Origin: Methylacidimicrobium sp. AP8 | GTDB lineage: Bacteria; Verrucomicrobiota; Verrucomicrobiia; Methylacidiphilales; Methylacidiphilaceae | Assembly: GCF_903064525.1 (NCBI RefSeq) | Contig: NZ_LR797830.1 | Coordinates: forward strand, 1,798,001-1,862,000 | Direction: 5' to 3' | DNA length: 64,000 nt | Shown: positions 1-64,000 of the stretch, in pieces | Position numbering within the stretch: position 1 is the first letter of the stretch | Layout: each line of letters opens with the position of its first letter | The notes under the pieces: model-generated | The model's database searches: none | Told to the model about the DNA's origin: nothing | What the model saw: only the letters and a program-made list of their open reading frames with translations | Program-made: the position numbers and the translations under genes

Positions 1-112
1 ATATTTGGACAGCCGCCCGAACATCCGGTGGATCGACGGTTCGGAATTTTCGCTCACCGCCTCCGAGCTCCCCTCCGCTCCGATGATCTACGCATTTCGA
101 GGCACGCCGTGA
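1..112 (+). CDS. C-terminal end of an unidentified protein (partial)
   Basis: Reading frame 2 is open from the window edge and ends with TGA at 110-112, giving 36 residues with ordinary protein-like composition (ends ...APMIYAFRGTP). The stop overlaps the GTG start of purD in a GTGA arrangement, the same coupling seen at several other gene junctions in this window, which is why I believe both this fragment and the purD start. Too little is visible to name a family. Confidence 0.5.
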   Translation, partial: YLDSRPNIRWIDGSEFSLTASELPSAPMIYAFRGTP

Positions 113-1437
113 AGGTTTTGGTTGTGGGAGGGGGTTCGCGTGAGCACGCGCTCTGCTGGTCGCTTCGCCAGGACCCCTCGGTCGAAAAGATCTACGTCGC
201 CCCCGGCAATGCCGGAACGGCGTTGTTGGCCGACAATCTGCCGATCGCCGCCGCCGACATCGACTCGCTCGTTCGCCACGCCCGGGAGCTGCGTCCCGAC
301 TTGACGGTGGTAGGGCCCGAGGCCCCCCTCTGCGCCGGCATCGTCGACGCGTTCGGCCGCCATAACCTTCCGGTCTTCGGCCCCGCCCGCCGTGCGGCAC
401 AGCTGGAAGGAAGCAAGGTATGGATGAAGGAGATCGCGCAGCGCTACGGCATCCCGACAGCCGAAGCCCGCTCTTTCGACGACCCGCGCGAGGCGATCGC
501 GTTCAGCCGCGGGTTCCCTTTCCCCCAGGTGATCAAGGCCGACGGACTCGCCTCCGGCAAGGGGGTCTTCATCGCAACGGATTTTACGCAATCCCGGCAT
601 GCGATCGCCGCTCTGATGGAGCGGCGCCTCTACGGATCGGCCGGCCACCGCATCCTGATCGAAGCCTTTCTGGAAGGAGTGGAGCTCTCGGCCTTCGCCC
701 TCTTTGATGCCAAGCAGTATACGGTCCTTGGCTTTGCTCACGACTACAAGCGGATCGATGACGGAGATCGCGGACCGAACACAGGGGGCATGGGCGCCTT
801 TCTGCCGAGCCCGTTGGTCTCTCCCTCCTTGTTGCGGCAGATCGAGCAGTCGATCTTTTCGCGGCTGCACGCCGCCTGCCTCGGGGAGAAACTCGACTAT
901 CGCGGAGTCCTCTATGCGGGGCTCATGATGACCCGGGAAGGTCCTTTCCTCCTCGAGATCAACGTCCGCTTCGGAGATCCAGAGGCACAGGTGCTCCTCC
1001 CCACCCTGGGGACCCCGCTCAGCGAAATCGCCCGCGCGGTCTGCCGGGACGACCTCGGCGATCTCCGCCTCATTCGGCATCCCCTTTCCGTGGTGGGAGT
1101 CGTCATCGCCGCTTCCGGCTATCCCGACAACCCCCGGCTAGGGGATCCAATCACCATTTCCGAATCCGCCGGATCCGGCGCGGACCGCCAGGGCACCCTC
1201 TTTCACGGAGCTACGAAACGGGACCAAGGATCTCTGCAGGTGGCCGGCGGCAGAGTGTTCACCGCCGTCGGCTGGGGCGACCATCTCGCCGAGGCTAGGC
1301 GGCAGGCCTATGCGCAGGTAGACACGGTGTCCTTCCCCGGAATGCACTTCCGCAAGGACATCGCCGCGTTCCTGGCCGGGCGTCCGGTGGGGGATCTGTC
1401 GGCCGACCCGCCCGCCTTGCTTTCCCACCGACCCTGA
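109..1437 (+). CDS. purD: phosphoribosylamine-glycine ligase (GAR synthetase)
   Basis: Cytosolic ATP-grasp enzyme that joins glycine to 5-phosphoribosylamine in de novo purine synthesis. The 442-residue product has the N-terminal Rossmann-like start (VGGGSREH, residues about 5-12), the ATP-grasp segments KADGLASGKGV (about 142-152) and GPNTGGMGAF (about 222-231), and the metal/ATP site EINVRFGDPE (about 283-292), in the family order and at normal length. The frame is open further upstream, but the GTG at 109 places the conserved N terminus at the start and overlaps the stop of the preceding gene (GTGA), so I prefer it to the GTG at 28. Confidence 0.95.
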   Translation: MKVLVVGGGSREHALCWSLRQDPSVEKIYVAPGNAGTALLADNLPIAAADIDSLVRHARELRPDLTVVGPEAPLCAGIVDAFGRHNLPVFGPARRAAQLEGSKVWMKEIAQRYGIPTAEARSFDDPREAIAFSRGFPFPQVIKADGLASGKGVFIATDFTQSRHAIAALMERRLYGSAGHRILIEAFLEGVELSAFALFDAKQYTVLGFAHDYKRIDDGDRGPNTGGMGAFLPSPLVSPSLLRQIEQSIFSRLHAACLGEKLDYRGVLYAGLMMTREGPFLLEINVRFGDPEAQVLLPTLGTPLSEIARAVCRDDLGDLRLIRHPLSVVGVVIAASGYPDNPRLGDPITISESAGSGADRQGTLFHGATKRDQGSLQVAGGRVFTAVGWGDHLAEARRQAYAQVDTVSFPGMHFRKDIAAFLAGRPVGDLSADPPALLSHRP

Positions 1438-1451
1438 ATATACTACAGCCC

Positions 1452-2360
1452 ATGATCAAGCGAATTTTGCTGCTGACCCTCACCAATGTCGCGGTCCTAG
1501 TGCTGCTGACGGCCGTCATTTCGGTCTTGCATCTGGACCGGTGGCTCACCGCAGCCGGGATCAACTATCCGCTGCTGCTGGCCTTTTCGTTGGTCGTCGG
1601 CTTCCTCGGAAGCTTCGTCTCGCTGGCCATCTCGAAATGGATGGCCAAGGCGGCCTATGACATCCAGGTCATCGATTCTCCCCAGACCGAGGGCGAGGAA
1701 TGGCTGGTCAACACCGTGCGGGAGCTCGCGGCCCGCGCCCGCATCGCGATGCCGGAAGTCGGCATTTACGAGAGCCCGGAAGTCAATGCCTTCGCCACAG
1801 GTCCTTCGCGATCCAATGCGCTCGTCGCGGTCAGCACCGGGCTTCTTTCCCAGATGGATCGCCGCCAGATCGCAGGGGTTCTCGGTCACGAAATCACGCA
1901 CATCGCCAACGGAGACATGGTCACCATGGCCCTCCTCCAAGGAGTCGTGAATACCTTCGTGGTCTTTCTGTCGCGGATCATCGGGTTTGCGATCGATAGC
2001 TTCCTCAACCGGGGCGAAGACGAGCGCCGGGGCGTGGGTATCGGCTTCTACTTCGGCATGTTCCTATCCGAGATCGTCTTAGGCTTGCTCGCCTCCTTGA
2101 TCGTCGCCTGGTATTCTCGGCAACGGGAGTTCCGGGCCGATGCGGGAAGCGCCAGGATCGCCGGCCGAGGGGCGATGCTCTCGGCCCTGCGGGGCCTCCA
2201 GGCCCTGACGGAAGGCGAACCGGTGCTCGACGAGCGCTCGGCCAGCCTGAGCGCCTTCAAGATCAATGGGAGGGCAGGCGGCTTCCTCGCGCTCTTGGCT
2301 ACCCATCCTCCCCTGGAGGAGAGAATCGCCGCCCTGGAACGCCTCCCGGAGACGGCTTAG
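1452..2360 (+). CDS. htpX: HtpX-like membrane zinc metalloprotease (M48)
   Basis: Inner-membrane protease of the M48B family, involved in quality control of damaged membrane proteins. The 302-residue protein has two N-terminal hydrophobic segments (about 4-22 and 36-54), the zinc motif HEITH at about 146-150, two further membrane segments, and the downstream EFRAD motif that carries the third zinc ligand. It starts 14 bases after purD on the same strand, so co-transcription is likely, although no functional link is known. Its TAG stop shares bases with the stop of the convergent oxidoreductase pseudogene. Confidence 0.93.
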   Translation: MIKRILLLTLTNVAVLVLLTAVISVLHLDRWLTAAGINYPLLLAFSLVVGFLGSFVSLAISKWMAKAAYDIQVIDSPQTEGEEWLVNTVRELAARARIAMPEVGIYESPEVNAFATGPSRSNALVAVSTGLLSQMDRRQIAGVLGHEITHIANGDMVTMALLQGVVNTFVVFLSRIIGFAIDSFLNRGEDERRGVGIGFYFGMFLSEIVLGLLASLIVAWYSRQREFRADAGSARIAGRGAMLSALRGLQALTEGEPVLDERSASLSAFKINGRAGGFLALLATHPPLEERIAALERLPETA

Positions 2361-3179
2361 CCGTCTGCGACCGCAGCCGGGGGAACCAGGATGATCTTCC
2401 CGAAGGCTCCCGGCTCCATCACGAGCCTCTGCGCCTGCGCCGCGGCGCTCATCGGCAGGAGAGCGCGAATGACGGGCCGGAGCACCCCGTCCTGTCGCCG
2501 GGCCGCCACCCCCGCCGCGATGATGCGCCGTTCGGCGGGAGAAGCCGAGAAGAGCGACATCCCCAGGATGGAAAGATCCCGGGGAATCCATCCCCGCGGG
2601 TCGATCTCGACCAGGCCGCGGCAACCGATGACGACCGCCTTTCCCCCGGGGCCGGTAATGTCGCAATCCTTGCCGAGGTTGGCATTTGCCAACATTTCCG
2701 GCACGACATCGGCTCTTTTTCCTCCGGTGATCTCCAGGAACCGGCGGAATGCTCGGGCAAGCGGTGATCCAGGGCATAATGGGCGCCTTTCCGGGCGATA
2801 AGACCTCGCCCTTCCTCCCCGCCCGCCGCCCCGATGACGACCAGTCCGGCAGAGCCCGGGCGAGCTGAACCGCCGCCAGGCCCAAGCTTCCGCTACCACT
2901 CGGCCGGCATACGAGCCCGTTTTCTCCCGCAGGGAAAAATAGACGCGGTCTCCCGCGCGGAAGCGGCCGACTTCGTCCCCGCTTCCTCGACCCGACCGGC
3001 TCCGTCGAACCCCGGGATCAGGGGCAACGCAACGCCGTAATGCCCGCCGCAGCGAATAGCGACGTCGATCGGATTGACTCCTGCCGCGCCTCCACCGAGA
3101 CAAGGATCTCGCCGGGCCTCGGACGCGCTTCCTCGCACTCCTCCCAGGACAGAACCTCCGCGCCTCCGAACCTTTTCAT
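2357..3179 (-). pseudogene. decayed zinc-type alcohol dehydrogenase / quinone oxidoreductase
   Basis: Fragments of one MDR-family NAD(P)H:quinone reductase lie in order on the minus strand but in changing frames. They are: MKRFGGAEVLSWEECEEARP (start near 3179); VNPIDVAIRCGG and PLIPGFDGAGRVEEAG (about 3070-2990); GDRVYFSLREKTG (about 2960-2920); LGLAAVQLARAL (about 2885-2845); GLVVIGAAGGEEGRGLIARK (about 2845-2785); then the frame with GKAVVIGCRG, running to the TAA at 2357-2359. At least five frame changes are needed to restore the roughly 270 residues kept, well below the usual 320-340. That is too many for simple sequencing error in one place, so I call it a pseudogene. Confidence 0.8.
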
Positions 3180-3320
3180 GTCGACGGCGTGCCTGCGCCC
3201 GATCCTGAATGCGGCCGGAGGTCGAGACAAGGCCGGTCTTACCGGAGTGGAGGGTGATTCGCCAAGCAACCCGATTTTGACTTCCCCCGCGGCAAAAAAC
3301 CCCCTAAGGTGCGGTTCGTT

Positions 3321-3749
3321 ATGCAGACCAGCGCGCGCAACTGTTTTTCCGGCAAGGTGGTGGGCATTAAAAAAGGGCCCATCCTCGCCGAGCTGGAAAT
3401 CGCCGTCAGCCAACAGACCTTGGTCGTTTCGCACATCCCCTTCGCCACCCTCTCCGAGATGGGGCTGGCCGTCGGTTCCCCGGTGCGAGCCCTCATCAAG
3501 GCTTCCCAGGTGATCCTGTTCTCCGAGGACCCCGAGCTTCGTCTGAGCACGCGAAACCGGTTCTGCGGATCGGTGTCCGCCCTCCACCAGGGTGCTGTCA
3601 ACACCGAGGTGATCGTCCAGATCGAAAACGACCTCTCCCTGGTTGCGATCGTCACCAACGAGTCGGCAAAGGAACTCGACCTCCAGGTCGGCGGCCGAGT
3701 AGGCACCGCGTTCACTCCGTCCAGCGTGCTGCTCGCCGCCGAGGCGTAG
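3321..3749 (+). CDS. molybdenum-pterin/molybdate-binding protein with two Mop (TOBE) domains
   Basis: A 142-residue cytosolic protein made of two consecutive Mop/TOBE domains of about 65 residues (about 3-68 and 74-140). Each has the family pattern of N-F/C-x-G-x-V...G...EV/EL...V, as in ModE C-termini and the molbindins that store molybdate. ATG 3321 is chosen because AAGGTG at 3306-3311 is a well-spaced ribosome site; an in-frame GTG at 3309 would add four residues. The gene is alone, but moaA-moaD-moaE are encoded near 47 kb, so molybdenum cofactor use is expected in this organism. Confidence 0.85.
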   Translation: MQTSARNCFSGKVVGIKKGPILAELEIAVSQQTLVVSHIPFATLSEMGLAVGSPVRALIKASQVILFSEDPELRLSTRNRFCGSVSALHQGAVNTEVIVQIENDLSLVAIVTNESAKELDLQVGGRVGTAFTPSSVLLAAEA

Positions 3750-3764
3750 CCGAGCCGCGCCGGG

Positions 3765-4442
3765 CTAGCCTCCCGCCAAAAGGCCCTTCGGGCCGAGCAT
3801 CGCCGCGACCTCGCGGCAATATCCCTCGATATCCGGAGCCTGCAGTATCGCCGAGACCATCACGACTCGATCCCCCCCGGCGTCCATCACCTCGCGCAGA
3901 TTCTCCTTCCGGATTCCTCCGATGCAGAAGAACGGCTTCTTGATCCTCCGCCCCACTTCTCGGATCAGGGGCAGACCGACGGGCCGGGCTTCCGGCTTTG
4001 TCGGCGTGGGGAAGATGGGCCCCACTGCAATGTAGTCCGCCCCGTCCCGCTCCGCGGTTAATGCCTGCTCGAGCGAATGCGTCGACCTTCCGATTAGCTG
4101 GCCCTCCGCTAAAATCCGGCGCGCCTCCTCGTTCCGGAGATCCTCCTGACCGAGGTGTACGCCGTCCGCGTTGCTCCGGCGCGCCAGCTGGGGCCAGTCG
4201 TTGACGAAAAAAAGGACCCCACCCGCCTCGGCGATCCCTTGCAAAGCGACGGCGAGCCGCTCCACGGACTGCGGCGCGCAACCTTTTGCCCGCAGCTGGA
4301 GGATGTCGATCCCTCCGGCTACCATTTTCTCGGCCGCCGCCAGCGGGTCGCGCGTCCCTAGCACCCCCAGATCGATAATTCCATAAAGGCGTGCCTGCCG
4401 AAGCCGCAGCTTGCGCAGCCACCGTCTTTCTTCCGGGTTCAC
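3765..4442 (-). CDS. thiE: thiamine-phosphate synthase
   Basis: TIM-barrel enzyme that condenses HMP-pyrophosphate with thiazole phosphate to thiamine phosphate. The 225-residue product shows DILQLRAK, the substrate motif FVNDWPQLA, DGVHLGQEDL, IGRSTHS, the pyrophosphate loop GPIFPTPTK and the C-terminal GGI. The start is GTG 4442, which overlaps the accC stop by four bases (GTGA), implying translational coupling. Neither other thi genes nor a TPP riboswitch was seen nearby. The open frame continues far upstream as a shadow of accC and should not be read as a fusion. Confidence 0.92.
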   Translation of the reverse strand: MNPEERRWLRKLRLRQARLYGIIDLGVLGTRDPLAAAEKMVAGGIDILQLRAKGCAPQSVERLAVALQGIAEAGGVLFFVNDWPQLARRSNADGVHLGQEDLRNEEARRILAEGQLIGRSTHSLEQALTAERDGADYIAVGPIFPTPTKPEARPVGLPLIREVGRRIKKPFFCIGGIRKENLREVMDAGGDRVVMVSAILQAPDIEGYCREVAAMLGPKGLLAGG

Positions 4443-5809
4443 GGCCGCTCTCCCCTTTCCGCGCCCTTGGAAGCCAGCAGCCGCGGCAGGAACGCGGTCG
4501 AGTAGCAGCCCCGGCGGAAGTCGGGGTCTTGAAGGATGGCCTTCCCCAAGGGGACTGTCGTCTTGACCCCTTCGAGCACAAACTCGTCCAAAGCCCGCTC
4601 CAAGCGCGCCAAGGCATCTTCCCGCGTCTGGCCAGAAGCAATGATTTTTGCTAGCATCGAATCGTAGTAGGGGGGGATCGTCGCTCCGGGAAATAGATGG
4701 GAATCGACTCGGACGCCCGGGCCGCCGGGGAATTGCAGCGCTTCGATCCGCCCGGGAGACGGCCGAAAATCCTGCCAGACATCCTCGGCGTTGATGCGCA
4801 TCTCGATTGCGTGCTGCACGGGTTCCCGTCCTTCCCAACTCCTGTCCAGCGGGTAGCCCGCGGCGATCTTGATCTGCTCCTTCACCAGATCGATCCCGTA
4901 GGCCTGCTCGGTTACCGGATGCTCCACCTGGATGCGGGCGTTCATCTCGATAAAGTAGAAATTCCCCGCTCCGTCTACGAGGAACTCGACCGTGCCCACG
5001 TTTTCGTAGCGGATCGACTCCGCCAAGCGTACGGCTGCCCGGCCCATTTTTTTTCGCAGCCCGGCATCCAAGATCGGCGACGGCGCCTCTTCCAAGAGCT
5101 TTTGATTCTTCCGCTGGATCGAGCAGTCTCTCTCGCCCAGATGGATGACCCGCCCCTTCTGATCCCCGACGACCTGAATCTCGACGTGGTGGGGATCCTC
5201 GATCAGCTTCTCCACGTAAAGGCTTCCATCCCCGAAGGCCTTTTCCGCTTCGATCCGCGCAGCATGAAACCCTTGCACGAGGCTCACCTCGTTGTGGGTC
5301 ACCCGCATGCCCTTTCCGCCACCCCCGGCCACAGCCTTGAGCACGACCGGGAAACCGATCCGTCGCGCGGCCTTCAACGCTTCCTGTTCGCTTTCGACGA
5401 TCCCTTCGCTCCCGGCGGGAACAGGAACGCCGATCTTCCGGGCATGGAAGCGGGCCTGCACCTTGTTGCCGACCTTCGCGATCGCGGACGCCGACGGCCC
5501 GATGAACCGGATGTTGCAGCTGGCGCAGATCTCGGCGAAGTTGGCGTTTTCCGCAAGAAATCCATATCCCGGATGAATGGCATCCACATCCCCGATCTCT
5601 GCGGCGCTGATGATCCGATCGACACGGAGGTAGCTCGACGCCGCCGGGCCGGGTCCGATGCAGATGGCCTCGTCCGCCCAACGTACCGCCAAGGAATCCC
5701 GATCCGCATCCGAATAGACGACCAAGGTCCTCACCCCGAGCTCGCGACAGGCCCGGATGATCCGGACGGCGATCTCCCCTCGGTTCGCAATGAGGACCTT
5801 GCTAAACAT
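4439..5809 (-). CDS. accC: biotin carboxylase subunit of acetyl-CoA carboxylase
   Basis: Carboxylates the biotin on BCCP with ATP and bicarbonate, the first half-reaction of acetyl-CoA carboxylase in fatty acid synthesis. The 456-residue protein is of normal length. Visible motifs are the N-terminal IANRGEIAVRI, the glycine-rich ATP loop GGGGKGM (162-168), HLGERDCSIQRKNQK, and the carboxylation site EMNARIQVEHPVTE. accB, which usually precedes accC, is not next to it; instead thiE follows with a 4-base overlap. The upstream 145 bases before tsf hold no gene. Confidence 0.96.
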   Translation of the reverse strand: MFSKVLIANRGEIAVRIIRACRELGVRTLVVYSDADRDSLAVRWADEAICIGPGPAASSYLRVDRIISAAEIGDVDAIHPGYGFLAENANFAEICASCNIRFIGPSASAIAKVGNKVQARFHARKIGVPVPAGSEGIVESEQEALKAARRIGFPVVLKAVAGGGGKGMRVTHNEVSLVQGFHAARIEAEKAFGDGSLYVEKLIEDPHHVEIQVVGDQKGRVIHLGERDCSIQRKNQKLLEEAPSPILDAGLRKKMGRAAVRLAESIRYENVGTVEFLVDGAGNFYFIEMNARIQVEHPVTEQAYGIDLVKEQIKIAAGYPLDRSWEGREPVQHAIEMRINAEDVWQDFRPSPGRIEALQFPGGPGVRVDSHLFPGATIPPYYDSMLAKIIASGQTREDALARLERALDEFVLEGVKTTVPLGKAILQDPDFRRGCYSTAFLPRLLASKGAERGERP

Positions 5810-5954
5810 GCCTATGGCTCGTCCCTGCCTTGGCCGTCGCTTCCGGGCGGAAACAGGCCTGCCGACGCTTCGGATACCGGGGAGAACTGGCTTCCTCTCT
5901 TTGCGACCGGAATGCAGTCATCTTTCGGGGAAGCTCCCCCGGATCTCTCCGCAA

Positions 5955-6557
5955 TCAGGACAAAGGCTCGCCTAGTTGGTAGCGGACAAACCGCCGAACG
6001 ACGATATTTTCCCCGATCTGGCCAATCTTCGCCGCCAGCACGTCGCGCACCGTCGCGTTCTGATCCTTGATGAAGGCCTGCTCCAGGAGGCAGTGCGTCG
6101 CAAAATACTTTTCCAGCCTTCCGGTCACGATCTTCTCCAAGATCGCGGCAGGCTTTCCGGCGTTCTCGGCGGCAATTTCCCGGCGCACCCGCTCGATTTC
6201 CGCTTCGGGCACCTGGTCCCGGCTCACATAGCGGGGATTCGCGGCGGCGATTTGGAGGGTGATATCCTTGACCAGATCGCGGAAAGCGGAGTTCCGGGCC
6301 ACGAAGTCGGTCTCACAGTTCACCTCCACAAGAACGCCTACCTTCTCCCCGACATGAATGTAGGAAGCGATGACCCCTTCCGGGGTTTCGCGCGCGGACT
6401 TTTTCTGCGCCTTGGCGATCCCCTGCTTCCAGAGCCACTTCTCGGCAGCCTCCAACTCCCCGCCGGACTTCTCGATCGCCCGCTTGCAGTCCATGATGCC
6501 CGCTCCGGTTTTCTCCCGAAGCTCTTTGATGAGTTCGACCCCGATCGGTTCTTTCAT
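5955..6557 (-). CDS. tsf: translation elongation factor Ts
   Basis: Guanine nucleotide exchange factor for EF-Tu. The 200-residue product has the N-terminal UBA-like domain (LIKELREKTGAGIMDCKRA) and the dimerisation/core signature ETDFVARNSAF near residue 80. Its length matches the short single-core form found in many bacteria outside the Enterobacteria. It lies downstream of rpsB on the same strand, the classical rpsB-tsf order, with an 80-base spacer. A longer open frame upstream is a shadow of rpsB. Confidence 0.95.
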   Translation of the reverse strand: MKEPIGVELIKELREKTGAGIMDCKRAIEKSGGELEAAEKWLWKQGIAKAQKKSARETPEGVIASYIHVGEKVGVLVEVNCETDFVARNSAFRDLVKDITLQIAAANPRYVSRDQVPEAEIERVRREIAAENAGKPAAILEKIVTGRLEKYFATHCLLEQAFIKDQNATVRDVLAAKIGQIGENIVVRRFVRYQLGEPLS

Positions 6558-6637
6558 GTTCCTTTCACTCGTATTCCGCCCGCATCTGCGGTGCGCCGCA
6601 CGCGGAGAAGCCCTTGGCAGCCGCACCGGTGGAGCGC

Positions 6638-7402
6638 CTATGCCGCGGTGGCGTCCGCTACGGGCCTCGGAGAAGTTTGCCCGCCAGCGCCGGTCTCCCC
6701 GGCGGGGCCGGACGGAGTCCATCCCAGCCGGGTCTTCCCTTCGATGATCGATTGATTGAGCTCCTGAAGAATGAGCCGGATCGAACGGACCGAGTCGTCG
6801 TTGGCCGGAATCGGAAAGTCGATACCGTCCGGGTCGGCGTTCGTATCGACGATCGCCACGATAGGGATGCGCAGCTTCCTGGCCTCGGAGACCGCGATCG
6901 CTTCGCGCACGACGTCCACCACGATCAACGCCTCCGGAATTCTTTCCATTCCGCGGATGCCCCAGAGATGCCGACGCAGCTTGGTGTTCTCCCGGCGGAG
7001 AACCGCCACTTCTTTCTTGGGCATCCGATCCATCAAGCCCTTTTCCTCGAGATGATCGATCCACCGCATCCGCTCGACCGATTTACGGATCGTCACGAGG
7101 TTCGTCAGGGTTCCGCCGAGCCAACGGTGGTTCACGTAGAAGGAATCGCTGCTTTCGGCGCACTCCTGGACGACCGCCTGCGCCTGCCTCTTGCATCCGA
7201 CGAAAAGCACCTTGCCGCCCTCCTCGGACAGCTTCTCCAGGAACCGTGCTGCGTTTGCCAGCTCCTCCCGGGTCCGCTCCGGATCGATCCAATGGATGCC
7301 GCCCCGCGACCCAGCGAGATACCGCTTCATCCGCGGATGCCACTTGTCCGTTCGATGGCCGAAGTGCACCCCGGCCTCGACCAATGTCTTTACGTCCACC
7401 AT
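6638..7402 (-). CDS. rpsB: 30S ribosomal protein S2
   Basis: Small-subunit protein uS2, 254 residues. Clear family features are the start MVDVKTLVEAGVHFGHRTDKWHP, the motif WHPRMKRYLAG, KVLFVGCKRQAQ, the HRWLGGTLTN segment and the C-terminal IVDTNADPDGIDFPIPANDD. A Gly/Ala/Thr-rich tail follows. It heads the rpsB-tsf operon. The 297-base gap upstream (7403-7699) should hold its promoter on the minus strand; I did not find a convincing box there. Confidence 0.97.
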   Translation of the reverse strand: MVDVKTLVEAGVHFGHRTDKWHPRMKRYLAGSRGGIHWIDPERTREELANAARFLEKLSEEGGKVLFVGCKRQAQAVVQECAESSDSFYVNHRWLGGTLTNLVTIRKSVERMRWIDHLEEKGLMDRMPKKEVAVLRRENTKLRRHLWGIRGMERIPEALIVVDVVREAIAVSEARKLRIPIVAIVDTNADPDGIDFPIPANDDSVRSIRLILQELNQSIIEGKTRLGWTPSGPAGETGAGGQTSPRPVADATAA

Positions 7403-7657
7403 TTCCTATCCGTCCGTTGCTGCGCGCATCTATTCCCTAGGAGCCTCCGCGCCTTTCTTTGGCCCGTTCCGCCGGCCGGAGGCGATTCGCAAGCCCTCTT
7501 TTCCCGCGCACCGCTTCGGAGCTTGTCCGCTTCCGCATTCGCTGCGAAGTTCCTAGGCTAAGCGACGAATCGAGCCCTTGCCAAGCCAAAATCGCGGCGG
7601 CGCGCCCTCTTCCGATCCGCCACCCGCCGAAAAAAGAAAAAAGGCAGGGAAATGAGT

Positions 7658-7686
7658 TTGACAGCGCGGGCGCCAGGAGCTAGCAG
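7658..7686 (+). promoter_or_regulatory. candidate sigma-70-type promoter for the secreted protein at 7700
   Basis: A perfect -35 box TTGACA (7658-7663) is followed by a 17-base spacer and a weak -10 TAGCAG (7681-7686). Transcription would begin near 7693, only about seven bases before the ATG at 7700, and no ribosome site precedes that ATG, so a leaderless or near-leaderless message is implied. The -10 matches consensus poorly. Confidence 0.4.
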
Positions 7687-7699
7687 AAAATGAACTTTT

Positions 7700-8488
7700 A
7701 TGCGGATGGCACCCCGATCGCCTCTCAGCCATCGCAGGGAAAGTGTTCTCCTATGGCTCTGGGGGCTCGTCTTAATGCTCCTCCCGGGCCCCTATGCGAA
7801 AGCCGCTTCGGATTATGCGAAAGGCGCATCGGAGAAAGGAGCCTACCCTTGGCATAAGAACATTGTGACGACGGTCTTTTGGATTGGCCAGGGCCGAACT
7901 CCGATCAGCGCCGCCACGAATGTAGCCAGCGCTTGGGATGTCCACTGGACACGCAACTACGGCGGACTCGACGACCCGAACCGCCGTGTCGGCTTCCTTC
8001 CGCGGCGTTTCGCGGTCACCCTCAATCCCTTTTACGTGGCGCTACCGTTCAATGACGTCGCCTACCCCGATCTCGCCCGCCGATGGGTGCCTTGGTATCG
8101 GGAGCCCTCCCGCGCCAATCGCTACGTCTCGCAATGCAAGGGCCACTGGGTGCAGATCCGGCACAAAGGGAGGGTCGCCTACGCCCAATGGGAGGACGTC
8201 GGACCGCTTCGCGCCGACTTTCCCTCCTACGTCTTCGGAACGGACCGCCCCCGGGGGTACAACGGGGCCGGCCTCGACGTCTCGCCTGCGGTCCGGGACT
8301 ACCTGGGCTTGCACGGGCTTGATCTGACCGATTGGCGCTTCGTCTCCGAAGAGGACGTCCCGCCGGGGCCGTGGATGAAGTATGGGGAGCAGGCGATTCT
8401 GCTGCGCGCCATCCTCAACGAAGAGCGGAGAGCCGCCGCGCAAGCCTCCTCGATGTTGGCCCCGGCCTTGTTCCCCGGCCGACGGTAG
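7700..8488 (+). CDS. secreted protein of unknown function, possibly RlpA-like barrel
   Basis: A 262-residue protein with a positively charged start and a hydrophobic stretch (about residues 17-33) ending in AKAAS, a plausible Sec signal peptide. The mature part is rich in Trp, Tyr, Arg and Pro. It includes CKGHWVQIRHKGRVAYAQWE followed by GAGLDVSPAVRDYLGL, which resembles the last strands of double-psi beta-barrels of the RlpA/expansin type (xVxVxDRGP ... LDLSPAA). That is only a resemblance and I cannot assign an activity. ATG 7706 is an alternative start. The gene stands alone after the rpsB promoter region. Confidence 0.75.
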   Translation: MRMAPRSPLSHRRESVLLWLWGLVLMLLPGPYAKAASDYAKGASEKGAYPWHKNIVTTVFWIGQGRTPISAATNVASAWDVHWTRNYGGLDDPNRRVGFLPRRFAVTLNPFYVALPFNDVAYPDLARRWVPWYREPSRANRYVSQCKGHWVQIRHKGRVAYAQWEDVGPLRADFPSYVFGTDRPRGYNGAGLDVSPAVRDYLGLHGLDLTDWRFVSEEDVPPGPWMKYGEQAILLRAILNEERRAAAQASSMLAPALFPGRR

Positions 8489-8674
8489 CGCCCGGCCCTC
8501 CCGCTTCCCGCCCTTCGCCTTCGCCCCCAATCGACTTGTCCTCGGTGCAGGCGGAATGCTACGGTTGCCGCAGGCCGCACGCCTGAGCGGTGCGCCTTCC
8601 CCGGCACGAGGAAAGCCCCGGCTTGCGGGGAGACCGGAGCGCTCGCCGACGTGGGCTATGGGACAGGGCAGGCC

Positions 8675-9220
8675 ATGCGCAACGTCGTCTACTTTGACCT
8701 CGAGACCCAGAAAGGAGCCAATGAAGTCGGCGGGTGGCGCAACAAGGGCGCGATGCGGATGTCCCTGGGAGTGACCTACGGCACGGCTCGGCAAAGCTAC
8801 CGGATCTACGCCGAGCCGGACATCGAAGAGCTTCTCCGGGACCTCCGGAGCGCGGACTTGGTAGTCGGATTCAATATTGTCGGATTTGATTTCCCCGTTC
8901 TCGAAGCGTACACCGTATTTGATCTTCAAGATCTGCCGACGCTGGATCTTCTTCGGGACGTCGAAGCCCGGACCGGACGGCGGATGAGCCTGGAGAACCT
9001 GGCCCGAGCGACCTTAGGCCTCGGGAAGACGGCGGAAGGGGTTCAGGCGCTGCGGTGGTGGAAAGAAGGCAAGCTCTTCCAAATCGCGGAATACTGCTGC
9101 TATGATGTGAAGATCACCCGCTTGCTGCATGAGCACGGCGCCCGCCATGGACAAATCTACTACTTTAACGAGCAGACGCAGCGGAAAGAAGTTATCCCGG
9201 TCTGCTGGAACCCTTCCTGA
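8675..9220 (+). CDS. RNase H-fold 3'-5' exonuclease-like protein (DEDD type)
   Basis: A 181-residue protein with the DEDD exonuclease pattern. The first acidic pair is in YFDLET near residue 8, the second motif VGFNIVGFDFPVL has Asn/Asp near 75-82, and the third motif YCCYDVKITRLL lies near the C terminus. It resembles the ribonuclease H-like domains found alone or fused to helicases (YprB-like). An ATG at 8651 would add eight residues; neither start has a strong ribosome site. The Fur-family gene begins 19 bases downstream on the same strand and may be co-transcribed. Confidence 0.75.
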   Translation: MRNVVYFDLETQKGANEVGGWRNKGAMRMSLGVTYGTARQSYRIYAEPDIEELLRDLRSADLVVGFNIVGFDFPVLEAYTVFDLQDLPTLDLLRDVEARTGRRMSLENLARATLGLGKTAEGVQALRWWKEGKLFQIAEYCCYDVKITRLLHEHGARHGQIYYFNEQTQRKEVIPVCWNPS

Positions 9221-9239
9221 AGAGACGAAAGGAGCGTCC

Positions 9240-9614
9240 ATGGGACGGACCACGCAGCAGAAGCTCGCGATCGCGGCGGTTCTCGAGGACGCGGAAAGCC
9301 CGCTGACCCCCCCGGAAATCCTCGCCCGGGCTTCCAAAGCGGTGCCGCGCCTGGGCGTGGCCACGGTCTACCGGGCCCTCCGCTCCTTGCGGAAGGAGAA
9401 GAAGATCGTCATCGTGGAGATTCCCGGCGAGCCCCCCCGGTACGAGACCGCCGACCGCGGCCATCATCACCACTTCTTTTGCCATGGCTGCCGGCGCGTC
9501 TTCGAGGTTCCCGAATGCTCCGCGAAATTGGCTGAGCTCGCCCCGCCTCGCTTCGAGGTCCTGGATCACGAAATCATCCTCTACGGAAACTGCCCCGATT
9601 GCCGGCCGGCTTAA
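9240..9614 (+). CDS. Fur-family metal- or peroxide-responsive transcriptional regulator
   Basis: A 124-residue DNA-binding protein with an N-terminal winged helix (TTQQKLAIAAVLEDAESPLTPPEI, then GVATVYRALRSLRKEK) and a C-terminal metal and dimerisation domain. The latter contains GHHHHFFCHGC and CPDC, the two CxxC pairs of the structural zinc site. The ATG at 9240 has an excellent ribosome site AAAGGAG (9228-9234), so the longer frame upstream is not used. It is short for Fur proper (about 140-150) and could be a Fur, Zur or PerR type; sequence alone does not decide. It overlaps the convergent NtrC-type gene by four bases. Confidence 0.88.
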   Translation: MGRTTQQKLAIAAVLEDAESPLTPPEILARASKAVPRLGVATVYRALRSLRKEKKIVIVEIPGEPPRYETADRGHHHHFFCHGCRRVFEVPECSAKLAELAPPRFEVLDHEIILYGNCPDCRPA

Positions 9615-11086
9615 TCGCGCGGAGTCTCTGCCACGGCCAGTCTCCGAAGATCGGTCAAGCGCAGCCCGAGAGCCTCCGCCGCCTCTCTCTCCCCACCCCC
9701 TTGCCGGGTGGCGATTCGCTCGACCAAGCGGCTTAGCAGCTTGGGGACCAGATCGGTGGGGCGGTTCTGCAGCACCAGATCGGTCAAGACCTGCACCGCC
9801 TGATCCAGCCCGCGCTCTTCCGCGGAGCGCCGCTCATCAGGAGTCGGAGAGAGTTCCGCCTGAATCTCTTCCGGGAGATTGCCTACCTCGATCGTCGTGC
9901 TCGCGGCCAGCACCATGGCGCGCTGAATGACGTTCTCCAGCTCCCGGATGTTTCCCGGCCACCCGTAGGATTGCAAGGCCCGCATCGCGTCGGGAGCGAT
10001 CCGCGTCGCCGCCTGCGGCAGGTATCGCCGGTGCTTTTGCAGAAAGTGCGCCGCGAGGGCGGGAATGTCTTCGGCACGGTCGCGCAGCGGAGGCAAGGAG
10101 ATACGGACGACGTTGAGGCGATAGAAGAGGTCGGGCCGGAATTCCCGGCGCTGCACCGCGACCCCCAGATCCTTGTTCGTCGCGGCGATGACGCGCACAT
10201 CGATGCGAATCGACTCGTTGCTCCCCAACCGGGACACTTCGCCCTCCTGCAGAACTCGCAGGATCTTGCTCTGCGTCGTCAACGGCATCTCGCCGATCTC
10301 ATCCAAAAAAATCGTCCCGCCGTCGGCCTGCTCGAACTTGCCGATCCGCTGCGCCATCGCCCCCGTAAACGATCCGCGCTCGTGTCCGAAAAGCTCGCTC
10401 TCCAGCAGATTCTCGGGAATGGCCGCACAGTTGATGGCGATGAACGGTTTGTTCGAGCGCATGCTATGCTGATAGATGGCCCGGGCGATCAATTCCTTGC
10501 CCGTGCCGCTCTCGCCCGTGATCAGCACGGTCGCATTGGTCTTCGCAACCTGCCCGACCAGCTTGTAGACCTTCTGCATGGGCGCGCTGTCTCCGACGAG
10601 CGAAAGCCCCTGCCGATCGGCGATCGTCGCCGACGTCTGACCTTCTTCCCGGGCGAGGCGTGCGGCCACGACGGAACGCTCGATGAGGCGGCGCAGCTCG
10701 GGGACGTCGAACGGCTTCAGGATGTAATCGTAGGCTCCGAGCTTCATGGCCTCGATCGCCGTATGCGAGGTGCCGTACGCGGTCATCATAAGCACGACCG
10801 CCTTCGGCAGAAGACGCTTCACCTCCCGGAGCGTCTCCAAGCCGTTCTTGCCGCCCATCCGAATATCCATGATCACGACGTCCGCCGGCTCCTTGCGCAG
10901 GAGCTCGATGGCGGCTTCGCCCGATGGGGCGGCCCGGATATCGACCGGCAGGTCTTCCAGCAATCTCTGGAAGGAATAGTGGACGTCGCTCTCGTCATCC
11001 ACGACGAGGATAGACGGCCGGCGGGCCGGATTTTCTTCCGCATTCCCCGGAGGCCGACTCTCTTTGCGAGTGCTCACGGCAAACAA
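9611..11086 (-). CDS. NtrC-family sigma-54-dependent response regulator
   Basis: A 491-residue regulator. The receiver domain spans about 24-140, with acidic pair D30-D31, phosphoacceptor D74, T102 and K124. The AAA+ sigma-54 activation domain spans about 160-395, with Walker A GESGTGKE (191-198), the sigma-54-contacting GSFTGA loop and a Walker B of type IFLDEIGEM. The C terminus ends in a weak Fis-like helix (REAAEALGLRLTDLRRLA). It should activate sigma-54 promoters after phosphorylation. No histidine kinase lies beside it, so its partner must be encoded elsewhere. Confidence 0.94.
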   Translation of the reverse strand: MFAVSTRKESRPPGNAEENPARRPSILVVDDESDVHYSFQRLLEDLPVDIRAAPSGEAAIELLRKEPADVVIMDIRMGGKNGLETLREVKRLLPKAVVLMMTAYGTSHTAIEAMKLGAYDYILKPFDVPELRRLIERSVVAARLAREEGQTSATIADRQGLSLVGDSAPMQKVYKLVGQVAKTNATVLITGESGTGKELIARAIYQHSMRSNKPFIAINCAAIPENLLESELFGHERGSFTGAMAQRIGKFEQADGGTIFLDEIGEMPLTTQSKILRVLQEGEVSRLGSNESIRIDVRVIAATNKDLGVAVQRREFRPDLFYRLNVVRISLPPLRDRAEDIPALAAHFLQKHRRYLPQAATRIAPDAMRALQSYGWPGNIRELENVIQRAMVLAASTTIEVGNLPEEIQAELSPTPDERRSAEERGLDQAVQVLTDLVLQNRPTDLVPKLLSRLVERIATRQGGGEREAAEALGLRLTDLRRLAVAETPRD

Positions 11087-11164
11087 AAATGAAGCCCTTC
11101 GCGGGTGGAGCCAAGAGGAAAAAAATTTCTCCTGGATCCCCGCTCCGAGGAACGGCCGCTACAT

Positions 11165-11193
11165 TTGCCAAACAGGCGGACCACATGTATCTT
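11165..11193 (+). promoter_or_regulatory. candidate promoter of the thioredoxin-like gene, implying a leaderless message
   Basis: TTGCCA (11165-11170), a 17-base spacer, and TATCTT (11188-11193) form a good sigma-70-type promoter. The expected transcription start, six to eight bases downstream, falls on the ATG at 11200, and there is no ribosome site between. A leaderless transcript is therefore inferred. Confidence 0.45.
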
Positions 11194-11199
11194 GCTTGA

Positions 11200-11691
11200 A
11201 TGGACTTATCGCAGGCCCGTTGGCGGCGGAGCCGGCTGTCGGCGCTGCTCGCCGGTTGTTTTCTTCTCCTGTTCGTATCGGCAAGCGCTCCGGCGGAGAC
11301 GGCGCATTGGCTGACCGATTTCTCCGCCGCGCTCAAGGAAGCCAAGGCCCAAAACAAGCTGGTTCTGATCAACTTCACCGGATCCGACTGGTGCCCATGG
11401 TGCCAAAAGCTGGACAAGGAGGTGTTTACCACTCCCGATTTTCAGAAGTATGCCAAGGAGCACCTCGTATTGGTCGAAGCCGATTTTCCGCAACGCAAGC
11501 CGCAGTCCGAGGCCTTGAAGCGGCAGAACCAAGAGCTGGCCGATCGCTACCAAGTCGAAAGCTTTCCGACGATCGTGCTGCTCGACCCGGAAGGGCAGCC
11601 GTTAGCGTCCCTCGGATACATGCCCGGGGGACCGCGACCTTTTCTCGACAAGCTCGAGCAGTACCGCCGGAAATCCGCAGTCGGCGGTTGA
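11200..11691 (+). CDS. exported thioredoxin-fold protein
   Basis: A 163-residue thioredoxin-like protein. A signal peptide or membrane anchor (about residues 12-32, ending in SAPAE) should place it in the periplasm. The fold begins with LVLINFTGSDWCPWCQKL; the redox pair is C65/C68 in a CPWC motif, and the cis-proline is in ESFPTIVLLD. This resembles the thioredoxin_7 group with the GSDWC signature, common in Planctomycetes and Verrucomicrobia. It may act on disulfides or copper-site cysteines; the nearby ctaD and Met/His-rich proteins make that attractive, but this is inference. Confidence 0.85.
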   Translation: MDLSQARWRRSRLSALLAGCFLLLFVSASAPAETAHWLTDFSAALKEAKAQNKLVLINFTGSDWCPWCQKLDKEVFTTPDFQKYAKEHLVLVEADFPQRKPQSEALKRQNQELADRYQVESFPTIVLLDPEGQPLASLGYMPGGPRPFLDKLEQYRRKSAVGG

Positions 11692-11714
11692 CGGGGTGCC
11701 CGCCGCTTCTTCCC

Positions 11715-11752
11715 GCCCGCTGCAAAAAGTGCTTCCTCCCAACGGGCTTTTT
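11715..11752 (+). terminator. candidate Rho-independent terminator after the thioredoxin-like gene
   Basis: GCCCG (11715-11719) can pair with CGGGC (11743-11747), directly followed by TTTTT (11748-11752). The stem is short and the loop about 23 bases, so strength is doubtful, but the placement 24 bases after the stop codon and the U-run are right. Confidence 0.35.
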
Positions 11753-11795
11753 CGTCTAGGATCTGTTCGTCTCAATTGCCCATAACCGATTCATC

Positions 11796-12164
11796 ATGAA
11801 ACTCCCATTGACCCTTGGGGCGAAGTCCCTGTCGGTGAGCGCCCTGGCGCTCGTTCTCGCCTCTCCGCTGCGTGCAGAGGATATTTCCGGATCCTCCGAA
11901 CCGGCGCCCAAGCCGCACTCTTCCCATTATCACCGGCTGCACAGACAGGCGCGGGAAAACCACGAAAAGATGCGCCGCCTCATGGAACGACAGGATGCTG
12001 AGCTCCAACGCCTGACTGAAGAGATGAACCAGGCTCCTGCCGACAAAAAGCTCGATCGGGCCGTCGCCGTTATCAACAAGCTCGTCGAACAGCGGCGGGA
12101 GATGCATGCCGAAATGGAGGGGATGCATCAGAAGATGATGCGCCAGATGGAGGAAGGAAAGTAG
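11796..12164 (+). CDS. small exported His/Met/Glu-rich helical protein (paralogue 1)
   Basis: A 122-residue protein with a signal peptide (about 1-26, ending LRAED). The mature part is a single long charged helix or coiled coil, with HSSHYHRLH near its start and MHAEMEGMHQKMMRQM near its end. The clustered Met and His residues suggest metal binding, perhaps copper, but no known motif proves it. The core from QDAELQRL to LVEQRREMH aligns with the next gene (QDEELERL ... LIEQRKAYH), so the two are tandem paralogues. I do not recognise a named family. Confidence 0.7.
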   Translation: MKLPLTLGAKSLSVSALALVLASPLRAEDISGSSEPAPKPHSSHYHRLHRQARENHEKMRRLMERQDAELQRLTEEMNQAPADKKLDRAVAVINKLVEQRREMHAEMEGMHQKMMRQMEEGK

Positions 12165-12356
12165 CCTCCCTGCGGCGCACCGGGGCGCCTCCCGGCCCGC
12201 GCAGCAGGAACCCGCCGGACCGTTCCGAATAGCCGGTCGCATGTTCCGATCCCCGATCGATTTCCGATCCCGATCCGTTGGGCGCGTCGGCTACCGGCGG
12301 GCCGACCCGTCTTTGACGAATCGATCGGGCATTCTCTTCTCTTGATCCTTTCCCCC

Positions 12357-13007
12357 ATGCGACATCGCTCCGCCGTCAGCGACGGCCGCCTGAGGCCTTG
12401 CCGGCGGCTCGTGTTCGGGGTCGCCGCGCCGGTTCTCGCCGCCGTCCTCTCCCTCTCCTCTGGAACCGCGCAGCCGGTTGCGCCACCCTCCGGCCCTCGT
12501 CCGCCGACTCCGAAGCAGCGCCGGCAGATCGAGCAGATGCAGGAGCACCTGCGGCAGACGGTTCGCGAGCAGGACGAGGAGCTGGAGCGCCTCCTCTCCG
12601 AGCTCCACGGCGCGCCCCGCGACAAGAAGATCGACCTACTGACCCGGATCGTCACTCGCCTGATCGAGCAGAGAAAGGCGTATCACCAGGAGGCCGAGTC
12701 GATCCGCCTGCGGATTCTCGATATGCAGAACCCACCGGCCCCCCTGCCGCGGACCGACGTTTCGCCCCTGCCGGCGCCCGCCGCCGGGAGCCGTCCTCCG
12801 GCTCGCCGAGCGAGGCCGCGCCGCCCGTCGGCGGTCAAGGATACGTGCCCCAGCAGGAGCCGCAGTAGGGCAGCCCCGGGCGCTGGCCGAGCGGACGGAG
12901 CGGCAAGCCGCGGAGAGCGACCCGGAGCGCCGCAGGGCTACCGCCCACCCTCGTCGAGCTCCGCATCCACTTCCTCGATCGGGTCCGGATCGAGAAACTC
13001 CGCGTAG
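12357..13007 (+). CDS. small exported helical protein (paralogue 2), probably frameshifted at its 3' end
   Basis: It starts at ATG 12357 with a signal peptide (about residues 12-40, ending SGTAQP). It then has a charged helix closely like the preceding gene: EQDEELERLLSEL ... APRDKKID ... RLIEQRKAYH. Homology ends near residue 125. After a proline-rich linker the open frame continues to 13007 and runs antisense into the next gene. A second frame gives a much more natural end (SGSPSEAAPPVGGQGYVPQQ) with a stop at 12868. I therefore suspect a one-base indel near 12785-12795 and a true end at 12868. The function is unknown. Confidence 0.55.
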   Translation: MRHRSAVSDGRLRPCRRLVFGVAAPVLAAVLSLSSGTAQPVAPPSGPRPPTPKQRRQIEQMQEHLRQTVREQDEELERLLSELHGAPRDKKIDLLTRIVTRLIEQRKAYHQEAESIRLRILDMQNPPAPLPRTDVSPLPAPAAGSRPPARRARPRRPSAVKDTCPSRSRSRAAPGAGRADGAASRGERPGAPQGYRPPSSSSASTSSIGSGSRNSA

Positions 13008-13180
13008 GCCGGCGGCGGCTGCTTCTCCCGTTTGCGGAGGCGGTATCCCCCCCACGCGAATGCCATCGATACGGCCAATCCGAGCGCCGGTAGAAAAAGC
13101 GCGGCGACCAGACCGCCGTCGGACCGGCCTTCCGTCGAGGCGAAGATCGCGGGGCAGCCGAGAAGCACGAGCCACTTCAT
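12938..13180 (-). CDS. small one- or two-pass membrane protein downstream of ctaD
   Basis: An 80-residue protein starting MKWLVLLG. It has a short hydrophobic N terminus and a clear membrane helix (about 27-48, GLVAALFLPALGLAVSMAFAW), then a basic stop-transfer (YRLRKREK) and an acidic tail (ending EEVDAELDEGG). It lies 84 bases downstream of ctaD on the same strand, where small accessory subunits of haem-copper oxidases (CcoQ- or subunit-IV-like) are often found. No family match is claimed; the oxidase role is inferred from position and topology. Confidence 0.6.
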   Translation of the reverse strand: MKWLVLLGCPAIFASTEGRSDGGLVAALFLPALGLAVSMAFAWGGYRLRKREKQPPPAYAEFLDPDPIEEVDAELDEGGR

Positions 13181-13264
13181 TTTTCCCGAGTCCCGAACCG
13201 GCCTCCATGCCCCGCCCACGGGGCGTCGCCTTGCGGCTTCCGGGCCGAGGACACCGACCCGCGG

Positions 13265-15106
13265 CTACACGCGAGCCGCCTCGGCCGGTGCCTTTCCTTG
13301 AGCCTCCGGTTCCCACTGCGGAAGAAAATCCCGCTTCGCGCTGGGGGCGCTGTACTCGTAGGGGCCGCGATAGACGCTCACAGCCGCCGGGAAATTGCCA
13401 TGGGCCAGCGGCGGAGTCGGAGCCGCCCATTCGAGCGTCGTCGCTTGCCATGGGTTATCGGACTCCACCCTGGCTCCGTGTCGTGCGCTCCAAAAGAAGT
13501 TAATGACGAAGGGAATCTGCGCAAGGGCCAGCAGCCAGGCCGAAATCGTCATCACCTGGTTGAGCCAGAGAACGTTCTGCGCAAACTGCCATCCGGCCCC
13601 ACCGTCGTACCAGCGCCGGTGGACGCCATTGAATCCCTGGATCAACATCGGGAAGAAGACCCCGTTGAAGAAGAGGAGCGTCGGCCAGAAATGGAGCTTT
13701 CCGAGGAATTCGTTCATCATGCGTCCGGTCACCTTCGGGTACCAGTAGTAGATCCCGGCGAAGAGCGCCATCAGCGAGGTCGGCCCCATCATGTAATGGA
13801 AATGCCCGACCACGTAGTAGGTATCGTGAAGGACGAGATCCGACGAGCTCCAGCCGTTCGGGAGCCCGGTCAGTCCGCCGATGGCGAAGAGGGGCAGCCA
13901 AGACAAGGCGAAGAGCATCGGCAGGTTGATGCGGATCGACGCCCCCCACAGGGAAAGGAGGAATACGGTCCCGATCAGGACCGAGGGGATCGAGATGATC
14001 GTGGTGAAGAGCTGGAAGAAGGTCGTCACCCCCTGGCCCATGCCGGTCATGTACATGTGGTGCGCCCAGACGATCATCCCGACGAAGCCGATGGCGATCT
14101 CGGAGTAGACGACCGCGCGGTAGCTCCAGAGCGGACGGCGCGTGTTGTTGGTCCAGATTTCTGCAATGATCCCCATGGTCGGAAGGATCTGGACGTACAC
14201 CTCGGGATGACCGATAAACCAGAAAAGATGCTGCCAGAGAAGGGGGGCGCCCCCTCCGCTGACCGCCACGCGCTGGCCTCCGACGACCAGGCCGTCGGGG
14301 GAGAAGAAGCTCGTTCCCGCCAGCCGGTCCATCAGTTGCATGACGGCGGCGGCCTCGAGCGGCGGAAAGGCCAGGAGCATGAGAAAGGCGGCAACGAGCT
14401 CGGACCAGACATAGATCGGCAGGCGCATCCAGGAAAGGCCCGGGGCGCGGAGCTGGAAGATCGTCGTGATCATGTTGATCACCCCCAGCAGGGAGCCGGT
14501 GATGTTGAAGGCCATCCCGAGGAGCCAGAGGGTCTGCCCGTTGAGCACGGGATGAAACCCGGGACCGGAATCGGCAAGATCGGCGAGCGGCGGGTAGGAG
14601 GTCCAGCCCGACTTCGCCGCTCCCCCGGGGACGAAGAAGCTCCCCACCATGATGACGACTCCTGCGAAGAAGCACCAGAAGCTCGCCATGTTGAGCCGGG
14701 GGAAGGCCATGTCGGGCGCTCCGAGCTTCAAGGGGACGATGTAGTTTCCGAACCCGGAGAAGAGCGCGGGCACCAGCGCCATGAAGATCATGACCGTCCC
14801 ATGGATCGCTCCGAAGGAATTGTACAACTGCGGGGTCATGACCCCGCCGGGCGCCATGTTCGGGCCCGCGAGCTGCTGCAGGAGGCCGGCGAAGAAGGGA
14901 ACGGGCTTCCCGGGATAGGAGAGCTGCCAGCGCATCAGGATCATGAGCCCGAAACCGAAGGCGGCCATCAGCAAAGAGGTGATCATGTACTGGATGCCGA
15001 TCACCTTGTGATCGGTGGAGAAGACCCACCGCCTCCACCAAGGCAGATGCGCCCCATGCCCCTGCTCCGCCGGTTGCACCGGGTTTTGCGCCGTATTCCC
15101 GTCCAT
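13265..15106 (-). CDS. ctaD: cytochrome c oxidase subunit I (A-type haem-copper oxidase)
   Basis: Catalytic subunit that reduces O2 at the haem a3-CuB site and pumps protons. The 613-residue, roughly 12-helix protein shows the haem ligand region HGTVMIF, the CuB/crosslink motif GHPEVYVQILP (with the Glu of A1-type D-channels and the His-Tyr pair), the CuB histidines in WAHHMYMTGM, and the haem ligands in YYVVGHFHYMMG. ATG 15106 has a strong upstream GGAGGAG; the longer frame is not needed. Subunits II and III, normally adjacent, are absent on both sides; only a tiny membrane protein follows. Confidence 0.95.
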   Translation of the reverse strand: MDGNTAQNPVQPAEQGHGAHLPWWRRWVFSTDHKVIGIQYMITSLLMAAFGFGLMILMRWQLSYPGKPVPFFAGLLQQLAGPNMAPGGVMTPQLYNSFGAIHGTVMIFMALVPALFSGFGNYIVPLKLGAPDMAFPRLNMASFWCFFAGVVIMVGSFFVPGGAAKSGWTSYPPLADLADSGPGFHPVLNGQTLWLLGMAFNITGSLLGVINMITTIFQLRAPGLSWMRLPIYVWSELVAAFLMLLAFPPLEAAAVMQLMDRLAGTSFFSPDGLVVGGQRVAVSGGGAPLLWQHLFWFIGHPEVYVQILPTMGIIAEIWTNNTRRPLWSYRAVVYSEIAIGFVGMIVWAHHMYMTGMGQGVTTFFQLFTTIISIPSVLIGTVFLLSLWGASIRINLPMLFALSWLPLFAIGGLTGLPNGWSSSDLVLHDTYYVVGHFHYMMGPTSLMALFAGIYYWYPKVTGRMMNEFLGKLHFWPTLLFFNGVFFPMLIQGFNGVHRRWYDGGAGWQFAQNVLWLNQVMTISAWLLALAQIPFVINFFWSARHGARVESDNPWQATTLEWAAPTPPLAHGNFPAAVSVYRGPYEYSAPSAKRDFLPQWEPEAQGKAPAEAARV

Positions 15107-15365
15107 CCCTCTTGCTCCTCCCCTTTCTCGACGTTCGCCGGGCCGCTTCGGGATCCGCACGCCGGACCCATCGGACTGAACCTCCCGTCTCGGGCAATAC
15201 GGTAGGCGATCACGGCGGCGCGGGGTATCCTGGTGATCTCCTCTTCTTCCACCCCGGAAAAGACCGAAGGCGGGGGACCGAACTGCCCCGTTCGCCTATC
15301 AGGGTTTTGATACCGAGGAAACCGGGACCGAACCCCGTAATAGGGCCAACGGATGCGGCGATGCC

Positions 15366-16178
15366 CTACTGGCGGGAGAGGGCGCCGGGAGAGCGTTCCG
15401 CGACAGCCGGCGGAGGCTGCTTGCCGAACTGGCGCTCGTAGAGCTTGGCATAGCGGACGAAGGTCGCCAACGCGGTGACTGCAGCGATGTAGAAGCCCGG
15501 AAACCCGTCGAGGAAGCCGAGCCGAAGGAGATAGCCGCGCACAAAGCGCCAGAGAGGCCGCAGGAGCAGATCCGACCAGCGGAATCCGGTCCCCCTTTCC
15601 CGCCGCTCGTCGGCGAAGGCCGCGACGAAAGTGGGAATCTTCCGCACGTTGTCCTCGACCGCCGGAAACGAATAGTGGAGGAGCTCCGCCCGCTCCTTCT
15701 TGACCCGGCCGTCGAGAATCAGCTTGTCATGCTCCCGATTCCCTCCCCAGCGCCCGCGCTCCCGGCGGAAGAGGCGCAAGTTATAGTCGGGATACCAGTC
15801 TCCGTGGGTGATCCACCGGTTGAGAAACCAGGTCTTGCGCCGGAAAGCCACACCGTCGAACCTCCGGTCGGCTCCGGAGAAAAACTCTTCGATCGCCCGC
15901 CGCATTTCGGGCGAAACTTCCTCGTCGGCGTCGAGCCCGAGGACCCAGGGCCGGGTCGCCAGCGCGAGCGCAGCGTTCTTCTGGTCGCGACGGCATGTCC
16001 AGGCGCGCTCCTCGACCCGGGCTCCGAACTCGCGTGCGATCTGGGCCGTGGCATCGGTGCAATCGTTGACCACGACGATGATCTCCTCGACCCAACCGGC
16101 GACGCTTCCGAGGCTTCTCGGGAGGTTCCGCTCCTCGTTGCAGGCGATCATCGTCACTGAGATCGGCAGCTTCCTCAT
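15366..16178 (-). CDS. family 2 glycosyltransferase, LPS-core glucosyltransferase type
   Basis: A 270-residue GT-A enzyme with the start ISVTMIACNEERNLPRSLGSV, the nucleotide-sugar metal site GLDADEEVS (DxD-like, about 80-88), and the lipooligosaccharide-core pattern GDWYPDYNLRLFRRERG ... HDKLILDGRVK. This is typical of the WaaE/KdtX-like beta-1,4-glucosyltransferases that decorate inner core LPS. Its C-terminal part has a hydrophobic segment that may bind the membrane. It follows a polysaccharide deacetylase gene on the same strand and sits in a carbohydrate cluster. Acceptor and sugar are not determinable from sequence. Confidence 0.85.
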   Translation of the reverse strand: MRKLPISVTMIACNEERNLPRSLGSVAGWVEEIIVVVNDCTDATAQIAREFGARVEERAWTCRRDQKNAALALATRPWVLGLDADEEVSPEMRRAIEEFFSGADRRFDGVAFRRKTWFLNRWITHGDWYPDYNLRLFRRERGRWGGNREHDKLILDGRVKKERAELLHYSFPAVEDNVRKIPTFVAAFADERRERGTGFRWSDLLLRPLWRFVRGYLLRLGFLDGFPGFYIAAVTALATFVRYAKLYERQFGKQPPPAVAERSPGALSRQ

Positions 16179-16212
16179 CCCCTCGGATTGCCTCTCTCCT
16201 CCGACAGCGCTT

Positions 16213-16986
16213 TCATCCGGGCATGAGCCCGAAGAGGGTCCGCAGCGTGCGCGGCGGACGGCAAGCCATGATGCGCCGGAGGAGGAACGGGTCGGTGCCC
16301 GGGCCGTTGATCCCCCGCTCCACCGTGCAGGCGGTCCGATACCCCGCTTCCTCTACCAGGTCCCGAATCCGCGCGTTCCAATCCCCGTAGGGATAGGCGA
16401 AATGTTCGATCCGCCGGCCGAACCGATCTTCGAGCTTTTTCTTCCCATCGAGGATCTCTCGCCGCGCCTCGTCCGGCGCCAGCCGCGGAAGGGACGGATG
16501 GGTAAGAGTATGGCCTCCGATCTCATTTCCGGCTTCGATCCACTCCCGGATCTGCACCTCGTCCATCAGGGCCGCCGGCTTCTCCCCGATCGCCGTGTCC
16601 CACTCATTGGAACCTCCGACCCGGTCCGCCACCAGGAAGACGATCGCTCGGAATCCCTGTTCGCGCAAGAGCGGCAAAGCCTCTTGATGCACGCTGGCGT
16701 ACCCGTCGTCGAAGGTCAGGCAGACCCGTCTCCGCAGGGGTTCGCGCGGATCGATGAACTCTTCGAGGCCCACGGCCACCCATCCGTTCTCCTTCCATTC
16801 GCACAGCTGCCGCGCCAGGAGCCAAGTAGGAAGGTAGAGGCCGCGGAAGCGGGCGTCGGGGGGAGGTGAGCCGATCTTGTGATACATCAGGATCGGAGCC
16901 GCTTCCGCAAAGCGCTTCCGGTAAGCCCACAGGCTGGTATACGGGGGAAGGGCGTCCGGCGAAGCGATAGCGGAAAAAGAGGCCAT
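16213..16986 (-). CDS. polysaccharide deacetylase (CE4, NodB domain)
   Basis: A 257-residue metal-dependent deacetylase-like protein. The NodB motifs are ILMYHKIG, the catalytic TFDDGY (Asp-Asp pair), and the metal histidines in GGHTLTHPSLPRL; a later FAYPYGDWN motif completes the CE4 site. No signal peptide is visible, which suggests a cytoplasmic or membrane-associated role on lipid-linked sugars in LPS or exopolysaccharide synthesis. Its ATG (16984-16986 reversed) overlaps by two bases the ATG of the divergent glycosyltransferase. Confidence 0.88.
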   Translation of the reverse strand: MASFSAIASPDALPPYTSLWAYRKRFAEAAPILMYHKIGSPPPDARFRGLYLPTWLLARQLCEWKENGWVAVGLEEFIDPREPLRRRVCLTFDDGYASVHQEALPLLREQGFRAIVFLVADRVGGSNEWDTAIGEKPAALMDEVQIREWIEAGNEIGGHTLTHPSLPRLAPDEARREILDGKKKLEDRFGRRIEHFAYPYGDWNARIRDLVEEAGYRTACTVERGINGPGTDPFLLRRIMACRPPRTLRTLFGLMPG

Positions 16987-18079
16987 GTCCCCGGCTACTC
17001 TAGATGAAGAGGGATCTGGTTCGCAAACCTCCTCTGCATTTTGCCAAGATTGCGGCGTGCAAGAGGAGCAAAGCCGGAAGCGGGCGAGCCCGAAGGCGAT
17101 CTTGCCGGCCGGCGCCGGCGGCGAGAAGGAAAGCCGGGAACCGCTGCTTTCGGTGATCATCGTCACCCGGAACACTCGTGACCTTGTTTGCGCGGCGATC
17201 CGCTCCGTCGAAGAGAGCGATGTCCCGTTCGCCGTAGAGACGATCGTCGTCGACAACGGCTCGACCGACGGCACGGCCGAGGAGATCCCCCGCGCTTTCC
17301 CGAAGGCCGCCTATCTCCGCTTTCCCCGCAACCTCGGCTTCGCCGCCGCGGTCGACCGTGCGGCCGAGCGGAGCCGGGGGAAGTACCTGCTGCTGCTCAA
17401 CAGCGATGCCCGGCTCGAGCCGGACGCGCTGGCGCGCGCGCTGCGGTGGATGGAAGCGCATCCCGGATGCGGCGTCGCCGGAGCCCGGTTGCTGAACGAG
17501 GACGGCACCCCGCAGAACTCGATCGCCAACTTCCCGAGCCTCTGGACTGAGCTGGGGAACAAGGCGCTCCTCCGGCGATTGCTCCCCCGTCTCTATCCCG
17601 GGAAGGAACGGCCGCCGACGGTGCCGACCCCCGTCGACTCCGTCATCGGCGCCTTCTTCCTCACGCGCGCCGATCTCTGGCGGCGACTCCACGGCATGGA
17701 CGAAGGCTTCTTTTTCTTCCTCGAGGAGACCGATTTCTGCTACCGGGCACGGCAAGCGGGCTTCTCGGTCTACCACCTTCCCGACGTCCGCGTCCGGCAC
17801 GGCCAGGGACGAAGCGCAGCCGCCCTCCCCGCGGCCGCCCGGATCGAATATTGGCGATCCCGCTATCGCTACTTTTCCCTGCACGCGCCACGGTCGCACC
17901 AGATTCTCCTGCGCATCGCCCTGCCTCTGCGCCTCGTCGCGGAATTGGCCGGCGACCTACTGCTCTTCCCGTTTTGCGGAACCCGTACCCGCTTCCGGCA
18001 AAAAATGGGCGTGCGTTGGGCCCTCCTCCTCTGGCACTTAGCGGGCAGGCCGGATCGCATGGGGCTGCCTCGTGACTGA
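16985..18079 (+). CDS. family 2 glycosyltransferase (rhamnosyltransferase-like)
   Basis: A 364-residue enzyme. A poorly conserved N-terminal 55 residues precedes the GT2 start LLSVIIVTRNTRDLV, then VDNGSTDGTAE, LRFPRNLGFAAAVDRA and the DxD-like LLLNSDARLEPD. A late motif GFFFFLEETDFCYRARQAGF is typical of dTDP-rhamnosyl transferases. Because the N-terminal part is atypical and the ATG at 16985 collides with the divergent gene's start, the real start may be the GTG near 17057. It overlaps the next glycosyltransferase by eight bases. Confidence 0.85.
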   Translation: MSPATLDEEGSGSQTSSAFCQDCGVQEEQSRKRASPKAILPAGAGGEKESREPLLSVIIVTRNTRDLVCAAIRSVEESDVPFAVETIVVDNGSTDGTAEEIPRAFPKAAYLRFPRNLGFAAAVDRAAERSRGKYLLLLNSDARLEPDALARALRWMEAHPGCGVAGARLLNEDGTPQNSIANFPSLWTELGNKALLRRLLPRLYPGKERPPTVPTPVDSVIGAFFLTRADLWRRLHGMDEGFFFFLEETDFCYRARQAGFSVYHLPDVRVRHGQGRSAAALPAAARIEYWRSRYRYFSLHAPRSHQILLRIALPLRLVAELAGDLLLFPFCGTRTRFRQKMGVRWALLLWHLAGRPDRMGLPRD

Positions 18080-19259
18080 ATTTCCCTCCGTCCTCCAAGT
18101 CGACTCCCTGCTAAGCGGAGGCGGCACCGACGCTCAGGCGATTCTTTTGGCTTTCGGGCTTCAGCGATCGGGCTGCCCGGTCGCCTTGGCCGGGCCCCCC
18201 TCTGGTGCTTTGGCCTCCGAGGTGACGCGCCGGGGCATCCGGCTCCTTCCGACCGGGCGGGGTAAGGCGGGTCTGGTCCTCTCCCTGGCGCGCTGGATCC
18301 GCGAGGGCGGCTTCTCGATCGTCCACGCACATCACGGCCGGGACTACTGGCCGACCATCCTGGCCGCGCGCCTGGCCGGAGGAGCCCTCGTGCTGCTGAC
18401 CCGCCACATGGCCAAAAGCCCGAGCTCCTGGCCCAGCCGGAAATTTCTTCTGAACGCGTCGGACGGCATGATCGCGGTTTCGCAATTCGTCCGCCACGTG
18501 CTGACGGAGGGCGATTATGAGCCGAAATCGACCGATCGGGAGCGGCGCTCCCGCCCGCCGATGGCAGGAGACTTTTCTAAGATCCACACGATCCTTCCCG
18601 GAATCGATGTCGAACAGTTCCACCCCGCTGACGGGGCCGCGGAGCGGGCTGCGTGGGGCTTCGACTCCGGCCACCGGGTCTTCGCTCTCGTGGGGGGCTG
18701 CTCCTTCCCGTACGGCAAAGGGCAGGAGGTCTTCCTGGAAGCCGCTGCCGCCGTCCGAGCCCGCCTCCCGCAAGCCCGTTTCCTCCTGCTGGGCAGCGGC
18801 AACATGCAGGGCTACCTCGCCGAAAAGGCGCGCGCCCTTGGGCTCGCGGGCAAAGCCATTTTCCTGGAACGTTGTAACCGGATGTCGGCGTTCCTCAATT
18901 CGATCGACTGCCTCGTGCGGCCTGGCATCGGGACCGAGGCTCTAGGCTTGGTGATTCTCGAAGCCTTGGCCTGCGGGAAGCCCGTCATCGCCGGAGCGAT
19001 CGACGGCATCCCGGAGGCCTTCGTTTCGGAGCGGGCCGGTTGCCTCCTCGATCAGTCGACGCCACAGGCCCTAGCTTCCGCCATGACGGCGATGGCCGAG
19101 CGCGAGCCGCTCACCTCCGCAGAGAGATGGGCGCTCCACCGAGAGGTGGCCGCCCGCTTCTCCACCGAGATCCTTGCCGAAAGGACCCTGGCGCTCTACC
19201 GCCGGCTCGCCGCCGGATCGGGCCGACGGCGGACCGCGGCCCGGCCGGCTACTGGGTGA
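18072..19259 (+). CDS. GT4-type glycosyltransferase (glycosyltransferase family 1 fold)
   Basis: A 395-residue GT-B enzyme. The N-terminal domain has the GGxxx loop (DSLLSGGGTDAQ) and HAHHGRDYW. The C-terminal donor-binding domain has GIDVEQFHP, GSGNMQGYL, and the family signature GTEALGLVILEALACGKPVIAGAIDGIPE carrying the EX7E pair. The start is GTG 18072, inside the end of the preceding glycosyltransferase, so the two are translationally coupled. It probably adds a sugar to LPS or another envelope glycan. Confidence 0.9.
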   Translation: MTEFPSVLQVDSLLSGGGTDAQAILLAFGLQRSGCPVALAGPPSGALASEVTRRGIRLLPTGRGKAGLVLSLARWIREGGFSIVHAHHGRDYWPTILAARLAGGALVLLTRHMAKSPSSWPSRKFLLNASDGMIAVSQFVRHVLTEGDYEPKSTDRERRSRPPMAGDFSKIHTILPGIDVEQFHPADGAAERAAWGFDSGHRVFALVGGCSFPYGKGQEVFLEAAAAVRARLPQARFLLLGSGNMQGYLAEKARALGLAGKAIFLERCNRMSAFLNSIDCLVRPGIGTEALGLVILEALACGKPVIAGAIDGIPEAFVSERAGCLLDQSTPQALASAMTAMAEREPLTSAERWALHREVAARFSTEILAERTLALYRRLAAGSGRRRTAARPATG

Positions 19260-20511
19260 TTAGCTCGTCGGCCAAGAGCCATAGGGTAATCGTTTGGTTG
19301 TGGTGGCCGATCGTCCCGGCGACCGTCGTGCCGGTCTCCCCGTAGGTCGAGGCGCCGACCACCGCCACGTGGTCCCCCAGCTCTTCGCGGATCGCGCGCA
19401 CCTCGCCGGCGCCGGATCCCAGGCGGAGCGCCTGCTGGTGGCAGAGGATGCAATTGAATGCGACCACCGCCGCCACCCGCTTCGGGTTGCCGGCATCGGC
19501 CAGCGCCCGCCGGACCGCGATCCGAACGGATTCGACGCGGCTCTCCACATCCGATTCCAGGAGAGTCAGCCCGCTCCCCTTCGGAATCGCCGAAAAGAAG
19601 ACGATCGAGCCATCCTCCCGGATCGCCGCCGGGCTCCGCACCTGCCAGTAGTTCGCCGTGACCTCGATAATCCCCATCGGATGGCTGTTGAAATGCTCCT
19701 GCGCTTCCTGCCAACTGGAGGCTCCGACCAGCTCCGCATAGACGTCGGCGGCCGGCCGATGGTTGAGCGTCTTCACCACCCTCCCTTCGCTCTCGGTGAC
19801 AAAAGCTCCCTTGGCGCCTACCGGCCGGAAGGCGTTGGCCATGCCGACCCCGTTTTTCAGGGTGGTAGCGATCGCCAAGAGGGAAAGGGAGCCTTTGGCG
19901 CTCGCTCCGTCCCCATGGGCGAATGTCTCGGTGACCCGTTCGAGATAGAGCCGGTCCGCCGCGGTTCCTCCCACCACCCGGGCGCCTCGGCCGACGGCAC
20001 GGGAGATCCCCCGCAGGACGGCCTCCTCGGTGCCGACGCTCGAATGGCCCACCAGCAGGGTGAACGGATTGGTCTGCAGCAGCCGGGAAGGGCTCTTGCC
20101 CGTGAAGGCCACGTAGAGGAGCTCCGGGCTGAAAAGTACGCCGTCGAAGGCCTGCCGAGTCAGTTCCGCGGCCCTTTCCTCCTCCGCCCCGTGGAGCTCG
20201 CCCATCACGACCGACGGGGCAAGTACCTCTCCGTGCTGCTCGATGGCCAGCAAGAGGATCCCCTCGGTTGAAAGATCGCCCACCGCCCCGTTGAAGTGGC
20301 CGGCGCACGAAAAGCCCCACGAATGGCCCTCTAGGTTGGAACGGATCTCCCGGCCGATCCACTCCTGGTCGAGCGAGCTCGAGGCGAAGAGGATCGTCAG
20401 CGTCGGATTCCTGATTCCCTGCCGCCGCACGCTTTCCAAGACCTCGTAGACGTCCGTTCCGTACGCCACGGCGGTCCGAACGAAATTTCCCGAATCCTTT
20501 GGCTCATCCAT
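19249..20511 (-). CDS. FIST-domain sensory protein
   Basis: A 420-residue protein with FIST_N (about 30-230) and FIST_C (about 235-400) domains. These are ligand-sensing modules proposed to bind small molecules such as amino acids, usually linked to signal transduction. Conserved pieces include TLTILFASSSLD, GCSCAG-like WGFSCAGHF, GGTAADRLYLER and the C-terminal HTTGE-like GASTYGETG. No kinase, GGDEF or chemotaxis gene adjoins it, so its output partner is unknown. It overlaps the end of the convergent GT4 gene by 11 bases. Confidence 0.85.
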   Translation of the reverse strand: MDEPKDSGNFVRTAVAYGTDVYEVLESVRRQGIRNPTLTILFASSSLDQEWIGREIRSNLEGHSWGFSCAGHFNGAVGDLSTEGILLLAIEQHGEVLAPSVVMGELHGAEEERAAELTRQAFDGVLFSPELLYVAFTGKSPSRLLQTNPFTLLVGHSSVGTEEAVLRGISRAVGRGARVVGGTAADRLYLERVTETFAHGDGASAKGSLSLLAIATTLKNGVGMANAFRPVGAKGAFVTESEGRVVKTLNHRPAADVYAELVGASSWQEAQEHFNSHPMGIIEVTANYWQVRSPAAIREDGSIVFFSAIPKGSGLTLLESDVESRVESVRIAVRRALADAGNPKRVAAVVAFNCILCHQQALRLGSGAGEVRAIREELGDHVAVVGASTYGETGTTVAGTIGHHNQTITLWLLADELITQ

Positions 20512-20581
20512 GCTCCGGTTCCTTTACTCTGTTCGTTAGCACATGTAGAACAAGCCGACTTCGCTATCGATCTCTTTTTCC

Positions 20582-21376
20582 CTACCGGCCGAACGCATAG
20601 CCGAGCCCGACGACCACGTTGTTGCTGAGCATGTGGCCCGCGACCAGCTCCCCGGAGGGATAGGTATAGGTAACTGTCCCCGTCCATCCGAAGAAGGACT
20701 CAAAGCGCAACGACCAGCGGGCGTCGAAATGATAGCGTACCCCCAAGTCGACGAGAAGCACCGGCACCACGGCGGTCGACGACGATTGCCCTTGGCTCTC
20801 CGAGGTGAAAAAGCCGGCGCCGGCCCCGAAGCCGATAATCGGCTCCCAGGCGTCCATCCGGTAGCCCACCGTGCCGAAAAGAACGGTGAAGCCCCCTCTT
20901 TCGGCTTGGGCTCCGCCCCGGCCCCCGATCTGGGTCGAGCTCCCCAGGGCGTTGTAGGCGCCCGTCAGCTCCAGCGTGAAGCTGAAGTGGCCGGTCTTCC
21001 GGGGATCGTACCAGTAGTAGCCGCCGGTAGGCGAAAGAATCGTCGTGCCCTCCTCGTGGGAGTGGACCGGGGCGCCCGTGGCGGGCACCAATCCGGAAGG
21101 GAAGCGATTCCACTGGGTTCCGACGAATCCGGCGATAAACCATGAGTTTTTTTGGTCTCCTTCCGGCGCCGGATTCGCCGATTGCGGGTTGAGGATCACT
21201 CCTTCCCCTCCGTCCCCGCTCCAGCCGAAGGCTCCACGGGCCGACGCGGCCAGGAGGACAAACGCCAGGAGCCCGGCTCTACCGACTCCTGCCGTCCAAC
21301 CCAGGAGCGGGCCGCTCCGGACGGCGCGGCGGATGGAACCTTTCACCGTCCCCTGCCGGAGCAATCTCCGGGCCAT
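20582..21376 (-). CDS. outer-membrane beta-barrel protein
   Basis: A 264-residue protein with a long basic N terminus, a hydrophobic signal segment (about 33-50, ending ARGAFG) and a mature part of alternating amphipathic strands rich in Gly, Tyr, Phe and Thr. Examples are GGYYWYDPRKTGHFSFTLEL, GTVGYRMDAWEPIIGFGAG and VDLGVRYHFDARWSLRFE, with a final strand ending in the aromatic/Arg terminus GLGYAFGR. This matches small OmpA/OmpW-like eight-stranded barrels. Substrate or role is unknown. It lies upstream of the FIST gene with a 70-base gap. Confidence 0.78.
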   Translation of the reverse strand: MARRLLRQGTVKGSIRRAVRSGPLLGWTAGVGRAGLLAFVLLAASARGAFGWSGDGGEGVILNPQSANPAPEGDQKNSWFIAGFVGTQWNRFPSGLVPATGAPVHSHEEGTTILSPTGGYYWYDPRKTGHFSFTLELTGAYNALGSSTQIGGRGGAQAERGGFTVLFGTVGYRMDAWEPIIGFGAGAGFFTSESQGQSSSTAVVPVLLVDLGVRYHFDARWSLRFESFFGWTGTVTYTYPSGELVAGHMLSNNVVVGLGYAFGR

Positions 21377-21472
21377 CCGCAGCTCCTCGAGGCTGTCGTC
21401 GGCTCCTCCCGGGCACGCCTCGGGCCTCCGTACGAAAGGCAGACATCCGCAGTCCGGAAAGAGGACGCAGAA

Positions 21473-22258
21473 TCAGCCCGGGACCACCGGCGCGTTCCGC
21501 CGGACTTCCGCGAGGTATTCCCTGGCTGCCGCGTGGATCGCACGGGCCAGATCGGCCTTGGGCTGCACGAAGTTCGGGCGGAACCAGGGGAAGAGGCCGA
21601 CCAGGTCGTGAAAGACCAGGATTTGGCCGTCGCACCCCTCCCCCGAGCCGATCCCGATCGTCGGAATCCGGAGGCTGCGGGTGATCTCGGCCGCCAGCCT
21701 GGCGTCAACGGCCTCGACGACCACGCTGAACGCCCCCGCCTCCTCGACCGCCCGCGCGTCCGCGAGGAGCTTCTCCCGCTCCTCCGGGCCCCGCCCCACC
21801 TTGCGGAACCGCCTGCCGGCCAGCTGGGGAAGGAGCCCGATATGGGCCATCACCGGGATCCGGGCTTCGGTCAGCCTCCGGATGGTTCGGCTTTGCTCGA
21901 CCCCCCCTTCCAATTTCACTGCTTCGGCTCCCGCCGCAATCAGGGCCTTCCCGGTCTGCCGGGCGTCATCGGGGGTCGAGTAGGTTCCGGCCGGGCAATC
22001 GGCCACGACGAGTGCTTTGGGCTTGGCCCGCGCGACGGCGGAGACGTGCGGGAGCATCTCGTCTAGCCGAAGAGAGGTGGTATCCGGGTAGCCCAGGACC
22101 ACCATCGCCAGGGAGTCCCCCACGAGGAGCACCGGGATCCCCGCCTCGTCGAGCAGCCGGGCCGTGGGATAATCGTAGGCGGTCAGCGCCGCGATCTTCT
22201 CCCCGGTCTCCTTCCGGCTACGCACCCACTCGGGGGTGATTTTCGCTGAGTCGCTCAT
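21473..22258 (-). CDS. panB: 3-methyl-2-oxobutanoate hydroxymethyltransferase
   Basis: Ketopantoate hydroxymethyltransferase, the first committed step of pantothenate/CoA synthesis, using methylene-THF. The 261-residue TIM barrel has LTAYDYPTARLLDEAGIP, the metal and substrate motif LVGDSLAMVVLGY, ADCPAGTY, AVKLEGG, MAHIGLLPQ and GIGSGEGCDGQILVFHDLVG, all in family order. It begins inside the last 41 bases of folK on the same strand, so the two are coupled; both use or make folate-linked products. Confidence 0.95.
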   Translation of the reverse strand: MSDSAKITPEWVRSRKETGEKIAALTAYDYPTARLLDEAGIPVLLVGDSLAMVVLGYPDTTSLRLDEMLPHVSAVARAKPKALVVADCPAGTYSTPDDARQTGKALIAAGAEAVKLEGGVEQSRTIRRLTEARIPVMAHIGLLPQLAGRRFRKVGRGPEEREKLLADARAVEEAGAFSVVVEAVDARLAAEITRSLRIPTIGIGSGEGCDGQILVFHDLVGLFPWFRPNFVQPKADLARAIHAAAREYLAEVRRNAPVVPG

Positions 22259-22709
22259 AAAGCTCCCGGACGGTCAAGGAAAAGCCCGGCAGGCGAAGCT
22301 CCGGCGCGATTTCGGCCAACGGCCCGAGCACAAAGCTCCGGCGGGCCAGGCGAGGGTGGGGCAAGGTCAGCTCCGCGGTCTTCCTCACCAAGTTTCCGCA
22401 GTAGAGCAGGTCAAGATCGATCGGCCGGGGAGCGTTGCGCGGCCTCGTTTCCGCCGGGGGTCGGCCCGCCCTGCGCTCGAAGGCGAGCAGGGCGGCGAGG
22501 AGCTCCTCGGGGGAACCCTCCCAATCGATCTCGACGACGGCGTTCAGGAATTCCGGGGACCCCGGGGGGCAATCGACCGGTTCGGTTCGCCATAGGGAAG
22601 AACGGAGGAAATGGGCGCTGCACGAGAGCGTGCGGAGGAAGGCCGACGCTTCTTCCATCCGCACCGCGCTCTCTCCGAGATTCGACCCCAAGGCGATGCC
22701 CGCCCGCAT
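22218..22709 (-). CDS. folK: 2-amino-4-hydroxy-6-hydroxymethyldihydropteridine diphosphokinase (HPPK)
   Basis: Transfers pyrophosphate from ATP to the pterin in folate synthesis. The 163-residue product starts RAGIALGSNLGES and has the substrate loop TEPVDCPPGSPEFLNAVVEI, the signature RPIDLDLLY (metal-binding Asp pair) and LPHPRLARRSFVLGPLAEIAP. Length is typical. It is followed by panB with a 41-base overlap. The neighbouring gmhA is divergent. Confidence 0.95.
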   Translation of the reverse strand: MRAGIALGSNLGESAVRMEEASAFLRTLSCSAHFLRSSLWRTEPVDCPPGSPEFLNAVVEIDWEGSPEELLAALLAFERRAGRPPAETRPRNAPRPIDLDLLYCGNLVRKTAELTLPHPRLARRSFVLGPLAEIAPELRLPGFSLTVRELYERLSENHPRVGA

Positions 22710-22847
22710 CCTTCCTCCTCGGCTAGGCTTGCGAATTTTTCCGTCTCAGGCAAGCATGCTCGCCATGCCCGTGCTGCTTTTCTCCTATAGCAGAAGCTCG
22801 TGCCCGAAGCGAAGGAAATGGGCGGGGGGGCGAGGACCGGTGTCCTG

Positions 22848-23432
22848 ATGTCCAAGGAGATCGCGTCCCTAGTCCGCGCCGGCGCCGAGGAGCTGGCGGC
22901 GACCCTACGCCTGGCGCAGGAGAGCTTCCCGATCCTCGAAAGGGCGGCCGCCTTGTGCGTCGACTGCCTCCGGCAGGGAGGGACCGTGTTCACGGCGGGC
23001 AACGGCGGCAGTGCCGCCGATGCGCTCCACCTGGCCGAGGAGCTTCTGGGGCGCTACCGCGCTGATCGCCGCCCCTTGCCCGCGATTTCACTCGCGGCCG
23101 ATCCGACGACCCTGACCTGCATCGCGAACGATTTCGGCTTTGCGGAGGTCTTCTCCCGCCAGCTGGCCGCGTTGGCCCGACCGGGAGATCTCTTCCTCTG
23201 CTTTTCGACGAGCGGGGCCTCCCTCAACATCCTCTCGGCTCTCCGCATGGCCAGGCAGCGTTCGATCTGCTCCATCGCTTTTCTCGGCAAGGACGGGGGT
23301 CCGGCCGCCGCCGAAGCCGAGGTCGCCTGGATCGTTCCGAGCCGGTCCACAGCACGCATCCAGGAGCTGCACACCTGGGGGCTGCACGTAATCCTCGAGT
23401 GCGTGGAAGCGGCGCTGGGCCCGCGCGGATAA
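22848..23432 (+). CDS. gmhA: SIS-domain phosphoheptose isomerase
   Basis: Converts sedoheptulose 7-phosphate to D-glycero-D-manno-heptose 7-phosphate, the first step to the ADP-heptose of the LPS core. The 194-residue protein has the GmhA pattern GNGGSAADALHLAEELLGRY (about 53-72), LTCIANDFGF, the phosphate loop CFSTSGASLNIL and QELHTWGLHVILE, and matches E. coli GmhA length. ATG 22848 fits the family; ATG 22818 would add ten residues. A heptosyltransferase is encoded at 54.5 kb, consistent with a heptose-containing core. DiaA is the main alternative within the SIS family. Confidence 0.88.
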   Translation: MSKEIASLVRAGAEELAATLRLAQESFPILERAAALCVDCLRQGGTVFTAGNGGSAADALHLAEELLGRYRADRRPLPAISLAADPTTLTCIANDFGFAEVFSRQLAALARPGDLFLCFSTSGASLNILSALRMARQRSICSIAFLGKDGGPAAAEAEVAWIVPSRSTARIQELHTWGLHVILECVEAALGPRG

Positions 23433-23477
23433 GAACACACGATGCCCGCCCCGCGCTTGGCGCGCGGCCCGCTTTGT

Positions 23478-23553
<76 letters not shown>

Positions 23554-23583
23554 CTCTCTGCTCGCCTACGCAGGCAAGACGGC

Positions 23584-23611
23584 ATTCTCCCGCGAAAACC
23601 GGCGCTGTCAA
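23584..23611 (-). promoter_or_regulatory. candidate promoter of tRNA-Phe
   Basis: On the minus strand TTGACA (23611-23606), a 16-base spacer and GAGAAT (23589-23584, four of six matches to TATAAT) precede the tRNA by about 30 bases. Expected transcription start is near 23577, giving a short 5' leader removed by RNase P. Confidence 0.55.
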
Positions 23612-23620
23612 CGCCGGGCT

Positions 23621-24379
23621 TTATGCCGGCTGCGGGCTTCCCAGGAAGCCCGAGATCGTCGTGAAGGCGAATCCCCGTTCGAGAAGGCCGTCCAAGATGC
23701 TGGGGAGCACCTCGGCGGTCTGGAGGTGGAGGTCGTGCATGAGGACGATCGACCCTGGCCGCGTCTGCGTTAGGACGGTCTCCCGTATCCGCTCCGCCCC
23801 CGGCCGTGCCCAGTCGCGCGTGTCGACGCTCCAGAGCACGACCCCCAGGCCTTCCTGTGCCGCCAGCAGGGCCTGCGCCGGCCGGAAGGAGCCGTAGGGA
23901 GGCCGCATCCAGCGGGGTCGGAAGCCGGTGGCCTGCTCGATGGCCGCCTGCGTCCTCTCCAGCTGAGCCAGCACTTGCGGAGCGGGCAGGCGCCCGAGCT
24001 GCGGATGCGTATACGAGTGGTTCCCGATCTCGTGCCCCTCTTCCCGGACGCGATGTGCCAGGGACGGTGCCGCCGAGACCCGCTCTCCGATCATGAAGAA
24101 CGTCGCCGAAAGGCCCCGTTCGCGCAGGGCGGCCAACACCTTCTCGGTCACGCCGGGCGTCGGCCCGTCATCGAAGGTGACCGCGATCCGCCGGCCCAGC
24201 CCCGGTCCATGATTCACGAAACGGACGCCGGGGGAGCCGGAGGCTGCGGCCGGGGCCGCCCGACGGGCGATCCCGCTGCCCGTCGGCGCCGCCGGCACGG
24301 CCCAAGCGACCGCCGGGGCGGCGAGGCCCGCGCCCAGCACCGCCAGCTTCTGCAGAAAATCGCGTCGAGAGAGTTCCAT
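23621..24379 (-). CDS. Tat-exported polysaccharide deacetylase (CE4, NodB domain)
   Basis: A 252-residue deacetylase with a twin-arginine signal SRRDFLQKLAVLG followed by a hydrophobic core and AWA cleavage region, so it should be folded before export to the periplasm. The NodB motifs are VTFDDGPTPGV (catalytic Asp), the metal motif GNHSYTHPQLGRL, RPPYGSFRP, and the C-terminal IVLMHDLHLQT. These are the five CE4 motifs of peptidoglycan or chitin-type deacetylases. It shares an intergenic region with the divergent citrate synthase gene. Confidence 0.9.
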   Translation of the reverse strand: MELSRRDFLQKLAVLGAGLAAPAVAWAVPAAPTGSGIARRAAPAAASGSPGVRFVNHGPGLGRRIAVTFDDGPTPGVTEKVLAALRERGLSATFFMIGERVSAAPSLAHRVREEGHEIGNHSYTHPQLGRLPAPQVLAQLERTQAAIEQATGFRPRWMRPPYGSFRPAQALLAAQEGLGVVLWSVDTRDWARPGAERIRETVLTQTRPGSIVLMHDLHLQTAEVLPSILDGLLERGFAFTTISGFLGSPQPA

Positions 24380-24402
24380 GGTTGAATTCGAAAACCATGC
24401 CC

Positions 24403-24432
24403 AGGATAATGGCCGTAGCCCCTCGTTGGCAA
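24403..24432 (-). promoter_or_regulatory. candidate promoter of the Tat deacetylase gene
   Basis: On the minus strand TTGCCA (24432-24427), an 18-base spacer and TATCCT (24408-24403) lie 24 bases upstream of the ATG at 24379. Spacing and position are reasonable; both boxes deviate from consensus. Confidence 0.35.
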
Positions 24433-24564
24433 TCCTGCTCTGCCGCCTCCGTGGACCGCACTGGCGCCTTGCCCGGGATTGCGGGCCTTGCTAGGGTGCA
24501 CGGCACGATCCGGCGGGAAGGCGGCGCGGAGGCGGCCGCTTACCGCGGGTCGACGGAGAACACG

Positions 24565-25704
24565 ATGAGCGATACGGCGAGTGCGCAGAAGGCCGTAAGC
24601 GGGTTGGAAGGGATCGCCGCGGGAGAGACGGCCCTGAGCACTGTCGGCAAGGAGGGACTCGACCTCACCTATCGGGGCTATTCGATTCGGGACCTGGCGG
24701 AGCAAGCCTCCTTCGAGGAAGTGATCTACCTCCTGCTCTACGGGAAGCTGCCCGCACGGGCCGACTTGGACCGCTACCGGAGCCTGCTGATCAGCTTGCG
24801 GGACCTTCCCACCCCGCTCCGAGTGATCCTGGAGCAGCTCCCTCCTACGGCCAACCCGGTGGACGTCCTGCGGACGGGCTGCTCCGCCCTGGGTACCCTA
24901 GAGCCGGAAGAAGACGGTCGCGACGCTCATGCGATCGCCAACCGGCTCTGCGCCTCCTTTCCTTCGATGCTCCTCTACTGGTTTCACTTCCACCGCAACG
25001 GCCGGCGGATCGAGACGCGGGCGGAAGCACATCCGACCGTTGCCGAACAGTTTCTCTACCTGCTCCACGGCGTCCCCCCTTCGGCGCTGCACGCGCGGGC
25101 CCTCGATACCGCTTTCATCCTCCACGCCGAGCACGAGTTCAACGCGTCGACCTTCACCTGCCGGGTGATCATTTCGACTCTTTCGGACTCCTACTCGGCC
25201 ATCACCGGCGGAATCGGGGCGCTACGCGGACCCTTGCACGGAGGAGCCGACGAGGGCGCGATGAAGCTCCTGGAACGGTTTTCCTCGCCCGACGAGGCGG
25301 AGGTGGGCATCCGGAAGATGCTCGCGAAAAAGGAGAAGATCCTGGGCTTCGGCCATCGGGTCTACAAGCACGGCGACCCTCGCGCTCCGATCATCAAAGG
25401 GTTGGCGAAGCAGCTGGCCGAGGAAGCAGGCGATCGTCGGCTCTTTCCCATCGCCGAGCGGATCGAAAAGCTGCTCTATTCGGAGAAGGGTCTCTATCCC
25501 AACATCGATTTTTACAGCGCGCTGGCTTATCACTTCCTCGGCATTCCGACCTTCCTCTTTACCCCACTCTTCGTGATCGCCCGGACGTCCGGCTGGTCCG
25601 CCCACATTCTCGAGCAGCGGGCCCACAACCGGCTTATCCGGCCGGTGGCCGTCTACACCGGCCCGGCGCCGCGGCCGTTCCCGGCCATCGACCAGCGATC
25701 CTGA
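24565..25704 (+). CDS. gltA: citrate synthase (short, type II / 2-methylcitrate synthase-like)
   Basis: Condenses oxaloacetate with acetyl-CoA in the TCA cycle. The 379-residue protein is of the short Gram-positive/archaeal-like class, without the N-terminal extension of E. coli GltA. Catalytic residues are visible in LHAEHEFNASTFTCRV (His), GALRGPLHGGADEGAM (His) and the Asp of NIDFYSALAY; the oxaloacetate site GFGHRVYK is present. ATG 24565 has GGAG upstream and matches the family start; the longer frame to 24382 is not conserved. A methylcitrate synthase cannot be excluded, but no prp genes are near. Confidence 0.93.
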   Translation: MSDTASAQKAVSGLEGIAAGETALSTVGKEGLDLTYRGYSIRDLAEQASFEEVIYLLLYGKLPARADLDRYRSLLISLRDLPTPLRVILEQLPPTANPVDVLRTGCSALGTLEPEEDGRDAHAIANRLCASFPSMLLYWFHFHRNGRRIETRAEAHPTVAEQFLYLLHGVPPSALHARALDTAFILHAEHEFNASTFTCRVIISTLSDSYSAITGGIGALRGPLHGGADEGAMKLLERFSSPDEAEVGIRKMLAKKEKILGFGHRVYKHGDPRAPIIKGLAKQLAEEAGDRRLFPIAERIEKLLYSEKGLYPNIDFYSALAYHFLGIPTFLFTPLFVIARTSGWSAHILEQRAHNRLIRPVAVYTGPAPRPFPAIDQRS

Positions 25705-25804
25705 CCGTTTTCCCTGGTAGAGACCCCCTCCCCGTAGATCGAAAGTGCCCCCCTCTCGGTCGACCGCCTCCGCCGCCCCCTTCGCAGCTGAGGCCGTCAT
25801 CCCC

Positions 25805-27814
25805 ATGCAGACCAATCCGTACTGGCCGGCGATCACCGTCGACCCGCGCAAGCTCGACGCCGCCTGGCGGCCGCTTTTCGATGACGCGCTGGCGCGAGTG
25901 TCAGCCGAGTTCGCCGCGCGCTTCCCGGAGCCGGAAGGCGGGTGGCCGCCGGGCAGCACTCGGCTTCGGGGCCGACCCGCGCTTTTTCTGGGCGCTCCGG
26001 CCGGAGGAGCCGGGATGACCACCTTCCTCGGAACCCTGTTCCGGAAGCTGGAGGGCAAGGCCCTGCCGATCTACGTCCGCCCCTTCCGCAACCCACTCGG
26101 CCCCTGGAAGGCGCTGCTCGAGGCGATCGGCCGGGAGATGAGGCTCCCCGACCGCCCGGGCGCTATCCGTCCTTGGCCCGAGGAGCCGACCCGGATCCAG
26201 GTTTTCGCCAACGACATTCTCGGCTCGCTCGCCTCCCGGCTCGTCAGCCAAGGCCTGATCCGCGATTCCCGCCTCCGCTCCGCGGTCCGCTTCCTGCGCC
26301 GCCATTCCGCCAAGGTCTTGCTCGAAGGCCTGGTTCCGGAGTGGGTGCAATGGCTCCGCCTCAACTTCGCGCGGATCGTTCCGGCTGCCGAGGAGCTGCT
26401 TTCGGAGCTTGGACCGTGGGCAAGCCCGCCGCAGAATTGGCTTTGGGCGATCCACGGGCTGGCGGTGCGGACCGAAGACCGCGTCGTTCAAGATGCCTGC
26501 CGCCGGTGGGCTTTCGGCGAGCCCATCGATTGGGCTCAGGCCGTTCGTGCTAACCTCGCCGTCGCCCCGAGCGAAGGAGCGGGGGAGCGCCTCGGGGAGG
26601 ACGAGAGCCGTTGCCGGGGCCGCGTCGAGGATCTGCTGCGGCTGAGCCTCTTCTCGAAGCCTTTCCTGCTCGCCTTCGACAATGCGGACGCTTGGGGGAC
26701 CGAGCCGGCGCTCGCCATGGCCGCGGGCCGCCTTTTCGAGGAGTTGCAGGAGGCTCCGCCGGCCTTCGTCCTGATAGGGGCCCATAGCGGCCGATGGGTC
26801 CGCTCGGTTCTCCCGCACTGGTCCCCAAGGCAGCGAAGCCGCCTTTCCCCCCTTCCGCCGCTTCGCGAGGTCGCAATGCCGGAAGCCGCGGACCTCTTGG
26901 CGGAGAGAAGCCTGTCGTCGGCGGGGCGCCCCGCGCGCGCCGTCCCCGAATGGATCGGGGCGGCCTACCGGGACCGGGAGTCCTTGCCCGTCCGGTGTCT
27001 GCTTCTCGCCTGTGCCCTCCGTTGGGACGAAGAGCACGGGCTTGGCCAGGCGGCGCCTTCCCCCGCCGTCCGGTGGTTCCGCGACTGCCGGCTGCAGTGG
27101 GAGATCGCCGGCCTCGATCTCCCCTACCGGTGGATCGCCGAATGGGCGCTCCTTCCCCCGGAGCCGCCGGCCGATTTTTTGTGGCGGCGGGAGGAAACCG
27201 GCCCCCTCGGTCTCCTTTGCGCGCGCCGGACGCTGCCGGAAACCGATCTCTTGCTCTTCCCCCAGCCGGAGATCCCCGGAACCGGCATCCAAGCTTTGCA
27301 GGCCTTCCTCGAGAACGCGGCCGCCGCCGCCGAAGGCCGTTCCCTTGCCGCCTTCGGCCTGCTCCCTGCGCGGGCCGACCCCTCCCGCCGGGGCGCCTCC
27401 GGGGAAGGGAGGTCCGGCTTGCCGCTCTTGCACGTTCCCGCCGAGCCGTTCCTCGATCTGGCCGCCGCCGTCTCCCTCGCGATCGCCTTCCGCCGGGAGG
27501 AGGGCGCCACGCCGGCCGAGGAAGAGGCTCGCGCCCGGGCCGAGGAGATCCTCGCTTCCTGGCGCGCCCAGCTGCCGGCGCCTGCTCCCCCCGCTGCCGG
27601 CAGCCGCCGGGCCGAGGAACTCACGCTACCGCTCCTCGAGGCGATCCGCGACGCGGTGCGCGCCCGGCAGGCCCTCCCCTTGAGCGAGCTCCAGGATCGC
27701 ATGCCCCGGCGGATCGGCCGCGCGCAGGCGCTCTCCTCCGTCGCCGTCCTTTCCGAGGTTCAAGTGCGGACGGGGGCAACGCCCGAGCCCATCTTTTGCT
27801 GGCAGCCGGCCTAG
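25805..27814 (+). CDS. large AAA+/STAND-like ATPase homologue with a degenerate Walker A motif, function unknown
   Basis: A 669-residue soluble protein without signal or membrane segments. A P-loop-like stretch ALFLGAPAGGAGMTTFLGTL (about 60-79) follows the hhhhGxxxxGxxx(S/T) layout, but the invariant Lys is replaced by Met71. A Walker B-like LLAFDNAD (about 287-294) and a sensor-like FVLIGAHSG follow. The C terminus (about 610-669) could be a small winged helix. The overall plan recalls KAP/STAND regulators that hold a target-specific region behind an NTPase core. The gene is not in an obvious operon and is bordered downstream by transposon debris. I do not recognise a named family. Confidence 0.7.
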   Translation: MQTNPYWPAITVDPRKLDAAWRPLFDDALARVSAEFAARFPEPEGGWPPGSTRLRGRPALFLGAPAGGAGMTTFLGTLFRKLEGKALPIYVRPFRNPLGPWKALLEAIGREMRLPDRPGAIRPWPEEPTRIQVFANDILGSLASRLVSQGLIRDSRLRSAVRFLRRHSAKVLLEGLVPEWVQWLRLNFARIVPAAEELLSELGPWASPPQNWLWAIHGLAVRTEDRVVQDACRRWAFGEPIDWAQAVRANLAVAPSEGAGERLGEDESRCRGRVEDLLRLSLFSKPFLLAFDNADAWGTEPALAMAAGRLFEELQEAPPAFVLIGAHSGRWVRSVLPHWSPRQRSRLSPLPPLREVAMPEAADLLAERSLSSAGRPARAVPEWIGAAYRDRESLPVRCLLLACALRWDEEHGLGQAAPSPAVRWFRDCRLQWEIAGLDLPYRWIAEWALLPPEPPADFLWRREETGPLGLLCARRTLPETDLLLFPQPEIPGTGIQALQAFLENAAAAAEGRSLAAFGLLPARADPSRRGASGEGRSGLPLLHVPAEPFLDLAAAVSLAIAFRREEGATPAEEEARARAEEILASWRAQLPAPAPPAAGSRRAEELTLPLLEAIRDAVRARQALPLSELQDRMPRRIGRAQALSSVAVLSEVQVRTGATPEPIFCWQPA

Positions 27815-27825
27815 GCCGCGGCCGC

Positions 27826-27842
27826 TAGCGGCCATTTCTCAC
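27826..27842 (+). repeat. single copy of the MITE terminal repeat (TAGCGGCCATTTCTCAC)
   Basis: These 17 bases are identical to the left end of the foldback element at 46541. They begin 11 bases after the stop of the ATPase gene and lie about 210 bases before the 3' end of the IS1380-like transposase remnant, so they may mark an end of that or another mobile element. No inverted partner was found on the far side of the remnants. Confidence 0.6.
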
Positions 27843-28054
27843 CAGTGCGAGCTTTCGCGGGAGAGAGGTGCCGGTTGAGTCGCTTGCGAGCAGTTCCGGC
27901 CGCGCAGAGCTCTTCATGAGGCAGGATCGAGCAAGATTTTCATTCGATTTGCCTTAACGCGAGCGCTGCAAAGCGCAAAAAGCCGGTTGTGGAGCAAGGC
28001 TCCGCCCGATCGTAGGCTTTGCGGAAGGAGAAGAGGTGGGGTTTTGATACCTGC

Positions 28055-28815
28055 TCAACAACGCAGCACTCGGAAGACGTGAGTAAAGAGGCTCTTCCAA
28101 GGATAGGCGCTACTCATCGAGAGGAAGACGCGGCGGACGCTGACTCGGACCAGCGTGCCGATCTTAAAGAGCTTGAGCCGTAGGGTGTCGACCTGGGCCT
28201 CGGCCCAGTCCGTTCCTCGCAGAGCCAGCCGTCGCAGCGCTTCGACCAGGGTGTAAGCGAGAGCCGAGAAGTAGAGGCGAAGTTGGTTGCTGGCCATTTG
28301 CGCGGTCGAGAGCCGGTCGGCAAAGAGGTAGAGTTGTTCCTTAATCCGATTCTCCATGTCGCCACGAGCACAGTAGAGCTTCTCGTAAAGGTTTTGGGCG
28401 GGCCACTCCTCGGTGGAGAGAGAGGTCACGACAAAGCGCGGATTCTCCCCTCTTTCCAGGTACTCGGCTTTGGCGACCACCCGGCGCTCCCTCGACCAGC
28501 TGCTCAAGGTGCGGTAGGCAAACTCGGTAAAGAAGCGGGCCGGCTTGCCACTCGACTCGTGCAGACGACGGGCTTGCTCCATCGACCCCTGAATGGTCCG
28601 GCACAAGCGCTCGTTGCGGGCCAAGCCGAAGAGGTAGTCGACTTGATTGGCTTCGCACCAAGCCATGATCTCTTCCCGGCAGAAGCCCGAATCGGCCCGG
28701 ACCACGATCCGGACTCCGGGCCAACGGGTACGGAGTTGTTCCACGATCCGGCTCACCTCCGTAAGGGAGCCCGCCGACGCATCCTGGTTCGATGGCCGAA
28801 GCCGGACGCCAAGGA
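28055..28815 (-). pseudogene. IS1380-family transposase, C-terminal remnant
   Basis: About 250 residues of a DDE transposase are open here, ending at 28055. They include LGVRLRPSNQDASAGSL, RIVVRADSGFCREEIMAWCE, VDYLFGLARN, and the late YCARGDMENRIKEQL motif with the catalytic Glu, all typical of IS1380 elements. The N-terminal 40-50% of a normal roughly 440-residue transposase is missing: at about 28810 it runs into an oppositely oriented IS1182-like fragment. It cannot be active. Confidence 0.85.
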
Positions 28816-29490
28816 GTTGACGTGGATGCGGAAGGGAGTGCCTTGGTGCTTTCGGCTCGGGTGAGTGTGTGCGCCAACGATGCCGGCGAGTTGGAAGCCG
28901 ACGTGCGGGCCATTCCTACGGAAGCCGGTCGGGTCCGTGCGGTGCTGGTAGACACGGGGTATACCAATGGCGAACAGGTCGAGGCTCTGCAGGCGGAGGG
29001 AATCGAAGTCTACTGTCCGATGAGGGCTGAAGCTCTGGAATGCCGCCGGCGATACGAGTTCCGGCCCACCGATCGTCGACGGGAGAAGCCCGTGGAATAT
29101 ACCGCCCCGTGGAGACGCAAGATGGTTGAGAAGCTCGCCAGTCCGGAAGGCCGCCGCCTCTATGCTCGACGCAAGCAGACGGTCGAACCGGTCTTTGGCA
29201 TCATCAAATCGGTAATGGGCTTCCGGGCGTTTCGGCTCCGCGGGCAAGCCAAAGTCCAGGGCGAATGGTCGTTGGTCTGCTTGGCGTACAACTTCAAGCG
29301 ACTTTGGAAGCTTGGGGGAGCCCGCAAGCCCGGTTCCCTTCCGATTGGATCCCTATGGTCGCTCTCCGCCGGAAAAACGGTCGTCGCATTGTCTTGGTTT
29401 TTAGGATTCCCGAGACAATCGCTCCCCATGCCGCATCGGACCGTCGCCGCATCGCGGCAAACTCTCGTACTAAGGCCGACAGGCTGCTAG
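28808..29490 (+). pseudogene. IS1182-family (IS5-like) transposase, C-terminal remnant
   Basis: The frame carries the second half of an IS1182-type transposase: QGVDVDAEGSALVLSARVSV, VLVDTGYTNGEQVEAL with the second catalytic Asp, and the Glu motif RRKQTVEPVFGIIKSVMGFR followed by VCLAYNFKRLW. The first half is absent. The sequence GACAGGCTGCTAG at 29478-29490 looks like the right inverted end of such elements, so the remnant probably ends there, exactly where the TPR gene's stop codon lies. Confidence 0.82.
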
Positions 29491-31013
29491 GAGCCTTCCT
29501 CGAAGAGGAAGTGATCCCGGCGGAGCCGGTTGACCGTCTCGTGGAACTCCTCCCGGGTAGGCCCGCCCAGCTTCTCCATCTTGCGGTAGATGCTCACCGC
29601 CCCCCGCCAATCCTGGGCTTTCTCCTTGAGGGCGGCCGCTTGGATCCCTGCTTCGATCCGCCAGCGGATCTCGGGCGCGCTCCGCTTCTCCGGCCTCTCC
29701 TTGGTCGACTCCAAGCGGCCGTCGAGAACGTCGAGGAAGACCGCCAGGGCGTCCTCCTCCCGGCCCTGCTTTTCCAAGCAGACCCCTTGCTTGAACCCCG
29801 CCTCGTCGCGCTCTGACGGATCCGCCCCTTTTTCCTTGAGGACTGCGGCGTACACCTTCGCCGCCTCCCCGAAGAGCTTCGCGTCCGCCGCCCCCTGCGC
29901 AAAGAGGCAGTCCCCTTTGCGCAGCAGGGCTTCGGTCCGGATCGGCCCGGAGTCGCTCTCCTCCAACGCCGCGTCGAAAAGGAGGATCGCGTTGGCGTAT
30001 TCGCCGAGATCCTGATCGATCTTCCCTTGCAGGAGCCTCGCCTCCGCCTTCCAAGAGGAGCTCTCGGGGATACGATCCAAGAGATGGAGAGCCTCCACCA
30101 GGTCATGCCGGCCGATCGCGGCCTTGGCCGCCCAGTAATACGCCGAGTCGGCCAAAGCGTTCTGGGGGTAGTCCTGCGCCAGGCGTTCGAAGCTCGCCTG
30201 CGCGTCCGCGTAGTCCTGGGCATTGTAGTAGAATTGCGCCGCCCCGAAGAGTGCCTTCGGAGCCAGGGAGCCGGCCGCCTTGTCGGATGCCAGATCGGCC
30301 AACCGCTGCCTCGCCTCCGCCTCGCTCAGCTTTCCGCACCGGTAGCCGGCGAAGGCTCCCCGGTAGATCGCCTCGGGCACAAGCGGATCCCCCGGGTAGT
30401 TCCGAACCAGCCGCTCGTATTCCGCAAACGCTCTGGCCTCCTCTCCGGATTCCTCGTGGAGGGTGGCCAGCTGCATCAGGAACCGGGGATGGGAGGAGCG
30501 GAGCGCCGGCTCCCGGAGCCCTTCTTCCAGCGCTTCCTCCGCCTCTTTCCCCCGCCCGAGCTCCTGCAAGAGCGCCGCTTCGAGCAGCAGCAGCCGTCCC
30601 CGCAAGGGGCTCCCGGGGAAACGTTCGACGAAGGCCTTCCTCGCCTTCCGGAACTCCTCGAGCCTCTTTTCGCGGGCCAGCGCGATCAGCCGGTTGAAGA
30701 AGCTCTCCTGCGCGAAGACGCCGGCCGCTTCCGCGGCCCGGAACTTTTCCTCGGCAGTGGCGGCGTCGCCCCGGGCCAGCGCGATCTCCCCCAGGCGGTA
30801 GGCCGAATAGGGAGCCAGCTCTCCGCCGCCCTTCTCGACCTGGCGGAAGGCGCGGGCGGCGGCCTCCCATGCCCCGTCCTCCTGGTAAAGTCGTCCGAGC
30901 GTATAACAGATGCTCCCCTCAGGCTTGGGTCCGAGCTTCCGTCTGCCGGCCTCCTCCAGGAGGGCCTTGGCCCCCTCCCTGTCGCCGCTTTCCGCCCGCG
31001 CCTGCGCCGTCAC
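29487..31013 (-). CDS. TPR-repeat protein, 3' part of a frameshifted gene
   Basis: A 508-residue run of tetratricopeptide repeats (for example ALARGDAATAEEKFRAAEA, KALFGAAQFYYNAQDYADA, LGEYANAILLFDAALEE), without its own signal peptide. Its GTG at 31013 overlaps the stop of the preceding TPR frame by four bases. In this frame the sequence stays protein-like upstream of that GTG ([18 protein letters not shown]), so the two frames most likely form one gene broken by a one-base indel in the G-rich run near 31040-31060. The stop TAG (29487-29489) lies in the IS1182 end, so the C terminus may also be truncated. It is probably a periplasmic scaffold. Confidence 0.75.
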   Translation of the reverse strand: MTAQARAESGDREGAKALLEEAGRRKLGPKPEGSICYTLGRLYQEDGAWEAAARAFRQVEKGGGELAPYSAYRLGEIALARGDAATAEEKFRAAEAAGVFAQESFFNRLIALAREKRLEEFRKARKAFVERFPGSPLRGRLLLLEAALLQELGRGKEAEEALEEGLREPALRSSHPRFLMQLATLHEESGEEARAFAEYERLVRNYPGDPLVPEAIYRGAFAGYRCGKLSEAEARQRLADLASDKAAGSLAPKALFGAAQFYYNAQDYADAQASFERLAQDYPQNALADSAYYWAAKAAIGRHDLVEALHLLDRIPESSSWKAEARLLQGKIDQDLGEYANAILLFDAALEESDSGPIRTEALLRKGDCLFAQGAADAKLFGEAAKVYAAVLKEKGADPSERDEAGFKQGVCLEKQGREEDALAVFLDVLDGRLESTKERPEKRSAPEIRWRIEAGIQAAALKEKAQDWRGAVSIYRKMEKLGGPTREEFHETVNRLRRDHFLFEEGS

Positions 31014-32020
31014 AAAGAGCAGCCGCCCCTCCTCTGCGGGATCCCGCCCCTCCCCGGCAGCTCCGCGAGCTTCTTTTCGGCTTCCGGAAGGCGTTGGAGC
31101 GACGCTGCGCTCTGCAAGTAGCGCTCGCCGGCCCGCAGCCGGAGAATCGGCTCCTTCTCGAGCGCCAGCGCCCGCTCGAAGGCGTTCATCGCCTTGCCGG
31201 TCTCGCCCAGCTTCTCATAGGTCTCTCCCAAGCCGAACCAGGCCAGGGCGAGCAGTTCCTGCGGAGCCCGTCCCGCCCGCACCACCGCCTCGTAGAGCGC
31301 AACGGCGCGGGAGGGGTCCTCCTCCCGCCGCAGCTCGGCCAGCCAGAAGCGCGCCTCGCAGAAGGCCTCGTCCATCCGGTCGTCTTCCCGCACCATCTGC
31401 GCCAAGAGGGACTCTGCGTCTTCGCGGCGCCCGAGGGAGAGGGCCATCCGGGCGAGCAGCAGAAGCGCATGCGTCCGCGGGCCGCCGGCCGAACCCCGCG
31501 CCAGCGCTTGCCAGACCGCTTCCGCTTCCCGCACCTTCCCCGCCCGCCACAGGCACCAGCCGAGAGCCAGCCGCGCCCGCTGGGCGAGGGAGGCGGGGAG
31601 CGGCCCGGCGAGGGCGGCCCGATAGTTGGGGATGGCCTCGGACCACCGTTCTAAGGCGCAAAGGCATTCGGCCCGCCAGAAGAAGGCTTCCTCCGCCGCG
31701 GCCTTCGGCAGCCGGTTCGACCCGACCGGAGCGAGCAATTCCTCCGCCGCCCGGTACCTCCCGAGGAAATAGAGCGCTTTGGCCTCGAGCAGCGCGGCAC
31801 TCGCCGAAAGGGGGCTGCCGGGAAACCGCTTCCGAAAACGCTCGACCTCCTGGACGCAGCGATCGAAGAGCCCGTCCTCGAACGCGGTGAGCGCCGGCGT
31901 GAGGACCTCCTCCTGCGCCCCGGCCCGGCCCAGGACGCCCGCCCAGCCAAGCAATGTCAGGGCGACGCCGAAGAGGACCCGCCCGAAGCCGACCCTCAGG
32001 AACCTTCGTCTCTGTTTCAT
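31010..32020 (-). CDS. exported TPR-repeat protein, 5' part of a frameshifted gene
   Basis: A 336-residue product with a signal peptide (about residues 13-36, ending GRAGAQE) and TPR units starting at [20 protein letters not shown], similar to outer-membrane-assembly or gliding-type TPR proteins. The last 15 residues after LAELPG are atypical, marking the frameshift into the downstream frame. Together with the 3' part the intact protein would have about 840 residues. It begins with an ATGA overlap on the uvrA stop, implying coupling to uvrA. Confidence 0.78.
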
Positions 32021-33018
32021 GCTCCCCCGGCCCGCGCCGCCTCTCTCTGCTCGCGGAGGAACCGGCCCGTCCAGCTCGCGGAAACTGCGGCCACCTGGGC
32101 GGGACTACCTTGGGCGACGATCCGCCCGCCCCCCTCGCCCCCTTCCGGGCCCAGGTCGATCAGGTAGTCGACCCGCTGCAGCACGCGCAGGTTGTGCTCG
32201 ATCAGAATGATCGTGTTGCCCGCGTCCCGCAACTCGATTAGGACCTCCATCAGCGTTTCGATGTCGGCCAGGTGGAGTCCGGTCGTCGGCTCGTCCAGGA
32301 TGTAGAGCGTTTTGGCCGATGCCGGCCGGCCCAGCTCGGCTGCCAGCTTCAGCCGCTGGGCCTCCCCGCCGGAGAGGCTCGTCGCCGATTGGCCGAGCCG
32401 GAGATAGCCGAGCCCGACCCGCGCGAGCATCTCCAGCTTCCCCGCAACGGCGGGAACCGCGCGAAAAAAATCGCGCCCCTCGTCGACCGTCATCTCGAGT
32501 ACCTCTGCGATGCTTTTCCCCCGATAGGTGACTTCCAGGGTCTCCCGGTTGAACCGTTTCCCCCCGCACGACTGGCACGGAACGTAGACCGGGGGCAGGA
32601 AGCTCATCTCGACCTCGATCACCCCCTGACCCTGGCAGCGCTCGCACCGCCCGCCGGGGACGTTGCAGCTGAACCGCTCCGGCCCGTAGCCCCGCACCCG
32701 GGCGGCGGGGAGCCGGGAGAAGAGCATTCGGATCTCCTGAAAGGCTCCCGAGAAGGTCAAGGGATTCGAGCGCGGCGAGCGCCCGATCGGCGTCTGATCG
32801 ATGACGACCAGCCGGTCCAGCGCCTCGGCGCCCTCGATCCGGTCGTGGGCCCCCGGCTCGGTGTGCGCGCCGTGCAGCCGCCGCTGCAAGGCCCGGCAGA
32901 GCACGTCGTTGACGAGGGTGCTCTTGCCCGAGCCGCTCACTCCGGACACCGCTGTCAGACATCCGAGCGGGAAGGCCACCGTGATGTTCTGGAGGTTGTT
33001 GGCCCGGGCCCCGACCAC
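32017..33018 (-). CDS. uvrA: UvrA excinuclease subunit, C-terminal part (frameshifted from the N-terminal part)
   Basis: This 333-residue frame carries the second ABC ATPase of UvrA: Walker [10 protein letters not shown] (26-34), the zinc finger with [15 protein letters not shown] and CQSCGGKRF, the ABC signature [13 protein letters not shown], Walker [13 protein letters not shown] and the H-loop LIEHNLRVL. It continues the N-terminal frame without gap or loss once a single base is shifted near 33040, so the two pieces are one gene. Whether this is a real inactivating mutation or an assembly error cannot be told here. Confidence 0.9.
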
Positions 33019-34871
33019 GCGCAGCCATCCCGCCCCGGGCGGCCGCCGGCTCCCTCGGGCGGGACCGCCGGCTTGCGCAGGCAGCTCCCCGTGATCGAAT
33101 GCGGCCGGCTCAAGACCTCCTGGGGGGCCGCCCCCCGGATCCGCCCTCCCAGCGGCCCCGCGCCCGGCCCCAGCTCGACCAGGTAGTCGGCCCCCAGGAT
33201 CGTCTCCTCGTCGTGCTCCACCACCACCACCGTGTTCCCCAGGTCGCGGAGCTCCGCCAAGAGGCCCAGGAGCCTCCGGTGGTCACGCGGGTGGAGGCCG
33301 ACGCTCGGCTCGTCGAGCACGTAGAGGACCCCGCTGAGGCGTGCGCCCAGCTGCGTCGCCAGCCGGATCCGCTGGGCCTCTCCCCCCGAGAGAGTCCGCG
33401 TCTCCCGGTCGAGGGTGAGATAGCCGAGCCCGGCCCTCCCCAGGAACTCGAGCCGCTGCCCGAGCTCGCGGAAGATGTCGGCAGCGACCGCCTGCTTCTC
33501 CGGAGGCACCGGGACGGCCCGGAGCCAGCGCTCCGCCTCTTCGACCGAAAACCCGGTCACCTCATGAATGTTCCGCGGCGGCCAGCCGCGCGCGCGGATC
33601 GTCACCGCGAGGACCTCCGGCCGAAGGCGGGCGCCCCGGCAGGAACGGCAGACCCCGGCGGAGAGAAACGGGCGGAGCTTGGCGCGCAGCGCCGAGGATC
33701 GCGCATCCCGGTACAGGCGCTCGAGGCCGGGAAGCACCCCTTCGAAGGAGATCGCCGGCTCCCCACCCTTTCCTGCCGGGCTCCCTCGGCCGGCTGTCCC
33801 CTGCAAGACGGCCTGCCGGAACGTTTCCCCGCACTGCTCCCACGGCCGGGCGATGTCCTCGCCGAACGCCTCGGCCAGCTTCTCGAGCTCCTTCCGGTAG
33901 AACGCCTGGAGGGCCTTGCCCAGCTTCCGCCACGGAGCGATCGGCATCTCCGCGAGCGGGAGCGACGGGTCGGGAACGACCGCCTTCGCGTCGAAGGCGA
34001 GCTCGGTGCCAAGCCCGTGGCAGGCTGGGCAGGCGCCCAGCGGATTGTTAAACGAGAAGTGGCGAGGGGAATATTCCGGGAAGCGGAAGCCGGTTTCCGG
34101 ATCGAAGTGGCGATCGCTGAAGAGCCGCTCCCCGCTTTCCCCCGCCGGGGTCCGGTAGAAGACGACGACCACGCCTTCTCCAACCTGGAGCGCCAGCTCC
34201 AGCGAATCGTGCAGCCGGCTCCGGGCTCCCGGATCGCAGGAGAGGCGGTCGACGAGGACCTCGAGCGTGTAGGGCCCCTTCCCGCGGCCGTCCACCTCCT
34301 CCTCGAGATCGACCAGCTCCCCGTTGAGCCGGGCCCGGATAAAGCCCAGGCGCCGGGTCCGCTCGAGCGATCGGCGGAGGTCCTTCCGGCTCCCACCGCG
34401 CAGCACGGGGGCCAGCAGCTGGATCGACGTCGCGGACGGGAGCCCGAGGATCTCCTCGATCATCTCCGGGACGGTGTAGCGCCGCAGCGGCTTCCCGGTC
34501 TCCGGATGGTGGGGCGTGCCGAAATGCGCGAAGAGAAGCCGGAGGAACTCCGCGATGTCGGTGGCCGTGGCGACCGTCGACCGCGGGCTGCCTCCCGAGG
34601 TCCGCTGCTCGATCGCGATGGCGGGGGAGAGCCCCTCGATCCGGTCGACCTCTGGCTTTTCCCAGGTTCCGAGGACCTGCCTGGCGTACGCCGAGAGGCT
34701 TTCGACGTAGCGGCGCTGTCCCTCGGCGTAGAGCGTGTCGAAGGCCAGCGACGATTTCCCCGAGCCGCTAACCCCCGTGATCACCACGAGCCGGTTGCGC
34801 GGGAGATCGACGTCGACGTTCTGCAGGTTGTGCTCCCGCGCCCCGCGTATCTGGATCCACTGATCTCCCAT
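32955..34871 (-). CDS. uvrA: UvrA excinuclease subunit, N-terminal part
   Basis: DNA damage-recognition ATPase of UvrABC nucleotide excision repair. This frame (638 residues from ATG 34871) has [15 protein letters not shown], Walker [12 protein letters not shown], the UvrB-binding region, CPACHGLG and CRSCRGARL zinc-ligand pairs, the signature [13 protein letters not shown] and [15 protein letters not shown]. It then drifts into non-homologous residues after LRKPAV, where a one-base shift near 33040 moves into the C-terminal frame. The start at 34871 matches the usual UvrA start. Total intact length would be about 950 residues. Confidence 0.92.
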
Positions 34872-34979
34872 GACGGCCGGGCGGCGGCCTCGCGCGTCCG
34901 GAACAGGGGACAACTTATCACTCCGCCCCAGGGGGTCAACCTTCTAGCCGCCGGCCGGCTCCCGGCGCGATCCGCCGCC

Positions 34980-35810
34980 TCACGCGGGAGTCTCGGCGGC
35001 TTTCCGGCGCAAGGCCCAAAGAAACTCCTGGTTCCCGGAGCCGCCCAAGACGGGCGAGGGGATCGCCCCCCGATCCTCGAGCCCGGGGAAGCCGCGCAGC
35101 CAACCCCGCAGTCCGGCCACGACGCGGTCGCGCACTTCCGGATCCCGGACGATCCCGCCCTTCCCGACGTCGGCCCGCCCGGCCTCGAACTGGGGCTTGA
35201 TCAGGGCGAGGATCCAGCCCTCCGGCCGGAGGAGGGGGAAGAGGGCAGGAAGCACCAGCCGCAGCGAGATGAAGGAGACGTCGACCGTGGCAAGGTCGAC
35301 ATTCTCTCCGAGGTCCTCCGGGCGGAGGAACCGGGCGTTGATCCTCTCCCGCACGACAACGCGCGGGTCCGCCCGCAGCTTCCAGTGGAGCTGTCCATGT
35401 CCGACGTCGAGCGCGATCACCCGGCGGGCCCCGTGCTGGAGGAGGCAGTCGGTGAACCCGCCGGTCGAGGCTCCGACATCCAGGCAGGTCCAGCCTGCCG
35501 GGTCGAGCGCGAAGTGGCGGAGCCCGGCCTCGAGCTTGCGGCCGCCGCGGCCGACATAGCGGTCGAGCGGCTCGAGCCGCAGCAGCGCCTCAGGACCCAC
35601 CCGGCGGCTCGGCTTGTCCGCGCGGGCCTCCCCGATCCGGACCCGCCCGGCCAGGATTGCCCGCTGCGCCGCGTCCCGGCTCTCGCAGAGCCCTCGCTCG
35701 ACAAGGGCGAGGTCGAGCCGGAGCTTCCGGCCGGCCCCGTCTTGCCTCCCCCTCGCGGCGCCGGCCTCCTGCTTGTCCTCCGCTCCGCTCTTCTTTCCTT
35801 CCGCGCGCAT
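34980..35810 (-). CDS. tlyA: TlyA-family rRNA 2'-O-methyltransferase
   Basis: A 276-residue protein with an N-terminal S4 RNA-binding domain (RLDLALVERGLCESRDAAQRAILAGRVRIG) and a C-terminal SAM-dependent FtsJ-like methyltransferase domain. The latter has CLDVGASTGGFTDCLLQHGA as SAM loop, VIALDVGHGQLHWKL, and the catalytic Lys in LALIKPQFEAGR. TlyA enzymes methylate 16S/23S rRNA and are often misnamed haemolysins. ATG 35810 gives the family N terminus preceded by a short basic tail. It lies upstream of uvrA on the same strand. Confidence 0.92.
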   Translation of the reverse strand: MRAEGKKSGAEDKQEAGAARGRQDGAGRKLRLDLALVERGLCESRDAAQRAILAGRVRIGEARADKPSRRVGPEALLRLEPLDRYVGRGGRKLEAGLRHFALDPAGWTCLDVGASTGGFTDCLLQHGARRVIALDVGHGQLHWKLRADPRVVVRERINARFLRPEDLGENVDLATVDVSFISLRLVLPALFPLLRPEGWILALIKPQFEAGRADVGKGGIVRDPEVRDRVVAGLRGWLRGFPGLEDRGAIPSPVLGGSGNQEFLWALRRKAAETPA

Positions 35811-35910
35811 CGATTTTGCTCTAAATATACAGCCTAGGCGTTGCTCGGGGAACAACCGGGCGCCGGCCGGGCGCCCGGAAGCGATCGCCGGCGGAAGGAC
35901 AGAGGGTCAG

Positions 35911-37935
35911 GTGAACGAACACGGCTCGGTCTGGATGTCCCGGCGGCATTCCGCCGAGGCGGTCGTCGCTCCCCTCGCTCGCCCGCCGCTGCTGGAACCG
36001 CCCGGGACGCTCGCCTCGGTCACCCGGGGCGTCTGCCAATTCCTGGAGCGGCCGGCGCCGCGCTGGTGGGGGCCGGCCACTCTCGTCACGGGCCTGATGG
36101 CCACCCTCGTTCTGGGGGCCAACGCCTACCTGGTGGGCACAGGGATCGGCGTCTGGGGGGTCCAGATGCCCGTCGTCTGGGGCTTCGCCATCATCAACTT
36201 CGTGTTCTGGATCGGCATCGGCCATGCCGGAACGCTGATCTCGGCGATCCTCCTGCTCACCCGCCAACGGTGGCGGAACTCCCTCAACCGGGCCGCAGAG
36301 GCCTCCGCCATCTTCGCCGTCGCCTGCGGAGCGGTCTTCCCGCTAATCCACATCGGCCGCCAATGGATGGCCTGGTACCTTTTCCCGATCCAGGAGAACA
36401 TCGCAATCTGGCCCAACTTCCGGGCGCCGCTCCTCTGGGACGTGTTCGCAGTCCTCACCTACCTCACCGTCTCGGTGCTCTACTGGTACCTGGGCATGAT
36501 CCCCGACTTCGCGACGCTGCGCGAACGGGAGAAACATCCCTGGCGGCGGAAGCTCTTCGCCGTCCTCTCGATGGGCTGGTCGGGCTCGGCCCGGGAGTGG
36601 AACCATTACGAGATGGGCTACCTCTGCCTGGCAGGCCTCCTGGCCCCCCTGGTCCTTTCGGTCCACTCCTTCGTCTCGTGCGACTTCGCGGCCACGATCC
36701 TGCCCGGCTGGCATGCGACCATCTTCCCCCCCTACTTCGGCGCGGGTGCGATCTTCGGCGGCTTCGCCGTCATCCTCGTCCTCCTCATCCCCCTGCGGGA
36801 GCTCCTGCCTGAACTCAAGAAGTTCATCCTTCCGGTCCACATCGAGCAGATGGCCAAATGGCTCCTGGCGACCGGCTCCCTGGTCGGCTACGTCTACCTC
36901 ACCGAGCTCTTTATCGCCTGGTACGGTGCGAACCCCTTCGAGCGCTACGCGTTCTGGAACCGCATCACCGGCCCCTACGCGCCCGAGTTTTGGGGCATGC
37001 TCGCCTGCAACGCCCTTGCGCCGCAGATCCTCTGGTTCCGGGCTGTCCGCCGCCGGCCCTGGGCGGTCTTCGGGGTCGCCATCCTCGCCAACGTCGGCAT
37101 GTGGCTCGAGCGCTTCGTGATCATCGTGATCTCCCTCCACCGGGATTTCCTGCCCTCCTCTTGGAGCCTCTACCACCCCACTTGGGTCGACATCGGGCTC
37201 CTGGTCGGCTCGGTGGGCCTCTTCCTCTTCCTCTTCCTCCTCTTCCTCCGCTTCTTGCCCGTCATCGCCATGTTCGAGGTGAAGGCGCTCTGCCCGCCCG
37301 CCGAGGAGGACGCCCCGGCCGCCCCTCGGGACGCGGCGGGCTCCACCCTCGACCTGAGCCGGGCGACCTTCGGGCTGGGGGCCCGCTTCCCCTCGGCGGC
37401 CGCACTCTGCCGCGCCGGCCGCCGGTTGCGGGCGCTCGGCTTCCGCCGGATCGAGCTCTATTCCCCCTATCCTTTCCACGGGCTGGCGGAGGCGGCCGGC
37501 CACCGAAAGAGCTGGGTCTCGGCCTGCGTGCTCGGAGGAGGCCTGTTCGGCTTCTGCCTTGGAGCCTCCCTCGAGCTCCTCACCTCAATGCCCCGCCCCG
37601 CCTTCCTGCGCAGCGTGCTCGCCAGCCACCTGCTCGACCTCTTCTACCCGCTGGTCGTCCAGGGAAAGCCCTACATCAGCCTTCCGGCGTTCTTCGCGGT
37701 GGTCTTTGAAACGACCGCCCTCTTCTCCGCCTTCGGGGCGGTGGTGGGCATCCTGCTGGCCAGCTCGCTTCCGCGCTTCTACCGGCCGATCTTCCACTGG
37801 GAGCTTTTCAGCCGCCGGAGCCAGGACGACGGCTTCTTCCTGGTCGTCGAACGGCGGGATCCCCGATTTTCGGCCGATCTCCCCGGGATTCTGGCCGGAA
37901 TCGGAGCCCTGGAGATCAGCCCGATTCCGGAATGA
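35911..37935 (+). CDS. fused ActC-ActD subunit of alternative complex III (NrfD-like plus DUF3341)
   Basis: A 674-residue membrane protein. Residues about 50-460 form a polytopic NrfD/ActC-type domain (ten or so helices, including WGFAIINFVFWIGIGHAG and HPTWVDIGLLVGSVGLF), the quinone-binding subunit of quinol:cytochrome c oxidoreductase complex III alternatives. After a linker near 475, residues about 485-674 match ActD (DUF3341), with GFRRIELYSPYPFHGL, two helices and RFYRPIFHWELFSR. In most genomes ActC and ActD are separate genes in an actABCDEF operon; none of the others is present here. Start GTG 35911 follows GAGGGT; ATG 35935 is possible. Confidence 0.88.
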   Translation: MNEHGSVWMSRRHSAEAVVAPLARPPLLEPPGTLASVTRGVCQFLERPAPRWWGPATLVTGLMATLVLGANAYLVGTGIGVWGVQMPVVWGFAIINFVFWIGIGHAGTLISAILLLTRQRWRNSLNRAAEASAIFAVACGAVFPLIHIGRQWMAWYLFPIQENIAIWPNFRAPLLWDVFAVLTYLTVSVLYWYLGMIPDFATLREREKHPWRRKLFAVLSMGWSGSAREWNHYEMGYLCLAGLLAPLVLSVHSFVSCDFAATILPGWHATIFPPYFGAGAIFGGFAVILVLLIPLRELLPELKKFILPVHIEQMAKWLLATGSLVGYVYLTELFIAWYGANPFERYAFWNRITGPYAPEFWGMLACNALAPQILWFRAVRRRPWAVFGVAILANVGMWLERFVIIVISLHRDFLPSSWSLYHPTWVDIGLLVGSVGLFLFLFLLFLRFLPVIAMFEVKALCPPAEEDAPAAPRDAAGSTLDLSRATFGLGARFPSAAALCRAGRRLRALGFRRIELYSPYPFHGLAEAAGHRKSWVSACVLGGGLFGFCLGASLELLTSMPRPAFLRSVLASHLLDLFYPLVVQGKPYISLPAFFAVVFETTALFSAFGAVVGILLASSLPRFYRPIFHWELFSRRSQDDGFFLVVERRDPRFSADLPGILAGIGALEISPIPE

Positions 37936-38419
37936 GCGGGCGGAAGCCGGCTCCCCCGGTCTCGGGAGCCGGGGACACGATCGGGAGCGGCCGCTCTCCG
38001 ACCTTCTCGTTGTTCACCAGAATGACGACCGAGTAGACCGCCGCCTGCGGCACCAGAAAGGGAGGCATCGGGATCGGCAGGTCGAGAACCGCCTGCTCGT
38101 CGAACGGCGGGGCCTCCGCCGGGAACTGGATCTGCCCCGAGGCGCTGGCCAGGACGTGGCCCGACTTCGGGTCTTCTATCCGGGCCGCGATGTCCAGCTG
38201 CCCCACACGGCCCCGCAAATGGGTCAGCCAGACCGTGATGAAGAAAAGAGGGGTGGGAAACGGAAACTTGGGAAGCCGGAGCTGCCCGAAGGTGTTCACC
38301 AGCGTGAGCTTATCGGTCGCCTTCTCCCGGACCACCAGGTCGGAGAGCAGGATCGCCGGACAGAGGACGGGCTCCTGGTCCACGGCCCCCACCTTAGGGA
38401 GGGCCGCCGCAAGAAGCAA
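37916..38419 (-). CDS. small beta-rich protein of unknown function (DUF6941-like)
   Basis: A 167-residue protein. The core VLCPAILLSDLVVREKATDK ... LTLVNTFGQLRLPKFPFPTP ... ITVWLTHLRG resembles the DUF6941 family of small beta-sandwich proteins of unknown role (low certainty, from memory of the pattern). It may start with a short signal-like segment. It is the last of three minus-strand genes with small spacers and overlaps the end of actCD by 20 bases, convergently. Confidence 0.65.
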   Translation of the reverse strand: MLLAAALPKVGAVDQEPVLCPAILLSDLVVREKATDKLTLVNTFGQLRLPKFPFPTPLFFITVWLTHLRGRVGQLDIAARIEDPKSGHVLASASGQIQFPAEAPPFDEQAVLDLPIPMPPFLVPQAAVYSVVILVNNEKVGERPLPIVSPAPETGGAGFRPLIPESG

Positions 38420-38441
38420 GCGCCTCCCGCCCCGCCGTTTA

Positions 38442-38912
38442 CTATCCCTCTTGGGAAGCGAACTCCGCCCGGAGATCCTTTTCCATCTTTTCCCGCAGCG
38501 CCTTCCGCTCTCCCTCGGTCTCCTGCCAGAGGCGGCGGGCGATCTCCTCCCGGCGCTGCCAATACCGCCGCTCGAAGGCCGCCTTCCGATCGCCGGAGAG
38601 CTTCAGGCCGAGCCGCTCCGCTTCCCGCTCGGCCTCCCGGTGTCGCTCCACCCGCATCCGGGCGATCCGCTCCAGCAGCTTCCCCTTGCGGTCGAGGTCC
38701 ATCTGCTGGAACCGCGGCCACTTCTCGAGCTCGGCCAGCAGCCGGTCGTCGGGCAGCTCCAGGAGCTGCCCGATCTTCTGCCGCAGCTCCCACCGGCTCT
38801 CCTCCGGCGCCGGGCCGTTCGGCTCGGGCCGCTCGCCTGCCCATAAGGACCTTCCTCCGACCACGACCGCCGCACCCAAGCAGGCGGCTAAAACGAGTCT
38901 GGTTCTTCCCAT
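38442..38912 (-). CDS. periplasmic charged helical protein (CpxP/DUF3106-like)
   Basis: A 156-residue protein with a signal peptide (about 1-25, ending RSLWAGE). The highly charged, Arg/Glu-rich alpha-helical mature part includes KIGQLLELPDDRLLAELEKW and RMRVERHREAEREAERLGL. The layout recalls CpxP/Spy-like or DUF3106 periplasmic proteins, which respond to envelope or metal stress; no LTxxQ motif is present, so this is a comparison, not an assignment. It overlaps the end of the upstream membrane protein by 25 bases. Confidence 0.7.
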   Translation of the reverse strand: MGRTRLVLAACLGAAVVVGGRSLWAGERPEPNGPAPEESRWELRQKIGQLLELPDDRLLAELEKWPRFQQMDLDRKGKLLERIARMRVERHREAEREAERLGLKLSGDRKAAFERRYWQRREEIARRLWQETEGERKALREKMEKDLRAEFASQEG

Positions 38913-39246
38913 AGAATGCTTTCTCCCGGTTCTCCCGGCTCCGCCGAGAGCTGTTCCTGAAGCCATCGGGCGTCGTCCACTCCCGGATGGGCCTCGATCG
39001 AGGCGAAGGCGACGCGCGTCCAGCCCGCCCCCTGCCTCTGCTCGTGGTGGACGAGCCATGCCGCGCACCCGCCTCCCCGGCCGCGAGCAGGAGGGAGAGG
39101 GCGCAGAGCCTCGCCAACTGGCGCCGGCGCCGGCGCCGGCTCTTCTCGACCACCAGGCGCGCCAGCGTCCGGGCGGCGAGCGATCCCTCGGGGGCGGCGG
39201 GAGGCGCCTGCCGGAGGAGATCCCAAAGCGGGTCCGGTTCGTCCAT
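38888..39246 (-). pseudogene. small single-pass membrane protein, interrupted by a frameshift
   Basis: The first frame from ATG 39246 gives MDEPDPLWDLLRQAPPAAPE, a basic run (KSRRRRRRQ) and a hydrophobic segment LCALSLLLAAGE. A second frame continues sensibly as AAWLVHHEQRQG ... DARWLQEQL ... and stops at 38888, reaching into the next gene's start. A one-base shift near 39060-39080 joins them to about 119 residues. The topology (acidic cytoplasmic N terminus, one helix, periplasmic tail) resembles anti-sigma-like membrane proteins found next to CpxP-like genes, but no sigma factor adjoins. A (GCCGGC)n-like tract lies at 39121-39139. Confidence 0.55.
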
Positions 39247-39311
39247 TCCTTCCGATCCAACCCGGCCTCGGCCGGCTTGTCGCGGGATTTTTCGCCCCCG
39301 CCCGCCAAAAA

Positions 39312-40208
39312 TCATGATCCGCTGCCCGCGAGGAGCTCCTGGAAGCGGGCGGCGTTGCGCACCCCGTAGTCCCGGTAGCAGTTGTTGAAGAGCACGTGGA
39401 CCTGCGTCGCGCGCAGCGACCGGACCTTGCGCACCAGCTGGCGCAGCTCCTCCTCGCCGTAGAGATACCGGAAGCGCTCGGCGGCCGAGGGGAGATTCCG
39501 GGCCGTCCAGGTCTCCCGGTTCCGCCCGTGGAGCCGGACCACGGCGATTTCGCAGGGCGGAACCTCCCAGATCGCCGGAACGCTCGCGCGCGTCCCCTGC
39601 GGCTCGTCGACGACCACCGGAATCCACCCCTGCTCGGCCTCCCACCGGAGTGTCTCCTCGGCCCGCCCGCCGGCAAACCAGCTCGCGTGGCGGAACTCGA
39701 CGGCGATCCGGAACCCCTCGAGCCTCCGCGAGCACTCGAGCAGGTGCTCGACATTCTCCGGCCGGCGGGTGAACCAGGGAGGAAACTGGAGGAGAACCAC
39801 CCCCAGCTTCCCGGCCGCCTGGAGCGGGCCGAGGCCCTCGCGGAACCGCCGCCAGAGCTCCTCCCGGGCCTCCGCGGGCAAATCTCGGTAGTAGACCGGC
39901 TCCTCGGACCGGCCGGCCGCCCGCGGCCGCAGGTCGGGGGGGAGGGCATCCGCCGGTGTGAGATGGCGGGTGAAGAGGCGGAAGACCTTGCAGTCGAAAA
40001 CGAAGCCGGCCGGCGTCCTCTCCGCCCACCGCCGGGCGTTTTCCGGCCGAGGCAGCGCGTAGTAGGTCGCGTCGATCTCGACCAGCGGAAAGTGGGCGGC
40101 GTAGTAGCGCAGCCGCGAGGCCGCATCCCGGGCTTCCGCCGGATACCAGCCCGAGCGGAGCAGGGTGGGATCGGTCCACGAAGCGGTTCCGACCAGAATC
40201 AACACCAT
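39312..40208 (-). CDS. DUF72 (YecE-like) TIM-barrel protein
   Basis: A 298-residue protein of the DUF72 family, whose biochemical role is unsettled. Visible features are the start LVGTASWTDPTL, YYAAHFPLVEIDATYYALP, the TPAGFVFDCKVFRLFTRH strand, VLLQFPPWF, IAVEFRHASWF, VVVDEPQ and the C-terminal VHVLFNNCYRDYGVRNA. These occur in the usual order and full length. It stands 19 bases after the epimerase gene on the same strand and is probably co-transcribed with it. Confidence 0.88.
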   Translation of the reverse strand: MVLILVGTASWTDPTLLRSGWYPAEARDAASRLRYYAAHFPLVEIDATYYALPRPENARRWAERTPAGFVFDCKVFRLFTRHLTPADALPPDLRPRAAGRSEEPVYYRDLPAEAREELWRRFREGLGPLQAAGKLGVVLLQFPPWFTRRPENVEHLLECSRRLEGFRIAVEFRHASWFAGGRAEETLRWEAEQGWIPVVVDEPQGTRASVPAIWEVPPCEIAVVRLHGRNRETWTARNLPSAAERFRYLYGEEELRQLVRKVRSLRATQVHVLFNNCYRDYGVRNAARFQELLAGSGS

Positions 40209-40227
40209 CTCCCGGTCTCCCGCCCGC

Positions 40228-41250
40228 TTACGCGTCCGGGAGGTGCGCCGCGACCTCCCGGTACCAGGCGACGAACCTCTCGATCCCTACGGCGAGCGGC
40301 GTGCGGGGGGTGAACCCCGCCTCCTGCTCGAGCTCGGTCGTGTCCGCGGCCGTCGCGGCCACGTCGCCCGGCGGCGGCGGGGCAAAGCGGAGTACCGCCC
40401 GCCGGCCGGAGGCCCGCTCGATCGCCGCCACCAGCTCGCGGACGGAGAGCGGGGTCCGGTTGCCCACGTTGAAAAGCCGGTAGGGTGCGGAGCTCCGCGA
40501 AGGGTCCGGACGGGCCGGATCCCAGCCGGGGTCGGGGGAAGCCGGCCGGGGGAGGAGCCGCGCCACCGCCTCGACCACATCGTCGACGTAGGTGAAGTCC
40601 CGCCGCAGCTCCCCTTGTCCGAAGACCGTGATCGGCTCCCCGCGCAGGATCGCCCGCGTGAAGGAGAAGTAGGCCATGTCGGGCCGGCCCCACGGGCCGT
40701 AGACCGTGAAGAAGCGGAGGCCGGTCGCGGGCAGCCGGTAGAGGTGGCTGTAGGAGTGCGCGAGCAGCTCGGCCGCCCGCTTGGTAGCCGCGTAGACGCT
40801 GGCGGGATGGGAGGCGGGGTCCCGGACGGTGAAGGGGAGGGCCCCGCTCAGCCCGTAGACCGAGCTCGAGCTCGCATAGAGAAAGTGCGGCAGGGGGGAG
40901 AGCCGCCGGGCCGCCTCGAGCAGGTGTACGCTGCCCAGGACGTTGTCCGCCACGTAGGCAGTCGGCTCGCGGAGGCTGTAGCGGACCCCGGCCTGGGCCG
41001 CGAAGTGGACGACCGCCTCCGGCCGCTCCCGGGCCAGCAGCGCGCCGATCGGTTCCGGCTCGCGCAGGTCGAGCCGCTCGAAGCGGAACGAGGCGGCTTC
41101 CGCCAGCAGCCGCACCCGCGCCTCCTTGAGGGCCACCGAATAATAGGGGTTGAGGTTGTCGACGCCGATCACCTCCTCGCCCAGCGACAGGAGCCGGCGG
41201 GCGAGCGAGAACCCGAGGAAGCCCGCGCAGCCGGTGATCAGGACCTTCAT
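40228..41250 (-). CDS. NAD-dependent sugar epimerase, UDP-glucuronate 4-epimerase type
   Basis: A 340-residue short-chain dehydrogenase fold. The NAD loop is VLITGCAGFLGFSLARRL, the cofactor adenine motif GVDNLNPYYS, then HFAAQAGVRYSL, and the catalytic SSSSVYG and VYAATKRAAELL (Ser/Tyr/Lys). LRFFTVYGPWGRPDMAYFSF is typical of UDP-GlcA 4-epimerases making UDP-galacturonate for LPS or capsule. It overlaps the stop of ubiD by four bases in reverse order (its ATG lies on the ubiD TGA), so the downstream decarboxylase is coupled to it. Confidence 0.88.
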   Translation of the reverse strand: MKVLITGCAGFLGFSLARRLLSLGEEVIGVDNLNPYYSVALKEARVRLLAEAASFRFERLDLREPEPIGALLARERPEAVVHFAAQAGVRYSLREPTAYVADNVLGSVHLLEAARRLSPLPHFLYASSSSVYGLSGALPFTVRDPASHPASVYAATKRAAELLAHSYSHLYRLPATGLRFFTVYGPWGRPDMAYFSFTRAILRGEPITVFGQGELRRDFTYVDDVVEAVARLLPRPASPDPGWDPARPDPSRSSAPYRLFNVGNRTPLSVRELVAAIERASGRRAVLRFAPPPPGDVAATAADTTELEQEAGFTPRTPLAVGIERFVAWYREVAAHLPDA

Positions 41251-42731
41251 GGCCGGGCCGCCCGCTCCTTCCGGGGGAACCGGGCGTAAATCTCCCGGCG
41301 GAGATCTTCGGGCAGCGCCGCCTCTTCCGGCCAGGGCCGCGGATAGCCCTCGGCGGGCAGCTTCCGCGTCGCGTCGATCCCCACATGGCTGCCGACGTTC
41401 GGAGTCGCCTGCGCGTGGTCGAGGCTGTCGCAGGGCCCGCGGGTGAAGAGAAAGTCCCGCTCCGGATCGACGTTGGCGCAGAGATGGAAGAGCACGTCCG
41501 AGGTGTCGTGGACGTTCACCTCCGCGTCGACCACGACTAGGATCTTGGTGAACATCATCTGCCCCATCCCCCAGAGGCCGTGCATCACCTTGTAGGCCTG
41601 GTAGGGATACTGCTTGCGGATGCTCACGAAGGCGAGGTTGTGGAAGACCCCTTCCGGGGGCAGCGCCAAGTCAACGATCTCGGGGAAGGTCGCCTGCAGC
41701 ACCGGGAAGAGGAGGCGGACGCTCGCCGTTCCCAGGTAGAAATCCTCCATCGGAGGCTTCCCCACAATTGTCGCCGGATAGATGGCGTCCTTCCGGTGGC
41801 TGAGGCAGGTCAGGTGGAAGACCGGGTAGGAATCGACCGGCGTATAGAACCCGGTGTGATCCCCGAACGGCCCCTCGGGGCGGAGCTCCGGAGGCTGCAC
41901 GTAGCCTTCGAGCACGAAGTCGGCCGTGGCGGGGACCTCGAGGTCGACCGTCTCGCAGCGGACCAGCGGGATCCCCTTCCTCCGCAGGAAGCCGGCGAAG
42001 AGCAGCTCGTCGACCCCGTCGGGAAGGGGGGCGGTAGCCGCGAAGGTCAGGATCGGGTCGCCGCCCAGGCAGACGGCGACCGGCATCCGCTCCCCCCGCG
42101 CCCAGTAGCCTTTTCCGTGCCGGGCCCCCACCTTGTGGATCTGCCAGTGCATCCCGGTGGTCGTGCCGTCAAAGACCTGCATCCGGTACATGCCGACGTT
42201 GCGCTTCCCCGTCTCCGGGTCCCGCGTAAAGACCTGCGGCAGCGTGATGAAGGGGCCTCCGTCCTTCGGCCAGGAGCGGAGCACTGGAAGGCGGAGCAGG
42301 TCGATCTCGGCCGAGGGCCCCATCCGCACGACCCGCTCCCGGCAGGGCCCGTTCTCGACACGGACCGGACGGCTCTGCGCGAGCGCAAGCCCTTTTTGCA
42401 GGAGCTGCCACCCCTCCCGGAACGAGCGGGGCGGCTCCACCTGGAGCAGCGCGCGGATCTCCCCGACGATCTCCTCCACGGGCCTTCCCAGGACGAGCGC
42501 CATCCGGCGCTCGGAGCCGAACGCGTTGATCAGCACCGGAAAGGGCGAAACCGACCCGTCCGGGAGCACCGGCTTTTCCACCAGGAGGGCGTACCCTCCC
42601 CCCGGCGACTTCATCTCCCGGTCGGCCAGCGCCGTGATTTCCAGATCGGTCTTGACCGGCTCCGCGATCCGGACCAGCTCCCCTTCCTTTTCCAAAAGCC
42701 TGACGAACTCGGCAGACGATTCACACGCCAT
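41247..42731 (-). CDS. ubiD: UbiD-family decarboxylase
   Basis: A 494-residue prenylated-FMN-dependent decarboxylase, in the ubiquinone/menaquinone route or acting on other aromatic acids. Landmarks are EFVRLLEKEGELVRI, PVLINAFGSERRMALVLG, the prFMN-binding NVGMYRMQVFDGTTTGMHWQIHK, the active-site region ELRPEGPFGDHTGFYTP (the E-x-D of the catalytic network), and SDVLFHLCANVDPERD. Length matches UbiD of E. coli (497). No ubiX is nearby. Its start overlaps neither neighbour; its end overlaps the epimerase start. Confidence 0.92.
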   Translation of the reverse strand: MACESSAEFVRLLEKEGELVRIAEPVKTDLEITALADREMKSPGGGYALLVEKPVLPDGSVSPFPVLINAFGSERRMALVLGRPVEEIVGEIRALLQVEPPRSFREGWQLLQKGLALAQSRPVRVENGPCRERVVRMGPSAEIDLLRLPVLRSWPKDGGPFITLPQVFTRDPETGKRNVGMYRMQVFDGTTTGMHWQIHKVGARHGKGYWARGERMPVAVCLGGDPILTFAATAPLPDGVDELLFAGFLRRKGIPLVRCETVDLEVPATADFVLEGYVQPPELRPEGPFGDHTGFYTPVDSYPVFHLTCLSHRKDAIYPATIVGKPPMEDFYLGTASVRLLFPVLQATFPEIVDLALPPEGVFHNLAFVSIRKQYPYQAYKVMHGLWGMGQMMFTKILVVVDAEVNVHDTSDVLFHLCANVDPERDFLFTRGPCDSLDHAQATPNVGSHVGIDATRKLPAEGYPRPWPEEAALPEDLRREIYARFPRKERAARP

Positions 42732-42819
42732 CGATGACCTCTCTCCCCGCGCAAGGCCAAGGAGTGAGTCAGGATACCCTGCAGGCGGGGAAAAAAAAGC
42801 AGAAGGAATCGCCGGCCCC

Positions 42820-43602
42820 CTACGTCGCCGTGGCCGGCCCCGGCCGGGAGTGGAGGCCGCACTCCCGCTTCCACCCGAAGAAGCGCGTTTCCTCCGGCAG
42901 CATCCCCTCTTCCCACCGGCGGCTGGTCGGAACGTCGCCCACCGTGACGTATCCCTGCGCGGCCAGCGGATGGCGCGGAATCCCCCACCGGTCGAGATAG
43001 GCTTCGACCTCCTGGTCGCTCCAATCGACGATCGGGTGGAGCTTGGCCAGCTTCCCCCGCCACTCGAGCACCGGCAGGTCCGCCCGCGTCCTCGCCTGCG
43101 CGCGGCGGACACCGGAGAGCCAGCACCGGGCCCCGAGCTCCTCCAGCGCCCGGCGCATCGGCTCGAGCTTCCGGAGCTCGTGATACCGGTCGAGGCCCTC
43201 CACCCCCTGCTCCCAGAGGCGTCCGTAGCGCGCCTCGAACCAGGCGGCCGACAGGGGCGCCTGGGCCACGTGGAGCCGGAGGCCCAGACGCTCGACAAGC
43301 AGATCCGCGTACCGGTAGGTTTCGGGGAAAAGATAGCCCGTGTCGACGAAGATCACCGGAACCTCGGGCCGCAGCCGCGTGGCCAGATGGAGCAGCACAC
43401 CGGCCTGGATGCCGAAGCTCGAGCTGACGACCACCCGGTCGCCGAACCGGGCAAACGCCCATCGGATCCGTTCCTCGGCGCTCTGCGCCTCGAGGAGCGG
43501 CTCCCCGGGCTCGCCGCTGCTTTCTTCCCGCGCCCGCCCTCCGTCCGGATCCGGAGAAACCGACCCTTCGCTCCTTGCTGCGAATTCGTTTGGCTTTGCC
43601 AT
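42820..43602 (-). CDS. cysH: phosphoadenylylsulfate (PAPS) reductase
   Basis: Reduces PAPS to sulfite with thioredoxin. The 260-residue protein has SSFGIQAGVLLHL, PVIFVDTGYLFPETYRYADLL, RYGRLWEQGVEGLDRYHELRK, GVRRAQARTRADLP and the C-terminal catalytic ECGLH. The CC...CxxC cysteines that hold the 4Fe-4S cluster of APS reductases are absent, which marks the PAPS-specific type and fits the CysC kinase domain encoded next door. It is transcribed divergently from cysD with only 23 bases between starts; AGGAG precedes the ATG at very short spacing. Confidence 0.93.
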   Translation of the reverse strand: MAKPNEFAARSEGSVSPDPDGGRAREESSGEPGEPLLEAQSAEERIRWAFARFGDRVVVSSSFGIQAGVLLHLATRLRPEVPVIFVDTGYLFPETYRYADLLVERLGLRLHVAQAPLSAAWFEARYGRLWEQGVEGLDRYHELRKLEPMRRALEELGARCWLSGVRRAQARTRADLPVLEWRGKLAKLHPIVDWSDQEVEAYLDRWGIPRHPLAAQGYVTVGDVPTSRRWEEGMLPEETRFFGWKRECGLHSRPGPATAT

Positions 43603-43612
43603 ATCTCCTGTT

Positions 43613-43624
43613 AGTCTATAGACT
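43613..43624. promoter_or_regulatory. perfect palindrome AGTCTATAGACT between divergent cysH and cysD
   Basis: The 12-base palindrome contains TATAGA on both strands, so it could act as shared, inverted -10 boxes. TTGCTC lies 16 bases upstream on the cysH side and TTGCCA 15 bases upstream on the cysD side. It could equally be an operator for a sulfur-responsive repressor. For cysD the box is only three bases from the ATG, too close for a normal start. Confidence 0.45.
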
Positions 43625-43625
43625 C

Positions 43626-44432
43626 ATGAACCATTTGAGCAAGCTCGAATCCCAGAGCATCTTCCTCCTCCGGGAGGCCTACCGGAACTTCCCCCGCATC
43701 GGCATGCCCTGGTCGATGGGCAAGGACTCGAACGTGCTTCTCTGGCTGGCGCAAAAAGCCTTCTGCGGCCGGATCCCCTTCCCGGTCCTCCACATCGACA
43801 CCACGTACGAATTCCCCGAGATGATCGAGTTCCGCTCCTGGGCGCAGCGCCACTACGGCTTCAAGCTGATCGTGAAGGTCAACGAAGAGGCGATCGCCCG
43901 CGGCATCGGCTACGCCACCCATGATCCGGTCACGGTGACCCACGAGCTCAAGACCGTCGCTCTCCAGCAGGCCCTGGCCGAGCATAAGTGGGACGCGCTG
44001 ATCACCGGCATCCGCCGCGACGAGGACCCGACACGGGCCAAGGAGCGGTACTTCTCGCCGCGCTCCTCGGAGGGGGAGTGGAACTACAAGGACCAGCCCC
44101 CCGAGTTCTGGAACCAGTTCGCGCTTCCCGCCAAGGGCGCGGGCGGGCACGTGCGCGTCCAGCCGCTGCTCGACTGGACCGAATACGACATCTGGCTCTA
44201 CATCCGGCGGGAGAAGATCCCGATCCCGCCCCTCTACTTCGCCCGCAACGGCCTGCGCTTCCGCTCGATCGGCTGCTGGCCGATTACCCACCCGGTGCCG
44301 AGCACGGCGGCGACGGTCGACGAGATCATCGCCGAGCTCTACGCGACGCGCGTCCCCGAGCGGGCCGGAAGAGCCCAGGACCACCACGAGCGGAACGCGA
44401 TGCAAAAGCTTCGCGCTAAGGGATTCCTATAA
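43626..44432 (+). CDS. cysD: sulfate adenylyltransferase subunit 2
   Basis: Catalytic ATP-sulfurylase subunit that, with GTP-driven CysN, makes APS from sulfate and ATP. The 268-residue product starts MNHLSKLESQSIFLLREAYR, like E. coli CysD. It has the PP-loop SMGKDSNVLLWL, PVLHIDTTYEFPEM, ITGIRRDEDPTRAKERYFSPR, VRVQPLLDWTEYDIWLYIRR and IGCWPITHPVPSTA. No ribosome site precedes ATG 43626, yet homology begins there, so a leaderless message or unusual initiation is possible. cysNC follows after 16 bases. Confidence 0.94.
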   Translation: MNHLSKLESQSIFLLREAYRNFPRIGMPWSMGKDSNVLLWLAQKAFCGRIPFPVLHIDTTYEFPEMIEFRSWAQRHYGFKLIVKVNEEAIARGIGYATHDPVTVTHELKTVALQQALAEHKWDALITGIRRDEDPTRAKERYFSPRSSEGEWNYKDQPPEFWNQFALPAKGAGGHVRVQPLLDWTEYDIWLYIRREKIPIPPLYFARNGLRFRSIGCWPITHPVPSTAATVDEIIAELYATRVPERAGRAQDHHERNAMQKLRAKGFL

Positions 44433-44448
44433 AGAGGGAAAATCCGCC

Positions 44449-46362
44449 ATGCATTTTTCCGAAGAAGTCCTGCCGATCGTCGTGATCGGCCACGTCGACC
44501 ACGGAAAATCGACCCTCATCGGCCGCCTGCTCTTCGACACGGGCTCGGTTTCCGAGGGCAAGGCCGAGGAGCTGGCCCGAGCCGCTGCCGCCGAGGGGGT
44601 GCCCTTCGAGTACGCCTTCCTGCTCGATTCGCTCCTCGAGGAGCAGGCTCAGAACATCACGATCGACACCACCGAGATCCGCTTCCGGACACAGAAGCGC
44701 CGCTACGCGATCATCGACGCCCCCGGCCACAAGGAGTTCCTTAAGAACATGCTCTCCGGGGCGGCCCGCGCCCAGGCCGCGATCCTCGTGGTCGACGCCC
44801 GGGAAGGGGTCCGCGAGCAGACCCGCCGCCACGCGATGCTGCTGCCGATCCTCGGGATCCGCCACATCCTCGTGGCCGTCAACAAGATGGACCTGGTCGA
44901 CTTCTCCGAAGGCCGCTATCGGGAGATCGCCGCGGCCTTAAGCTCCCTCTTTGCGGAGCTGGGACTCCCGGAGCCGACCTCCCTCCCCCTCTCCGCCAAG
45001 CAGGGGGAGAACGTTGTCGCTCCGAGCGCTCGGATGCCGTGGCACCCGGGACCGGCACTCCTCGAAGCGCTCGATGCGGTCCCCTCCCCATCCCTCGAAA
45101 CGCTCCCGCTCCGCTTCGTGGTTCAGGACGTCTACCGCCGCGGGGAGGAGCGGCTGATCGCCGGCCGGGTGGAGACCGGCCGCCTCCGCGTCGGCGAAGA
45201 GCTCTTCTTCTGGCCCGGCCGCAAGCGGGCGCGCCTCCGCGCCTTCGCCGAGTGGCCTCCGGAATCGACGCCGCAGGAGGCCTCCGCGGGCCGGTCGACG
45301 GCCCTGATCCTCGACGAGGAGATCTTCGTCGAGCGGGGCATGATCGCCAGCTCCCGCGAAAAGCCCCCGATCGAGGCGACCGAGTTCCCCGCCAAGATCT
45401 TCTGGATCGGAACCGATCCCCTCCGCATCGGCGAGCCCTACGAGCTGCGGCTGGCGACCCAGTCGGCGGGAGCCCGCGTCACGGAGGTCGACCGGGTCCT
45501 CGACGCAGAGACCCTCTGCGTCCAGGATTCCGCGAAGCCCGGAGTCGAGGCCAACGAGATCGCCGAAGTGCTCGTCCGGACCCAGCGGCCGCTCGCGCTG
45601 GACAATGCTTCCGAAATCCCCCAGACCGGCCGGTTCATCCTCGCCCGCGACGGGCGCATCCTCGGGGGAGGCATCGTCCTGGGCGCCCGCTATCCCAAAA
45701 CTTCCCTACCCCCGGCCCACCGGAGCAGCCCCCTCTTCTGGACCGAGGGCGAGATCGACCGGAACGAGCGGGCCCGCACCCTCGGCCACCGCGGGGCCGT
45801 TCTCTGGTTGACCGGACTCTCCGGAGCCGGCAAATCGACCCTGGCGGTCCGGCTGGAAAGGGCACTCTTCCGCCGGGGGATCTGGGCCTACGTCCTCGAC
45901 GGAGACAACCTGCGCCACGGCCTCTCCAGCGACCTCGGCTTCAGCGCCGAGGACCGGAGAGAGAACATCCGGCGGGCGGCCGAGGCGGCCCGCCTCCTCG
46001 CCGACGCAGGTGCGGTCGCGATCGTCGCCTTGATCTCCCCCTTCCGGGCCGACCGCCGGAAGGCCCGCGAGATTGCCGAAGCGGCTGGTCTGCCCTTCCG
46101 GGAGGTCTTCGTCCACGCCCCGCTCGAAGTCTGCCGCTCCCGGGATCCCAAGTCGCTCTATGCCCGGGCCGAACGCGGGGAGATCCCCGAGTTCACGGGC
46201 CTCGATTCCCCCTACGAGGTCCCCGAAGCACCCGACCTCGAGCTCCCCACCCACCAGCTTTCGCCCGCCGAGTGCGTCGAGCGCCTGGCCAAGCTCGCCC
46301 TCGAGGCGATTGCCCTCCCGAACCGGCCTTCCCTGCGCGAGGACCCGGCCGCGAACATTTAG
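44449..46362 (+). CDS. cysNC: bifunctional sulfate adenylyltransferase subunit 1 / adenylylsulfate kinase
   Basis: A 637-residue fusion. The N-terminal CysN GTPase has P-loop GHVDHGKST (14-22), DTTEIRF, DAPGHKEFLKNM and the NKMD nucleotide motif, followed by two EF-Tu-like beta domains. The C-terminal CysC kinase (about 440-637) has P-loop GLSGAGKS (about 457), LDGDNLRHGLSSDLGFS, the lid region RRENIRR and IVALISPFRADR. Together with CysD it turns sulfate into PAPS for CysH. AAAGAGGG lies upstream of the ATG. The 3' flank carries no gene for 426 bases, only a MITE-like element. Confidence 0.96.
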   Translation: MHFSEEVLPIVVIGHVDHGKSTLIGRLLFDTGSVSEGKAEELARAAAAEGVPFEYAFLLDSLLEEQAQNITIDTTEIRFRTQKRRYAIIDAPGHKEFLKNMLSGAARAQAAILVVDAREGVREQTRRHAMLLPILGIRHILVAVNKMDLVDFSEGRYREIAAALSSLFAELGLPEPTSLPLSAKQGENVVAPSARMPWHPGPALLEALDAVPSPSLETLPLRFVVQDVYRRGEERLIAGRVETGRLRVGEELFFWPGRKRARLRAFAEWPPESTPQEASAGRSTALILDEEIFVERGMIASSREKPPIEATEFPAKIFWIGTDPLRIGEPYELRLATQSAGARVTEVDRVLDAETLCVQDSAKPGVEANEIAEVLVRTQRPLALDNASEIPQTGRFILARDGRILGGGIVLGARYPKTSLPPAHRSSPLFWTEGEIDRNERARTLGHRGAVLWLTGLSGAGKSTLAVRLERALFRRGIWAYVLDGDNLRHGLSSDLGFSAEDRRENIRRAAEAARLLADAGAVAIVALISPFRADRRKAREIAEAAGLPFREVFVHAPLEVCRSRDPKSLYARAERGEIPEFTGLDSPYEVPEAPDLELPTHQLSPAECVERLAKLALEAIALPNRPSLREDPAANI

Positions 46363-46540
46363 CCCGGCGCCACCGAAGCCTCCACTCCCTATACGCCGCA
46401 AGCCACTCCAGGCAAGCGGCCGCGCGGGCCTTTTGCCTCGCGCCGCGTCCGTGCGGTCTCCTGCAGGCGATGAAGCGCCGCCGGCCTGATCGCGCCGCGC
46501 CGGGTTGCGTCGGAAGGGGCGTCGCCAGGGAATCGGAACA
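46363..46540. other. gene-free flank between cysNC and the foldback element
   Basis: No protein-like frame is visible. An imperfect inverted repeat AGGCAA...TTGCCT around a GC-rich centre (about 46411-46438) may fold but lacks a T-run after it, so it is not called as a terminator. The rest shows no recognised structure. Confidence 0.4.
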
Positions 46541-46724
46541 TAGCGGCCATTTCTCACAAATTTCGTAGCCGAGGCGCCGCAAATGGGCTTGGGTGCGAGG
46601 CGGGCGCAGGTTTTCCACCGGAGCTGTATGAAGACATACTGCGAGGATGGAAAACCAAGCGGGACCGAAGCAGACGAGCCCGTTTTGCAAGCCGTAGGAG
46701 AAAGCTTGTGAGAAATGGCCGATA
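46541..46724. mobile_element. 184-base foldback, MITE-like element with 19-base terminal inverted repeats
   Basis: The ends are TAGCGGCCATTTCTCACAA (46541-46559) and its near-exact reverse complement TTGTGAGAAATGGCCGATA (46706-46724), with one mismatch. Inside, GGTTTTCCA pairs with TGGAAAACC around a centre GTATG-AAGA-CATAC, and further stretches on both arms (GCAAATGGGCT versus GCAAAACGGGCT on the other strand) also match, so nearly the whole element can fold on itself. No ORF is convincing. Both ends carry TA, compatible with a TA target duplication. A lone copy of the left end occurs at 27826-27842. Confidence 0.75.
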
Positions 46725-46788
46725 GGTCGCCCAGCCGGCATCCGGCGGCGTAGCTGTGGGCGTTGCTTGCTTCTACCCGCAGCCGCCC

Positions 46789-47211
46789 TCAGCGGCGTTC
46801 TCCTGGGGGAGAGGCCGCCGGGAGGCGGGACGGGACCGGGGCCTTCCAGATCGGGACGTCGGCCTTGAGCTTCTGGATCAGCTCTTCGGCGATCCGGAAG
46901 GCGGCCCCCCGCCTTTCGGCGGCGACGCGGAGGTAGAGGGAGGGCTCTCCGACGGGCACGATCCCCACCCGGTGGATGAGGACAAGGTCGTGGCAGCCCT
47001 CGCGGCGGGCCGTTTCCGCCGCGATCCGCTCGAGCTCCTTCCGGGCCATCGCCCGGTAGGCCTCGTAGTCGAGTGCGGCGATCGCTTTGCCCGCTTCCCG
47101 GCCGCGGACGACTCCGAAAAATTCGACCACGGCACCCGAGGAGCCGTCCAAGGGGAAGAGGAGCGAGGGACGGGCGATTGGACGGTCGACCAGAGAAATC
47201 GAGATACCCAT
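46789..47211 (-). CDS. moaE: molybdopterin synthase catalytic subunit
   Basis: Large subunit of MPT synthase, which puts sulfur from MoaD thiocarboxylate onto precursor Z. The 140-residue protein has GAVVEFFGVVRGREAGKAI, LDYEAYRAMARKELERIA, the HRVGIVPVGEPSLYLRV strand, and the catalytic Lys region IQKLKADVPIWKAP (KxxxPIWK). The C terminus (PAASPPGE) is short and ordinary. moaD ends three bases upstream and moaA lies before that, all on the same strand. Confidence 0.93.
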   Translation of the reverse strand: MGISISLVDRPIARPSLLFPLDGSSGAVVEFFGVVRGREAGKAIAALDYEAYRAMARKELERIAAETARREGCHDLVLIHRVGIVPVGEPSLYLRVAAERRGAAFRIAEELIQKLKADVPIWKAPVPSRLPAASPPGERR

Positions 47212-47214
47212 CCT

Positions 47215-47460
47215 TCACCCTCCGCTCACCGGCGGCAGCACGGCCAGCTCTTCGGCCTCCCCGATCGGAGCATCCCAAGAGCTGTACTCGAGATCGAGGC
47301 TCACCCGGGCCCCGGGGATCTTCTCGAAGAAGCCGGGGGCGATCCGCTCGAGAAGCTGGCGCGGGGTCTCCTCGGGACGGACCGGGACCGCGCGTTCCCG
47401 GAAGCCGAGTAGTTCCCGGGCCTGCGAGAAGAGCAGGAGGCGGACGGTCCGTTCTGCCAT
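47215..47460 (-). CDS. moaD: molybdopterin synthase sulfur-carrier subunit
   Basis: An 81-residue ubiquitin-like protein with the pattern VRLLLFSQARELLGFRERAV and EELAVLPPVSGG. The terminal Gly-Gly is the site of adenylation and thiocarboxylate formation. It sits between moaA (four bases upstream) and moaE (three bases downstream), the expected partners of a molybdenum cofactor operon. Confidence 0.93.
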   Translation of the reverse strand: MAERTVRLLLFSQARELLGFRERAVPVRPEETPRQLLERIAPGFFEKIPGARVSLDLEYSSWDAPIGEAEELAVLPPVSGG

Positions 47461-47464
47461 CGGC

Positions 47465-48445
47465 CTACCCTCCCAAGGCCGTCATCGCCCGCGCGGGCTC
47501 GTAGTAGTCGCGGAAGGAGTGCTCCAGCGGCTTGCGCCGCAGGGTCTCGAGAAAGGCCGCCCGCAGCCCTGCCCGATCGATCGCCGGGCGGAGAAAGGGG
47601 CGGAGGTTGACCTCCATCTGGTTGCCCAGGCAGGGGCGGAGCTTCCCGTCGGCCGTCAGACGCATCTTGTTGCAGTGCTCGCAGAAGTGGAGGTCGCTCA
47701 GCGCGCCGATGAATCCGACAACGACCCCCCGCTTCTCCATCCGGAAATAGCGGGCGGGGCCGAAGCCGAGAGCCTGCCCGACCGGCTCGAGCCGGTCTTG
47801 GGCTTCGAGCCTTCGCCGAATCTCGTTGACCGAAAGGAAGTTCTCCGGGCGGAGCACCTCGCGGGAGGTTACCGGCATCAGCTCGATGAACCGGAGGATC
47901 AGCTTCCGCTCGGCGGCGAAGTCGAGCAGAGGCTCGATCTGGTCCTCGTTGCGGCGGCGCAGCAGGACCGCGTTGAGCTTGACCGAGGGGAGGCCGCAGC
48001 GGAGGGCCGCCTCGATGCCTTCGAGCACCGGGGCCAGATGACCCCCGGTGATCTCGTAGTAGCGCTTGGGGTCGAGCGCATCCAGGCTGATGTTGACGCC
48101 TGCAAGCCCCGCCTCCCGGAGCGGGGCGGCCAGGCCCGCCAAGCGGGTGCCGTTGGTCGAAAGCTTGACGCTGCGCACTCCCGGGATGGCTGCGATCCCG
48201 CGGACCAGGTCGGGGACTCCTGGGCGGACCAGGGGCTCGCCGCCGGTGATCCGGAAGTCGGTGAATCCGAGATCCGCGGCGACCGAGACGATCGCGCGGA
48301 TCTCCTCGTAGGCAAGAAGGTCCCCCTGTCCGTTCCATCCGGAGAAATCCCGCGGAAAACAGTAGAGGCACCGCTCGTTGCAGCGGTCCGTCACCGAAAT
48401 CCGCAGGTAGTGGACGGATCGCCGGAAGCTATCCTGGCAAGACAT
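47465..48445 (-). CDS. moaA: GTP 3',8-cyclase (radical SAM)
   Basis: First enzyme of molybdenum cofactor synthesis. The 326-residue protein has the N-terminal radical-SAM cluster motif DRCNERCLYC (Cys 22, 26, 29), GGEPLVRP, and STNGTRL. The second substrate-binding cluster is FCEHCNKMRLTADGKLRPCLG (about 252-272), and the conserved C-terminal Gly-Gly is needed for activity. It heads the moaA-moaD-moaE run; moaC, which acts in the same step, is not in the window. Confidence 0.95.
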   Translation of the reverse strand: MSCQDSFRRSVHYLRISVTDRCNERCLYCFPRDFSGWNGQGDLLAYEEIRAIVSVAADLGFTDFRITGGEPLVRPGVPDLVRGIAAIPGVRSVKLSTNGTRLAGLAAPLREAGLAGVNISLDALDPKRYYEITGGHLAPVLEGIEAALRCGLPSVKLNAVLLRRRNEDQIEPLLDFAAERKLILRFIELMPVTSREVLRPENFLSVNEIRRRLEAQDRLEPVGQALGFGPARYFRMEKRGVVVGFIGALSDLHFCEHCNKMRLTADGKLRPCLGNQMEVNLRPFLRPAIDRAGLRAAFLETLRRKPLEHSFRDYYEPARAMTALGG

Positions 48446-48487
48446 CTCCCCCTTTCCGTTCGCGAAGGGTCGCCGATCCCGCGGCGT

Positions 48488-48874
48488 TCATCCGTAGCTC
48501 TTGAAAAACTTCCTCTTCTCGTCCCCGGCCGGGGCCGCCGGCGGGGAGGGGCGGATCCGCAGGGGCCGGCGGAGGAGGGGAGGAGGAGTCGCCGCTTTCC
48601 CCCGGCTCGCCTCCACGTAGGCCAGACGGAGTTCGGTGAGAGCACTCGATAAAAACGCCTTCTCGCCCGGCTGGAGGTTGCCGCGGGTCTTGACCTCGAG
48701 GGCCTCGAGCTGGTCGATCAGCTCCCGCGCCTCGGCCAGCCGGGGCTCCATCGGCTGCCCGCCCGGAAGCGGAATGCGCCCCAGCAGCACGAGAACGTGC
48801 TCGATCTGCATCTGGAGAAGCCGGCTGAAACGGGCCTCTACTTCGGCCTCCGAGAGAATGACATCCATAGGCAT
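48488..48874 (-). CDS. DUF1844-family small protein
   Basis: A 128-residue protein of unknown function. The helical core FSRLLQMQIEHVLVLLGRIP ... ARELIDQLEALEVKTRGNL ... EKAFLSSALTELRLAYVEA matches the DUF1844 pattern common in Verrucomicrobia and Planctomycetes. A Pro/Arg-rich tail ends FFKSYG. It lies 42 bases upstream of moaA, on the same strand, so it could be co-transcribed with the molybdopterin genes without being part of that pathway. Confidence 0.72.
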   Translation of the reverse strand: MPMDVILSEAEVEARFSRLLQMQIEHVLVLLGRIPLPGGQPMEPRLAEARELIDQLEALEVKTRGNLQPGEKAFLSSALTELRLAYVEASRGKAATPPPLLRRPLRIRPSPPAAPAGDEKRKFFKSYG

Positions 48875-48921
48875 CTCAACATTCCCTCTTTTCGGGCGTC
48901 GCTCAACTGCTTTCCGCGGAT

Positions 48922-51477
48922 TTAGGGCCGAACCACCCCGACAACGTATCCCGGGCCTTGCAAATAGGTCCGGAGAACCCGGTTGACCTCGTCTAGCCCC
49001 ATCGCCTGGAGGCGGAGGAGTCGCCGCTCGTCATAGTCCCACCCCAAGCCGAGGAGCTCGTGGAGCGCCGAGCCGCTCACCACCGCAGCGGGGTTCTGCC
49101 AGGACATCTTCTCCTCGCTGACGAGCTTAGCCCGGGCGCGGACGAACTCCTCCTGGGATAGGCCTTCCTGGGCGAGCCGGGCCGCCTCTTCCAGCAGAAT
49201 CCGCTCCACCTCTCCCTCCTTGCCCGGCGCGGTTCCCGCGTAGAAGTAGAAATATCCGGCCTGCCGGCCGAGGAAGCGTGCGGCGCTCACGAAGTAGGCC
49301 AGCCCCCGCTCGTCGCGGACGCGGACGAAGAGCCGGGTTCCCAGGTCCGAAAGCGACTCGGCGGCGACGGCCAGGGGCAGCTGGTCGGGATGGGCGAGCT
49401 CGGGGATCGGGAAGGCGATCTCGACGATCGCCTGCTCCTTGCCGGGAATCCGCTCCTCGGCCCGCACGGGCCCGGAAGGCATCGGGGGGAGCGGCGGGAA
49501 GGAGGGCGACTCGGCCGCCCCGAGCCGGGGAGCGAGCTCCCGGGCGACGACCGGCTGCCAGGCTCCCGGTTCGACCGGCCCCGCCCCCGCCACGATCAGC
49601 CGGTGGGCTTGGAGGACCTTTCGGAGGAAATCCTCCACGTCGGCGACGCCGAGGGAGGCCAGGCTCTCCTCAGTCCCCAGCACGTTGCCCCCGTAGGGGT
49701 GGGCGCCGTAGAGGGTCCGGCGGACCAGGTTGCGGGCGACGGCCAGCGGGTCGTCCCGCTCGGCCTGGAGGAGGGAGAGCTGCTTGCGCTTTTCGATCGC
49801 GAGCTCCTCCGGGCGGCAGGCGGGCTCGCAGAGCATCTCGACGAAGAGGTCGAGCGCCGGGGCCCACTGGTCGCTCAACACCTCGAGCGAGAGGCCCGCC
49901 GAGTTGTTCCCCGCTTCGGCCGCCATCGACCCGCCGAGCTGCTCCACCGCACGGGCGATCTCGGCCGCGGTCCTCCTCCGGGTCCCCTTGAGCAGGAGCT
50001 GGGTCGCCAGGAAGGAGACCCCTTCCTTCCCTTCCGGCTCACAGAGGAGGCCGCCGTCGAAAGTCGCCCGGAAAAACTGGAGAGGGAGGCCGCCGGCCAG
50101 GGAAAGCATCCGGAAGCCGCCGCCGACCTTGGTCAGCGCGGGGCGCGCGCGCCCGCCCGCCGCCGCAGCCGCTCCTCCCTGTGGGCCGGGGAGAGGGCCC
50201 GAAGGGACGAGGTCGACCCGGTTCTCGGCATCGGGCACAAGGTAGCGCCGGGCTACTCGCTGCACCTCTTCGGCGCGCACCGCGAGCAGCCGGCGCAGGA
50301 ACCGCTCCTTCCAGCCCGGGTCCCGGGCCAGGAGCCAGCCGGAGCCGACCGCCTCCGCCTTGCCCGCCATGGTCTTGAGGTCGGAGATCGCCCGCGCCAG
50401 AGTCAACCGGCGCGCCAAGGTGAGGTCCGCCTCCGCCGGCGGTCGCTCCCCGAGGGCGGCAATCTCCTCGCGGATCCGCGCGGCCAGCGCGGGCAGCCGC
50501 CCGGGCGCGCAACGGGCCTCGATGCAGAAGGCCCCTAGATCGGCTCCCGCCAGCGCGAAGGCCTCCACCTCCTCGGCCAAGCCCTCTTTTTCGACCAGGT
50601 TCTGGTGGAGGATCGAGCTACGGGCGTCACCCAGCAGCAGAGCGAGCAGCCGGAGCGCGGCCGCATCCGGGTCGCCGAACCCGGGCACCGGATAGAGGAA
50701 GAACACCCGGGCCAGCTCGCTGGGGAAGGTCTTCCGGAGGTAGCGGGGCCCGGCCTGTCGGGGCTCGGCCGGAAGGACGACGTCGGGGAGGAAGCGGCGC
50801 GGCTCGGTCCCTAGGCACTCCTCCGCGGCCGCGAAGATCTCCTCGGGATCGACCGCACCGGCGACCACCAGGAAAAGGTTCTGGGGGGCATACCGCTCCC
50901 GGTGGTAGGCGAGGACGTCTTCGCGGGTCAGCGCCCCGAAGAGGTCCAGCTGCCCGATCACGGGATAGCGGACCGGATGCCGGAGGAAGGCGGTCTCGAA
51001 GGCGGCCTGGAAGAGCTGGGTCTCAGGATCGTCCTCGACCATCGCGAACTCCCGCCGGATCACCTCCTTTTCCCGAGCGAACTCCCCCGGATCGATCTTA
51101 GGATGGAGCACGGCATCGGCGAGAATGGGCAGGGCCCGCCGCCAGGATTCCGCGGGGAGGTCGACATGGTAGACCGTCCGCTCATAGGTCGTGTAGGCGT
51201 TGAAGTGGCCGCCAAGGTCCTGGATCTCCTGGACCATCTGGATACCGCTGCGCGTCGGCGTCCCCTTGAAGAGCAGGTGCTCGAGGAGGTGGGAGATCCC
51301 CGAGCCGAGCCACCGGCCCTCGTGGATGCTGCCGGTGGCGCACCAGCACTGGAGCGAGGCCACCGGAGCCCGCTCGTCCCGGTTGACGAGCACCGCCAAG
51401 CCGTTCCCCAGGGTCTTCTGCTCCACGGCCAACGAAGGGAGCGGGAAGTGGGCGGAGGAGGGGACGGGGGTGCTCAT
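48922..51477 (-). CDS. M16-family zinc peptidase (tandem insulinase-like domains)
   Basis: An 851-residue protein with two M16 halves. The N-terminal half has the inverted zinc motif HLLEH (63-67), with the distal Glu in REFAMVEDDPE (about 143-150), so it can be catalytic. The C-terminal half (about 430-851) has the M16 fold pattern but no HxxEH and is the usual inactive partner of the clam-shaped chamber. No signal peptide is obvious. Such fused proteases degrade peptides; the specific substrate is unknown. The upstream Minf_1886 gene is 58 bases away. Confidence 0.92.
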   Translation of the reverse strand: MSTPVPSSAHFPLPSLAVEQKTLGNGLAVLVNRDERAPVASLQCWCATGSIHEGRWLGSGISHLLEHLLFKGTPTRSGIQMVQEIQDLGGHFNAYTTYERTVYHVDLPAESWRRALPILADAVLHPKIDPGEFAREKEVIRREFAMVEDDPETQLFQAAFETAFLRHPVRYPVIGQLDLFGALTREDVLAYHRERYAPQNLFLVVAGAVDPEEIFAAAEECLGTEPRRFLPDVVLPAEPRQAGPRYLRKTFPSELARVFFLYPVPGFGDPDAAALRLLALLLGDARSSILHQNLVEKEGLAEEVEAFALAGADLGAFCIEARCAPGRLPALAARIREEIAALGERPPAEADLTLARRLTLARAISDLKTMAGKAEAVGSGWLLARDPGWKERFLRRLLAVRAEEVQRVARRYLVPDAENRVDLVPSGPLPGPQGGAAAAAGGRARPALTKVGGGFRMLSLAGGLPLQFFRATFDGGLLCEPEGKEGVSFLATQLLLKGTRRRTAAEIARAVEQLGGSMAAEAGNNSAGLSLEVLSDQWAPALDLFVEMLCEPACRPEELAIEKRKQLSLLQAERDDPLAVARNLVRRTLYGAHPYGGNVLGTEESLASLGVADVEDFLRKVLQAHRLIVAGAGPVEPGAWQPVVARELAPRLGAAESPSFPPLPPMPSGPVRAEERIPGKEQAIVEIAFPIPELAHPDQLPLAVAAESLSDLGTRLFVRVRDERGLAYFVSAARFLGRQAGYFYFYAGTAPGKEGEVERILLEEAARLAQEGLSQEEFVRARAKLVSEEKMSWQNPAAVVSGSALHELLGLGWDYDERRLLRLQAMGLDEVNRVLRTYLQGPGYVVGVVRP

Positions 51478-51535
51478 GGCGGCGGGAGCCGGGGAGACCG
51501 CCTGGCGGAACCCGGCGGCCGCGGCCCGATCTCAG

Positions 51536-52003
51536 TCAGGCGGCCTGGGCCTTCTTCTGGGCCCGCCCGGGCTTTTCGGCCTTCGCCTCCTTCTGCTTGC
51601 GTGCCGGCCGCACCGTCCGCGCCGGACGGAACGGCTTAACGAACGCCGAGGTGAAGCTGAAGCCCTTCTTGAAATCCTTCCGGGTCCCCGCGCTCGTCCG
51701 GCCCAACACCCCGTAAGAAGCCAGGGAGAGGATCACGTCCCCCAGGTCCCGGCAATTCCGGATGCCCCATTCGCTCAGCACCAGCTTGCTCATGGGGCCG
51801 AACTCGCGCAACGCGTGCGTGCGCAGCACTTCCAGGATCTCCTTGCCCGACGCGTCGGGGGCGATCCTCCGCTTCCCCTTGCGCTTCCCGCCCTTCCCGG
51901 GGGAAAGCAGGGCCTCGCGGACGAAGTAGTACGCCTCGTCGTCATACCGCCCGTCCCGCTGGCAAATCTCCTCGACGATGCTGGCAAAGTTCCGCTTGCG
52001 CAT
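51536..52003 (-). CDS. Minf_1886-family protein
   Basis: A 155-residue protein matching the Minf_1886 family, named from Methylacidiphilum infernorum and widespread in Planctomycetes-Verrucomicrobia. The pattern is FASIVEEICQRDGRYDDEAYYF, KEILEVLRTHALREFGPMSKL, VLSEWGIRNCRDLGDVILSL and GKRxD-like TSAGTRKDFKKGFSFTSAF. Its function is not known. The last 30 residues form a Lys/Ala/Arg-rich tail typical of nucleic-acid- or ribosome-associated extensions. ATG 52003 gives the conserved start; a small membrane-protein gene ends 11 bases upstream. Confidence 0.88.
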   Translation of the reverse strand: MRKRNFASIVEEICQRDGRYDDEAYYFVREALLSPGKGGKRKGKRRIAPDASGKEILEVLRTHALREFGPMSKLVLSEWGIRNCRDLGDVILSLASYGVLGRTSAGTRKDFKKGFSFTSAFVKPFRPARTVRPARKQKEAKAEKPGRAQKKAQAA

Positions 52004-52014
52004 GTTGTCCCCTG

Positions 52015-52227
52015 TTAATTCCGTGCTCCAAAACTGGCGTCCGTCGCCGAAGCCGCTCCGCGCGCGGCCGGGTCGAGATCCGGGCCGCCGAGAGATTCCC
52101 GCAGGAGCTTGACGATGCCTCCCAACGTCAGCAAGACGAGCAGGAAGAGCACCAGCCCCTGCTCCCGGCGGGTCAACCAGGCGTCCCGATTCCCCCACCA
52201 AGCACGCAGACCGGCCACCGTGTTCAT
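52015..52227 (-). CDS. small single-pass membrane protein
   Basis: A 70-residue protein with an amphipathic N terminus (LRAWWGNRDAWLTRREQG), one clear membrane helix (LVLFLLVLLTLGGIVKLL, about 24-41) and a soluble tail (ESLGGPDLDPAARGAAS). The design recalls the membrane anchors of ComEA-like proteins, with no HhH domain attached. It lies directly upstream of the Minf_1886 gene with an 11-base gap, so they are likely one transcript. Confidence 0.65.
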   Translation of the reverse strand: MNTVAGLRAWWGNRDAWLTRREQGLVLFLLVLLTLGGIVKLLRESLGGPDLDPAARGAASATDASFGARN

Positions 52228-52346
52228 ATCTCTCCCGAACGCCGCCGCATTTCAAGCAGTTTTCCCGAAACCGCCGGGCCGCCTTCCCGGGGAGCCGTTC
52301 CGCTTTTTTCTTGCTTTTGCCTCCCCCCGCACCGATAGGCGATGCA

Positions 52347-53207
52347 ATGCCCCAGTTCCGCATCCTCTCTCCCGCCCGGCTCCTCCCCCCCTGGCTCCTC
52401 GATACGCTGCGCTCCTCGGTAGGCGCCGAAATCGCGGTGCAAACCTACGCAGGGGAAGAAGAGAGCCGGAGCCTGCTCGCCGGGCACGCCTTCGAGCTGG
52501 CGGCGCTGCCCGACACGGCGATCCTTCCCTCGCTCCGGGAGAACCTCCTCCTCCCGCTCGCCGGAGCCGTTTCGGATCCGCTGCCGGGCGAGCCTGAGTT
52601 CCTCCACCACTATTTTGATCCGGCGAACCGGTTCGCCTGGCCCTTCGGCTTCACGCTGCTGGCCATCGGCGGCCCGGGGACCCCGGCCGAAGTGCCCGGC
52701 CACTGGAAGGATTTGGCGTCGGGCCGGATCCCCTTTCGCCCGCCCGACTCCCGGATCGTTTCCCGCTGCTTGCGCGCCGCGCTCGCCACCGGGTTCCCCC
52801 CCTCCCCCGCGGCCGTCGCCCAGGCCGGCCCGGAAAGCGGTCCGGCACCGGGAGACGCCCGCATCGAGGTCGATTTCGTCCAGCAGCTGGAGATCCGGAG
52901 ACGGGCCGGCGGCTGGACCGTCCGCGTCCCGAGCGAGGGGTCATGGATCCGGCTCTTTCACTGGACCCTCCCCCGGGGGTGCGCCGACGCCAAGGCGGCC
53001 GGCGCGGTTCTCCAAGCGCTCTACCGGCCGGATAACCTAGGCCGGGCCACCGCGGAGGCGATGCTGGCGGTTACGGCGCGAGAAGCCCGGCAAGCCGTTC
53101 CTGCCGAGCTCCTCCGCAACCCCGAGATCTATCCGCCCCAGTCTCTTCTCGACCTCTGCGTCTTTGCTCGGGTAGACTGGCTGGCTCCTCTGGCCGGCGC
53201 CGCGTAG
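52347..53207 (+). CDS. PotD-like periplasmic-binding-protein-fold protein lacking a signal peptide
   Basis: A 286-residue protein with the type II substrate-binding plan: a short first strand FRILSPARLLPPWLLD, FELAALPDTAILPSLRENLL, the hinge region NRFAWPFGFTLLAIGG, and a late YRPDNLGRATAEAMLAVT with LLRNPEIYPPQSLLD, as in spermidine/putrescine-binding proteins. No signal peptide or lipobox is seen, and no ABC transporter genes adjoin, so binding-protein function is unproven. It may have been recruited to a cytosolic role. The start ATG 52347 follows a T-rich run. Confidence 0.7.
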   Translation: MPQFRILSPARLLPPWLLDTLRSSVGAEIAVQTYAGEEESRSLLAGHAFELAALPDTAILPSLRENLLLPLAGAVSDPLPGEPEFLHHYFDPANRFAWPFGFTLLAIGGPGTPAEVPGHWKDLASGRIPFRPPDSRIVSRCLRAALATGFPPSPAAVAQAGPESGPAPGDARIEVDFVQQLEIRRRAGGWTVRVPSEGSWIRLFHWTLPRGCADAKAAGAVLQALYRPDNLGRATAEAMLAVTAREARQAVPAELLRNPEIYPPQSLLDLCVFARVDWLAPLAGAA

Positions 53208-53283
53208 CCGGGGCGGATCTTGCGGAACCGGTTCCGGCCCCAGGGAACGGGCGGAAAGGCAAGGAAAAGGAGATCGGTCGCGC

Positions 53284-54537
53284 ATGCCTCGGTGGACGGA
53301 TCGCTTCGAACGCTTCGCCGTCGACGTCATCCTGGAGCGGCGCGACGGGAAGCGGGCGGCCGTCCTCCGGTGGCTCCTCTTCCTCCTCTCGCTGCTCTAC
53401 GGCCGGCTAGTTCGGTGGCGGCTCTGGCTCTACAACCGGAATCTCGCCCATGCGCATTCCCTGGGCTGCCTGGTGATCAGCGTGGGCAACCTCACGGTCG
53501 GCGGCACAGGGAAGACGCCGGTGGTGGAGAAGCTCGCCCGGGAGCTCACCCGCGCGGGCCGGCGGGTTGCCATCCTCAGCCGCGGCTACAAGAGCGCCTC
53601 CGGGGGGATCCTGGGCCGGTGGCGGAGGGCCGCCTCCCCGGGGGAAGCGGTCCGGCCGGGCCCGCGGGTCGTATCCGACGGGAAGCGCGCCCTCCTGGGC
53701 CCGCTGTTGGCGGGCGACGAGCCCTACATGCTCGCCTCTAACCTGCAGGGGGTGATGATCCTGACCGGAAAGGACCGGGTCCGCTCCGGCTTGGCCGCCA
53801 TCCGGCAGTGGGGGGTCGACACCCTCCTTCTCGACGACGGCTTCCAGTATCTCCCGCTCAAGGAGCGGCTCGACATCGTCCTGGTCGACCGGGAATCTCC
53901 CTTCGGCAACCGGTTCCTGCTGCCGCGGGGCACCCTCCGGGAGCCGATCAGCCACATCCGCCGCGCAGACATTCTCCTGGTCACCAAATGCGACGGCTCT
54001 CCGCTCGCCGCGCTCAAGTCGGAGCTGCGGCGGCTCAACCGTCACGCACCTATCGTCGAATGCGCCCACTTCCCCCGCTACCTCGTCCAGGTCAACACGG
54101 GCCAGAAGCGCCCCCTCCACTTCCTCGACGGGCTTCGCGTCGTCGCGCTTTCGGGGATCGCCCGTCCGGAAAGCTTCGAAAACGGGCTGCGGAAGCTCGG
54201 GGCGGAAATCGTCTACGCCCGGCGGTTCGCCGACCATCACCGATTCGCCGAGGCGGAGGTGCTCCGTGTGCTCCAGAGGGCCCAGGCCCGCGCCGCCGCT
54301 GCCGTCATCACGACCGAAAAGGACGCGGTCCGGCTCCCTTTCCTGAGGACCCCCCCTCCGGTCCCGATCTATTTCCTCCGCGTGGAAATCGAGTTCCTCC
54401 ACGGCGCGGAGGCGCTCTGGAGCCGCATTCGGGAGAAGATGCGCCCGGAGCCCCCCCCCGCTCTTCCCCACTCCGGCCGAATCTCCTCCTTGGCCGAGGA
54501 GCCGGCCGCCAACGGAGCCGCCTCCGCCGTCCTGTGA
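53284..54537 (+). CDS. lpxK: tetraacyldisaccharide 4'-kinase
   Basis: Membrane-associated kinase that phosphorylates the lipid A disaccharide at the 4' position. The 417-residue protein has an N-terminal amphipathic/hydrophobic helix ([17 protein letters not shown]), the Walker [15 protein letters not shown] (about 66-79), [26 protein letters not shown], and TEKDAVRLP. It is somewhat longer than E. coli LpxK (328), with an insertion and a Pro-rich tail. The next gene starts on its stop codon (GTGA). Confidence 0.93.
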
Positions 54538-55520
54538 TCCCCTCCTCCCTCCTGGTCCGCTCCCCCAACTGGCTCGGGGACGCCGTCTTGAGCCTGCCCG
54601 CGGTCGCCAGCCTCAAGGCTTGGCTCGGGTCCAGGCCTCTGGGAGTCGCCGCGCCCCAAAAGCTGAGCGCCCTCTGGCGCCTCTGCCCCTTCGTCGACCG
54701 GGTCATCGAGATCGACCGGCCGAAGAGCCTGCTGCGCACGGTGCAGCACCTTCGCCGGAGCGGATTCGCGGCGGCCCTGCTGCTCCCCAACTCGCTGCGG
54801 TCGGCTCTCGAAGCCCGGCTGGCGGGCATCCCCGCCGTGTGGGGCAAGGCGGGGCGGCCCCGTGCCGCGCTCTTGAGCCGCCCCCTCCGGGGCGAACCCG
54901 GGGATCGGTTCCCCCGGCAGGCGGCCGCCTACCTGGCGCTGGCGGAGGAGCTCGGCGCCTCGGGCTCCCTCACTCTTCCCGAGCTGCGGATCCCCTCCGC
55001 CCGGCGGCCGCCCCCGGAGCCCTTCCTGGCGTTCTGCCCTGGGGCGGAGTTCGGTCCGGCCAAGCGGTGGCCCGAGGAATTCTACATCGAGTTAGCGCGC
55101 CGCTTGATCGCGGCCACCGGCTTCCCGGTCCGCCTCTACGGAGCCGCCGGCGACCGCGAGGTCTGCGGCCGGATCGCCTCGGCCGTTCCGGGAGCCGAGA
55201 GCCTTGCCGGCCAAACCTCCCTCGAAGAGTTCATCGCCTCGCTCGCCTGCGCCCGGCTGGTCGTCTGCAACGATAGCGGCGCCATGCACCTGGCGGCGCT
55301 GCTGCGGGTGCCCGGGGTGGCCCTCTTCGGCTCGACCGACCCGCTCCGGACCGGGCCGCTGGGGAGCTCGATCCGCGTCCTCTCCCGCCCGGTGGCCTGC
55401 GGGCCCTGCTTCCGCCGCCGCTGCCCTCTCGATCTGGCCTGCCTGCGCCGGATCGAGCCCGAGGAGGTCTTCGGCGCCTGCTGGGAACAGCTCCGCCTTT
55501 CCACCGCCCTCTCTTCGTGA
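54534..55520 (+). CDS. waaF: family 9 glycosyltransferase, ADP-heptose:LPS heptosyltransferase
   Basis: Adds L-glycero-D-manno-heptose to the inner core of LPS. The 328-residue GT-B protein has the N-terminal VRSPNWLGDAVLSLPAV (the family RxxxxGDxxLxxP pattern), LLLPNSLRSALEARLAGIP, FCPGAEFGPAKRWPEEFY, and the donor site VVCNDSGAMHLAALLRVPGVALFGSTDP. The start is GTG 54534, overlapping the lpxK stop by four bases. GmhA at 22.8 kb makes the heptose precursor. Heptosyltransferase II is the best match; type I is possible. Confidence 0.9.
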   Translation: MIPSSLLVRSPNWLGDAVLSLPAVASLKAWLGSRPLGVAAPQKLSALWRLCPFVDRVIEIDRPKSLLRTVQHLRRSGFAAALLLPNSLRSALEARLAGIPAVWGKAGRPRAALLSRPLRGEPGDRFPRQAAAYLALAEELGASGSLTLPELRIPSARRPPPEPFLAFCPGAEFGPAKRWPEEFYIELARRLIAATGFPVRLYGAAGDREVCGRIASAVPGAESLAGQTSLEEFIASLACARLVVCNDSGAMHLAALLRVPGVALFGSTDPLRTGPLGSSIRVLSRPVACGPCFRRRCPLDLACLRRIEPEEVFGACWEQLRLSTALSS

Positions 55521-57208
55521 GCGCTCCGAACGATCCCCACGGCCCGCCGCCAGCGGCCGCCCCCGCGCGCGGCTCCGGGGAAAGCAACGCGGCCGCCCAC
55601 CGGGCGGCCGGGGTCGTCAGCCTCGCCGTCATGGGCTCCCGGATCTTCGGGCTGGTCCGCGAGCTGGTCTTCGCCGCCCTCTTCGGGGCGGGCAAGCTGC
55701 TCGACGCCTACTTGGCCGCCTTCCAGATCCCGAACCTCCTGCGGGATCTCTTCGCCGAGGGGGCCCTCTCCACCGCGTTCACGACCGTCTTCGCCAAGAC
55801 CTGGGAGGAGCAGGGGAAGGCCAGGGCTTTCTCGCTCGCCAACCATCTGCTGGCCGTCCTCTTCCTCTTCCTTTCCGCGGTCTGCCTGGCCGGCATCGCC
55901 CTCGCCCCGCTCCTCATCGAGGTAACCAGCTTCGGGTTTCACGCGGTCCCCGGGAAGTTCGAGCTCACCGTCCGGCTCACCCGCATCCTCTTCCCCTTCA
56001 TCCTTTTCGTCGCCCTGGCCGCGGTCGCGATGGGGATCCTGAACGCGGGCCGGATCTTCGGGCTGCCGGCCTCGGCGTCGACCGCCTTCAACATCGTCTC
56101 GGTGGTGCTCGGCGTCTTCTTCGCCTACACCGTGGACCCGCAGCGGGATCCCCTCCACCCCTCCTTCGGCGAAGCCGCCGTCTACGGGGTCTGCTTCGGA
56201 GTCCTGCTCGGCGGCCTCGCCCAGCTCTTGATCCAGGTGCCGGCCTTCGGCCGGATCGGCTACCGCTGGCGGTGGGAGCTCGACCCGAAGGATCCGAAGC
56301 TGCGGGAAATCTGGCGCTTGATGGTCCCGAGCATGATCGCCGGGGCGGCCGTCCAGGTGAACGTGCTGGTCAACGGGATGTTCGCCTCGGAGATCAACGG
56401 CGGCCGCTCCTGGCTCAACTGCGCTTTTCGGCTCATGCAGTTTCCGATCGGGGTCTTCGGGGTCGCCATCGCCACGGTGACCCTCCCCACCGTCTCCCGG
56501 CAACACGCCCGCGCCGACCTCGACTCCTTCCGGCGGACGCTCCGCCACTCCCTCCGGCTCGGCCTCTTCTACACGGTGCCGGCCGCCGTCGGCCTCGCGG
56601 TCCTCTCCGAGCCGCTGATCCGCCTCATCTACCAGCACGGCCGCTTCAGCAGCTGGGACACCCACCAGACGGCCGCGGCTCTCGAAGCCTACACGCTCGG
56701 CCTGGCGGGCTACGCCGGGATCAAGATCCTGGCCCCCTGCTTCTACGCGCTCGATGCGCCGGCGATCCCGCTCCGCGTCAGCCTTTTCGGGATCGGGCTC
56801 AACCTCCTGCTCAACCTCTTCCTGGTCAAGGTCCTCGCCTTCGGCCACGTCGGACTGGCGCTCACCACCTCGCTGGTCGCCCTCCTCAACGCCGCGCAGC
56901 TCTTCTTTTCCCTCGACCGGCGGGTCTTCCCCGGGGGAGCCGGGAGCTGGCTCTCCTTCCTCTGGCGGCTGGCGCTCGCCTCCGCCGCCTGCGGCCTGGC
57001 TGCGGCCGGGCTCGTCCGGGCCGCCGAGCGGTCGTCCCTGCCGGGCCTCCCCCTGGGCGACGCCCTCCTGGTCGCCGGGGCGGTCGCCGCCGGGGCGCTC
57101 GCCTTCTTTGCCGCCGCCCGTGCGCTCGGCCTCGAGGAGTGCCGCGAGGCGATCGACCTCCTCCGCCGGATCGTCTTCCGGCGGCGGAATGGGCGCGGAA
57201 GAGGCTAA
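55517..57208 (+). CDS. murJ: MurJ/MviN lipid II flippase
   Basis: MOP-superfamily transporter that flips lipid II across the inner membrane for peptidoglycan synthesis. The 563-residue protein has about 14 membrane helices after a Pro/Gly-rich 30-residue start. It carries the conserved SLAVMGSRIFGLVRELVFAALFG, the FQIPNLLRDLFAEGALSTAF region and QFPIGVFGVAIATVTLPTVSR, all in MurJ order. The start is GTG 55517, overlapping the heptosyltransferase stop (GTGA). A cytosolic BtpA-like gene follows after 39 bases. Confidence 0.94.
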   Translation: MSAPNDPHGPPPAAAPARGSGESNAAAHRAAGVVSLAVMGSRIFGLVRELVFAALFGAGKLLDAYLAAFQIPNLLRDLFAEGALSTAFTTVFAKTWEEQGKARAFSLANHLLAVLFLFLSAVCLAGIALAPLLIEVTSFGFHAVPGKFELTVRLTRILFPFILFVALAAVAMGILNAGRIFGLPASASTAFNIVSVVLGVFFAYTVDPQRDPLHPSFGEAAVYGVCFGVLLGGLAQLLIQVPAFGRIGYRWRWELDPKDPKLREIWRLMVPSMIAGAAVQVNVLVNGMFASEINGGRSWLNCAFRLMQFPIGVFGVAIATVTLPTVSRQHARADLDSFRRTLRHSLRLGLFYTVPAAVGLAVLSEPLIRLIYQHGRFSSWDTHQTAAALEAYTLGLAGYAGIKILAPCFYALDAPAIPLRVSLFGIGLNLLLNLFLVKVLAFGHVGLALTTSLVALLNAAQLFFSLDRRVFPGGAGSWLSFLWRLALASAACGLAAAGLVRAAERSSLPGLPLGDALLVAGAVAAGALAFFAAARALGLEECREAIDLLRRIVFRRRNGRGRG

Positions 57209-57247
57209 TCGCTTGTTCCGAAGCGCGCTCTCCGCAAAGATTCGGTC

Positions 57248-58057
57248 GTGGCCCGATTCGTGGAGCTGCCCCTGACCGCCGGCGGACCCAAGCTCTTGAT
57301 CGGGCTTGTGCATCTTAAGCCGCTGCCGGGAGCCCCCCGGTACGACGGCCGGTTCGACCGGGTGGTCGAGGCCGCGCTGGCCGACGCGCACGCCTGGCAG
57401 GCGGGAGGGGCGGACGCGCTCTGCCTCGAGAACTACGGCGACGTCCCGTTCTGGAAGTCTTCGGTCCCGGCGGAGACGATCGCCGCGATGGCCGCCGTCG
57501 GCGCCGAAATCCGGAGGGAGGTCGGACTCCCGCTCGGCTTCAACGTGCTCCGCAACGATCCGCGGGCCGCGCTCGCGCTCTGCGCGGCTTGCGGGGGGAG
57601 CTTTCTGCGGGTCAACGTCCTGGCGTCGGCCCTCCTCACCGATCAGGGTCTCCTCGAAGGGGAGGCGGCTGGCCTCCTGCGCGAGCGGGCCCGGCTGGAG
57701 GCGCGGGTCCGGATCCTGGCGGATCTGCGCGTCAAGCACGCCGCGCCTCTCGCCGCCCGCCCGCTCGAGGAGGAGGCGATGGACCTAGTCGAGCGGTCCT
57801 TGGCCGATGCCCTCATCCTCACCGGGCCCCGAACCGGCTCCGAGGCCTCGCCGGAGGAGATCGAGCGGGTCCGGAGCGCTCTCCCCTGCACGCCGGTCCT
57901 GGTCGGAAGCGGGATCTCCGAGGGGAACCTGGCGCGCTACCTTCCGGCGGCCGACGGTTTCCTGGTGGGGAGCTCCGTGAAGGAGGGCGGCATCGAATCT
58001 CCGGTCGACAGGGAGAAGGTCCGCCGGCTCGCCCTCCTCTTCCACCGCACGGGATGA
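57248..58057 (+). CDS. BtpA-family TIM-barrel protein
   Basis: A 269-residue protein of the BtpA/SgcQ family, first linked to photosystem I stability in cyanobacteria but widespread in bacteria without photosynthesis. Typical segments are LLIGLVHLKPLPGAPRYDG, DALCLENYGDVPF, FNVLRNDPRAALALCAACG, LADLRVKHAAPLAARPLEEE and the C-terminal LVGSGISEGNLARYL with GFLVGSSVK. Chemistry is unknown. It is coupled to the next gene by an ATGA overlap. Presence in an envelope operon is of unclear meaning. Confidence 0.85.
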   Translation: MARFVELPLTAGGPKLLIGLVHLKPLPGAPRYDGRFDRVVEAALADAHAWQAGGADALCLENYGDVPFWKSSVPAETIAAMAAVGAEIRREVGLPLGFNVLRNDPRAALALCAACGGSFLRVNVLASALLTDQGLLEGEAAGLLRERARLEARVRILADLRVKHAAPLAARPLEEEAMDLVERSLADALILTGPRTGSEASPEEIERVRSALPCTPVLVGSGISEGNLARYLPAADGFLVGSSVKEGGIESPVDREKVRRLALLFHRTG

Positions 58058-58869
58058 GGCTCCCTCCATGGCTGCCGTCCGCCGGCCCGCTCCGCCGGAC
58101 GGCCTTCGCGGCGCTCCTCCTCGGGATCGTGATCGGAGGCGTCTGGCTCTGGCGATCGCTCCTCCTCTGGCCGTTTCGCCTCGAGCAGCGCGTAATCGTA
58201 CTGGTTCCCGAGGCCGCATCCTGGCAAGGCCGGCTTTCCCGCTGGCAGCGGACTCTTCCCGGCGGCCGGTGGCAGCAGAAGGGAGAGGCGATCCCTGTAC
58301 TCCTCGGCCGCAACGGAGTCGCCTGGGGCATCGGCTTGCATCCACCGCAGCCCGGCCTCCAGAAGGAGGAGGGGGACGGCCGGACCCCGGCGGGCCGCTT
58401 CCGGATCGGGCTGGTCCTGGGAACCGCTCCCTCTTTGCCCGCGGGGGCCAAGTGGAAGCTCTACCACCGGAAATCGGAACGGGATGCTTGGATCGAGAAC
58501 CCCGAGCTTCCCCACTACAACCACCTGGTCACCGTTCCCGCCGCAGAGGATCCGCCGGAGTGGTTTGCGCAGGAGAGGCTCCGGATCGAGGACCCGGTGC
58601 TCGAATGGATGATCGCCGTCGAGCACAACTACCCGGATAGTCGGCCCGGCGCCGGCAGCGCGATCTTCCTCCACGGACGATACGGCGAGCGGGTCCCTAC
58701 GTCCGGATGCCTGGCGCTACGGAAAGAGGAGATCGTCGAGCTGCTCCGCTGGCTCGATCCCCGCGGGAGGCCGGAGCTGGTGGTCCTGACCCGGGAGGAT
58801 TACCTGCGCCTCTGGTCCGCCTGGCGGTTGCCCCGGCCGGAGCGGGTCGGAGCCGCGGACCGGCGATGA
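58054..58869 (+). CDS. L,D-transpeptidase (YkuD domain), membrane-anchored
   Basis: A 271-residue protein with an N-terminal signal anchor (about 15-37, TAFAALLLGIVIGGVWLWRSL) and a periplasmic YkuD domain. It has EEGDGRTPAGRFRI, IEDPVLEWMIAVEHNY, the catalytic His in IFLHGRYG, and the Ser-x-Gly-Cys active site TSGCLALRKEEI. Such enzymes form 3-3 peptidoglycan crosslinks or attach proteins to the wall. ATG 58054 overlaps the BtpA stop (ATGA). It converges on nuoH with a 12-base gap and no obvious terminator. Confidence 0.9.
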   Translation: MRLPPWLPSAGPLRRTAFAALLLGIVIGGVWLWRSLLLWPFRLEQRVIVLVPEAASWQGRLSRWQRTLPGGRWQQKGEAIPVLLGRNGVAWGIGLHPPQPGLQKEEGDGRTPAGRFRIGLVLGTAPSLPAGAKWKLYHRKSERDAWIENPELPHYNHLVTVPAAEDPPEWFAQERLRIEDPVLEWMIAVEHNYPDSRPGAGSAIFLHGRYGERVPTSGCLALRKEEIVELLRWLDPRGRPELVVLTREDYLRLWSAWRLPRPERVGAADRR

Positions 58870-58881
58870 TCCGGCCGCCGG

Positions 58882-60018
58882 TCAGACCGCGCCGCCGAAG
58901 ACGGCAATCAGGACGGCCACGACCACGATGTTGGCCATCGAGATCGGCAGCAGGATCTTCCAGCCGAGCGCCATCACCTGGTCGTAGCGGAAGCGCGGCA
59001 AGGTCCAGCGGATCCACATGAAGAAGAAGACGAGCAGGCAGACCTTGACCAGGAAGACGAGCGCCTGGAGGAGAAAGGTGCCGACCGAGGAGGCCGTTCC
59101 CAGCCAGCCGAAGGGGAGGCTCCAGCCTCCCAGGAAAAGGGTGACGAAGAGCCCGCTGGCGGAGATGAGCGCCGCATATTCGCCCAGGAAGAACATCCCG
59201 AAGCGCATGCCGCCGTACTCGGTGTTGTACCCGCCCACGAGCTCCTGCTCGCTCTCCGGGAGGTCGAACGGAGCTCGGTTGGTCTCCGCGAAGAGGGTGA
59301 CCAGGAAGATCAATGAGGAGAGGAGCAGAAACGGCCAGAAGAGAAGGAGGTGCCAATCCAGGTGCTTCCCCGCAAAAGGCAGGAGGAACCAGCCGCGCTC
59401 GATCTGAAACTCGACGATCTTGGGCAGGCTCAAGGCCCCGGAAATCAGGAAGACGGGGACCGCGGAGAAGCCGAGGGCGACTTCATAGGAGATCATCTGG
59501 GCGCTTGAGCGGATCCCCCCGAGGAACGCGTACTTTGAGTTGGACGACCAGCCCGCGAGCACGATCCCGTAGACCGCCAGCGAGGTGACCGCAAAGAGGA
59601 AAAGGGCGCCGATCCCGACGTTGGCGATCACCCCGGGCTGGGGGATCTCGACGGAGAGGCCGGGAAAGCGGATCGGATCGACTCCGGCGAACGGGATCAC
59701 GCAGACCGTCAGTAGGGCCGGAAGGAACGAGAGGATCGGGGCCAGATTGTAGTAGAAGCTCCGCACGTGTCCCGGAACGAACTGCTCCTTGAGCATGAGC
59801 TTGAAGGCATCGGCCAGCGGCTGCCCGAGCCCCGCCAGGCGCGCCTGAAGGAAGGGAAGTCCTACCCGGTTCGGCCCGATCCGGTCCTGAATGGCCGCGC
59901 TTACCTTTCTTTCCGCCAGGACGGCGTAGGCGACCAACCCCAGGAGGACGGCGACCACCAGGAAGATCTTGACCAGCGTGCTGACGAGAAAGACGGCGAG
60001 CGTGGCTTCCATGGCCAA
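58882..60018 (-). CDS. nuoH: NADH-quinone oxidoreductase subunit H
   Basis: Membrane subunit of complex I that forms part of the quinone chamber and proton path. The 378-residue protein has about eight helices. It shows LVAYAVLAERKVSAAIQDRIGPNRVG, QPLADAFKLMLKEQFVPGHV, FGYNLFTEPFS-type GWSSNSKYAFLGGIRSSAQMIS, YEVALGF, the quinone loop LFAETNRAPFDLPESEQELV and YNTEYGGMRF. It is the last Nuo gene before the convergent transpeptidase; nuoI to nuoN do not follow, so the rest of the complex is encoded elsewhere. Confidence 0.95.
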   Translation of the reverse strand: MAMEATLAVFLVSTLVKIFLVVAVLLGLVAYAVLAERKVSAAIQDRIGPNRVGLPFLQARLAGLGQPLADAFKLMLKEQFVPGHVRSFYYNLAPILSFLPALLTVCVIPFAGVDPIRFPGLSVEIPQPGVIANVGIGALFLFAVTSLAVYGIVLAGWSSNSKYAFLGGIRSSAQMISYEVALGFSAVPVFLISGALSLPKIVEFQIERGWFLLPFAGKHLDWHLLLFWPFLLLSSLIFLVTLFAETNRAPFDLPESEQELVGGYNTEYGGMRFGMFFLGEYAALISASGLFVTLFLGGWSLPFGWLGTASSVGTFLLQALVFLVKVCLLVFFFMWIRWTLPRFRYDQVMALGWKILLPISMANIVVVAVLIAVFGGAV

Positions 60019-60021
60019 TTC

Positions 60022-61704
60022 CTAGCGCGCGTCTCCGGGGAGCGGATGTCCCTGGTCTCCCAGACCCGCCCAGCTCAGGCCGCCGAAGGCGGGCACCGCC
60101 GCAGCCATCTTCGCGAAGATCTCGGCACTGCTCGCGCCGGGATCCTCCCCCCCCAAGGCGAGGAGGAGCGACCGGAGGATCCAGAGGTCTTCCCGGGCGC
60201 GCCCCGGTGGCGGGATCGCCCGCCCGAGCCGCTGGACGCGGCCGGCCCGGTTCACCATCGAGCCGCTCTTTTCGGCGAAGGAGGCGCCCGGGAGGACCCA
60301 GTGGGCCTTTTCGTAGGTCTTGTCCGCAAGCAGGCCTTGCCAGAGGAGGACGGAGAGCTTCTCCAGGCCCTCTTCGGGCAAACCGGCGGCGACCGCATCC
60401 TCGTGGAGGCAGAAGAGCCCCTTGACCGTTCCTTCCTCGATGCGCCGGCGTAGCTCCGGGAGCCGTTCGCCGCCGCTCCCGATCTCGAGGAGCCGCGCGC
60501 CCCGGCTGTTCGGGTTGAGGTCGTCGCTGCGCAGCAGGCCGTCGGCCTGCCCCTTCCGCGGAACGACCTCGGTGAGCACCGCCGGACCGCCGAGGAGGTC
60601 GCGCAGGCACCGGACCAGGAAGAGCTCCTCGTTGGTCAGCCGGGCGGAGGCTAAAATCGCGAGCGTGCCGGGCTCCAGCCTGCGCAGGGCTTCGGCCGCC
60701 TGCGCCAGGAGAAACGACCACTCGCCCGGAAAGAGCTGGTTCTCCTCCCGCCGGGCCGGCTCGAGGACCCGCTGCTTGCTATGGATGTAATGGAAGCCCA
60801 GACGCCCCTGGTCGCACATCCAGTGGGAGTTGACCGCTTCGTTGACCCGCGGGGTCAAGCGGTAGACGATCCCTTCCCGGCTGCCGATCGTCACGTTGCA
60901 GCCGGTGGCGCAGTCGACGCAGATGCTCTTGGTCTCCTTCAGGAACCAGACGCGCATCCGGAACCGGAAATCTTTGGAGGTGAGGGCTCCGACCGGGCAG
61001 ATGTCCACCGTGTTGAGCGAGTAGTCGCTCGTAAACCGCTTCTGCGGGTGGATCGCGAGCCGGCTGACCCCGCCGCGCTCGGTGATCCCCAGGCAGTCAT
61101 CACCCGCGATCTCCCGGGCGAAACGGATGCAGCGCGTGCAGAGGATGCACCGCTCGTCGTCGAGGACGATCCGGGGGCCGATGTCGACCCGCTTCGGCTT
61201 CCGGACCTTGTCCTCCACGAACCGGCTCCGGCCCTTGCCGTAATCGAAGGCAAACTCCTGGAGCTTGCACTCGCCCGCCTGGTCGCAGATCGGGCAATCG
61301 AGCGGATGGTTCGCCAGCAGGAACTCCATCACTCCTTTCTGGCAGGACTCGACCAGCGGGGAGCTCGTCCGGATCCCGAGTCCGGGAAAGGCGGTAGTCG
61401 CGCAAGCGATCTGCGGCCGCGGCATCCACTGGAGCACCGGCCGCCCCTCGCCGTCGAGGACCGGCTTCCGGTCGGGGCCGAGCTTGGGCGTGCCCATCTC
61501 GAAGAGGCACATCCGGCAGTTACCCGCGATGGAAAGCTTGGGGTGGTAGCAGTAGTGGGGGATCAGCTTGCCGAAGCGGCGGGCCACCTCGATCACGTTG
61601 AGCCCGGCGGGGACCTCCACCCACTGGCCGTCGAGCTGAACGGGCACCGGCCGGGCGTCGGCCGGCGGCAAATCGTGATCGAACGGATTTTTGATCAAGG
61701 CCAT
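60022..61704 (-). CDS. nuoG: NADH-quinone oxidoreductase subunit G
   Basis: Iron-sulfur subunit of complex I. The 560-residue product has the ferredoxin-like [2Fe-2S] domain (IPHYCYHPKLSIAGNCRMCLFE), the HxxxC-type cluster region HPLDCPICDQAGECKLQ, the [4Fe-4S] motifs RCILCTRCIRFAREI and CVDCATGCNVTIG, and then a shortened molybdopterin-oxidoreductase-like domain. It is shorter than E. coli NuoG (about 908). It follows nuoF closely and precedes nuoH by three bases. Confidence 0.93.
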   Translation of the reverse strand: MALIKNPFDHDLPPADARPVPVQLDGQWVEVPAGLNVIEVARRFGKLIPHYCYHPKLSIAGNCRMCLFEMGTPKLGPDRKPVLDGEGRPVLQWMPRPQIACATTAFPGLGIRTSSPLVESCQKGVMEFLLANHPLDCPICDQAGECKLQEFAFDYGKGRSRFVEDKVRKPKRVDIGPRIVLDDERCILCTRCIRFAREIAGDDCLGITERGGVSRLAIHPQKRFTSDYSLNTVDICPVGALTSKDFRFRMRVWFLKETKSICVDCATGCNVTIGSREGIVYRLTPRVNEAVNSHWMCDQGRLGFHYIHSKQRVLEPARREENQLFPGEWSFLLAQAAEALRRLEPGTLAILASARLTNEELFLVRCLRDLLGGPAVLTEVVPRKGQADGLLRSDDLNPNSRGARLLEIGSGGERLPELRRRIEEGTVKGLFCLHEDAVAAGLPEEGLEKLSVLLWQGLLADKTYEKAHWVLPGASFAEKSGSMVNRAGRVQRLGRAIPPPGRAREDLWILRSLLLALGGEDPGASSAEIFAKMAAAVPAFGGLSWAGLGDQGHPLPGDAR

Positions 61705-61729
61705 GGTTCTTCTCGGTGGCGGAGCCGGG

Positions 61730-63121
61730 TCAATGGACGGCCTCCAGGCGGCCGATCTCCTCGCCGGCTGCCGCCTTGCTTTCGAACTCTTCCCGGAACT
61801 TGCTCACGAAGCTCTCCACCGGCCAGGAGCACGCCTCCCCGAACGCGCAAATGGTGCGTCCGGCGATCTGGCCGGCCAGGTCGAGCAAAAGCTGCGGGTC
61901 CTCGGGCCTCCCCTTGCCTTCGGCCATCCGGTCGAGGACCTTGCGCATCCAGAGGGCCCCTTCCCGGCACGGCGTGCACTGCCCGCACGACTCGTGGGCG
62001 TAGAAAGCGGAAAGGTTCCGAAGGCACTCCACGACGTCGCGGGTATGGTCCATCACGATGATCCCACCCGAGCCCGACATCGACCCCGCCGCCGCGATCG
62101 TATCGAAGTCGAGGGGGAGATCCTCGAGCCGCATCTCGACCTCCTCGGTCTCTCCCGCGGCGTTCTTGCGGCGGATCCGGTAGACCTCGCCCGCGCGCAG
62201 CACCTTGGCCGAGGAGCCGCCGGGAATCAACGCCTTGAGGCGGTTGCCGTCGCGGATGCCGCCGCAGACGTCGTAGAGCAGCTCGCCCATCGTGATCGCT
62301 CCGCAGTCGTACTCGAAGTAGCCGGGCCGGCGGACGTCGCCGCTCACACACCAGATCCGGGTGCCCGTGTTGTTCGGAGTGCCGATCTTGGCGTACTCCG
62401 CGCCGCCCATCTCCACGATATGCTTCACGTGGCAGAGGGTCTCGACGTTGTTGACGATCGTCGGACAGAGATAGAGGCCCAACGCGGCCGGGAAATACGG
62501 CGGCTTGATCCGCGGATACGCCCGCTTCCCCTCAAGCGATTCGATCAAGCCCGTCTCCTCGCCGCAGATGTAGGCGCCGGCACCCCGGAAGACGAAGATC
62601 TCGAGATCGTACCCGCTGCCGAGAATGTTGGCTCCCAGGAAGTTCCTCTCGCGGGCCTCCGCCAGCGCCCGCTCCAGGATCTTGGCCCCCCGCGCCATCT
62701 CGCCGCGGATGTAGATGTAGCCCAGGTGGGCGCGATTGGCATAGCAGGAGATGATCATCCCCTCGATCAGCTGGTGGGGATCCTTATAGATGATCTGGCG
62801 GTCCTTGAAGGTTCCGGGCTCGGATTCGTCCGCGTTGCAGAGCAGGTAGACCGGCTTCCGGTTCTTCGTGTGGTCGATGAAGCCCCACTTGGTGCCCGTC
62901 GGGAACCCGGCGCCACCCCTTCCCCGCAGGCCGGACGCCTTGACCTCCCCTACGATCGCCGCCGGGTCCATGGAGAGGGCCTTGCGAAGCTGCGCGTAGC
63001 CGCCGTGCCGGAGGTAGCAGTCGATGTCGGTCGTGTATCCGGGCTGATCGACGTAGCGGAGGATCATCCGATGCTCCCGCGTCGGGTTGGCCGTTGTCGC
63101 TCCGTCTTGAGGCTGAGGCAT
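61730..63121 (-). CDS. nuoF: NADH-quinone oxidoreductase subunit F
   Basis: NADH- and FMN-binding subunit. The 463-residue protein has the FMN/NADH glycine motif LRGRGGAGFPTGTKW, CNADESEPGTFKDRQ, GAGAYICGEETGLIESLEGK and the N3 cluster cysteines in SCGQCTPCREGALW with the later CAFGEACSW. An extra N-terminal 20 residues precede the conserved start. It is followed by nuoG and preceded by nuoE, the usual order. Confidence 0.96.
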   Translation of the reverse strand: MPQPQDGATTANPTREHRMILRYVDQPGYTTDIDCYLRHGGYAQLRKALSMDPAAIVGEVKASGLRGRGGAGFPTGTKWGFIDHTKNRKPVYLLCNADESEPGTFKDRQIIYKDPHQLIEGMIISCYANRAHLGYIYIRGEMARGAKILERALAEARERNFLGANILGSGYDLEIFVFRGAGAYICGEETGLIESLEGKRAYPRIKPPYFPAALGLYLCPTIVNNVETLCHVKHIVEMGGAEYAKIGTPNNTGTRIWCVSGDVRRPGYFEYDCGAITMGELLYDVCGGIRDGNRLKALIPGGSSAKVLRAGEVYRIRRKNAAGETEEVEMRLEDLPLDFDTIAAAGSMSGSGGIIVMDHTRDVVECLRNLSAFYAHESCGQCTPCREGALWMRKVLDRMAEGKGRPEDPQLLLDLAGQIAGRTICAFGEACSWPVESFVSKFREEFESKAAAGEEIGRLEAVH

Positions 63122-63132
63122 GGGAACCTTTC

Positions 63133-63690
63133 TTAACCTTTCTCAGCGCCTTGGGCCGCGCCGTTTTGCGCCCTCCGCCGCCGCAGGATCTCCTCCACGG
63201 TATCGATCGTCGCCCGCTCGAACTCTTCCTCATCCACCATCATGGCCGGGGCGGACCCGCAGGCGGCCAGGCACTCGACGAACTCGACGGAGCAGGACCG
63301 GTCGGGGCTCAGGTAGAGGCCGTGGCCCGCGGGGACGGTCGCCCCGCACAGCTCCCGGATCCGCGCGAAGAGCTCGTAGCTGCCCGCCAAGGCGCAGGAA
63401 AGCGTGCGGCAAACCCGGAAATGGGTCTTCCCCACCGGCCGCCGGTGCAGCATGGGGTAGAAGGTCACCAGCTCCAGGATGTGGATCGGCTTGATCCCGA
63501 GCTTCGCCGCGATCCACTCGACGGCCCGCTCGCTGATGAAGCCGAACTCCTCCTGCCAGAGGTGAAGCAGGGGTAGCGAGGCGCTGCGCCGGGAGACGGG
63601 GTACTGGGCAATGATCTCGTCGGCCTTCCGCTCGAATTCGGCGCTCGGCACTTCGTCGCCGGGCAGCAGGGGCTGTTCAGGTTCTACCAT
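63133..63690 (-). CDS. nuoE: NADH-quinone oxidoreductase subunit E
   Basis: The 24-kDa subunit carrying the N1a [2Fe-2S] cluster. The 185-residue protein has the thioredoxin-like fold with cluster cysteines in CRTLSCALAG and ECLAACGSAPAMMV, and the N-terminal helix LPLLHLWQEEFGFISERAVEWIA. Length is slightly above the usual 160-170 because of an N-terminal extension. It lies 11 bases upstream of nuoF and 19 bases downstream of nuoD. Confidence 0.95.
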   Translation of the reverse strand: MVEPEQPLLPGDEVPSAEFERKADEIIAQYPVSRRSASLPLLHLWQEEFGFISERAVEWIAAKLGIKPIHILELVTFYPMLHRRPVGKTHFRVCRTLSCALAGSYELFARIRELCGATVPAGHGLYLSPDRSCSVEFVECLAACGSAPAMMVDEEEFERATIDTVEEILRRRRAQNGAAQGAEKG

Positions 63691-63709
63691 GCCGGATCGT
63701 CCTCCCGCG

Positions 63710-64000
63710 CTAGCGATCGCACTCCCCCATGACGAAATCGAGGCTTCCGAGGATCGCCACCACGTCCGCCATCAGGTGGCCCGGGAGAAGCTTGGGGAGT
63801 ATGCTCAGGTTCATGAAGCTCGGAGCCCGGATCTTCAGCCGGTGGGGAACCCCGCCGCCCTTGCTGACGATGTAGAACCCGAGCTCTCCCTTCGGGTTCT
63901 CCGCCCCGAAGTAGACCTCTCCGGGGGGCGCCGAGATCCCCTCGGTGACGATCATAAAGTGCTGGATCAGCTCTTCCATCTTCGTGAGAACCGCCGACTT
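63710..64000 (-). CDS. nuoD: NADH-quinone oxidoreductase subunit D, C-terminal part (runs off the window)
   Basis: The visible 96 residues are the end of the 49-kDa subunit: MEELIQHFMIVTEGISAPPGEV, EVYFGAENPKGELGFYIVS, PHRLKIRAPSFMNLSILPKLL and the terminal DVVAILGSLDFVMGECDR. This is the conserved C terminus, including residues close to the quinone pocket. The gene continues beyond base 64000, as the reading frame stays open to the window edge. It heads the visible nuoD-E-F-G-H run. Confidence 0.95.
   Translation of the reverse strand, partial: KSAVLTKMEELIQHFMIVTEGISAPPGEVYFGAENPKGELGFYIVSKGGGVPHRLKIRAPSFMNLSILPKLLPGHLMADVVAILGSLDFVMGECDR

Follow-up and report, generated by a model that had tools for sequence, protein, structure and literature searches.

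The 178-bp sequence located between cysNC and a moaE-like gene of Methylacidimicrobium sp. AP8 very probably (probability around 0.92) belongs to a foldback non-autonomous MITE family of Methylacidimicrobium that depends for its movement on a transposase supplied in trans by an IS1380-family insertion sequence (IS) of the same genome. This reading relies on direct observations, namely copies, target duplications, empty sites, ends and targets shared with the IS, and open transposase frames. The first-pass annotation had already proposed a mobile foldback MITE, and the copies, the duplications, the empty sites and an autonomous element sharing its ends support it; the family is new but of a kind already well known. 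In this way, a probably recent MITE amplification and its likely helper are found in a single genome, in acidophilic methanotrophs of the phylum Verrucomicrobiota, and their co-residence makes it possible to test directly whether an IS1380 transposase, a relative of those of piggyBac, acts on a MITE in trans.

Borders and fold of the element between cysNC and moaE

The window, meaning the whole stretch of 64,000 nucleotides that was analysed, comes from a genome that is most likely that of M. thermophilum AP8, described as one circular chromosome of 2.3 Mb with 64.3% GC (PMC7907005); in a 464-kb sample of the window's genome the GC content was 64.7%. The features of the locus, in window positions, are the following:

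44449..46362, + strand: cysNC (sulfate adenylyltransferase subunit 1 / adenylylsulfate kinase), stop 177 bp before the left duplication
46540..46543, no strand: left 4-bp target-site duplication, ATAG
46544..46721, + strand: MITE core, 178 bp, 99.4% identity to the 45-copy consensus (one difference)
46544..46559, + strand: left terminal inverted repeat, CGGCCATTTCTCACAA, perfect 16 bp
46609..46657, no strand: inner hairpin of the foldback (GGTTTTCCA...TGGAAAACC)
46706..46721, - strand: right terminal inverted repeat, same 16 bases, TTGTGAGAAATGGCCG on the forward strand
46722..46725, no strand: right 4-bp target-site duplication, ATAG
46789..47211, - strand: moaE-like molybdopterin synthase catalytic subunit, convergent, end 63 bp past the right duplication

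The borders at 46544-46721 were set by comparing 45 copies. The inverted ends annotated previously are real but shorter than the 19 bases assigned to them, the perfect end being of 16 bp and the remainder corresponding to duplication bases; similarly, the near-perfect inverted repeat and the full-length fold were borne out, but the span of 46541-46724 takes in three bases of each duplication. With 178 bp the element has no room for a transposase and lies within the about 30-300 bp spanned by the MITE class, and its terminal inverted repeats are perfect over 16 bp. The RNA fold of positions 46530-46735 reached -95.7 kcal/mol compared to -65.3 (sd 4.1) for shuffled sequences (z -7.4), and none of the 200 shuffles folded as well.

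A full-length hairpin of such stability is also what would be found if a resident RNA element with a regulatory or structural role, for example a bidirectional terminator or a 3'-UTR hairpin, had been duplicated, the signs of transposition being secondary. Against this, no intrinsic-terminator-like or promoter-like site was found at the window MITE, and Rfam 15 gave no family above the gathering score, its sole match being below threshold and outside the element. That the folded transcript shapes the 3' ends of the convergent cysNC and moaE messages, as the first-pass annotation suggested, is a possibility, with no terminator-like site at this copy and a modest enrichment of convergent contexts among the copies.

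Copies, target duplications and empty sites

The search of the AP8 genome (one contig, 2,300,970 bases) gave 40 scored matches with 94-100% identity, and the 14-base end was detected 97 times with at most one mismatch, compared to 2 times for a reversed control pattern. Inspection of the individual loci left 45 copies that are full or near-full (85-100% of the consensus), plus truncated ones. The 45 have a median identity of 98.9% to the consensus, with nine copies identical to it and the window copy a single base off, so the amplification is probably recent. Identical 4-bp flanks were present at 34 of the 45 copies, compared to a mean of 13.8 and a maximum of 23 when the right flanks were shuffled, and the remaining 11 had no identical duplications. 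The duplications were mostly YTAR, with CTAG in 20 cases, TTAA in six, CTAA in three, TTAG in two, and TCAA, TTCA and ATAG in one each. Thus, the count of copies and the inspection of their flanks suggested in the first-pass annotation both gave positive results.

Empty sites were detected as well. The gap between cysNC and moaE measures about 460 bp in AP8. In three sister species, G006, G005 and G001, the aligned ends of the two genes lie only about 100-250 bp apart, and the MITE is absent. A second empty site was seen in the sister genome G004, where the two flanks of the copy at 533,724, once joined, align with no gap at the junction; in G005 they align with small gaps beyond the junction. 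Within the genus Methylacidimicrobium, six of seven genomes had matches to the MITE, compared to none of the 55 other genomes searched in the order. A resident structure had been expected to show no further copies and to be conserved at this locus in distant relatives, and the reverse was found. The duplications and empty sites demonstrate insertion, which argues against the duplicated resident RNA element, as do the MITE-free orthologous gaps and the lack of matches in the 55 genomes searched outside the genus.

Some copies have unequal 4-bp flanks (at 1,324,496, 1,291,341, 1,387,815, 1,966,360 and 1,864,167). At the first of them a single flank aligns with the ortholog, a pattern that suggests recombination between MITE copies with exchange of flanks, and the copies also represent homology for rearrangements. 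Single ends were considered as possible termini of a longer, autonomous transposon carrying the full 40-bp MITE end, a candidate that was rejected, as they are truncated MITEs whose sequences differ past the break. At four loci (L084, L101, L096 and L079) MITEs are located at the extremities of a different repeat; this is apparently an IS whose ends are GCAGCCTGTCGG-like, and it also seems to use YTAR/CTAG targets.

In G006, 90 ends belong to a CCTGCATGTCTCACA-type subfamily, and some of them form pairs spaced by 80-130 bp (C4:50648-50771, C31:11774-11897, C86:42905-43028 and C119:1052-1131, among others); these pairs suggest further, shorter MITE families. Several contigs of G006 end near such ends. 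No IS with these CCTGC ends was detected in G006, so this subfamily may have expanded through other transposases.

The IS1380-family insertion sequence and its relation to the MITE

Three further features of the window are relevant to the mobilisation of the MITE:

27829..28820, no strand: truncated IS1380-family insertion sequence, left end CGGCCATTTCTCACC, 98.5% identity to positions 4-992 of the reference IS (L117)
28055..28756, - strand: C-terminal fragment of an IS1380 transposase, 233 aa, NF033539 positions 194-418
28792..29490, + strand: remnant of an IS1182-family transposase, adjoining the truncated IS1380 copy

The 17-base match at 27826, beside transposase remnants, had been described as a lone end of the MITE and as a sign that a parent element had acted in this genome. 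The match and the remnants are real, and a likely parent was found, but the site is a decayed copy of that parent and not a lone MITE end: the match falls at the left end of a truncated IS1380-family copy, with CTAG in front (27825-27828) and its right end missing, which aligns to the reference along 989 bp with 98.5% identity. The transposase fragment scored 204.9 bits against NF033539 (cut-off of 180), and homologous intact frames in sister genomes scored up to 396 bits.

The autonomous element with the same ends that the first-pass annotation had proposed to look for was identified at other positions of the chromosome. The reference IS is complete, with inverted ends, 1710 bp (~1.7 kb) and a TTAG/TTAG duplication, and the IS at 509.8 kb (L094) has an open transposase frame of 449 aa and CTAG on both sides. 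The first 14 bases of the left end of the MITE are identical to the left ends of the latter (14/14) and of the window copy at 27829; base 15 is A in the MITE and C in the IS. Nine IS1380 copies in the AP8 genome align to the reference along all or nearly all of its length, and the ends consist of CCCCC, CCGCC or CGGCC followed by ATTTCTCACC. Their target duplications (CTAG, TTAG, CTAA and ATAG) are all within the spectrum of the MITE, including the unusual ATAG of the window copy. Therefore, MITE and IS have the same terminal bases and 4-bp duplications, whereas the MITE has no transposase and an unrelated body. An origin of this body by internal deletion of the IS was rejected, as only the terminal ~14 bases are common and the bodies are dissimilar.

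From these sequence likenesses we infer that the IS1380 transposase is the mover. It would bind the common ends (C[CG]NNCATTTCTCAC-like) and mobilise the MITE, which would insert at 4-bp YTAR targets (CTAG, TTAA, CTAA, TTAG and sometimes ATAG or a TGA-containing variant), with duplication of those 4 bp. A different transposase, from an IS5- or IS1182-family element with 4-bp palindromic targets as well, could be the mover if the likeness of the IS1380 ends were convergent; many other DDE transposases are encoded in the genome, and MITE copies adjoin the ends of another IS in several places. Nevertheless, among exact matches to the 14-base end genome-wide, the full-length bearer other than the MITE is of the IS1380 family, and the IS1380 targets show the same spectrum, ATAG included, which makes such convergence highly improbable.

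Relatives of the transposase with up to 74% identity are present in Acidobacteria and other phyla, where several of the IS1380 relatives read have ATTTCTCAC-type ends and YTAR flanks. The IS1380 copies of G006 and G004 have the same sequence ends and identity as in M. tartarophylax and in MAG STC_89. At three places, 468.1-470.0 kb, 328.4-330.3 kb and 1939.2-1941.1 kb, an IS1380 copy and a MITE adjoin with one CTAG in common, so one element sits inside the target duplication of the other. These three cases, against about one expected by a rough hand estimate, are not convincing as an excess of IS1380 copies next to MITEs.

Bacterial MITEs with the ends of known transposon families have been described, such as MITEAba12 (PMC6382973), MITEPye1, with IS1182-like ends, a long stem-loop and a mainly intergenic location (PMC11578231), and the TIMEs, with Tn3 ends (PMC4133298). 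The AP8 element is like them in being short, without transposase, and in having inverted ends of a known transposon family and direct repeats, and it resembles MITEPye1 also in its long stem-loop and mainly intergenic location; it is unlike them in its IS1380-family partner, its 4-bp YTAR duplication and its 45 copies in 2.3 Mb, many of them exactly in native stop codons. The Chunjie MITE of Geobacter uraniireducens, judging by the title cited in PMC4133298, is inserted in an operon without disturbing it. REP/REPIN sequences are short palindromes associated with TnpA_REP (Y1) and without target duplication, whereas the AP8 MITE has 4-bp duplications and a DDE-family partner. IS1380 transposases serve as outgroup of the piggyBac superfamily (PMC10813416), which makes similar 4-bp TTAA-type duplications and whose reported minor variants TTAG, CTAA and TCAA are also found at the MITE; however, piggyBac is eukaryotic, and the commonest target of the MITE is CTAG, not TTAA. 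In the literature searched, of partial coverage, neither an IS1380-driven MITE nor a description of the AP8 family was found.

Stop codons, gene context and conservation of the hairpin

The position of the copies with respect to genes was analysed with one codon-based gene-calling method after excising each MITE, and compared to the CTAG, TTAA, CTAA and TTAG sites of the 464-kb sample (20% of the genome) with the same gene caller. Only 7 of the 45 MITEs were in coding sequence, compared to 484 of 736 YTAR sites in the sample (p 5e-12), and therefore coding insertions are avoided or lost. Sixteen copies were located exactly in a stop codon, a number that rises to 17 if the damaged one at 424,653 is included. 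Insertions into stop codons are frequent because the YTAR target contains TAR: they represent 17 of 39 non-coding insertions (43.6%), and stop codons account for 82 of 252 non-coding YTAR sites in the sample (32.5%; one-sided p 0.10). In all ten cases with comparable orthologs, the gene adjacent to the MITE ends at the same residue as the proteins of sister species, and therefore the stops tested are native and not created by the insertion; the orthologs read for three of these genes all end in TGA.

Active targeting of stop codons by the transposase, rather than YTAR specificity plus selection, would agree with the share of insertions in stops, with the native condition of those tested and with the copy at 746,517, whose TGA-containing duplication is likewise a stop codon. 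We consider it unlikely, and a special preference for stop codons was discarded, the excess over the share expected from YTAR sites not being significant with the 464-kb sample. In the YTAR-plus-selection reading, when a stop codon is hit the protein would be left unchanged, because YTAR contains TAR and the duplication restores the stop. Survivors would be found in stop codons and between genes, above all convergent ones, because copies in coding bodies would mostly be lost; this role of selection is likewise inferred. That the target holds a stop that the duplication restores would account for persistence in a gene-dense genome, about a third of the non-coding targets being stop codons whose genes keep an unchanged protein.

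Convergent contexts were modestly enriched (14 of 36 versus 50 of 240; p 0.01 and 0.03 in two tests, uncorrected for multiple testing). The hairpin persists in the copies of sister species and in older copies, with fold energies of about -59 to -102 kcal/mol. Changes on both sides that keep the pairing numbered 103 over 28 sequences, compared to 23.8 when the same substitutions were placed randomly, although these sequences are related and the 103 pairs correspond to few independent events. Among 23 copies of sister species, compensatory changes affected 16 of 64 pairs, 7 in the ends and 9 inside. Gene conversion from arm to arm would produce the same pattern. Since the compensatory changes affect both ends and interior and convergent contexts are in excess, selection on the hairpin is possible. 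That the full-length hairpin is itself selected, either because the transposase acts on it as DNA or because, as RNA, it processes or terminates convergent transcripts, seems rather doubtful; if true, a MITE compatible with stop codons would provide ready-made 3' ends for genes genome-wide. The compensatory pairs in diverged subfamilies and the convergent excess would also fit the duplicated resident RNA element discussed above, but selection against insertion upstream of genes predicts the same excess, and with the evidence for insertion this explanation is very unlikely.

Beyond the transposition of the MITE, some observations on individual stops were made. At the genes at 260,269, 802,240 and 1,559,186 the stop at the MITE is TAG, compared to TGA in all the sister-species orthologs read, and the TTAA target of the copy at 1,400,919 constitutes, according to the gene caller, the stop of both convergent genes. 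Diverged MITE ends begin at the same native stop in the orthologs of the gene at 1,706,985 in G006 and G004, and in that of the gene at 746,517 in G006, reflecting either an old common insertion or a site used repeatedly.
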